Source: Chondrilla cf. caribensis
Taxonomy: Eukaryota; Porifera; Demospongiae; Chondrillida; Chondrillidae
Assembly (NCBI GenBank): GCA_964020155.1
Contig: OZ026566.1
Coordinates: forward strand, 4,230,151 to 4,294,150
Length of the DNA: 64,000 bases
Direction: 5' to 3'
Part shown: positions 1-64,000 of the stretch, piece after piece
Numbering within the stretch: the first letter of the stretch is position 1
Layout: every line of letters starts with the position of its first letter
Made by a program: the position numbers and the translations under genes
The notes under the pieces: generated by a model
Told to the model about the DNA's origin: nothing
Databases searched by the model: none
What the model saw: the letters and a program-made list of their open reading frames with translations, nothing else

Positions 1-240
1 GCTACAAGCTACAGTTAGCTGTGGTCCACTACAAGCCACAGTTAGCTGTGGTCCACTACAAGCTACAGTTAGCTGTTGTCCACTACAAGCTACAGTTAGC
101 TGTGGTCCACTACAAGCTACAGTTAGCTGTGGTCCACTACAAGCTACAGTTAGCTGTGGTCCACTACAAGCTACAGTTAGCTGTGGTCCACTACAAGCTA
201 CAGTTAGCTGTGGTCTACTACAAGCTACAGTATCCTGTAA
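1..240. repeat. 27-bp tandem repeat
   Basis: About eight to nine copies of a 27-bp unit with core ctacaagctacagttagctg. The last copy is degenerate near 230. Because 27 is a multiple of three it leaves an open frame on the plus strand with a 9-residue period. I see no start context, splice structure or conserved protein, so I treat it as non-coding minisatellite. The array may continue left of the window. Confidence 0.85.
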
Positions 241-299
241 GGTGTAGTCTGCTTGTGCTTTGGATCACACTACAAGCTAGTAAATTCACCAGATAAAGT

Positions 300-765
300 T
301 CTCACCTGAGATTGAAAGGTTACAAAAAAGCCACAACGCAGCAGAAGCAACAGTGGCTGCTGACAACCTGAGGTGCAGTTCCATTCTTGGGGACAAGCAG
401 ATGAGAGACACACACGCACACTTTCACAGTCAAGCTCTACTCAGAGAGAAATGGCCAGAGAAGGATCATAGGATACCAGTGGATCATCCAGAAGCCAGGA
501 CGAGGTGCCTTTTGCTCAGCTAACACCTCAACACTTGGTAATGACACTCAAATGCAATACTCAAAGGGCGCTAATAAGTCAATTGTTCACACCTCATGTG
601 CAGGTATGCTGAGACAATATACACAATAGACACCATTGGGTACACACATTGTGTACAGAAAATGGCACACTCCTTGGGTGTGCGCTGGTATTGAGAGTTG
701 AAGAACAAGAGAACATCTGACCACGTACTTGTAGGGGCTCCAATAATTAACTGTATTGTGTATGT
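300..765. other. Unassigned stretch, no gene recognised
   Basis: On the plus strand roughly 290-520 stays open and starts like a short coiled-coil segment (PEIERLQKSHNAAEATVAAD), but it has no start codon and no matching neighbouring exons. It could be a relic exon or chance. The rest shows no coding signal. It lies 3' of the KIF6 stop codon at 1051. Confidence 0.3.
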
Positions 766-769
766 ACTG

Positions 770-975
770 TATATGTACATACATGCACTCATATCTATGT
801 ATTTGTACATACATGCACTCATATCTATGTATTTGTACATACATGCACTCATAATATGTATATGTACATACATGCACTCATAATATGCATATGTACATAC
901 ATGCACTCATATCTATGCATATGTACATATTATATACGCTCATATCCATGTATATGTACATACATGGGCTCAAGT
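770..975. repeat. 30-bp tandem repeat
   Basis: Six to seven copies of a 30-bp unit containing tacatacatgcactcatat, diverging toward the right end. It lies just downstream of the 3' end of KIF6 and may overlap its 3' untranslated region. Confidence 0.8.
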
Positions 976-1050
976 CTGTGTGAAGTACCTTGGAATGGAC
1001 AAATAAAAGCTGATACATTGAACACAAAATCAGATTAAAAACTGTTAATA

Positions 1051-9156
<8,106 letters not shown>

Positions 9157-9455
9157 TTTCAACCTTGCGCGCGCACTTGACGGCACGGGTCACTAGGGGA
9201 TCCCCCTATAGCTGTACGGTGACGTTTTGAGGGAAAATTATAAATTCCTATGATTAAACCGTACTTGCCGTTGGAACACTCGATTAGACTACACAATGTA
9301 CAGTAGTAGTGTACAGTCGTGCAGAAAGTAGGACGAAAGACCAGTTTTACACAGCGTGCCACTCCACTAGAGTAAGTTCTGATCTATTACAGCTAGATCG
9401 AGTTAGGAAGACTAAAAATTTATAATAGTGCTTCACTTCCGTTCTCGTAGAAGAA
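9157..9455. promoter_or_regulatory. Divergent promoter, KIF6 / beta-helix membrane gene
   Basis: 299 bp separate the KIF6 start codon (9156, minus) from that of the membrane protein gene (9456, plus). A TATA-like ttataaatt lies near 9237 and a CRE-like tgacgtt near 9221. There is no room for another gene. Core elements are inferred, not demonstrated. Confidence 0.6.
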
Positions 9456-12400
9456 ATGGCATTTGCTTCTTGTCGGTGTTTTGTAGCGGGTCTGTTCTGT
9501 TTCACGGTCATGATGAGAGGATACATCGCCGAGGAGTCGTGCGATTCAGCAAGCCACGTCCTCAACGTCACGGATTCCTCAGATAGCGTCGTACTCAACG
9601 ATGTTCTCAAGAATGCTTCTCGTTTAGAAGGAAGCGTTTGCATTCGGCTTGGCCCGGGCAATTTCAGTCTTGCTCCAGACGAACCGACTTATTTGTCCAC
9701 AGGGCTTGTGTCATACGCGCTTAATCTCGCTTTCGACGACGTTATCATTCAAGGAGCAGGACAGGAGCACACGACAATCAAGTGTGTACATGAAGCAGGA
9801 TTAGGGTTCTCCGGCAGTCGCATCAGCATCAGCGGTCTCTTTGTCTGCAATTGCGGAGGGCTGCAGGACAGCACCAGTCTGAATAGCAGTAATTCTACAG
9901 TTTCTTTTCGCAGTGGGCTACACTTTCATGCGGTTCATTCCCTCAGTGTGAGAAACGTGTCTGTTTACTCCAGTCCGGGTGTAGGAATGACCCTCTACAA
10001 TGTGGACGAGGATGTTATAATTGATGGTTGCAGTTTTCGGTACAACCAGGTCCCGGGGGAGGAGATAGATAAATTCCCTGGAGGCGGTGGGCTTTATATC
10101 GAGTTCAGTTACTGTGATCCAGGAGTCGTTGATCCACAATGCCAACAGCCGTACAACTACAACTCCTTCAGCAGGTACAACATTAACAACTGTACCTTTG
10201 CTGAGAACAATGCCACAACCCTCACAACTATCAACAACACCTTCCACACACCTAGAAGTATCTACCATCAAGCCTTTGCCAGAGGTGGAGGACTATCCAT
10301 ATTCTTCAAAGGAAGTGCAACTGGAAATAGTTTTTTCATCAGTGATTGCACTTTCTCCAACAATGTTGCTTTGTGGGGTGGAGGGTTTTTTGCTGAATTT
10401 CAGGACAATGTCACTTCCAACAGGGTGGTGATGAGTCATAGCAGTCTTTCGGGAAACAAATGCAAGAATATCCCAGGGTTTGAGAATAGTGGTACTGCTG
10501 GTGGAGGAATGAGATTGGGGTTTATTGCAATTGGCTACGATGACGTTTCAAACAATTCGCTTGAATTCTCATACTTGTATGTGAACACCAGTGAAGCCAT
10601 GATTGGAGGGGGAACAGCGTTCTATAGCAGTAGAGAAATTTATCGCACTTCTCCCACTAACAGAATCGTCTTCAACAACTGCGTATGGTTCAACAACATT
10701 GGATTGATTGGAGCCGCAGTGAACATCCATGCCTGGCTGCCTTCCACCGAAGGCATCCTTCCAATAGTAGTGTTCAACTCTGCCCTCTTCCTCTACAACG
10801 ATGCCACTTACTCTGAAACACAGCACTACAGAGGTACCGCAGCTGTATATGTCGACTCCCTACCAGTTCAGTTTAACGGGACAGTGAGTTTCATTTCTAA
10901 TACTGGAGGTGGTTTGGCTGCTGTAGTGACAGGAATTGATGTGCGAGAGTTTGCCAGCATTGCATTCATCAATAATACCGCTATTCGCGGGGGAGGAGTC
11001 CAGCTGTTGGGATATGCGTATCTCAGAATGTGGCCCAACTCTACAATGTACTTTGCAGACAACAAAGCGAGTTTGTACGGAGGAGCAATATATTCCCAGT
11101 ATGTGGGGAACAGTGTAGCCGTGTATTATGTCAACTGTTTCATACGACCTGATGATTACTATCTAGAAAGTGATAAGTGGTCGTTCAACTTTACTTTTGA
11201 GAGAAACTGTGCCAGAATGCGTGGGAATGACATCTACTCCACAACCCTGGTGCCGTGTTTGTGGCCATACGTTGTCACGGGGACCACATATAACAGCAAT
11301 TCTGTGCGGGAGCTCTTCAGGGGCTTCACATACATTCCAGGGAATTGCACAACGTGTTCCACCAGCAACTGTTCCATTGCAACTGGGGAGGCAAAGTTTG
11401 AAACCGACAACAGCCAAACACATACATTCTACTCTGGAGAAAGTGTCCACGTACCAATTAAAACCAAAGACGAGTTGAATTCCCTGATGGAAGCAGTGCT
11501 TCTTAGCAGCATCCCAGAGTCAAATGGGGACAATGTAACATGGCTCACTAATGCCAATGGGACTATTGTTTTGAAGAAAGATGAAGCATTTGCTTCCAAG
11601 AACAGCACTACAACCGTTTCCTTTCAAAATGTTGGAGAACGTATTTTTGAGGTTGATATCACTTTCACTATGGTACGCTGTCCAGACGGTAGGATCTACC
11701 ACAGCGATACCAAGGAGTGTGAGTGTGGAAATGTCCCACTTAAAGATGGGGTCAAATCTCCTTATAAGGGGCTGATTGCCTGCGGGGATCAAAGGCTTCT
11801 GGTTGACCCGGCTTATTGGGTGGGACATACACCAAAGAGTGATGTGTTTGCCATTGGTGAGTGCCCTCTTGGGTTCTGCAATGAGACTTGCACCACTGAT
11901 GCTCTTAGGATCACAGTTGGTGATGGTCAGATAAAGAACGACACTTGTGTTAAAGGACGAACTGGGGTTTTATGTGGAACATGCACAAAGGGACGTGCTC
12001 CTCAAGTGGGAAGTATGACCAATTTATATTGTGTTTTTTGTCCATTTGAAGCTACCCCTAGTGGCCATATGGGGGGAGCCACCTTATACATTGCCTTTGA
12101 AGCTCTTCCACTGATCCTCTTCTTCTGTTATCTGTTCTTGTTCAGTCTCAATATTACATACGGACCTCTCCACTCCTTTGTGTTCTTCAGTCAGGTTGTA
12201 CCAACTCTGTTCCAGTTCAACTTTGATTTAGAGGTTTTGCACTGGCCACCAGCGGGCTTCCTGTATAGCATGTGGCAAATGAACATTCTTTCTATCATCA
12301 AGAGATACATCTGCTTCTTTCCCGGAGCAAGTGGCCTTCAAGTAGTTGCCCTTGAAGGAATCAAACCTGTTGTTGCTCTTGGTTTTATGGTCCTGACCAT

Positions 12401-13322
12401 CTTCTGCATTCGACAGACAGAGTGTTGCTGTGGTCCGTGCAGGAGGTTGTGGGGGAAGATACGCCGATTAGTCAGGAACGTCAGAAGGAAGATTGTTGCT
12501 GATAACGACAAGCCTCTTATCAATGGCTTCATTGCTGTCACAATTGTTTGTTTTGCAAAAATCATTGCAGTATCTATGAATTTGCTGGCAATGCAAGAGG
12601 TGTACACAACACTCAACGACCAACCTGACAGTTACTTAGTCTCCAAAGTAGAGGGTGGTGTCAAGTACTTGGACATGCCGCATCTCCCTTACATGGTTGG
12701 TGCTATTGTAGCCATTTCACTGGCCATGGGACTCCCCCTTCTGCTGTTTTACTTCGCTCTGATGACTTTGCTGGTGAGCAAACAGCACAAGTTGAGAAAG
12801 TGTTTTGTGGGAAAGAAAATACTTACGGTATTTCTGGATGACTTCTACAAAGGGTTTAAACTCCATCTAACCTTTTTTGCTCCTCTATACCTCCTGTATC
12901 GCGTTCTCTTCTGGACAATATCTGCCTTTTGTTATGGAAGATACTCCAGGAGTGCTCTGCTCCAAGTTCTCCTCACTCTAATTCTTGGGATCCACTGCTT
13001 GGTCCAGCCATTCCAGCAAGCTTTGCACAATTGGATAGAAACTTTCAACTTGCTGAACCTCACTCTGATCAACTCACTGGCACTCTTCCGTGTGTTTTGG
13101 CTCCAAACAAGCCAGTCGTCAGTCACAAAGATCCTAATGGTGGTGGACATCATCCGTGTTGGTCTTGCAATGTTGCCTGCCGTCCTTCTTGTTGGTTACA
13201 TCTTGCTGAAGATGGGCAAAGCGTGTTTGGCTAAAATTCGCCGTCCGAATGACAACCATACACTGGATGAAGATGAGTATTTCGTCGGTGTAAGAGAGGA
13301 AATGGACACAGACCAAGGTTGA
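9456..13322 (+). CDS. POMP-like beta-helix protein with C-terminal multi-pass membrane domain
   Basis: A single open frame of 1288 codons with no introns, unlike nearly every neighbour. Residues 1-25 are a likely signal peptide. Residues ~35-620 contain repeated FxxN and GG(G/A) elements such as TFSNNVALWGGGFF, AFINNTAIRGGGVQL and YFADNKASLYGGAIY. These match the parallel beta-helix repeat style of chlamydial polymorphic outer membrane proteins. Many N-x-S/T sequons suggest a glycosylated ectodomain. A cysteine-rich stretch (CVKGRTGVLCGTC near residue 830) precedes eight to nine hydrophobic segments between ~875 and ~1250. A short charged tail follows. Ligand and function are unknown to me: an adhesion or sensing receptor is plausible but inferred. 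The ATG has a good context (gaaATGG). The absence of introns suggests a retrocopy or a rapidly expanding intronless family. Confidence 0.8.
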   Translation: MAFASCRCFVAGLFCFTVMMRGYIAEESCDSASHVLNVTDSSDSVVLNDVLKNASRLEGSVCIRLGPGNFSLAPDEPTYLSTGLVSYALNLAFDDVIIQGAGQEHTTIKCVHEAGLGFSGSRISISGLFVCNCGGLQDSTSLNSSNSTVSFRSGLHFHAVHSLSVRNVSVYSSPGVGMTLYNVDEDVIIDGCSFRYNQVPGEEIDKFPGGGGLYIEFSYCDPGVVDPQCQQPYNYNSFSRYNINNCTFAENNATTLTTINNTFHTPRSIYHQAFARGGGLSIFFKGSATGNSFFISDCTFSNNVALWGGGFFAEFQDNVTSNRVVMSHSSLSGNKCKNIPGFENSGTAGGGMRLGFIAIGYDDVSNNSLEFSYLYVNTSEAMIGGGTAFYSSREIYRTSPTNRIVFNNCVWFNNIGLIGAAVNIHAWLPSTEGILPIVVFNSALFLYNDATYSETQHYRGTAAVYVDSLPVQFNGTVSFISNTGGGLAAVVTGIDVREFASIAFINNTAIRGGGVQLLGYAYLRMWPNSTMYFADNKASLYGGAIYSQYVGNSVAVYYVNCFIRPDDYYLESDKWSFNFTFERNCARMRGNDIYSTTLVPCLWPYVVTGTTYNSNSVRELFRGFTYIPGNCTTCSTSNCSIATGEAKFETDNSQTHTFYSGESVHVPIKTKDELNSLMEAVLLSSIPESNGDNVTWLTNANGTIVLKKDEAFASKNSTTTVSFQNVGERIFEVDITFTMVRCPDGRIYHSDTKECECGNVPLKDGVKSPYKGLIACGDQRLLVDPAYWVGHTPKSDVFAIGECPLGFCNETCTTDALRITVGDGQIKNDTCVKGRTGVLCGTCTKGRAPQVGSMTNLYCVFCPFEATPSGHMGGATLYIAFEALPLILFFCYLFLFSLNITYGPLHSFVFFSQVVPTLFQFNFDLEVLHWPPAGFLYSMWQMNILSIIKRYICFFPGASGLQVVALEGIKPVVALGFMVLTIFCIRQTECCCGPCRRLWGKIRRLVRNVRRKIVADNDKPLINGFIAVTIVCFAKIIAVSMNLLAMQEVYTTLNDQPDSYLVSKVEGGVKYLDMPHLPYMVGAIVAISLAMGLPLLLFYFALMTLLVSKQHKLRKCFVGKKILTVFLDDFYKGFKLHLTFFAPLYLLYRVLFWTISAFCYGRYSRSALLQVLLTLILGIHCLVQPFQQALHNWIETFNLLNLTLINSLALFRVFWLQTSQSSVTKILMVVDIIRVGLAMLPAVLLVGYILLKMGKACLAKIRRPNDNHTLDEDEYFVGVREEMDTDQG

Positions 13323-13601
13323 TACACTTGTGAACACGTGTTTGTCTGTAATTCATCAAACATATACGTAGCACACCTATGTACGTATTGCTGTACATAA
13401 TTGAGTGATATTGTCCATTTGTAGAAAAATAATTCGTAAAATTTATTGATTGTATTAAGAGATGTATTCAATTCTCGAGCACATTTGTAGCAATAATTAA
13501 TCAATTGATTACATTGATTGATACAATTTCAACTTTCAAGCAACATCTACGTACGGGCAAGCACATCAAGAAGCACAGGATATGTGTACAAAATACAAAA
13601 A
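13323..13601. other. Tail-to-tail intergenic gap
   Basis: 279 bp between the stop codon of the membrane protein gene and the V-ATPase D stop codon. It is AT-rich and must hold both 3' ends. I see no gene. Confidence 0.6.
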
Positions 13602-15792
13602 TCAGAAGAGAATATCTGGGTCCTCCTGGGTGTCGAATATGGACACTGTCACCGTTTTGGAGTCAGCTGCATGAGAGGAACAAAATTTAAAAGGCAGAGA
13701 CTAGTCCAGAGGGTTGAAGGCTTCTATGGGTGAAATAAGGCCACCTGGTGTATGAAATACAATTACTATGACATCCTTAATCTTGTCTATTTCACTGTGT
13801 GCAACTATAGGTCATGTGATTGTCATGTGAATTTGATCAAATGTCTCAACATTAGGGCAATTGAATATTTGTGTACGATTGGTAACTTGGTGTGCAGGGC
13901 AGTCACACAGTCTGTGACCCACACAACAAGACACGTACACATCACGTGAATTGGCAGACTGTCATAGCAACTCAACAACTGCAATAGAGGGTTGACAGTG
14001 TCCACTGTGTAGCCAACAACATGCCTATATAAATGGGGCACTGTACCCTGAACTTTAAACTCTGAACTCTCAGTCACAAGACTTGCATACCTTGTCCATC
14101 GATCTCATTCTCTGCAGCTGCCTTGAATGCTGCATGCTCTGCTTCTTTGGTCTTTTGCCACTGTTTCTTCTTCTCTTGAATCTTCTTCAACCTGCAAGAC
14201 ACATGATTACCCCAACTTCAAAACTTAAAAAGTGGAAATGGGAACATAAATTGGAATGAATATTATATAAATATACTGTGTATGTACACGCTTACTGTAC
14301 ACTGGCTTGTCAGTATAGGACATTTATCAGTGAAAGTACATTCCCATTCGCATACTGATTCCCATTCCCCTTAATACCATGCATGCCAAATCTCAGATTT
14401 TGTTACCTGTAAAACTCCTCTCGTTCTCTCTCATCCAGTTCAGTTGTGATGTAACTCATTGTCCGTTGAATGCGAGGGATGATCACTAAATAACAATAAA
14501 ACCACTTAACAACAGATAAACAAAAATATCACACCAACTATGTGTGTTTCACATAATACATGTACAACGTGGCAGCCCTCAGGACCTCACGACAATTCTC
14601 CGGCAAATGGAGGACTCACCATGTTCGATGGCATTGACTCTTCTGTTAGTAATCTTGATGACTTCGTCCAGAGTAACAAATGATGTCTATAGAATGTTTG
14701 GTGGGGATTAACGTTCACAATACAGAACAATTAAGTACATATGTAACATGCATGCCCAGTGCTCAGTGTCACATGTAGTAGTGCTCAGTGCCATGTGTAG
14801 TGCTCAGTGTCACATGTAGTGCTCGGTGCCATGTGGGAACACTCACTTGTAAGGATGCCAGTTCAACGAGCAGATTGATTGCCTTTCCGTACACTTCCTT
14901 GCATCCTTGAATTTGCTGTCCACCTCGAGCCAGACCAGTCAACTCATAAGCTGTGGATACGAACATGTAGCAGTAAGAAGCAAGTCCACAATGACTTGTA
15001 TGTAATCTGACAACAATTCTAACTGAGCATCACAGTACACACAGGTCATCACAGAAAGTATCGACTCTGCAATATGTACATAGGACAAGGTGTACTCACC
15101 AGTACACACAGGGCAAGGTGTACTCACCAGTACACACAGGGCAAGGTGCACTCACCAGTACACACAGGGCATGGTGCACTCACCAGTACACACAGGGCAA
15201 GGTGCACTCACCAGTACACACAGGGCAAGGTGCACTCACCAGTACACACAGGGCAAGGTGCACTCACCAGTACACACAAGGCAAGGTGCACTCACCAGTA
15301 CACACAGGGCAAGGTGTACTCACCAGTACACACAGAACGGAATACTTCCTGTACACACAGTCAATGTGGTGCAAACAGACTCACTGTCACCACCGTCAAC
15401 AAAGGTCTCAAACACGGGGAGTTGGACCCCCACCACATTCTCCTTCTTCGCTTTGATTTTACATTTTGCCCGATCAACACTCTCCCTCACTCCAAGTCTG
15501 CACAAAGAAACAACTAGTCGATCAGTGGAGGTAGACATCGATAGTCAGCAGGAAACATACACCACACATACATAGAGACAGTTTCATCCTTTGCACTTAC
15601 GAAAAGTCTCCAGCAACAAATTTAGCCTCCGCTAGAGAAAATCCTGCTTCCTTCATGACTTCACCCATCAATGACTTGCTCTGGAGTAGAAACATACATG
15701 AAAAAGTAACAAAATCGTCATTTCTCTATATTATTAATTCAGTAATATGAAGATATGAGGACTATATAGAATAAAAATCAGTTTCTTGGTTT

Positions 15793-15844
<52 letters not shown>

Positions 15845-16105
15845 GACACGACGATTACTTCGATTATCTTCTTCAAAACTAATCGGAATCTCATAGTAAG
15901 AGCATCTGCCTTCTTCTTCAGCAAACTATGGCCCTTCTGTGCTCCTTTCAGTCTTATCTTCATCTGAGCCAGGGCCCTACAATGTGAACAAGACTCAGTT
16001 GAATCAACCACAGAGCCCAACGCTAAAGTGTATTGCTAATGAAGATAATGCAACGGTCTCTCACATCCTCGAAGGGAAGACGTTTATTCTATCCTTGCCA
16101 GACAT
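13602..16105 (-). CDS. ATP6V1D: V-type proton ATPase subunit D
   Basis: Central-stalk (rotor) subunit D of the V1 sector, which couples ATP hydrolysis to proton pumping across endomembranes. Nine exons on the minus strand: 16105-16065, 15976-15859, 15680-15601, 15497-15385, 14950-14847, 14686-14620, 14485-14407, 14191-14091, 13666-13602. Summed length is 768 nt, or 255 residues, close to the usual ~247. The start [14 protein letters not shown] is the family's hallmark. [19 protein letters not shown] and [10 protein letters not shown] are conserved blocks. The protein is largely helical coiled coil, and the last exon ends EDPDILF, matching the acidic family terminus. If the donor of exon 8 were not used, translation would stop 17 nt further on at 14074. 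Its start codon is 147 bp from the divergent gene at 16253. Confidence 0.95.
14751..14840. repeat. Short tandem repeat, ATP6V1D intron 5
   Basis: Three to four imperfect copies of a ~20-25-bp unit related to gtgctcagtgtcacatgtag. Confidence 0.6.
15083..15340 (-). repeat. 28-bp tandem repeat with donor-like sites, ATP6V1D intron 4
   Basis: About nine copies of a 28-bp unit (gtacacacagggcaaggtgc plus actcacca). On the sense (minus) strand every copy contains TGGTGAGTGCACC, a near-consensus 5' splice donor, so the intron carries a row of decoy donors downstream of the real one at 15384. Confidence 0.85.
15796..15840. repeat. CA microsatellite, ATP6V1D intron 2
   Basis: Pure CA on the plus strand, GT on the sense strand, starting about 18 nt downstream of the exon 2 donor. 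Confidence 0.9.
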
Positions 16106-16252
16106 CTTGTTCTCTCTCACATATATAACGATGAAAATAGTATGGATTATTTGGTGTTATAATCAATATAAATATACACTAAAACAATTATTTATATGTA
16201 ATATATAACCTATATTTGGTATATTAAATTCAGTACGTTATGACTTAATCAC
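16106..16252. promoter_or_regulatory. Divergent promoter, ATP6V1D / unknown gene
   Basis: 147 bp of very AT-rich DNA between opposing start codons, with TATA-like strings. It is too short for separate promoters plus untranslated regions of usual length, so shared control is likely. Confidence 0.55.
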
Positions 16253-17742
16253 ATGACTTGCAAGCTGAGAGTGGTGTGGAGTTCTGTTTATAAGGAAGAC
16301 GACCGTTACGATAACAAGGATTGTTCCGCCATAGTGGAGGTGAAGGAAGGGACAACAATTGGGGAGTTTTTGTCCACCCTTGAGCTAACAACTGGTCGAG
16401 AAATTGGTAATGGATTTTGTTTGAGGTAATGGGCCGGGATGATCACATGCATAAAAGCACACACGACTGGCTACGCGAGACCATACCTAACCCCACCCCC
16501 AACGACTAGCACTAGCTAGTGTTGTAATGTCATGGCTGAAGCCACTCAGCGATTCCCCAATAGCCTACCTTATACCTGTCTCCCTATGACCCCTGGTGTT
16601 GTATTACGTACATGAGGTTAGCCTTGGGAAATGGCACACAATTGCTCACGAGATTTGGTCCAGCTTTAGCCCAAGCTTTCACTTATTCCTTCCATATTCC
16701 ATACACACGCATAGGTACAGGTGTAGGGTGGGCTACATACATCAGACTAGTGGGGACATACTAGCTTGTTTTTATGGAGGAAGACATTTTGCATTTTATC
16801 ACTCCTTTTATAGTCTTGCAGAGCCAGACATTTTTCATTTGGTCCAACTCCACAAGACTATTCCTGGTACACCAATTTGATTGTTGGTCAGACTCCATTT
16901 TATTTATTGCACAACCAGGCCCCGTGCTTGCAGAATGTAACTTTGTTCATGTTAGGTTCTGTGTACACATTGGCTAGCCACGGACTGGTCTCAATATTGT
17001 ATGTGTATATTGCTTCCTTGCATTCATTCTTATCTGATAAATGCTCCTTATTCGTCTTCCATCTTCAACTGTGGATTGTAGATTTGGAAGTCCTCTGTGT
17101 TACAAGATTATAAGGAGCTCTGAAATTCTGCAAGATCTCCAGAAACCATGTCCCTTCAGAAGTGGTGATGTCGTACACATAGAATCCGACAGCTCACTGA
17201 TACAAGAGACGTCGAATTACATTGAAGGAGTGTCATCTGGTGCTAGTGAATGCGAACCTCTGTATAGACTGAGTGAGATCTACAAAAAGATCGTCCATAG
17301 CGTTAAGCCTGTTAACTTTGGTGTTTACAAGGTTGAGAATGTTAAGGAACACTCTCCACCAAGTTACTATATCTACCTTTCCTGTGAAGACTGTTTCCTT
17401 GAACTACCAGAAATTCTGACATCTCTATCGCCTGAACATACCATTCCTGCGCATTTTTTATCAAGAGGAGGAGTTATTCATCAAATCATTTTCAAGAATC
17501 TGGCTCCTCAGCATCTAAATGGATACATTTTACCCTTGTTCCCTTCCCGGTGTTTCATTTATGATTTCAAAAGATGCATCTTTGTTGAAGTAGAAGTGTC
17601 TCGAGTAGTAACAGCAGGACAAAGGATTTGCTATGGGGATATAACAATCCTTGTGCTTCAAAGTTGGCCTCGTGGTAGGGAAGAGGATTGCTATTCTTTG
17701 CCTCCTTGCTTGTACAGAGGAAGTAGTGATGACCCTCGGTAA
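16253..17742 (+). CDS. Unrecognised 277-residue protein
   Basis: Two exons, 16253-16425 and 17082-17742. The donor AG|GTAATG and acceptor TGTAG|A join in phase (834 nt). An earlier GT at 16407 would break the frame. The N-terminal ~90 residues (LRVVWSSVYKEDDRYDNKD, then RFGSPLCYKIIRSSEIL) look like a ubiquitin-fold segment ending with a hydrophobic strand. The rest, with SCEDCFLELPEILTSLSP and FVEVEVSRVVTAGQRICYGD, is mixed alpha/beta with no motif I can name. There is no signal peptide or membrane segment. It starts 147 bp from ATP6V1D in the opposite direction. An alternative is that this is the C-terminal part of a larger protein, but no upstream exon fits the gap. Confidence 0.65.
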
Positions 17743-18255
17743 TCTTGGTTGACAGCCCGAGTGGTGAGAACAGCTTTTGATGACGGAGTCTGACTCAGAG
17801 TCAGTGCATTGACCCTCAATAGAGAACATATGCCGTGATCCTTGTGGATGGATTTTATCCTGCATGAAATGATTGTATGTTATGGTCTGTGACTTGTATT
17901 ATCTGCATTATTGTGGATGAATATCAATGAAATATTTTTACAAGAATGCAATAGACCGGCCAATTAGATGTTTACCTTTCTGTAACTGGAGGATAAACCG
18001 TTGATTAATGTCAGATCCTCGAGCTCGAGAAGTGTGAGCTGTCGTCTAGTTACTGTGCGAAGGTGATACGGAAGTTAGCCAGGGACTGAGGGAAAGACAG
18101 TGGTGCTATCTTGGTGGTGACACGTCAAATACTGGCTCTGTCCATATACCTTACTATAGTCTGCCCATAGATACACTATAAATAAAATGGCAGTTAAACA
18201 GTCGGTTACGCCAGACTAATACCTGACCAGTTGGATCATAGATATCTATGGTTGG
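17743..18255. other. Intergenic, nothing recognised
   Basis: About 510 bp between the unrecognised gene and TRPT1 in the same orientation. It should contain a 3' end and the TRPT1 promoter. No repeat or coding signal stands out. Confidence 0.5.
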
Positions 18256-19963
18256 ATGGCTGCAGTCAAGGGAAGCAAGATTCAAAAGAAGGTACATTAG
18301 ACCATACACTCCATAAACCGTCGACCTGATTAGACAAGTACAGCCCCTATCACGTAGAGGTACGATATAGTCTACATTCCTGCTCAGTAACTATCGATTA
18401 ATGAAACAGATAAAAAGTAGTAGTGTGTTGTAGATTTGGTCGTGTTTAAGTTAATATTTATAATTTCTCACACTCGCTATCTTTCACGTTCAGAGAGAGG
18501 AAGACCCCGATGTGTGGTTGTCGAAGTCTCTCAGCTACTTGACAAGACACGGAGCCGAAAAAGAAGGACTGAAAGTAGAAAAAGGTGTGTTCCCGTTCGC
18601 CCCGTACGTCGAACGTTCGTACCATGATATGGAGGAGTGGGGTAACTCGGAATGAATAGGTGACTTGGAACAGGCCTCTTTTCACATACTTGGTGTTGAG
18701 CTATGGACAAATGTTTTCTGATGTAGAATCTCATATCTATGGCGGAAACATCGTTGTGAACATCTATCAAAAGTTCAACATGAAGAGTGCCTGAGACTCG
18801 CCATTCCAAGTCACCCCAGTGTTCCAAGTACCACACTCTACCCCATACCCAGATATTAGTATTCAGAGTGTGCTGTGATCTGATACCACTGGGTCATCCC
18901 ACAGGGGGCTACATAGCTGTCGATGCCATACTGGCTCTGCCCGGGTTCAAGAAGAAAGGACTGACCAGGAACGATGTTGAGAGAGTCGTCGTGAACAATA
19001 GCAAGCAGCGATTCAGCCTTAAGACAGATGAGAATGAGCAGGTCTTCATCCGTGCCAACCAGGGTCACACCATGGAGGTGGAGGACCTGGAGCTGTCGGA
19101 GATACTGCATCCGGAGGAAGCACCTGTGGTCGTTCACGGAACCTACCTCAGGTGTCTGGAATCCATCAAGAAAGACGTGTGTGCGGTATTGTAGTTGGCT
19201 GCATTGTGTTTTTGCTATCATGGGTTTTCTTTACAGTTATATTGACCTGTGTCCTTACATTCTGTCCCTGTGTTCTGTGTCTATATTGTCTCCTTGTACC
19301 ATGTCATTGTAGCAGGCGTCATTGCTGACAACTTTCCCTTGAAGCAAACTTGTTCAGACACTTTTGTAGTTCTTTTAAAATATCCACTCGTCATTGTGTA
19401 GGGTCTGTGCAGGATGAAGAGGAACCATATCCACTTTGCACCAGGTGTTCCTGGAGATTGTGAAGTCATTAGTGGTCAGTGTATGGTGTGTTTCTGTCAC
19501 TGCTTCAATCTGTTTCTATCACAGGCATGCTGTGTTTCGATCTCAGATGTTCAGTGTTTTTTCATCACAGGCATGCTGTGTTTCGATCTCAGATGATTTT
19601 TGTTTCTATGCACATGTGTATGTACACATGTATGTCAATAGAAGCTTTTAAGGTGTCTTCCATTTTGCCTTCTTCAGGAATGAGAACAACCTGCCAGGTG
19701 CTAATATTTGTTGACCTCAAGACAGCTCTCAATGGTTAGGAGTGTGGTAAGGGGTACTTTATGCTGTATATTGACTTGTAACTGTGCTCACCGTTTGGAT
19801 GTAGATGGCTATAAGTTTTACCGCTCAGCCAATAATGTTATTTTATGTCCCGGAAATGAAGATGGCTATCTTCCGTCGGTATATTTTGCCAAGATAGAAG
19901 AAATTAAGTGTGAGTATGTGTGTGTGGTGTGCATGGAAACGTGTGTGTGTGTGTGTGTGTGTG

Positions 19964-20026
<63 letters not shown>

Positions 20027-20039
20027 GTGCATTTGTGCA

Positions 20040-20100
<61 letters not shown>

Positions 20101-20316
20101 ATTTGTGCGTGCATAAGTGCATACATGCATGAATGTCTGTTTGCATGTGAGTTGCTATGCATCACCAGTATATGCATTCATGTTCATATGCACATACACG
20201 TGTACTAACTTCACAATCACGCACTGTATATACGTATAATATGAAACACAGAGTATGCTGGAAATTCCAGACAAGCTTGGAATATCACTCTTATCTTTCT
20301 CCCATGCAGAAAATGA
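18256..20316 (+). CDS. TRPT1: tRNA 2'-phosphotransferase 1 (Tpt1/KptA family)
   Basis: Removes the 2'-phosphate left at a tRNA splice junction by transferring it to NAD+. Exons: 18256-18291, 18494-18584, 18905-19176, 19402-19474, 19678-19734, 19805-19907, 20310-20316. Phases agree and total 639 nt (212 residues). Conserved Tpt1 blocks are visible in order: LSKSLSYLTRHGA, GGYIAVDAIL, FIRANQGHTM, HGTYLRCL, NHIHFAPG and YRSANNVILCPG. These carry the Arg-His-Arg-Arg set that binds NAD+ and RNA phosphate. The start MAAVKGSKIQKK is preferred over an out-of-frame ATG 8 nt upstream. The final exon adds only the last codons and stop. If that acceptor is wrong the protein changes only after IEEIK. Intron 6 is full of GT repeats. 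Confidence 0.92.
19495..19592. repeat. ~50-bp tandem duplication, TRPT1 intron 4
   Basis: Two near-identical copies containing atcacaggcatgctgtgttt. Each copy contains a pyrimidine-CACAG string that resembles a 3' splice acceptor, upstream of the real acceptor at 19677. Confidence 0.75.
19930..20100. repeat. GT microsatellite, TRPT1 intron 6
   Basis: About 170 bp of GT on the sense strand with few interruptions, starting about 22 nt after the exon 6 donor. Confidence 0.9.
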
Positions 20317-20494
20317 ACGGTCTGGAACTGAGTTTTGTACATTGTCAATTAATTATTTATATAATGTATTATCAAATTGATATCAAATATATTTAATATT
20401 CACATAATTGCAGACATGAATTCCATTGCCTCTCTGATATTTAGTATTTAGTAAGTTAGTAGTGACTAGCAAACCAAGTAGGCTATATGTATAA

Positions 20495-20524
20495 ATATAT
20501 ATATATATATATTTATTTATATTA

Positions 20525-20552
<28 letters not shown>
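20495..20552. repeat. AT microsatellite
   Basis: TA dinucleotide runs around a short ATTTATTTATATTAAAT core. A polyadenylation-type aataaa follows at about 20552, downstream of TRPT1. Confidence 0.8.
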
Positions 20553-20558
<6 letters not shown>

Positions 20559-20609
20559 AGAGCATGTATGTATGAATTATATGAAACTAAATATACATAC
20601 TTGTATGCA

Positions 20610-20984
20610 TACATTTGTATGTATAGTCCTTATGATGCTAGGTATAGACCTTGTAGTGACAAAAACTCAAATTTTTTTATTGTTAATCACGACCTCTCTA
20701 TTCTCTATGTTATGCATCATAGGATGTGTGTATGATATCTACCAGGAGTGTATCCATCCACGCATGAGTGTAATATGCCTTGTGGTGATAACTCAGGTGA
20801 TTCAACATCCCATTGCTGGTCACCAAGGGCTGCCTGGTGTCTGTGCCAAACTCACCAACACAATTTGGGATGCATATAAACCGTCCTGAGTGTGCTATGG
20901 GCCTCGTGTTGACAAGTATGAAAATGTCAATTTTTATGCTTGTCACCACGGCCTCTCCTGTGTGCACATAATGTATAATCATGT
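20610..20984. repeat. Satellite family C, left flank
   Basis: About three diverged monomers of ~125-130 bp sharing gtgctatgggcctcgtgttg-like and gtcaccacggcctct-like strings. The same family recurs at 33062-33400 on the far side of the satellite array. An open frame of 105 codons across it is not supported as a gene. Confidence 0.65.
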
Positions 20985-23900
20985 CTCCTTAAAATATCAT
21001 GTTGACACGCCCCTTCTCCCATGAGCTACGCAAAAAGGTGCTTAACGTTTTTTGATACTATACCTTCCCATACATTAAAAAATATTAAGCACCTCCGGAT
21101 GTAGTTAGGGTTTGGGACCACCTACAGAGATGAAAGTTGTTTCATACGTTAGTATAGGTCCACAGCTAGGTCTCCATAATATATCATGTTGACACGCCCC
21201 TTCTCCCATGAGCTATGCAAAAAGGTGCTTAACGTTTTTTGATCCTATACCTTCCCATACATTAAAGAAATATTAAGCACCTCCGGATGTAGTTAGAGTT
21301 TGGGACCACCTACGGAGATAAAAATTGTTTCATGAGGTAGTATAGGTCCACAGTTAGGTCTCCATAAAATATCATGTTGACACGCCCCTTCTCCCATGAG
21401 CTATGCAAAAACGTGCTTAACGTTTTTTTGATCCTATACCTTCCCATACATACATTAAAATATATTAAGCACCTCCGGATGTAGTTAGAGTTTGGGACCA
21501 CCTACGGAGATGAAAATTGTTTCATCAGTTAGTATAGGTCCACAGCTAGGTCTCCATAATATATCATGTTGACACGCCCCTTCTCCCATGAGCTATGCAA
21601 AAAGGTGCTTAACGTTTTTTGATCCTATACCTTCCCATACATTAAATAATATTAAGCACCTCCGGATGTAGTTAGGGTTTGGGACCACCTACGGAGATAA
21701 AAATTGTTTCATGAGGTAGTATAGGTCCACAGTTAGGTCTCCATAAAATATCATGTTGACACGCCCCTTCTCCCATGAGCTATGCAAAAAGGTGCTTAAC
21801 GTTTTCTGATACTATACCTTCCCATACATTAAAGAAATATTAAGCACCTCCGGATGTAGTTAGAGTTTGGGACCACCTACGGAGATAAAAATTGTTTCAT
21901 GAGGTAGTATAGGTCCACAGTTAGGTCTCCATAAAATATCATGTTGACACGCCCCTTCTCCCATGAGCTATGCAAAAACGTGCTTAACGTTTTTTTGATC
22001 CTATACCTTCCCATACATTAAAAAAATATTAAGCACCTCCGGATGTAGTTAGAGTTTGGGACCATCTACGGAGATAAAAATTGTTTCATGAGGTAGTATA
22101 GGTCCACAGTTAGGTCTCCATAATATATCATGTTGACACGCCCCTTCTCCCATGAGCTATGCAAAAAGGTGCTTAACGTTTTTTGATCCTATACCTTCCC
22201 ATAAATTAAAAAATATTAAGCACCTCCGGATGTAGTTAGAGTTTGGGACCACCTACGGAGATGAAAATTGTTTCATAAGTTAGTATAGGTCCACAGCTAG
22301 GTCTCCATAATATATCATGTTGACACGCCCCTTCTCCCATGAGCTATGCAGAAAGGTGCTTAACGTTTTTTGATCCTATACCTTCCCATACATTAAATAA
22401 TATTAAGCACCTCCGGATGTAGTTAGGGTTTGGGACCACCTACGGAGATAAAAATTGTTTCATGAGGTAGTATAGGTCCACAGCTAGGTCTCCATAAAAT
22501 ATCATGTTGACACGCCCCTTCTCCCATGAGCTATGCAAAAAGGTGCTTAACGTTTTTTTGATCCTATACCTTCCCATACATTAAAAAAATATTGAGCACC
22601 TCCGGATGTAGTTAGGGTTTGGGACCATCTACGGAGATAAAAATTGTTTCATGAGGTAGTATAGGTCCACAGTTAGGTCTCCATAATATATCATGTTGAC
22701 ACGCCCCTTCTCCCATGAGCTACGCAAAAAGGTGCTTAGCGTTTTTGATCCTATACCTTCCCATACATACATTAAAATATATTAAGCACCTCCGGATGTA
22801 TTTAGAGTTTGGGACCACCTACGGAGATGAAAGTTGCTTCATGAGGTAGTATAGGTCCACAGTTAGGTCTCCATAAAATATCGTGTTGACATGCCCCTTC
22901 TCCCATGAGCTATGCAAAAAGGTGCTTAACGTTTTTGATCCTATACGTACCTTCCCATACGTACATTAAAAAAATATTAAGCACCTCCAGATGTAGTTAG
23001 AGTTTGGGACCACCTACGGAGATAAAAATTGTTTCATGAGGTAGTATAGGTCCACAGTTAGGTCTCCATAAAATATCATGTTGACACGCCCCTTCTCCCA
23101 TGAGCTATGCAAAAAGGTGCTTAACGTTTTTTGATCCTATACCTTCGCATAAATTAAAAAATATTAAGCACCTCCGGATGTAGTTAGAGTTTGGGACCAC
23201 CTACGGAGATAAAAATTGTTTCATAAGTTAGTATAGGTCCACAGCTAGGTCTCCAAAATATATCATGTTGACACGCCCCTTCTCCCATGAGCTATGCAAA
23301 AAGGTGCTTAACGTTTTTTGATCCTATACCTTCCCATACATTAAAAAATATTAAGCACCTCCGAATGTAGTTAGAGTTTGGGACCACCTACGGAGATGAA
23401 AATTGTTTCATGAGGTAGTATAGGTCCACAGCTAGGTCTCCATAATATATCATGTTGACACGCCCCTTCTCCCATGAGCTACGCAAAAAGGTGCTTAGCG
23501 TTTTTGATCCTATACCTTCCCATACATACATTAAAATATATTAAGCACCTCCGGATGTATTTAGAGTTTGGGACCACCTAAGGAGATGAAAATTGTTTCA
23601 TAAGTTAGTATAGGTCCACAGCTAGGTCTCCATAAAATATCATGTTGACACGCCCCTTCTCCCATGAGTTATGCAAAAAGGTGCTTAACGTTTTTTGATC
23701 CTATACCTTCCCATACATTAAAAAATATTAAGCACCTCCGGATGTAGTTAGGGTTAGGGACCACCTATGGCGATGAAAAGTGTTTCATGAGGTAGTATAG
23801 GTCCACAGCTAGGTATCCATAAAATATCATGTTGACACGCCCCTTTTCCCATGAGCTACGCAAAAAGGTGCTTAGCGTTTTTGATCCTATACCTTCCCAT

Positions 23901-24288
23901 ACATACATTAAAATATATTAAGCACCTCCGGATGTAGTTAGAGTTTGGGACCACCTACGGAGATGAAAGTTGCTTCATGAGGTAGTATAGGTCCACAGTT
24001 AGGTCTCCATAAAATATCATGTTGACATGCCCCTTCTCCCATGAGCTATGCAAAAAGGTGCTTAACGTTTTTGATCCTATACGTACCTTCCCATACGTAC
24101 ATTAAAAAAATATTAAGCACCTCCGGATGTAGTTAGAGTTTGGGACCACCTACGGAGATAAAAATTGTTTCATGAGGTAGTATAGGTCCACAGTTAGGTC
24201 TCCATAAAATATCATGTTGACACGCCCCTTCTCCCATGAGCTATGCAAAAAGGTGCTTAACGTTTTTTGATCCTATACCTTCCCATAC
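20985..24288 (+). repeat. Satellite A, left block (~187-bp monomer, ~18 copies)
   Basis: Head-to-tail monomers of ~187 bp with conserved segments gacacgccccttctcccatg, ggtgcttaacgtttttt and aagcacctccggatgtag. Each monomer holds a 9-bp inverted repeat GGTGCTTAA/TTAAGCACC about 40 bp apart. Sub-variants recur in the same order about 1.14 kb apart (22.69 kb and 23.83 kb), pointing to a higher-order period near six monomers. Occasional 61-63-codon frames on the minus strand are by-products. Confidence 0.95.
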
Positions 24289-27200
24289 GTACGTAGCACC
24301 ACAGTCAATGTATGGGGGAGGATAGGGAAAAAATACACTTAGCACCATCCTGCATATCTTGTGGGACATGGGGCGTGTCACCCTGATATTTTCAACAAAT
24401 CTAGTTGGAGATGTGAACTAAGTTATGAAACACTTCCCATCACTTTGTGTGCTCTGTAACCCTTGTTATTCAAAGTGGTGCTATGGCCAAATTTTGGCCA
24501 TAGCACCACAGTCAATGTATGGGGGAGAATAGGGAAAATACACTTAGCACCATCTTGCATATCTCGTGGGGGAAGGGGCATGTCACCCTGATATTTTCAA
24601 CAAATCTAGTTGGAGATGTGAACTAAGTTATGAAACACTTCCCATCACTTTGTGTACTCTGTAACCCTTGTTATTCAAAGTGGTGCTATGGCCAAATTTT
24701 GGCCATAGCACCACAGTCAATGTATGGGGGAGAATAGGGAAAAAATACACTTAGCACCATCCTGCATAGCTCGTGGGAGAGGGGGCGTGTCACCCTGATA
24801 TTTTCAACAAATCTAGTTGGAGATGTGAACTAAGTTATGAAACACTTCCCATCACTTTGTGTACTCTGTAACCCTTGTTATTCAAAGTGGTGCTATGGCC
24901 AAATTTTGGCCATAGCACCACAGTCAATGTATGGGGGAGAATAGGGAAAAAATACACTTAGCACCATCCTGCATATCTCGTGGGAGAGGGGGCGTGTCAC
25001 CCTGATATTTTCAACAAATCTAGTTGGAGATGTGAACTAAGTTATGAAACACTTCCCATCACTTTGTGTGCTCTGTAACCCTTGTTATTCAAAGTGGTGC
25101 TATGGCCAAATTTTGGCCATAGCACCACAGTCAATGTATGGGGGAGAATAGGGAAAATACACTTAGCACCATCTTGCATAGCTCGTGGGAGAGGGGGCGT
25201 GTCACCCTGATATTTTCAACAAATCTAGTTGGAGATGTGAACTAAGTTATGAAACACTTCCCATCACTTTGTGTACTCTGTAACCCTTGTTATTCAAAGT
25301 GGTGCTATGGCCAAATTTTGGCCATAGCACCACAGTCAATGTATGGGGGAGAATAGGGAAAAAATACACTTAGCACCATCCTGCATAGCTCGTGGGAGAG
25401 GGGGCGTGTCACCCTGATATTTTCAACAAATCTAGTTGGAGATGTGAACTAAGTTATGAAACACTTCCCATCACTTTGTGTACTCTGTAACCCTTGTTAT
25501 TCAAAGTGGTGCTATGGCCAAAATTTGGCCATAGCACCATCCTGCATAGCTCGTGGGAGAGGGGGCGTGTCACCCTGATATTTTCAACAAATCTAGTTGG
25601 AGATGTGAACTAAGTTATGAAACACTTCCCATCACTTTGTGTACTCTGTAACCCTTGTTATTCAAAGTGGTGCTATGGCCAAATTTTGGCCATAGCACCA
25701 TAATGCATAGCTCGTGGGAGAGGGGGCGTGTCACCCTAATATTTTCAACAAATCTAGTTGGAGATGTGAACTAAGTTATGAAACACTTCCCATCACTTTG
25801 TGTGCTCTGTAACCCTTGTTATTCAAAGTGGTGCTATGGCCAAATTTTGGCCATAGCACCACAGTCAATGTATGGGGGAGAATAGGGAAAAAATACACTT
25901 AGCACCATCCTGCATATCTCGTGGGAGAGGGGGCGTGTCACCCTGATATTTTCAACAAATCTAGTTGGAGATGTGAACTAAGTTATAAAACACTTCCCAT
26001 CACTTTGTGTACTCTGTAACCCTTGTTATTCAAAGTGGTGCTATGGCCAAATTTTGGCCATAGCACCACAGTCAATGTATGGGGGAGAATAGGGAAAAAA
26101 TACACTTAGCACCATCCTGCATATCTCGTGGGAGAGGGGGCGTGTTACCCTGATATTTTCAACAAATCTAGTTGGAGATGTGAACTAAGTTATGAAACAC
26201 TTCCCATCACTTTGTGTACTCTGTAACCCTTGTTATTCAAAGTGGTGCTATGGCCAAATTTTGGCCATAGCACCATCCTGCATATCTCGTGGGAGAGGGG
26301 GCGTGTCGCCCTGATATTTTCAACAAATCTAGTTGGAGATGTGAACTAAGTTATGAAACACTTCCCATCACTTTGTGTGCTCTGTAACCCTTGTTATTCA
26401 AAGTGGTGCTATGGCCAAATTTTGGCCATAGCACCACAGTCAATGTATGGGGGAGAATAGGGAAAAAATACACTTAGCACCATCCTGCATATCTCGTGGG
26501 AGAGGGGGCGTGTTACCCTGATATTTTCAACAAATCTAGTTGGAGATGTGAACTAAGTTATGAAACACTTCCCATCACTTTGTGTACTCTGTAACCCTTG
26601 TTATTCAAAGTGGTGCTATGGCCAAATTTTGGCCATAGCACCATCCTGCATAGCTCGTGGGAGAGGGGGCGTGTCACCCTGATATTTTCAACAAATCTAG
26701 TTGGAGATGTGAACTAAGTTATGAAACACTTCCCATCACTTTGTGTACTCTGTAACCCTTGTTATTCAAAGTGGTGCTATGGCCAAATTTTGGCCATAGC
26801 ACCATCCTGCATATCTCGTGGGAGAGGGGGCGTGTCGCCCTGATATTTTCAACAAATCTAGTTGGAGATGTGAACTAAGTTATGAAACACTTCCCATCAC
26901 TTTGTGTACTCTGTAACCCTTGTTATTCAAAGTGGTGCTATGGCCAAATTTTGGCCATAGCACCATCCTGCATATCTCGTGGGAGAGGGGGCGTGTCGCC
27001 CTGATATTTTCAACAAATCTAGTTGGAGATGTGAACTAAGTTATGAAACACTTCCCATCACTTTGTGTGCTCTGTAACCCTTGTTATTCAAAGTGGTGCT
27101 ATGGCCAAATTTTGGCCATAGCACCACAGTCAATGTATGGGGGAGAATAGGGAAAAAATACACTTAGCACCATCCTGCATATCTCGTGGGAGATGGGGTG

Positions 27201-30200
27201 TGTCACCCTGATATTTTCAACAAATCTAGTTGGAGATGTGAACTAAGTTATGAAACACTTCCCATCACTTTGTGTGCTCTGTAACCCTTGTTATTCAAAG
27301 TGGTGCTATGGCCAAATTTTGGCCATAGCACCACAGTCAATGTATGGGGGAGAATAGGGAAAAAATACACTTAGCACCATCCTGCATATCTCGTGGGAGA
27401 GGGGGCGTGTCACCCTGATATTTTCAACAAATCTAGTTGGAGATGAGAACTAAGTTATGAAACACTTCCCATCACTTTGTGTGCTCTGTAACCCTTGTTA
27501 TTCAAAGTGGTGCTATGGCCAAATTTTGGCCATAGCACCACAGTCAATGTATGGGGGAGAATAGGGAAAAAATACACTTAGCACCATCCTGCATATCTCG
27601 TGGGAGAGGGGGCGTGTCACCCTGATATTTTCAACAAATCTAGTTGGAGATGAGAACTAAGTTATGAAACACTTCCCATCACTTTGTGTGCTCTGTAACC
27701 CTTGTTATTCAAAGTGGTGCTATGGCCAAATTTTGGCCATAGCACCACAGTCAATGTATGGGGGAGAATAGGGAAAAAATACACTTAGCACCATCCTGCA
27801 TATCTCGTGGGAGAGGGGGCGTGTCACCCTGATATTTTCAACAAATCTAGTTGGAGATGTGAACTAAGTTATGAAACACTTCCCATCACTTTGTGTGCTC
27901 TGTAACCCTTGTTATTCAAAGTGGTGCTATGGCCAAATTTTGGCCATAGCACCACAGTCAATGTATGGGGGAGAATAGGGAAAAAATACACTTAGCACCA
28001 TCCTGCATAGCTCGTGGGAGAGGGGGCGTGTCGCCCTGATATTTTCAACAAATCTAGTTGGAGATGTGAACTAAGTTATGAAACACTTCCCATCACTTTG
28101 TGTACTCTGTAACCCTTGTTATTCAAAGTGGTGCTATGGCCAAATTTTGGCCATAGCACCATCCTGCATATCTCGTGGGAGAGGGGGCGTGTCACCCTGA
28201 TATTTTCAACAAATCTAGTTGGAGATGTGAACTAAGTTATGAAACACTTCCCATCACTTTGTGTGCTCTGTAACCCTTGTTATTCAAAGTGGTGCTATGG
28301 CCAAATTTTGGCCATAGCACCACAGTCAATGTATGGGGGAGAATAGGGAAAAAATACACTTAGCACCATCCTGCATAGCTCGTGGGAGAGGGGGCGTGTC
28401 ACCCTGATATTTTCAACAAATCTAGTTGGAGATGTGAACTAAGTTATGAAACACTTCCCATCACTTTGTGTACTCTGTAACCCTTGTTATTCAAAGTGGT
28501 GCTATGGCCAAATTTTGGCCATAGCACCACAGTCAATGTATGGGGGAGAATAGGGAAAAAATACACTTAGCACCATCCTGCATATCTCGTGGGAGAGGGG
28601 GCGTGTTACCCTGATATTTTCAACAAATCTAGTTGGAGATGTGAACTAAGTTATGAAACACTTCCCATCACTTTGTGTACTCTGTAACCCTTGTTATTCA
28701 AAGTGGTGCTATGGCCAAATTTTGGCCATAGCACCATCCTGCATAGCTTGTGGGAGAGGGGGCGTGTCACCCTGATATTTTCAACAAATCTAGTTGGAGA
28801 TGTGAACTAAGTTATGAAACACTTCCCATCACTTTGTGTACTCTGTAACCCTTGTTATTCAAAGTGGTGCTATGGCCAAATTTTGGCCATAGCACCATCC
28901 TGCATATCTCGTGGGAGAGGGGGCGTGTCGCCCTAATATTTTCAACAAATCTAGTTGGAGATGTGAACTAAGTTATGAAACACTTCCCATCACTTTGTGT
29001 ACTCTGTAACCCTTGTTATTCAAAGTGGTGCTATGGCCAAATTTTGGCCATAGCACCACAGTCAATGTATGGGGGAGAATAGGGAAAAAATACACTTAGC
29101 ACCATCCTGCATATCTCGTGGGAGAGGGGGCGTGTCACCCTGATATTTTCAACAAATCTAGTTGGAGATGTGAACTAAGTTATGAAACACTTCCCATCAC
29201 TTTGTGTGCTCTGTAACCCTTGTTATTCAAAGTGGTGCTATGGCCAAATTTTGGCCATAGCACCACAGTCAATGTATGGGGGAGAATAGGGAAAAAATAC
29301 ACTTAGCACCATCCTGCATAGCTCGTGGGAGAGGGGGCGTGTCGCCCTGATATTTTCAACAAATCTAGTTGGAGATGTGAACTAAGTTATGAAACACTTC
29401 CCATCACTTTGTGTACTCTGTAACCCTTGTTATTCAAAGTGGTGCTATGGCCAAATTTTGGCCATAGCACCATCCTGCATATCTCGTGGGAGAGGGGGCG
29501 TGTCACCCTGATATTTTCAACAAATCTAGTTGGAGATGTGAACTAAGTTATGAAACACTTCCCATCACTTTGTGTGCTCTGTAACCCTTGTTATTCAAAG
29601 TGGTGCTATGGCCAAATTTTGGCCATAGCACCACAGTCAATGTATGGGGGAGAATAGGGAAAAAATACACTTAGCACCATCCTGCATAGCTCGTGGGAGA
29701 GGGGGCGTGTCACCCTGATATTTTCAACAAATCTAGTTGGAGATGTGAACTAAGTTATGAAACACTTCCCATCACTTTGTGTACTCTGTAACCCTTGTTA
29801 TTCAAAGTGGTGCTATGGCCAAAATTTGGCCATAGCACCATCCTGCATATCTCGTGGGAGAGGGGGCGTGTCACCCTGATATTTTCAACAAATCTAGTTG
29901 GAGATGTGAACTAAGTTATGAAACACTTCCCATCACTTTGTGTACTCTGTAACCCTTGTTATTCAAAGTGGTGCTATGGCCAAATTTTGGCCATAGCACC
30001 ACAGTCAATGTATGGGGGAGAATAGGGAAAAAATACACTTAGCACCATCCTGCATATCTCGTGGGAGAGGGGGCGTGTTACCCTGATATTTTCAACAAAT
30101 CTAGTTGGAGATGTGAACTAAGTTATGAAACACTTCCCATCACTTTGTGTACTCTGTAACCCTTGTTATTCAAAGTGGTGCTATGGCCAAATTTTGGCCA

Positions 30201-30990
30201 TAGCACCATCCTGCATAGCTTGTGGGAGAGGGGGCGTGTCACCCTGATATTTTCAACAAATCTAGTTGGAGATGTGAACTAAGTTATGAAACACTTCCCA
30301 TCACTTTGTGTACTCTGTAACCCTTGTTATTCAAAGTGGTGCTATGGCCAAATTTTGGCCATAGCACCATCCTGCATATCTCGTGGGAGAGGGGGCGTGT
30401 CGCCCTAATATTTTCAACAAATCTAGTTGGAGATGTGAACTAAGTTATGAAACACTTCCCATCACTTTGTGTACTCTGTAACCCTTGTTATTCAAAGTGG
30501 TGCTATGGCCAAATTTTGGCCATAGCACCACAGTCAATGTATGGGGGAGAATAGGGAAAAAATACACTTAGCACCATCCTGCATATCTCGTTGGAGAGGG
30601 GGCGTGTTACCCTGATATTTTCAACAAATCTAGTTGGAGATGTGAACTAAGTTATGAAACACTTCCCATCACTTTGTGTACTCTGTAACCCTTGTTATTC
30701 AAAGTGGTGCTATGGTCAAATTTTGGCCATAGCACCATCCTGCATAGCTCGTGGGAGAGGGGGCGTGTCGCCCTGATATTTTCAACAAATCTAGTTGGAG
30801 ATGTGAACTAAGTTATGAAACACTTCCCATCACTTTGTGTACTCTGTAACCCTTGTTATTCAAAGTGGTGCTATGGCCAAATTTTGGCCATAGCACCATC
30901 CTGCATAGCTCGTGGGAGAGGGGGCGTGTCACCCTGATATTTTCAACAAATCTAGTTGGAGGTTATGAAACACTTCCCATCACTTTGTGT
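24289..30990 (-). repeat. Satellite B, central block (207/160-bp monomers, ~36 copies)
   Basis: Nearly identical monomers in two lengths: about 21 long (~207 bp) and 15 short (~160 bp). Short copies lack 47 bp lying between two direct AGCACCA strings. Each monomer contains the inverted repeat ggtgctatggcc/ggccatagcacc around a 7-nt AT loop. Read on the minus strand, B aligns with satellite A (gacacgcccc, ctctcccacgaga, atgcaggatggtgcttag-like, cccatacatt), so it is a relative in inverted orientation. Private variants (tcgccctaat, tagcttgtggg, gtgttaccctg) recur in order 1.3-1.5 kb apart between 27.95 and 30.5 kb. Confidence 0.95.
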
Positions 30991-31014
30991 ACTGACACAA
31001 AGTGATGGGAAGTG
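30971..31014. repeat. Perfect 20-bp fold-back at the B/A junction
   Basis: cacttcccatcactttgtgt is followed by actg and then its exact reverse complement. The first arm is ordinary B sequence. The second arm runs straight into satellite A in the opposite orientation. Confidence 0.95.
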
Positions 31015-33061
31015 ACACGCCTCTTCTCCCATGAGCTATGCAAGAAGTTGCTTAACGTTTTTTGATCCTATACCTTCCCATACATTAAAAAATATTAAGC
31101 ACCTCCGGATGTAGTTAGAGTTTGGGACCACCTACGGAGATGAAAATTGTTTCATGAGGTAGTATAGGTCCACAGCTAGGTCTCCATAAAATATCATGTT
31201 GACACGCCCCTTCTCCCATGAGCTACGCAAAAAGGTGCTTAACCATTTTCGATCCTATACTTTCGCATACATTATAAAATATTAAGCACCTCCGGATGTA
31301 GTTAGAGTTTGGGACCACCTAAGGAGATGAAAATTGTTTCATGAGGTAGTATAGGTCCACAGTTAGGTCTCCATGAAATATCATGTTGACACGCCCCTTC
31401 TCCCATGAGCTATGCAAAAAGGTGCTTAACGTTTTTGATCCTATACGTACCTTCCCATACGTACATTAAAAAAATATTAAGCACCTCCGGATGTAGTTAG
31501 AGTTTGGGACCACCTACGGAGATAAAAATTGTTTCATGAGGTAGTATAGGTCCACAGTTAGGTCTCCATAAAATATCATGTTGACATGCCCCTTCTCCCA
31601 TGAGCTATGCAAAAAGGTGCTTAACGTTTTTGATCCTATACGTACCTTCCCATACGTACATTAAAAAAATATTAAGCACCTCCGGATGTAGTTAGAGTTT
31701 GGGACCACCTACGGAGATAAAAATTATTTCATGAGGTAGTATAGGTCCACAGTTAGGTCTCCATAAAATATCATGTTGACACGCCCCTTCTCCCATGAGC
31801 TACGCAGAAAGGTGCTTAACGTTTTTTGATCCTATACCTTCCCATACATTAAATAATATTAAGCACCTCCGGATGTAGTTAGAGTTTGGGACCATCTATG
31901 GAGATAAAAATTGTTTCATGAGGTAGTATAGGTCCACAGTTAGGTCTCCATAAAATATCATGTTGACACGCCCCTTCTCCCATGAGCTACGCAAAAAGGT
32001 GCTTAACGTTTTTGATCCTATACCTTCCCATACATTAAAAAATATTAAGCACCTCCGGATGTAGTTAGGGTTTGGGACCACCTACGGAGATGAAAGTTGC
32101 TTCATGAGGTAGTATAGGTCCACAGTTAGGTCTCCATAATATATCATGTTGACACGCCCCTTCTCCCATGAGCTACGCAAAAAGGTGCTTAACGTTTTTG
32201 ATCCTATACCTTCCCATACATTAAAAAATATTAAGCACCTCCGGATGTAGTTAGAGTTTTGGACCACCTACGGAGATGAAAATTGTTTCATAAGTTAGTA
32301 TAGGTCCACAGCTAGGTCTCCATAAAATATCATGTTGACACGCCCCTTCTCCCATGAGCTACGCAAAAAGGTGCTTAACTTTTTTCGATCCTATACTTTC
32401 ACATACATTATAAAATATTAAGCACCTCCGAATGTAGTTAGAGTTTGGGACCACCTAAGGAGATGAAAGTTGCTTCATGAGGTAGTATAGGTCCACAGCT
32501 AGGTCTCCATAAAATATCATGTTGACACGCCCCTTCTCCCATGAGCTATGCAAAAAGGTGCTTAACGTTTTTTTGATCCTATACCTTCCCATACATTAAA
32601 AAAATATTAAGCACCTCCGGATGTAGTTAGAGTTTGGGACCATCTACGGAGATGAAAATTGTTTCATAAGTTAGTATAGGTCCGCAGCTAGATCTCCATA
32701 AAATATCATGTTGATACGCCCCTTCTCCCATGAGCTACGCAAAAAGGTGCTTAACGTTTTTTGATCCTATACCTTCCCATACATTATAAAATATTAAGCA
32801 CCTCCGAATGTAGTTAGGGTTTGGGACCACCTACGAAGATGAAAGTTGTTTCATAAAGGAGTATAGGTCCACAGCTAGGTCTCCATAAAATATCATGTTG
32901 ACACACCCCTTCTCCCATGAGCTACGCAAAAAGGTGCTTAACGTTTTTTGATCCTATACCTTCCCATACATTAAAGAACATTAGGCACCTCCGGATGTAG
33001 TCAGGGTTTGGGACCACCTATGGAGATGAAAATTGTTTCATAAGTTAGTATAGGTCCACAG
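31012..33061 (+). repeat. Satellite A, right block (~11 copies)
   Basis: The same ~187-bp monomer and orientation as the left block. It shares rare variants with it, for example the ctatacgtaccttcccatac form at 31440 and 31640 also seen at 22940 and 24080. This indicates the two A blocks were once one array. Confidence 0.95.
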
Positions 33062-33420
33062 CCATTCTGTATGTGCTATGGACCTCATGGTGACCAGTAA
33101 AAAATGTCATATTTCATTGTTGGTCACCACGGCCTCTTCAGTGTCCTCATGATGCATAATAGCATCAATGCTGATGTATGCATACCCTCCTGGAGGTGTT
33201 ATGAACCTGGTAGTGACCATAGTATGCATTTTCTTGCAGGTCACAAATCCTGCCTAGTGTCCACATGATACACTATAATAATACACACACTTTTGCATGA
33301 ACATGGACCTCTTGGTGACCACCCAGGTGATTTCACATTCTGTTGATGGTCACCATGGGCTGAAGTTGCTGAACAGTGTCATGCTCTAGATCTGTATGTA
33401 CCTCATGGCCATATGTTGTA
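33062..33420. repeat. Satellite family C, right flank
   Basis: Diverged monomers resembling 20610-20984 (gtgctatggacctcatggtg, ggtcaccacggcctct), about 120-130 bp each. Together with the left copy they bracket the whole A-B-A array. Confidence 0.6.
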
Positions 33421-33550
33421 ATGTAGTTATATTACCACTATGTATGTATAACATTATCATAACAGTGGTATTAATCATTGAAATCTACATTAATTTCTAT
33501 AAAGTTGGATTAGAGAAAAAAGAATTCTTACTGTAATGATTAAAATAAAA

Positions 33551-33881
33551 TTATTTCATAGTGGCAGATCGACTTGTTGGTAGAATCTTCTCTAATAAGT
33601 AAGCTTCCTTTGACTTCAATGAAGATGATGGAGATGGCGAAACTCTTCGAGGACCCAGAGACCCAGTACTAAGGGTCTTCTTCCCTGGAAGGGACAAGTG
33701 GAGCTCTTCTCTCTGTTTGGGATCAGGGGACATCCAGTCAGGAAGCTGCTTATGCTCCTGAAAACTCTCTGGTGTAACAGCTCGCTCCAAAACAGCTTTC
33801 TCTTGAGAGCCGAATACAGATCCTGAAGAGGATGAACCACAGCACACACACGCACACTATGCAACATACCTGGTGTGGATA

Positions 33882-33943
<62 letters not shown>

Positions 33944-35113
33944 CCCATCCACTCCACACAGTTTGGTGGAACAGGCAGTTTGTGAAATTTGAAAGTCTTC
34001 ATTTTGAGCACATCATTGTATTTCAGGAAATCATCTTCTAAACAAGCCATTAATTCTTCTTTCATCCTGGACCTACGTATACGGATTGAAATACAGCCAC
34101 ATCACACCATAGTTAAAGCACACCACACCATAGTACAAGCACACCACACTGTAGTACAAGCACACCACACCATAGTTTAAGCACACCACACCGTAGTACA
34201 AGCACATCACACCAGAACATCACACTGTGGTAGAAGTACATCATGCCACTACAGACAGGAAGGCATGCGAACTTACATGAACCCCGATGTGGAAACAACA
34301 CCACCAACCACTGCTATGTTCTCTGCCAACTCCTTACGACAATCTATGGAGCACTACAAGCAGGGAGACCAGTACATGGTGAACATGTGAGAGCACAGAC
34401 ATGTTATAGGTTCCAAGCACACACCTTCTTCAGGGAGTCCAGAATGAGGATCGCTACAGACAAACTAGTTTCAGATCCGAAGAACACATCCCCTGAAAAT
34501 GCCCTGTAAGACAGTAGGATGTATGGAGAACCACATCTTCACAACGCACACAACACGGTGAGCTGATCAGTGACACTAGACAATGTTCTCAGTTACAGTT
34601 CTACGCAGGGACTGCTGCTTTCGGCACACCTTGTCTTGCCGTCCACTGTGAGGACCAGGTCTCCCCCACTGAGAGGGTAGGCCATGTTTGGGGGAGTGTC
34701 TTCTCTGCCTCGAGGCCTCACAAAGCAAGTCCGAACTGGAAGGACAGAGGAGAGGAAAGATACAGTCACACCACCATCAACAACAACATGATAACAACAA
34801 TAACAACAATAACAACAATAATAACAATAGCAGTTACTACAAGTGTGGAGTTAGTTACCTGCTATATTCTCAAGATCACTTTTCAAATCATCCTCTGTGT
34901 GACAGAAATGAGAGTGAAGGTTGAATGACACAAACACCAATGATCCTCACAAGACAGGGTCATTGCAACTTACCAGTGACCGGCCTCCTCTCCTGCGGCT
35001 CCTGGCTACCACAAGACACAACGGAACCATTTTTCCCGAGACTCTCAGCTACAGCACTACAGGTGTGGTATGCACAGAAGACATCCATATTAAATCACCT
35101 ACACAGTATTAGC

Positions 35114-35184
<71 letters not shown>

Positions 35185-36694
35185 CATAGGTACACACTTA
35201 TGGAAATGCTTTGCTCCTACGGGTGACTCCTGCCAGGCAGACACTATAGGAATTCCTTCATAAATCTTACATTACAGCAAGTCAAGGACCATAAAGAGGG
35301 TAATACCGATCACATCAAAGAGGATGCTCCACCCAACAGTATATAGGCGCGTCATGCCGAAACACTCACACACCACATGGGCACATTAACCCACTGTGAT
35401 GTGAGGTGTAAACAAATTGGCAAACTTGTTAATTTAAGCACACAAAGTGGAAAGGAAAATACGCTGAATATAGTGTTGATAACAGGAAATAATCTTGGAA
35501 TACAGGAAGTAGGAAGTACTGTACACTGGTTAGTACAAAGAAGGATACAGGAAGTACAGTGGTCTCACTGTAGCCCACTCTGACCACCAGGAGCGACTGT
35601 CTTCCAATGGCAAACAGGCACATGAGGTGATTGGGGACAAACGTGGCATAAGGAACCTGGAGCAGTGGGACAACAGTAAGATGGTGATTGTTGCAACACA
35701 TGCACACATCACATGGACTACTCTAAGGCATAACACAAATATCACTTGACAAACAAGCACACGGACAATCTGAAGAGATACCACCATAGTCACAGGATCA
35801 CTTGGTGTAACATGTGGTCTGCTTTCTCATTTTCTTCCTCTAACCTTGAATTCTTCAAAGAGAAGAGAAGCTAGTGTATTTCTGAAGGCAGACGGACTAG
35901 CCAAGTCTTCAAGGACAATCACTCTGTGGTCCTTTGGATGAACCAGCAGATATCTACATATGTACAAACAGTAAGAAAACAGATCACCGCTAAGTGTGCA
36001 AGTGAGATGGAGTGAGTGTTATTATGTAGAAGAGTTACACTCCCAGTTAAGTGACCGGGTAATCAACTTTGAGGGCATTGAGTAACCATAGCAACAATAG
36101 GTCAAAATCGTAAGCATCTCACACAATACACTATGCAGAGAGCAAACATATTGTACATATTCCACAGTGAGTTTGGCTGAGTACGGGCTACAAAACACAA
36201 ACACAATGTGGAAGTGTGTACGTCTACATACTTTACATAAATATCTCTTATGAACCATCGTAAGACTCGTCTTAAATATGGTACATCTGATAGGCCGACA
36301 TCAGCAATTCTTACATACTATAAAACATAGAAAGTAGATGTTAAGATGAAGAGAGGAAGAAGGAGCAAATGTGAACAAACTATACCTTGTTTTCCTGTTG
36401 AAGATGTGCTACGGTGGGTATGATGAACCTAGGGTTCGACTCTCCTGACATGCCAATCCTGCACAATAGAACATATTCCAGTACAACGTATACTCGTACC
36501 TCGATCTACATATTTCACACACTTGAAGGAAGCCTACAGTACCATTGGGCCTACCTGGTGTATGAAGTTCCTATATCCAAGACAATCCCGCCCTTGTCCG
36601 ATGTATGTAGATGAGTTAACCTACCGGTAGAAGTACTCCTCCCAGGAATAGCTCTGGTCGAAGTACTAGACGGAGATAACTCTTTCGAAGACAT
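33551..36694 (-). CDS. ACTR10: Actin-related protein 10 (Arp11, dynactin pointed-end subunit)
   Basis: Arp11 caps the pointed end of the dynactin Arp1 filament, which links dynein to cargo. Thirteen exons on the minus strand: 36694-36555, 36458-36386, 36317-36232, 35953-35845, 35656-35549, 35265-35198, 35056-34974, 34894-34859, 34735-34630, 34503-34425, 34353-34277, 34072-33942, 33822-33551. The sum is 1368 nt, 455 residues (human 417). Actin-fold signatures include [53 protein letters not shown] and [25 protein letters not shown] corresponds to the family's NCVAWLGG/AIFG. The N-terminal ~40 residues are Ser/Thr-rich and the C-terminal ~50 are Ser-rich extensions. It starts 106 bp from WRAP73, divergently. 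Confidence 0.93.
33883..33941. repeat. CA/GT microsatellite at ACTR10 donor 12
   Basis: CA on the plus strand ending exactly at the exon 12 boundary, so the donor of intron 12 is the first GT of the repeat on the sense strand. Confidence 0.9.
34097..34245. repeat. ~20-bp tandem repeat, ACTR10 intron 11
   Basis: About seven imperfect copies of a unit with core caccacaccatagtacaagc. Confidence 0.75.
34788..34830. repeat. AAC/AAT trinucleotide repeat, ACTR10 intron 8
   Basis: A run of aac and aat triplets interrupted by single triplet changes. Confidence 0.85.
35114..35183. repeat. CA microsatellite, ACTR10 intron 6
   Basis: Pure CA on the plus strand (GT sense), about 15 nt from the exon 6 donor. 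Confidence 0.9.
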
Positions 36695-36800
36695 TTTAAA
36701 CAATACTATATTTTGTACGAGTTCTATGCGCTATCTTACCTATACTGTGTGGTGTTCGAAAGGGCGCCAAATTCCCGCGGTCGCTCGAAGGAAATCTGGA
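36695..36800. promoter_or_regulatory. Divergent promoter, ACTR10 / WRAP73
   Basis: Only 106 bp separate opposing start codons. It contains ggcgccaaattcccgcgg at 36763-36780, which fits an E2F-type site (reverse strand TTTGGCGCC) with an overlapping GC-rich core. E2F use is inference from motif resemblance. Confidence 0.6.
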
Positions 36801-37187
36801 ATGGATTTTTCAGAGATTTTTCAGCAAAGTGGTCACCTTTGTCGTTTTTCTCCGGATGGCAAGAACATCGCTTGCTGTTCACAACATCGTATGGTTATTA
36901 GGGATACGGAGACCCTACAAATCTCCAGTTTGCAGACTTGTCTGGACCCAGTCCAACACATGGAATGGTCGCCGGATTCCAAATTTGTCATGTGTGGCAT
37001 GTTCCGAAGGGGGATAGTGCAGGTTTGTAGGATATTTTCCCAACGATAGTACCGTTCGAACCAATTAGATGTTCAAGTGCACCTTATCTCCCTATGTGCT
37101 GTTAGTATTAAATTGCCTTATATTCCTGTTTACGTACATGCACCACACACCATATTCTCTGGAGTACCTACACACATACACAAGGAA

Positions 37188-37265
<78 letters not shown>

Positions 37266-38436
37266 TCTCATTCTTTCAATATTGACAGTTTTCAATATTT
37301 TATGTTCTTGATATCCATAGATTTGGTCATTAGAACATCCAGAGTGGACTTGCAAGATTGATGAAGGTTCTGCCGGTCTTGTGGCGTGCTACTGGTCCCC
37401 TGACAGTCGACATGTCCTCACCATGTCCGATTTCCAACTCCGCATCACTCTCTGGTCTCTGGTGAGCAAGTCAGTGGCTTACATCAAGCATCCAAAGTTG
37501 TCCCAGAAAGGAATTGACTTCAGCAAGGATGGGAAATTTATGGCACTTGCCGAGCGAAGAGATTGCAAAGATTTCATCAGTATATTTGACTGTAGTTCGT
37601 GGCAGCTGTGCAAGCACTTTCCCGTTGATACGAATGATCTTGCCGGTGTGATGTGGTCCCCGGATGGGAGAGTTCTCTGCGTCTGGGACTCCATACTTGA
37701 ATACAAGGTCATGATATACTCGCTTGACGGCCGCTCCCTTGCCTCATACTCTGCATACGAGCAGGCACTTGGTGTGAAGTGCGTTTCGTGGTCGCCCACC
37801 AGTCAATTTCTGGTTATTGGCAGTTTTGACCAGAAGCTTCGTGTTCTCAATCATATTACATGGAAGGCAGTGGCCGAATGGAGCCACCCAGCCTCTGTGG
37901 ACCACGCAAACGTTGTTGTCTTCTGTGAAGTAGAGACAAAGATGCCGGCAATAGCCTATCCCGACAGGTTCCTACGTACACTGAGTACCAACGTGCCTCT
38001 TCCTCAGAGCAAATATGAAACAAAGGAAGTTCCTGTTCAGATTGCTTCTCTCAAACCAGATCCAGAAAAACCGAATCCGAAAATGGGAGTCGGAACTGCT
38101 ATTTTCAGTCCAGACAGCAAGTACCTGGTGACCATCAACGATAACATGCCCAGTGCTGTGTGGATATGGGACATACAGAAACTGAAGCTCTCGGTCTTGC
38201 TAGTCCAGACAGCCAGTGTGAAGTGTGCCACGTGGGACCCCTTGCAGTCACAGCTAGCGGTTTGTACCGGGAACAACAAACTCTACCTCTGGTCTCCTGC
38301 TGGCTGTGTGAGTGTAGCAGTGCCCACCGAGAGCTCTTTCAACGTGACAGGCCTGCTGTGGCACCCTGATGGCACCTCTCTCATATTGATGAGTAAAACT
38401 AACTTCTGTGTCTGTTATCTGTCAGGCAGTTCTTGA
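36801..38436 (+). CDS. WRAP73: WD repeat protein WRAP73 (WDR8)
   Basis: Centrosomal and ciliary WD40 protein, known as a partner of SSX2IP/Msd1 in spindle anchoring and cilium assembly. Two exons, 36801-37022 and 37321-38436 (445 residues; human ~460). Starts [20 protein letters not shown], as in the family. WD-type blades are visible: [71 protein letters not shown] and [12 protein letters not shown]. The family-specific [15 protein letters not shown] is present. Intron 1 is 298 bp and contains a GA microsatellite. Tail-to-tail with atlastin, 336 bp between stop codons. Confidence 0.95.
37191..37262. repeat. GA microsatellite, WRAP73 intron 1
   Basis: About 70 bp of GA on the sense strand with one AGG interruption. 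Confidence 0.95.
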
Positions 38437-38772
38437 ATTTTGTACAGAGAATGTTGGTGGATTGCGTGTACAAATCTCACAGCTCATTTTAATATTATCA
38501 TTGTTATTACGAACTCCACTTCCAACAAGATGAATTGGAAACAGAAATTGGAATGTTGCACATACTACTAACCAGTATTGTATGTATGTAAAAAGTGCCT
38601 TGATGAGTATTATAATACTTATAATATGTTGCAATGTGTTCTAGGACAAACTAGTCAATGGGTATCCCATGATCACTGCATGCACTGGGATTATTATAAC
38701 AATCTCAACTATAACAACAAGATAAAGCATTCTTTCATAGAGCAGTAGTCATTTCACAAGAGACTGATAGCA

Positions 38773-38890
38773 TTATTTATCCTTCTTTTGTGAGGAGACA
38801 GCATATTTGGCTGCCTGTTCCATACCCTTGCTCCACATCATTGAGTAAATAGGGGTTACAGCCTACGGGTGAGGATGCAGAGTACCGAAC

Positions 38891-38929
<39 letters not shown>

Positions 38930-39543
38930 TGTGGTGTGCATGCATGTGTAGCAATATGTACATGTACACAACACACTGAGCACACTAATGCTACACGCAC
39001 CTGGTCCCATATAGTGTCCACCATGGAGTCAATGTACTGACCCACTTCCCTGTACTGCCCACTGAACCTGACATACGCCCACAAGATGAGGAGTAGAATG
39101 GCCAGCCCCACACCCCAGGTCATCATGGAGGAGAGCAGGGTGATCCCAACCATATAGAACAACGAAGACAAGATGTAGAAGCACACAATGAAGGTGAAGA
39201 GAACGGCTGGTGTTCGAGCCGCACTAAAGATGTTTTTACTGGCATTTTGCTCTGTAAAGTGTTCAAACGCTTCTTTCATCTGTTCTTGTAGCTTCTCCTC
39301 AAACTGCTTGCTGTACAGCTCTCCACCCATTTTCTTGGTGCTCCTAAACAGCTCCAGTGCGGCATCGTACACTTTATAGTGAGCATCCTTTAGCTTCTCC
39401 TCTGAAAGGTAGGGGTTGTCTCCGCCCACTAGCTCCTCCATCTCCCGATTATACTGATCCAGCGATACAGCCAGTGCAGCCAGATTGTTCGCTTCAGCTG
39501 TTGCCTGGAAATTAGGAATATGCAAACAGCATCACTACTAATA

Positions 39544-39580
<37 letters not shown>

Positions 39581-41063
39581 ACTACAGATACATACGTACA
39601 TAAGAGAGCAATACCTGTAACATTCCCTTGGGTTCAGGAAGGTCCTTTCCTTTGAATATCTTCATGTACGACTGGAAATTAAGAAGACATACTCTACTGC
39701 TACTACCAACAGGAGGATGGATCAGTTTACCATACCTTGAAACACTCCACAAGACCCCTGCCTGTGACAGGTGTCCCGTTGATCTCCTTCACAACCAGAT
39801 TCTCTGGAGCAAGGAACATCGGAGCCAATTCCTGTAGATTCTCCTTGAATTCATCATCAATATCTAGTGGAGAACACACACACACTAATGCACAGTCCAT
39901 TGAAACCCTCAGAAGTCGTGCAGGTGTGCTCACCACTGAGCTGTCCCTGGAATTCAGGACTGGTGGCCACTGTCCTCCCCGGATGAGGCATCAGGAAGCA
40001 GGTGACACTCTTGAAGCAGTTGTTGATGTGCTTGCGTACCTGCTTCAACTCATCATGCTGGCTGTCCGATATCTACCACAAGGACACACACACAGCTATG
40101 AAGCAAGGCATCCACCCACACATTGTCCCAGTAGCAACATCAGCACATGAACACAACACCCTGCTGAGACATCAAAAAGTGAGCATGCTTGTACAAACAA
40201 AAGAACTACGTATGTAGACATAACAACAGAAATCATGCAAACATTTGGGTACACCCACACATGTACACTATAAGCAAACACATACGTAAATTTGTAAATA
40301 CATAAATACAAAAGTATAATCACATGTAGAACATATCTGTACATACATACATAGTACATAGTACACCATCGACATGCATACATACTTGCAATGTCTTGTC
40401 AAGGTAGCCCAACCCTCCAGCAACGCCATAAGGATGTTCGTAGGGGAAGTTCCAATCCCTCACCAAGAAGCAGAGAGACTGAAGAGAGGAGGAACGGACA
40501 AGGACATGGGGGATGGACTAGAGGTGTCCACAATGGATGGGAGGCTCACCTGGAAGACACCTGAACTACCTGACTCAAGTGCCAATCGACCGTATTCTGT
40601 GAATAGCTGCACACAAGGATAGCAATAGGTCAACATACAGAGGACAACCAAAGGTCAAAATACATGACCACAGCAAAAGGTCAATGTACATACTGTACAT
40701 GTATGTATACCACACAGACATACATATATTAGGACAGGTCCACATAACAACCAAGAACACTACTCCTGATCCACACTACACATGTACACATGTGTACTAT
40801 GTATGTGTGCTCAAATCTACATACGTACTTGAAGGTGTTGGAGGTCATTCTCTTGTATTAGCTGTGATAAATTGTACATCTACACAGCAAGAAAAGATAT
40901 ACGTACATATGACTATCGACAGATGGTAACATGGAGTCATCAAAGCTTCAAATCTGCACACACACATATTACAATATAACACACAAAATGAATGGTGAAT
41001 GTACACATGTGTATACGTACTGTGCATGTGCACGCACACACACGTACATACATACACACACGT

Positions 41064-41127
<64 letters not shown>

Positions 41128-42549
41128 GTACAGAGGCCAACATTGTGCTCAAAGCGAACACAGTGGCACAGTCCTTCACAGTTGATCTGTTGTCAAAGGC
41201 TCCCTGTGTATCCATCAGCAGGATGGCAACCTCCTCACGTGTTGATGGCAGCTTCACAATAAACGGCTTGTTCCACATCAAGATCCCTACAGAGTGAGGT
41301 ATACAAAGCCTATGAAAGGTGTATTTCAACTAAATGTGGATTCAAATCACTCTATGACACACTACCACCCAGTATCATATTCACAGCACAGATCCACTAT
41401 GGACTGCTAGTGTTTCCATTGTAGTGTGTTGGGTAGTCCAGTGGCTGGATTCAGCTCACCTGTGGTCTCCCTCGTGCTGCCTCCTCTCCATGGGAACCCG
41501 GTCAGTGTTTCTGAATCCTCACCAAGCCAATCATCACCTCGCCCCTAAGGGTGGTTGAAGACGCTAAGTATGTGCTTTTACACACACACACACCACACAC
41601 AAAACAGCTCCACACATATGCACAGCAGGCACACACACATACACAAACAATAACACACACACACACACACACACACACTTACACTTCTTGATACATTAAT
41701 AGTAATAAGCAACAAAACTTAGGGAACTCACCGTTCTCTCCAAGTAACGGACAAAGAAATCAAGCAGAAATGACTTTCCTTTCCTAAAAGCTCCGGCAAT
41801 AGACACAACAACTACTTTCTTGTCTCTAATCTCTTCGCTCAACAGGATCTGTTGTAAAGCTTCTACATCAAGTTCAAAGTCGTGCTCCTCTTTCTCGATA
41901 ACAATGGGTACTGCTTGAGGTTCTCGTGATGTGGCAAGTTTAGTGAAATCCTCTTCCCTGGTAGGACCAGAACGAGTATCAGAGTCACCTACAAAAGTAA
42001 TAGTCAAATACGTACATATCATCAATAATCAGAATAGGCTAATCATTGAACTATTGTAACAGGCTGCATCACACGTTGATTGCAGGTCCTCAGCCTTCCA
42101 CACAACCGTTGATTATTCCACTACTTCCACATCAGTTCCCTCACCCGTGACCCCGATATCACATGGCTGTGGAGCAGTGTTCGATTCAATCATAGATACT
42201 CCAACACGATTCAATACAAATATTCAAAAAAGTAGGCTTCGCCCATTAACACTGGCCAACTGAGCTATTTACACCTGTGTCATGGCAAATTTCGCTCCAT
42301 AAAAGACGTCTACACATAAGATTAGACAAGAAATGCCAACGACGGTAGACAGGTCTAGGCCAACCCAAGACCATAGTCGGTACTAATGAGGAAAGACAGA
42401 GTCAGCCTGAGTCACGTGTACACGCGGCCTCAGCCGAATCAGAAAATATAACAAGTTCAGAAGAACAAATAATGCATGTACGTTGAATCATCCTCACCTC
42501 TTTCTTCTTGAGGTCTTCTTCTCCGAACTTCTTCGACACTTGTACTCAT
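38773..42549 (-). CDS. ATL: Atlastin GTPase
   Basis: Dynamin-like GTPase that tethers and fuses endoplasmic reticulum tubules. Twelve exons on the minus strand: 42549-42498, 41988-41732, 41544-41460, 41286-41126, 40879-40829, 40606-40550, 40478-40386, 40072-39934, 39863-39736, 39671-39615, 39504-39001, 38862-38773. The sum is 1674 nt, 557 residues, the usual size. The P-loop GAFRKGKS lies in exon 2, LMDTQGAFD (G3) in exon 4 and FLVRDW (the RD guanine-specificity motif) in exon 7. The middle-domain start [11 protein letters not shown] opens exon 11, which also carries the two-segment membrane hairpin ([14 protein letters not shown] and [15 protein letters not shown]). The last exon encodes an amphipathic tail, [14 protein letters not shown], matching the membrane-perturbing helix of the family. 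Atlastin 1/2/3 identity cannot be assigned. It starts 145 bp from RAB4, divergently. Confidence 0.95.
38892..38926. repeat. GT microsatellite, atlastin intron 11
   Basis: Pure GT on the plus strand (CA sense), between the last two exons. Confidence 0.9.
39544..39579. repeat. CA microsatellite, atlastin intron 10
   Basis: Pure CA on the plus strand, GT on the sense strand. Confidence 0.9.
41040..41125. repeat. CA/GT microsatellite at atlastin donor 4
   Basis: CA on the plus strand with some GTA interruptions, ending exactly at the exon 4 boundary, so intron 4 starts with the repeat. Confidence 0.9.
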
Positions 42550-42694
42550 GTCTTTCGAAAGTCTTGCAAAAACCATGTGATTTGTCACTGCTTACGCCTT
42601 TTTTATAATTTAGGGATCTCCCCATCCACACCTGGTCCCGAGATTGTAGGCAGTCCTTCTGAAGTGTGTTAAACATAAGCGACTACTCCTTTCA
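42550..42694. promoter_or_regulatory. Divergent promoter, atlastin / RAB4
   Basis: 145 bp between opposing start codons of two membrane-traffic GTPases. No clear TATA box. Confidence 0.55.
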
Positions 42695-44113
<1,419 letters not shown>

Positions 44114-44340
44114 TAACGAAATTTCTAAAAATTGATTCCATCACTAGTTACAGCGGTATATATAGCTATTATAGTAATTCTGTAAATTTTTTATTTTCCG
44201 GGAGTAACACTGTTGCGTCTAGTACTAATTATTGTTGCTGTTTTAATTTCAATGTAAAAGTTGTTGGCTTTGAAATTACTTATTTATAAAAAGTGTTTCG
44301 TAACATGGAATTCTACCACAAAATGTAAAAGTGAAACAAA

Positions 44341-46051
44341 CTAGTCTTCCCAGGGAGCTGTCAGTGGATCCCATCCAGTGATCAGGTTTTCATTCATACC
44401 GTTCTGAAGTGGGAATGGAAACAAACCCAAGTCATCTGTCATACGTACATACTTGTGGTGTTGGCACCATCTTTCATACCATTGTCTTCATGTCTTCTTC
44501 AGAAATGCTGAAATCAAAGACATCTCCATTTTCCTGAATGCGATGTTCCTTCACCGATTTAGGAATACAAACAAACCCTCTTTGAAGCGACCATCGAATG
44601 AGAAGTTGAGCCACTGATTTCTTATATCTAAGTAGTACAAATATGAGAAGGTTAGAATAAATAAGAATCCCCACTAATAGGATAGATAGACCAGTCAACA
44701 ACTAGACAGAGTACCATTCTCACTTTGCAGCTATTTGCACTAGTTTGGGATCGTTCAGTTTCTCTCCCTTCGTCAGTGGTGAATACGCTTCCACCACAAT
44801 GCCTGCTTTCTGACAGTAGGTGACCACTTCATCTCTGGTCAGAAATGGAGTCAGCTCAATCTGGTTAACTGTGAAGGGACACAAACCATTACTGTCCTCA
44901 TCATGACAATAATCAAGAAAGGTCACACATGTTCGTTTCATTCTGACGCTTGAGAAAACACTAGCCAATTACTATCACAATTTTAACATCAATGAATTTA
45001 CACACTTGTAGGGATATCATCAGGTCTTGCTTTCCTCAGGGCCTCCAAGTGGTGTATGTTGAAGTTTGACACTCCAACAGACCTGAGTTGGAACATGACA
45101 CCACATGAGAACAGTACCAAAGATATGTATGTGTCCCATGATAGCAGCTACTCACTTGGCAAGTCCCTTCTTCTTCAACTCAACCATGGCATCCCAAGTC
45201 TCCACGATCTTCCCACCAAGAGGCGAATGCATGAGGTACAGGTCAACATACTCCAATTCAAGTCTACAACGCACACACACACACACAACACAATATCATA
45301 CACTGAGTGTACTCATGTATGTACTGATATGTGTGATGCACAGCAATGTACTTTGAACAAAGCAAGGCAACCCAGCATGATAAGAGACTGGGAGTGAGTG
45401 GTCTGGGGACAAGACTAGACCCAAACCTGCTTCTCCTACACACTATCAGAACACTATCTGAGTTGAAGAGACTATGACACAGAATTCAACCCAGTAGCAT
45501 TCCCAGGAGGAAAGTAGAATACACTATCTGTCATAGGAAAGTAGTGCTTACTTTTTCAAGCTCTCATCCATTGCACTGAATGTCGCCTCACGACCACGGG
45601 CTGAGTTCCAAAGCTGAACAAAACTAACAGCAATCATAGCAAAGGTCACTAGCACACTAGTCCACCGCCAGACTGCATACCTTGGTTGTGATATATATCT
45701 CATTTCTTGGAATTCCGGATTTCTTAATAGCGGATCCAACCTCGTGTTCATTTCTGACATGAAGTGCACATGTAGTTGGGTATCAAAAGAGAACAGATTG
45801 ATCACTTCTCAACTTCATTGTGAATGGAAAATGATCAATTCAACCATAGAACAACACCTTACTATTAAATAATTTCCAGTTCTGGGTTACCTGTATATGG
45901 CAGCTGTATCTATGTGTCTGTAGCCATGCTTCAGAGCCATTAGAACTGCTTGTTCCGTCTCTCCATTCGCCTGCGCCTGGTACACACCCAACCCAAATAT
46001 TGGGATCTTCATCCCATCAAGGAGAGAAACGGTAGATGTCTTAGAATCCAT
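44341..46051 (-). CDS. Aldo-keto reductase
   Basis: NAD(P)H-dependent (beta/alpha)8 oxidoreductase. Eight exons on the minus strand: 46051-45891, 45753-45681, 45613-45552, 45263-45156, 45082-45006, 44868-44724, 44627-44480, 44403-44341, total 837 nt, 278 residues. This is shorter than vertebrate AKR1 (~315) and near the AKR5-like size. The catalytic tetrad is visible: Asp in HIDTAAIYR, Tyr in the same motif, Lys in ITTK and His in [27 protein letters not shown] and the cofactor motif [13 protein letters not shown] follow, then [14 protein letters not shown] at the end. Substrate cannot be predicted. It shares a 221-bp divergent promoter with the gene at 46273. Confidence 0.93.
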
Positions 46052-46272
46052 CCTCCTCAGAACACGACACGACAGCAGGTTACAGGATCTGTGACAAAAT
46101 GTGGGGTATTATTTATGCTGGGAGCTTCAGTCCAAGCCAAGATCGAGCAAGTCTACGGTCTACCTATGTAAATCTACGGCACGGGATGGGGCTCAAGTAA
46201 ACGCTCTGGGCGTAAATGAGGTAGGCTACTTTCTAGCGAACTGGCGGGAAGGATCAAATATTTCAAACCGAA
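46052..46272. promoter_or_regulatory. Divergent promoter, aldo-keto reductase / coiled-coil gene
   Basis: 221 bp between start codons. Next to the plus-strand start are ctggcgggaa (46241-46250), resembling an E2F/CDE site, and ttcaaa (46262-46267), the complement of the CHR motif TTTGAA. In animals this pairing marks G2/M-regulated genes, which would suit a mitotic protein. Motif resemblance only. Confidence 0.45.
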
Positions 46273-47820
46273 ATGGATAGTCGGGAAAGCTTTAAACCGT
46301 CAGGAATTCCAAAAAGTAGAGTTCTAGCCAAAATGAAAGATGGCAAAGTGAAATTCCGAGGCAATGAACATAAAGAACTATCGCAATCCGTAGGAAAGAA
46401 GTCATCGTGTGCAGTCAATTGCAAGGACGAAGTTAGTAGACAAAGAAAGGTATTACAAGAGATACCTTCGCTCCAGTGTAAAGTATCTGAGAAGAATTCG
46501 AAAAATTTTCAAAAAAGATCTAAATCTTCAGAGGACATTTCAAAAGTGTCCCATGTCGGAAAGACAGCTAATATGAGTTACAGAGAATTGAAGAACCAGT
46601 ATCAGAAGGTTGGTGAAGAAAATCAGTCTATGCAAAGAAGGGTGAGGGAAATAAGGGAAGAAATGGACACCATGACGGTTTGTTGTGTGATATGTGGATC
46701 CCGTACAATGTATGTACTTGCCATGCACTGTTACCAGGATGAAATAGCTGCAGTGAAGGAGGAACTCAATGACAGTGATCGAAAATTAAAAGAAACGACT
46801 GAATCAAATGTAGCTCTCAAGGAAACAGTCACCAGTCTTGAAAAACAGTTGTGAGTTGCCTACGCTTGTTGATTCCATTCATTGGTGAATGGAATTAGTG
46901 TCTTTACAGGTCTCAACTTCACTCTTACTTGGAGAGAAAAGGAATTGACGGTACTTGAAAGTTAACTGTAGCTCCGTGCCTTCTTATATCTTGGAGGTTG
47001 CAACATCTTACTAAGTCTTACTGGGACGATTAATCACTTTTTTTCAAATCTCATTACAGTTAGTGGTGCTAGAAAATGGATTATTCACAGAAAGTAATTG
47101 AGTGTAACGGGAAGCCACCCCCATCTTATTGCCAATGGCTTTCACTCAATAGGACTAATCAACTTTGTTCTTTGAGGGTACCTGCAATGTCAAAAAAGAC
47201 TCCAAAGCCTCCACATTGAATCTATTGGATGGCTATTCAGCCTTATAGAGTGGGAGTAGTTTCCAAATACGCCCACTTAATTACTTCTGGCGATTAATCA
47301 ATCAATTAATTGGTTTCCATGCACTAATAATCAATGTAAAAATCACAGCCAATTCCTATTACTCAGCATCCTGACTGATAACCATGTACATCATGTAGTC
47401 AGGATTTTGTTCATTGTGCTATTTTAATACACTGATCAGTGCACTAAAATAGCATACTATGATGAACAAAATCTTGATGCTTTTCTGTAATGTTGTAGAT
47501 CCAATACGTGTATGCTGGCTTCATGTCCTCTGCCCCACGTCCCCGCATGCTATTGTTGGCATACACGCACGACCACACTTACACTTTCATCTGCAGTGCT
47601 TTCAGGTGAACCTGTGACCTGGTCTCCTTCTTGCAAGAGCACTGAAAGAGATATTGAGGTAGGCCACAAGTGGTCATCGTACAAATACTGTTTGATGCCC
47701 TTGTGATGATCTCCATCTTGATAGATTCGCCTTGGTGTGTTGCAAGATAAATTCGAGGCTATGCGAGCGGCCACAGAAGAAAATATCAAAGAGACTATGG
47801 TGAGCTCATCTCAGTTGTGA
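46273..47820 (+). CDS. Coiled-coil protein, candidate KNSTRN/SKAP homologue
   Basis: Model: 46273-46677, 46738-46850, 46910-46950, a 9-nt microexon 47499-47507, 47606-47658, 47725-47820 (238 codons, phases agree). The N-terminal ~110 residues are basic and Ser/Lys-rich. From about SYRELKNQYQKVGEENQSM onward it is coiled coil. LHSYLERKGIDP resembles the LAILESKGLDP segment of small kinetochore-associated protein, located after a coiled coil in both. That, plus the promoter motifs, is the only support for the KNSTRN suggestion. Intron 1 is only 60 nt, stop-free and in frame; its translation is Cys/Val-rich and unlike the coil. The last exon either stops at 47818 or splices on at ATG|GTGAGC (47800) to exons I could not find. 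Confidence 0.5.
47399..47476. repeat. Imperfect hairpin in intron of the coiled-coil gene
   Basis: Arms ggattttgttcat and gatgaacaaaatct pair, then gctatttta and taaaatagc pair, closing on the perfect palindrome cactgatcagtg. Total ~78 nt. It could be a foldback element or an RNA precursor. Confidence 0.55.
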
Positions 47821-48025
47821 TTGGTCTGGAGACACAATGCCAGTGTCCATCATTGCAGGGACATGTACACAGAATTCGAATACAGACTGAAAAGTGGACT
47901 GAAAATGGCGAACATTTGAAATGATTTCAAGCAATATGCAGTGTTTCATTTTTTCTTGTTTGTAGTAGTCATAACATACAGTACTGACTTCTGCAATAGT
48001 GTGTACTGCCAGGAATAACACACAT

Positions 48026-48205
48026 CATAGGCGGCGGAACAGGGGGGGGGGCAGGGGGGCCATGGCCCCCCCACTCATCACAAAGGCGGGGCCAAGAATG
48101 TCTATGTAGAGTATTGCATGCATGGACACAACTGCAATATTAATCATGAGTTCAGCACCATGGCCTTTAGGCCCCCCCACTTGCCAAACCATTCCTCCGC
48201 CTATG
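48026..48205. mobile_element. MITE-like element, ~180 bp
   Basis: Terminal inverted repeats cataggcggcggaa at the left and ttcctccgcctatg at the right (one mismatch), with inner G-rich and C-rich tracts that also pair. There is no coding capacity. Target-site duplication is not clear. It sits between the coiled-coil gene and the glucosylceramidase gene. Confidence 0.65.
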
Positions 48206-48376
48206 CACGTGCAAAGTATTTACTGCTTATGTGCTACATTTCACATAATATTTCTGTGAATAATACCTCCAGCCCTCCATGAGAGTGGATTGGCTTAGAT
48301 GTACGTACGTACACCTGGTTCAGTGGTGTGACCCATAACCTCAAGGATGTGCCAGTGTTATCACGTGATCCGAAAG

Positions 48377-50040
48377 ATGGCGTATTTGAATGCGGTCCTC
48401 TACTTGATTCTGGTCGTTGCTACCAATGGCAGTATAATTTGGTACAGGACAGCTCAGAATACCCCGGAAAGAATGTCTTTACAACAAGTCCTCAACTTTA
48501 CTGCAGACTTCAATTTCACTTCTGGAATAACCGTCAACAGGTAACCTACATATTGCAGAGTCTAGTCCGCTGTAGTCCTTTTCGGTTAGCTCGCACCCAC
48601 CGGCAGCACATGGCCAGTAGAATATTGTCACGTGTATTGAATGACTCTGAAACTGACCAAATGGCTCTCTTACCCAGGTCCGCTAGGTACCAGGAACTTC
48701 TTGGATTTGGAGGTGCGTTCACTGATTCTGCGTCTTTTGTGTTCTCCTCTCTAAATGCGACACTCCAAAAGATGGTCCTGGACATGTACTTCTCCGAAGA
48801 AGGCATAGGTTACTCCTTAGGCCGACTGCCTATAGGATCATGCGACTTTTCTCTTGGCACATATAACTATGATAATACGAAAAAGGACAAGGACCTGAAA
48901 AACTTCTCCATTGCTCATGATAAGAAGTTGATTATTCCATTCATCCAGCGAGCAATGGCAACCAGGAAGAGCTGGTCTAACGATACCATAAAAATTGTGG
49001 CCTCGCCTTGGAGTCCTCCTGGGTGGATGAAGGAAATTGACAGTCCGTACTGCCCACTCGGTTGTGAAATATGTAATCTCAAGAAAGAGTATCACGATAC
49101 CTGGTCCTTGTACTTTTCAAAGTTCATAACAGACTATGCAGCTGAGGGTATCCCAGTGTGGGGGGTTACGATACAGAATGAGCCGGGAGCTTGTCCTTTG
49201 GACTATGAAGGCTTGCACTGGACACCTGAAACACAAAGGGACTACCTCAAGGGGAGCCTGGGACCACGGATGTTCAAGGACCATCCCGAAGTGAAGATTC
49301 TCATCTACGATCACAACAAGGATAAAACTGTCAAATGGGCACAGACGATCTTCTCCGACCCTGAAGCATCAGGGTATGCTTGGGGCATTGCAGTACATTG
49401 GTATACTGGGGACCACTTTGACCAGCTGAACACGACCCACAGCTTATTTCCAAAGAAGTTCATTCTTGCTACAGAGGCAACAGAAGTGAGAGAGAAACAT
49501 CCGGAATCCCCCATCTGGGAGAAGGGTGAACACTACGCTCACGACATCATCGGTGACCTGAACAACTGGTCAGTGGGATTTGTCGACTGGAACCTGATCC
49601 TGGACTACTACGGAGCACCTGACCACGCCGGCCCTGGGGAGTGCCAGGGAATCATCAAATGTGGCAGTGATTCCATGCTCTTGGCTGATTTGAAGAAGCA
49701 GATCGTTTACCCCCAAGTATTCTACTGGTATGTCGGCCATTTAAGGTGAGACTTGTTTATTATCATGGTATCTCATTGTTTACTGTTGTGTGTGTTGTTT
49801 CCTTTCAGTAAATTCATCCCACCTGGATCTGTTCGTATTGATGTGAAAGTCTCTACAGGTACTCAGCTGGAGAGTACAGGTTTTATCACGCCTGAGAACA
49901 AGGTGGTGTTGGTTGTCATGAATCGACAGGACACAGACATTGTGATCAAAATCAGAGACGTGTTACCTACCACTGGTGCTGCTCAGGCTTTAAAGTTCAC
50001 TGCTATAGCTCACAGCATCCAAACATTTATTTACCAGTGA
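48377..50040 (+). CDS. GBA: Lysosomal acid glucosylceramidase (GH30)
   Basis: Hydrolyses glucosylceramide in lysosomes. The main exon ends at 49745 and the last exon is 49809-50040. Conserved blocks: [59 protein letters not shown] (Glu acid/base), [18 protein letters not shown] (Glu nucleophile), [26 protein letters not shown] and the C-terminal beta-sandwich ending IQTFIYQ. The start is uncertain. The ATG at 48377 (gATGG) opens a signal-peptide-like sequence, [19 protein letters not shown], but in a different frame from the enzyme. It runs to a donor-like AG|GTAACC at 48540. Frame is restored only by a very short intron (35 nt, 48541-48575) or by a sequence error. Reading the enzyme frame upstream reaches ATG 48328 but gives no signal peptide. 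Confidence 0.88.
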
Positions 50041-50284
50041 ATTTGTACTAAAATGTATATGCTTGTATATATGCCTATGGTACTGTACACTATTACTGAT
50101 CAGGAAGTTGTTATATTTGGGTTGCACAATCACAACGTACGATATTATGTACTATAATACAATCCATAATGAACGTTTCTATTATTATGTTGGTATTTGT
50201 GGCCCAGGGCGACTGTTCCCGCATACTATAAATACTGTTTGTAACTTCAGTTGTGGGGTTAATTCCATTTCCACGAGAATAAGA

Positions 50285-58959
<8,675 letters not shown>

Positions 58960-59298
58960 ATCAAGAACCACATTGTGTTCACCAGTGGTTATGAATTTAG
59001 TTAAAACACTTCATTATAATTAATATTAATTAATAGGTGAATATTATCAGCTAGTATTGTAAGTATTAAACTATTAAAGTCGGTTTGTTGAACTTGATTA
59101 ATTCTTCATTGTGAAGTTGTGAACTTGGACAATACAGGCATAGTTGATCTCACTGGCAAGTCACCACCACACGTCACCTCGTGTAGTGCCACCTCCAGTG
59201 GGGTCCATGGATGTGTTTGTGCTCACGTGTCAGCCCGCAGTGACCGCGGACGGAAGTGCGCGTGACAACTAGTGTAGGGCGTGAGGGAAATACGGAAA
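58960..59298. other. Intergenic, phosphorylase to BPNT1
   Basis: About 340 bp. It holds the phosphorylase 3' end and the BPNT1 promoter. AT-rich at the left, GC-richer just before 59299. Nothing else recognised. Confidence 0.5.
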
Positions 59299-60442
59299 AT
59301 GTCTGAAGAAGGCCTTATGCTCCGACTTGTATCCGCTTCTATCTCCGCCTCAAGGAAAGCTGGCCAGATTATCAGACAAATTACGCAGAAAGGAGAGCTT
59401 AAAGTAAAAGATAAGGTATGGATGAATCTTGTAAGACCGACAGTAGATACATGATTGTGCAATAATAATATTGTCTAAACTTGCAATTATTGGTATTCGC
59501 GATATTAGCTGACCTTGCTTTGACTCTATTAACGTCACAATATTGTCTGACCTTGTAGTCACAATGTTGTTCAGCCAGACTCCATACAAATTTCATTATT
59601 GGATTGAAAGTGTCTCCCTTCTTTGGCAGGGCTATGATGATCCACAGACTGAAGCAGACAGACAGGCACAGCGTTGCATTGTGGATACTTTGACGAAGAG
59701 GTTTCCGGGAATATCCGTAGTAGGAGAAGAGGAACTCTCGGACATTCATGATGACCAACTGGTTACAATGGAGGATGAAGAGGATGTACTGAAATGTCAG
59801 TGTCCACTGGAATTCAAGAGTGTAAAACAGTCTGAGGTTACTGTGTGGGTGGACCCACTGGATGGGACCAATGAATTCACTAGGGGATTTTTGGATCATG
59901 TCACAACGCTTGTGGGAATTTCTGTAAATGGAAAAGCAATTGGGGGCGTCATTCATCAGCCATTTTTCAATATGTCCACCGGAGAGAAACAGTCAGGGAG
60001 GACAGTATGGGGTTTGGTTGGGTTGGGCGTCTTTGGAGTGTCCCCAGCTCTAGCACAGATGAAACCATCCAGCACGAGTGAGCTCCGGCTCAGCATGACC
60101 TTGTCTCATCCCAGTCAGTTCATGGATCAAATACTAAAGGAACTCAATCCGAAGGAGGTTTTTCGTGTGGGTGGAGCTGGGAACAAGATACTGATGGTTC
60201 TCGAGAGCCGTTCGGATGTCTATATCCACCCGTCTGCCGGGACAAAGAAATGGGATACTTGTGCGGGGGAAGCCATTTTGAGGGCTTGTGGTGGCCATCT
60301 AACAGATATCCATGGTAACGACCTTGTGTACGACCCCAAAGGTGAATGGCCGAATCGAAATGGAATCATAGTAGCTGCTAATCTCTCTGTACTAGAAATT
60401 GTAAAAACTACAATCTCAGGAATATGTCAAACCAACAAATAA
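59299..60442 (+). CDS. BPNT1: 3'(2'),5'-bisphosphate nucleotidase 1
   Basis: Hydrolyses 3'-phosphoadenosine 5'-phosphate (the by-product of sulfation) to AMP. It belongs to the Mg2+-dependent, Li+-sensitive inositol monophosphatase fold. Two exons, 59299-59415 and 59630-60442 (309 residues, human 308). Metal-site motifs: VVGEEEL, VWVDPLDGTNEF and KKWDTCAGEAIL. RVGGAGNKIL and GGHLTDIHGN are BPNT1-like. The start MSEEGLMLRLVSASI aligns with the family N-terminus. A polyadenylation-type AATAAA overlaps the stop codon (60438-60443). Confidence 0.95.
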
Positions 60443-61154
60443 AGTTAAAATCAGTATTATACGTAATTAAAATTAATTGAGAAGTTAATACTATTGTATC
60501 ATTATTATTCTTGAAAGTAATAAGATCTAATTTGAACGTAAGTAATAAAAGTATGCATGAATGCATGATGCAGTTATTGAATGAAGTACAGATGACACAA
60601 CAAAAATGTAACCCATCCCACAACACAATGCAATGGACTCGTGATATTCACTACTGTTAAAGCATGCACATATATAGCTGTGTAATAGAAAATCATAATG
60701 ATAAATTACAAATTTGATACAAATTGTATTAACATGTATTGTTCTGGTTGACGAAAATACCACAATAACGTAATAGTCAAACATACATAGAGTACGTGTG
60801 TACATATGCACATGTACACACACTGTGTATTGGATGGAAGCATGTATATGTAACACTAAACAGTGTACAATGTTGCTGGTACGTACACATGATCACACAC
60901 AAACACATAACACATATATGAAACACACTGTGTATTGGATGGAAGCATGTATATGTAACACTAAACGGTGTACAATGTTGCTGGTACGTACACACGATCA
61001 CACACAAACATATAACACATACATGAAACACACATGTACACATTAAGTGACCAGATTTTGGGAAAACAGGGGTTCTCCCATTCCAAGTTGTGACATAATA
61101 TTACCTTCAACACCACACCACATGCCAATTATACAAAACAATCCTTTGAAAACG
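60443..61154. other. Tail-to-tail intergenic gap
   Basis: About 710 bp between BPNT1 and the fucosyltransferase. It is AT-rich to ~60780, then holds the 105-bp duplication described separately. No gene seen. Confidence 0.5.
60822..61030. repeat. 105-bp tandem duplication
   Basis: Two copies, nearly identical (cactgtgtattggatggaag, gtacaatgttgctggtacgt), differing at a few bases. Confidence 0.85.
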
Positions 61155-62719
61155 TCAATACAGAGGTGGCGGTTTGTCAAAACAGTTACACGCTCTGCTG
61201 CCTCGCTTGTAGGATGACAGTTTCAATTTATAAGCCTCTTGACACATTTGACAACTGAGTACATCCGGACCGTGTTCCTTTGATTTGGTATTTACTCTGC
61301 AGTGTTTCTCGTTGAGGGCATTGAGGACATTTTTATTCCACGTTGTATGTTTGACGAAAACGCTGTTGTCTGTTAGCACGCGATTGAGGTACTTGCCTAG
61401 GCTCTCGATGGTGGGGTAGTCTGCGACATTGATGACGGAGTTGTTGCCAGGGATCTGCAAATCAACATCAGGAGCTCCTCTGTAGATAGGGATGGCACCT
61501 GCTCTGAGTATCAGAAATATCTTCTCGCTGACCAGATGTGGTTCTAAGATATGTTCGAATGCTATCACCATGCGATACTTGGAAGAAATTCGGATGAACT
61601 CCTCTTGCCAATTGTCCGGTTTTCGCGACGGAGGTCTGAATACACCAGTTTTGTCTCTCATGTTGTAAAGACACCTACCATAGCTGTCTATCCTGACATG
61701 TTTCATCAACTTGATGAGATAGATTAGGCGATCATTGTACTTCTTGTTACAGTTGCTGATGAACATGGCTATTCCACTTCGTTCATATGGTGAGGGCGGA
61801 GGGCGTGACTGCGTCTCTAGGAGGTGTGGCATATTGTTACACAATTCCACATAGGCTACCTTTGAACGGATATTGATATTAATGTGAACTTCAGCGTACA
61901 TTGAGAGACCGAGGTCATTCTCCTGAGGTAGATCCGACAGACTGAACAATATGATGGTCTGTGGGAAGCAGAACCTAGGAGGAGCACTTGCGTTCAAAGC
62001 TTGGACCACTTTCAACACAGCATCTGAGTTTTTATCGTCCATGTTGAAGATACACTGACTACCTTCAGGCAGAGAACACTTTTCTCCATCTCTCTTATAT
62101 CCCTGTATTTTCTCTTTGTTTTCGTCATTCAATTCATGGTAATTGTCAAGGTATATGGTCACTTTGGTCATGTCGAACTCCTGACAGTACGAGCAGTAAG
62201 GAGCTATTCTGTCGTAGTGGTTTATACGGCATGTGTTGTGTCGGTGCTTGGTCGGGAGATGTTGCATTAAATGTTTGGGAATGGTGAGACGTGGGGTGAC
62301 CTCACTGCTTGCAAAACTTGGCATTGATGAAGTGGTAGATCTTGCTGTTGTTGTAGATTTTGTTGTCAACGGCAATAAAGATGATGGTGGTGTATCTTCT
62401 GAAGATGACACGGAAGTTTTCAGAGTGCGTTGTGCCTCTAAAGTATTATTCTTCTCAACGACTTGTTTTAGCTTCTTCCCAATATCCTTGCGTTGAGTTC
62501 CATCTAGCTTATCCTCTTGGATGTAGAAAATCGCCTTATCTCCATCTTTTAAGAACCCTTTTCCGTTCTTCAAGGCCTCTTGGTAGCGTTGTAGAATGCC
62601 TTCGTCCTCACCTGTTACTGACACCCACTTCTCGCTCCTTGTGTTGTTGGTGATGGCAAACCATGATGCAATCAGTAGAGTTGATACTAGGAGGGGTAAT
62701 CCTAACCTCCCAATCCGAA
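61155..62719 (-). CDS. Alpha-1,3-fucosyltransferase (GT10), 5' exon not located
   Basis: Type II Golgi enzyme transferring fucose from GDP-fucose to N-acetylglucosamine of glycans. A single large exon encodes ~521 residues. After the acceptor TATGCAG| at 62720 comes a transmembrane anchor (LGLPLLVSTLLIASWFAI), a long Ser/Thr-rich stem and the catalytic domain. YRMVIAFEHILEPHLVSEKI plus AGAIPIYRGAPDVD corresponds to the FucT donor-binding motif (FEN...YVTEK...AGAVPVVLG). Late cysteines (LSCQMCQEAY, ACNCF) fit the family's disulfides. The stem (~150 residues) is longer than usual, with a TTKSTTTARSTTSS stretch. The start codon must lie in an exon upstream of 62719. I could not choose among candidates in 62850-63100. 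Confidence 0.88.
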
Positions 62720-62798
62720 CTGCATAGGAAAATTGACAATACTGATTGAATTGAATGTGCAAAATAGTCTGGTGACAATATTGCAATAGTATTATAGT

Positions 62799-62844
<46 letters not shown>

Positions 62845-63312
62845 ATGCATGTGTGTGTACTACCAACACATACACATGTATGCACTCAACAGTACAGTCA
62901 ATTGCAGAATGACAGGAATGTCCTATCCAAGGAACAGAAGCATTTATGGTTACTGTAGTGCAAGTAACACGTTGAAGCCTTTTGCTGTTCTCACTACCAC
63001 AGTGGAGAGTGTAGGCTGCACTGTTTCATTGGAAAGGTTGTAGACGGCCACTCCCCCACAAATACATGATAACATTGAGTTGGAAAAATGAAAGGGCATT
63101 GATCCTGAGGCTTACTTCGTGCATTGCACACATGCCACCTGTTCTACGCCCTTCTGTACGTCTCATCACATGCACACTACAATGGTCTAAAACATCCCTA
63201 CAATCGAGATGAACTCAATATAATCCTTTAAAGTTTACACAGCACTGCAGCTGTAGGGCTTTAAGAAGCCTCTATAATGAGATTATCAGTTATCCCACGT
63301 GTGTTGTGTGTG

Positions 63313-63393
<81 letters not shown>

Positions 63394-64000
63394 TGTGTGT
63401 GTGGTGTGTGTATGTGAAAGTATCTCAATTCAAGGACAACATAAGTCAACACACCAGAACACACTGAAAGAGCCCAAGAATAAGTTGATAAGTTCAAATG
63501 GAAAATGGAATGAATGAAAGTCAATTAACAAAGGATAATTTTCAGGTTCTCTCATTACTGCTAGCCAAGTTGAAACAACTCATGGCAGGCGCAAACAATA
63601 CCTTCTGAAAGCAGTGGTCTGTGTGAATCCCTATATTCAAAATGCCTGCACACAACTGCCCTGACCAGGATGAAGGTCATATCCTGGCATAGGCTCTGGA
63701 ATGATTGGTAGTCAGCAGGGCATGATTTGAGAATAAATGGGGACTTATACAGTCAGAAAAATGGCTACCAACAATTTTATAAAATGATTACATTATACAG
63801 TAGTTATATTATTATATTATATATTATGTTATATTATAATATAGTCATTAGGAAGAGTAAGTTACCATCTACACAAATGATGTGAATACTGTCAAAAAAT
63901 TATTGGGCAGTAGCAGCATTTTGGGAACACCCAATGAAAGAAGATTCGTTGACCGTTGTGCTCAAGGTTAAATTAGAGCCATGAGGGTTTCTAAGTATTT
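62720..64000. other. Unassigned right end with microsatellites
   Basis: Contains the 5' part of the fucosyltransferase gene (exon 1 not identified), GT repeats at 62802-62843 and 63299-63412, and an AT-rich palindromic stretch at ~63800-63845. No other gene recognised. Confidence 0.4.
63299..63412. repeat. GT microsatellite
   Basis: GT on the plus strand with several TGG/TAT interruptions. Confidence 0.9.

Follow-up and report, generated by a model that had tools for sequence, protein, structure and literature searches.

Putative transposon excision scars at joins between nested, inverted satellite blocks in the sponge Chondrilla cf. caribensis

It is an old question how satellites move from one chromosome to another, become inverted and come to lie within one another. 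In maize, the transposase of Ac, a hAT element, has been shown experimentally to act on the ends of two elements and so produce inversions and duplications, with footprints marking excision; the sponge system described here may work in a comparable way, but we infer it from sequence, and it involves a Tc1/mariner-like element and satellite arrays. Tc1/mariner elements such as Sleeping Beauty and ISY100 are characterized by TA target duplication, terminal inverted repeats, a DDE_3 transposase and footprints of 2–3 nt between two TAs (PMC2170065, PMC7827188), and ISY100 is reported to cut 2 nt inside its 5′ ends, its emptied backbone being religated as TATATA (PMC2170065). The sponge element shares the TA duplication, the inverted repeats, the DDE_3 transposase and, at its target spots, inserts of 2–3 nt between TAs. 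Unlike Sleeping Beauty and ISY100, it has CGG ends that would give a self-complementary CG overhang, seven of its nine close copies sit at two places of one satellite monomer, and it carries an extra open reading frame (ORF) with a weak BEN match.

A comparable case among satellites is that of Meloidogyne, in which sharp switches between diverged satellites fall at fixed short motifs (CENP-B-box-like junction boxes); cut-and-paste shuffling by a transposition-like mechanism has been proposed, as has a transposase role in satellite movement by analogy with CENP-B and pogo (PMC3694981). In the part of that account considered here, the monomers have the motif in common and no source element is named, whereas in the sponge the motif appears to have been added as a footprint, and the element itself sits at the target sites. 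Oyster Helitron/Helentron arrays are likewise short satellite arrays scattered over chromosomes and linked to a mobile element, but there the array is described as part of the element (PMC8268682), whereas here the satellite is the target. None of the papers listed in a search for sponge satellites was relevant, and among the reports searched, mostly as titles and the beginnings of abstracts, we found none of transposon footprints at satellite block joins.

Results

We analysed a 64,000-nucleotide stretch of contig OZ026566.1 (the window), which contains three satellite families, A, B and C. The A monomer has two hot places, spot 1 (CCTATA^, two neighbouring TAs) and spot 2 (CCCATA^CATT). The features of the array and its surroundings are as follows.

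18784–19194: Tpt1/KptA exon (Pfam PF01885), about 1.8 kb left of the array
20764–20979, plus strand: C satellite fragment (about 359-bp family), left flank, from blastn and Viterbi segmentation
20983–24287, plus strand: left A array, 187-bp monomers, subfamily A1
22942–22967, plus strand: A monomer in which the hot TAs of spot 1 and spot 2 each carry a footprint-like CGTA insertion
24078–24103, plus strand: another left A monomer, likewise doubly inserted
24286–24295, no strand: A–B join, with the double scar TA-CG-TA-CG-TA flanked by CCCATA of A (spot 2) on one side and TAGCACC of B on the other
24294–30993, minus strand: B array, reversed relative to A; monomers of 207/205/161 bp that include a 35-bp palindrome
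30971–31014, no strand: B–A join, a fold-back with 20-bp inverted arms and a 4-nt loop, after which A restarts at TGACACGCC
31013–33062, plus strand: right A array
31442–31467, plus strand: right A monomer with double insertion
31637–31662, plus strand: second right A monomer with double insertion
33063–33194, plus strand: C satellite fragment, right flank, from segmentation
37321–38436: WD40 ORF, right of the array

These coordinates bear out the A-B-A arrangement described in the initial annotation, as well as its statement that genes lie close by; an ORF at 33616–34101 had no Pfam match. In a self dot plot (k=12), inner B bins and A bins had no forward words in common, and bins straddling the A/B joins mixed both families. 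Both switch joins of the window recur in the same form on contig C3, which makes an assembly artefact unlikely. On contig C1, the A–B join is one CGTA unit shorter.

The initial annotation had also proposed that B, read in reverse, descends from the same ancestor as A. The reverse-complement B consensus is indeed related to A, with a local alignment score of 170 over the whole unit, compared with a mean of 22.2 (SD 4.4, maximum 52) for 1,000 dinucleotide shuffles, which rules out chance homology; A and B on the same strand scored only 22. The claimed order of shared blocks holds, and their spacing is also kept. These results support common ancestry of A and reverse B. Within the B array, 35 occurrences of GGCCATAGCACCA delimit 20 units of 205/207 bp and 14 of 161 bp, and the consensus units show that the shorter form lacks the segment enclosed by two TAGCACCA repeats. 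When gaps are ignored, units are on average 95.1% identical in A and 98.6% identical in long B. That a single A population was split by B is supported by the rare doubly inserted A variant, which occurs twice on each side, and by unit identities (gaps counted) that are alike within the left array (0.936), within the right array (0.925) and between them (0.930). The reverse orientation of B is not fixed: the A–B joins at loci C17 and C21b run in the homologous direction, and those at C11b, C14a, C14b and C22 run in both directions.

The window is one of many nested composites with the order C, A, B, A, C. Among the matches listed, at least one of the three families was present on each of 25 large contigs. 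The C family is found at many loci; counting exact B palindromes only, there are at least five separate sites on C1 and three on C2. We read 85 loci by hand from the best-scoring rows of the ranked A, B and C match lists, in which the families overlap, and 72% of them lie within the outer 40% of each half-chromosome. The suggestion that such inverted blocks mark centromeric or heterochromatic regions is not supported, since there are several loci per contig and most are distal; a centromeric satellite with one principal array per chromosome is likewise at odds with the several B loci on each of C1, C2 and C3. We also considered that B might be carried, with fixed ends, by a Helitron or a MITE and rejected this, because B blocks terminate at several different TAs.

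We consider the main finding to be the scars at the block joins, which the initial annotation did not see. Using block labels from blastn and Viterbi segmentation, we found TACGTA no more than 12 bp from 18 of 50 family joins and, once four look-alike contexts were removed, from 14 of 46 distinct joins in 11 regions (ten regions were chosen from the best-scoring B matches); as scarred monomers can be amplified, these counts are not counts of events. The corresponding figure for internal positions is 0.37–0.39%, and TACGTA is the most enriched hexamer at family joins (p 2e-23). In 5,000 permutations the mean was 0.14 and the maximum 3, against the 14 observed. The remaining 32 distinct joins are scar-free, including both at C15 and both at C17, and the scar marks 18 of 115 joins when those to unlabelled DNA are included. 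The B–A join of the window has no TACGTA scar and lies outside the 46, because a short unlabelled stretch sits within it. Three further B edges were read. Those at C4 and C10 had been picked owing to a nearby scar seen previously, and that at C16 without such a sign; at C16 the scar lies exactly at the A–B join, and at C10 the A–B edge is scar-free, the scar lying instead at an A−/A+ join. Away from joins, visual comparison with the consensus showed 26 of 30 internal TACGTA motifs to be 4-bp insertions at one of the hot places of A (spot 1 or spot 2) or at either palindrome TA of B; the other four lie elsewhere. TACGTA is also over-represented in non-satellite DNA (46 versus 12 expected), as are TACATA, TATGTA and TATATA.

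On account of the TACGTA scars, we looked for a TA-targeting element with CG ends, and then found one: a 4-kb Tc1/mariner-like transposon, TA-CGGTACGG...CCGTACCG-TA, with ends 5′-CGG. Its inverted ends match perfectly over 26 bp and are 72% similar over about 130 bp. All four full copies (97–100% alike) have TA on both sides; two lie in A monomers, one at spot 1 and one at spot 2, and joining their flanks gives clean empty sites. An intact 332-aa ORF encodes the predicted transposase, with a DDE_3 match of 82.3 bits (cut-off 28.6; the 42 places examined were the higher ranked of 71) and, by visual count, D-34-E spacing; the helix-turn-helix match is weak, HTH_Tnp_Tc3_2 scoring 24.5 bits, below its cut-off of 31.5. 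The TA duplication, terminal inverted repeats and DDE transposase place the element in the Tc1/mariner superfamily. Four short copies, 401 bp long by their end positions, all lie in A at spot 1 or spot 2, one of them beside an old TACGTA; they have TA on both sides, and their left ends are 99% like the 4-kb element. They may be MITEs, presumably non-coding given their size. Seven of the nine close copies, closeness meaning ends at least 94% identical, are inside A at these two spots, and A makes up about 1.4% of the genome (a product calculated by hand); of the more distant copies with a flank read, only 2 of 11 are in A. The window contains no copy, only AT-rich matches to the transposon interior. 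Element ends bounding the sponge arrays were not seen except at C11, where a 602-bp stretch with element-like ends (the right by blastn, E 1e-5; the left by eye) sits exactly between an A+ and an A− block.

The insertions at the hot TAs resemble what such an element would leave behind. In 100 listed rows of 735 matches, spot 2 carried 45 two-nucleotide insertions (33 CG, 8 TG and 4 CA) and seven of three nucleotides (CCG 2, CGG 1, CTG 2, CAG 1 and GAA 1). This series, mainly CG, CA/TG and CNG, has the make-up of a footprint spectrum of Tc1/mariner excision, and the CG, CGG and CCG inserts between TAs match the ends of the transposon that occupies the same spots, suggesting excision.

At C1 and C11a, the B block has scars on both sides, and its flanks, when joined, restore an intact A monomer (171/180 and 168/177, respectively). 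When the joins were shifted as a control, all 30 tries at each locus gave a lower score, but 20 and 14 of them, respectively, still yielded an alignment spanning the join. The scars on both sides and the clean empty site at these loci could be read as a composite transposon: a B stretch flanked by two transposon copies would move into an A monomer, and each flanking element would then excise alone, leaving TA-CG-TA on either side. No B block still flanked by both elements was seen in the 11 regions, and we put this reading forward only tentatively.

Discussion

We think it likely that breaks left by transposon excision within satellite arrays, sealed to the wrong partners, built many of the blocks. 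A, B and C are nested families repeated over distal chromosome arms, and spots 1 and 2 of the A monomer are preferred targets of a Tc1/mariner-like family with 5′-CGG ends. Excision would leave breaks with short overhangs, most commonly CG; because CG is self-complementary, any two broken ends could be sealed, in either orientation, as TA-CG-TA. Sealing of the right partners would leave a 4-bp scar within a monomer, and sealing to a wrong one, whether in a different array, on the opposite strand or on a freed fragment, would produce an abrupt block switch, often with a change of orientation. In the window, the A–B join is probably such an excision scar and the B–A join a separate fold-back event, the whole composite having been copied afterwards (window, C3 and partly C1).

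Free sealing of compatible ends should produce both left–left and right–right symmetric joins, and both had been expected genome-wide. The left–left form, TCCCATACGTATGGGA, was found at 0 of 12 pattern sites genome-wide, and the right–right form, CAATGTACGTACATTG, is uncommon, at 3 of the 50 sites listed (86 sites in all). These two outcomes count against the model, as do the 32 scar-free family joins, the fold-back at the B–A join of the window, the excess of TACGTA outside satellites, the scar-free A–B edge at C10 and the small share of more distant element copies in A.

It is also conceivable, though we consider it unlikely, that the transposon made the 4-bp insertions and not the breaks. 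Palindromic TACGTA is the same on both strands and could, as microhomology, let template switching or illegitimate recombination between TACGTA-bearing monomers form inverted joins. Such monomers are present in both A and B, the joins resemble crossovers between TACGTA variants, and the fold-back join of the window indicates that template switching probably occurs; yet, with other short palindromes and far longer homologies available, it is this motif, present at 0.4% of positions, that lies at 30% of distinct family joins. The scar is likewise seen at 5 of 24 same-orientation joins and at some joins to unlabelled sequence, none of which calls for an inverted partner. Ordinary layered evolution, in which B arose inside A, C is an older shell and unequal exchange and segmental copying did the rest, with the scars incidental, strikes us as very improbable: it accommodates the nesting, the higher identity within B than within A, the joins common to the window and C3 and the in-register switch from A to B at C17, but it predicts neither the enrichment of scars at joins nor the two-sided scarred insertions of B into single A monomers. 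Least probable is slippage at ATAC-rich spots, with TACGTA as a (CGTA)n microsatellite seed, joins falling in unstable spots and no transposon, for which the (CGTA)4 tracts bounding the C11a B block on either side and the other hexamers over-represented outside satellites might speak, but slippage at ATACAT should favour CA, whereas CG is eight times commoner (33 versus 4), six of the seven three-nucleotide inserts are CNG (both in the 100 listed rows of 735), and an element with CG ends occupies exactly these TAs.

Under the excision-break model, the sequence displays each step of the proposed chain (an element, its landing site in the monomer, its footprints, and identical footprints where blocks meet), which makes the transposase idea testable. 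If satellite blocks do travel as the cargo of composite transposons, satellite and transposon would act as partners, the monomer offering a preferred landing site and the transposase supplying the breaks that invert, nest and disperse the arrays.

Satellite families and composite arrays

The assembly comprises 137 Mb in 37 contigs, of which 25 large ones total 136.6 Mb, and the window lies on contig C21 (4,230,151-4,294,150). The A-B-A array described in the initial annotation was present at the position claimed. Aligned over the whole unit, the 187-bp A monomer and the minus-strand B monomer (207, 205 or 161 bp) scored 170 against a maximum of 52 in 1000 shuffles, in agreement with the common ancestor proposed there; on the same strand, A and B scored 22. 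The A repeats to the left and right of B formed a single population, as had also been suggested. About 10,400 A monomers were found at three or fewer mismatches (control 108), which by rough hand arithmetic is 1.9 Mb, or 1.4% of the genome. B monomers (window 24294-30993) contain a 35-bp near-perfect palindrome, GTGGTGCTATGGCC...GGCCATAGCACCAC, and across the genome the 31-bp core of this palindrome matches about 2130 sites with two or fewer mismatches (control 0); the palindrome may itself derive from an insertion between two TAs that later collapsed.

Using A, B and flank sequence as queries, we identified a flank family of about 359 bp, family C, and at least one of the three families was on each of the 25 large contigs among the matches listed. 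From the best-scoring B matches we retrieved ten further B loci of 20 kb each, making 11 regions with the window, and took five consensus units of A. The main B block was flanked by A on both sides in nine of the 11 regions (the exceptions being the B loci C21b and C22), family C lay further out or in between in all 11, and family switches were sharp. A and B had opposite orientations in the window and at C1, C3, C11a and C15, the same orientation at C17 and C21b, and both at C11b, C14a, C14b and C22. Both window joins were found in the same form on contig C3 and one was common to C1, which shows copying of composites between chromosomes as well. A hint that such arrays mark centromeres was unsupported: on C1 B occupies five or more places and on C2 three or more, the listed satellite loci are distal, and the distribution looks unlike that of a single centromere on each chromosome. 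TTAGGG arrays were found near the end of C1, the one contig represented among the matches listed.

Elsewhere in the window, the best named relatives of a glucosylceramidase ORF came from the sponges Ephydatia, Amphimedon and Corticium. An uninterrupted reading frame at 9429-13322 (1297 amino acids), whose product by eye appears secreted, had no match in a Pfam search, and a perfect TC dinucleotide run spans 327 bp (51799-52125).

A recurrent hexamer at block joins

When joins were compared side by side, TACGTA (TA-CG-TA), which we take as a transposon excision footprint and call the scar, was recurrent. At 18 of 50 family joins it was no more than 12 bp away, compared with 0.39% of 27,573 internal positions. 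With look-alike contexts removed, it was present at 14 of 46 family joins and was the most enriched hexamer of all (p = 1.9e-23); over 5000 permutations its count averaged 0.14 and never exceeded 3. Among inverted joins 9 of 22 carried it, and among joins in the same direction 5 of 24. Once joins to unlabelled DNA were included, the count was 18 of 115. Inside blocks, away from joins, TACGTA occurred 30 times; judged by eye against the consensus, 26 were 4-bp insertions at CCTATA^ (spot 1) or CCCATA^CATT (spot 2) of the A monomer or at the pair of TAs in the palindrome of B; the remaining four were at other positions. In non-satellite DNA (the window outside 20600-33500 plus long unlabelled flanks of the retrieved regions), TACGTA was observed 46 times with 12 expected under a first-order model. 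There TACATA, TATGTA, TATATA and TACGTA were all two- to fourfold above that expectation, and may represent microsatellite seeds or transposon footprints of greater age.

Genome-wide, the insertion pattern at spot 2 had 735 matches (control 9), and the uninserted site, TCCCATACATTG, occurred 5975 times. Among the 100 of these 735 matches that were listed, on C1 to C4, two-nucleotide inserts were CG (33), TG (8) and CA (4), with no others, and three-nucleotide inserts were CCG (2), CGG (1), CTG (2), CAG (1) and GAA (1). Seven inserts had four nucleotides and nine had other lengths; those of eight (29) and ten (3) are read as natural monomer variants. ISY100 cuts two nucleotides inside its 5' ends and the emptied backbone is religated as TATATA (PMC2170065), and Sleeping Beauty leaves three-nucleotide overhangs with footprints to match (PMC7827188); TA-NN-TA and TA-CNG-TA are the products of such Tc1/mariner excision. 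This spectrum predicts a TA-targeting element with CG or CGG ends, and the CA/TG and CAG/CTG inserts predict relatives with CAG ends.

A Tc1/mariner-like element in A monomers

A DDE_3 profile search returned 71 places, including one family with ends TA-CGGTACGGATCACAAAAAAG. The full element is 4.0-4.1 kb long, with 26-bp perfect inverted ends and TA on both sides; it encodes an intact 332-aa transposase and, on the opposite strand, a 444-aa ORF with a weak BEN match below the cut-off. Two copies interrupt A monomers, one at each of the two spots, and joining the element flanks gave intact A monomers.

C18:4640823-4644963, Tc1/mariner-like element, 4141 bp
C18:4652477-4656617, Tc1/mariner-like element, 4141 bp

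These copies are nearly identical and lie 11.7 kb apart, and the DNA between them contains A-type repeats. The 444-aa ORF of the first contains tandem peptide repeats.

A one-end scan gave 63 matches, and 40 of 42 candidates were scored. The left end was at least 94% identical at nine places, seven of them in A monomers and all of these at spot 1 or spot 2: the two full copies, four of 401 bp, and C2:1888529, which was placed in A from one flank. Full copies outside A were on C8 and at 3173 kb on C2. More distant element ends lay in A in 2 of the 11 with a flank read. An older TACGTA adjoins, or shares a monomer with, three insertions, one of which is a distant relative. The median relative distance from the nearer chromosome end was 0.28 for the listed satellite loci, in distal arms. 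For DDE_3 transposases, taken as the 42 best-ranked of the 71 places, it was 0.79, most of them lying towards the middle of a chromosome.

Scars and element remnants at individual joins

On C11, a 602-bp stretch lies exactly between A+ and A- blocks. Its right end is element-end-like (blastn E 1e-5, with about 93 bp alignable). For its left end, CAGTGCAGATCACAG, the likeness was judged solely by eye, and no strong alignment was obtained with the first 120 bp of the stretch. We take it for a putative diverged relative. The B blocks of C1 and C11a carry the scar at both ends, and joining the A sequences that flank them restores an intact monomer (171/180 and 168/177 identical, respectively); at each locus all 30 shifted control joins had lower scores, many of them still spanning the join. 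We examined three further B edges, C16 chosen without prior sign of a scar and C4 and C10 for a nearby one. The scar was exactly at A|B on C16; on C4 it marked an inversion some 15 bp away from B, and on C10 it was at an A-|A+ join and absent from A|B.

Excision would, we infer from these sequences, be a cause of joins. Against this, most joins have no scar, and across the genome scar joins of symmetric form are rare or absent. The right join of the window is a fold-back, with 20-bp arms around four nucleotides and then A, and looks like template switching. On sequence comparison, the best account of the window array is that of a satellite composite, with one of its two joins probably supplied by a transposon excision break.

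Transposase-like shuffling of satellites has already been proposed for nematodes, and a mollusc study states that the nature of the mechanism remained unknown (PMC5139131). A candidate source element, unnamed in the relevant part of the nematode work (PMC3694981), is in place in this sponge, whose sequence shows the element together with its target, its footprint and the joins.
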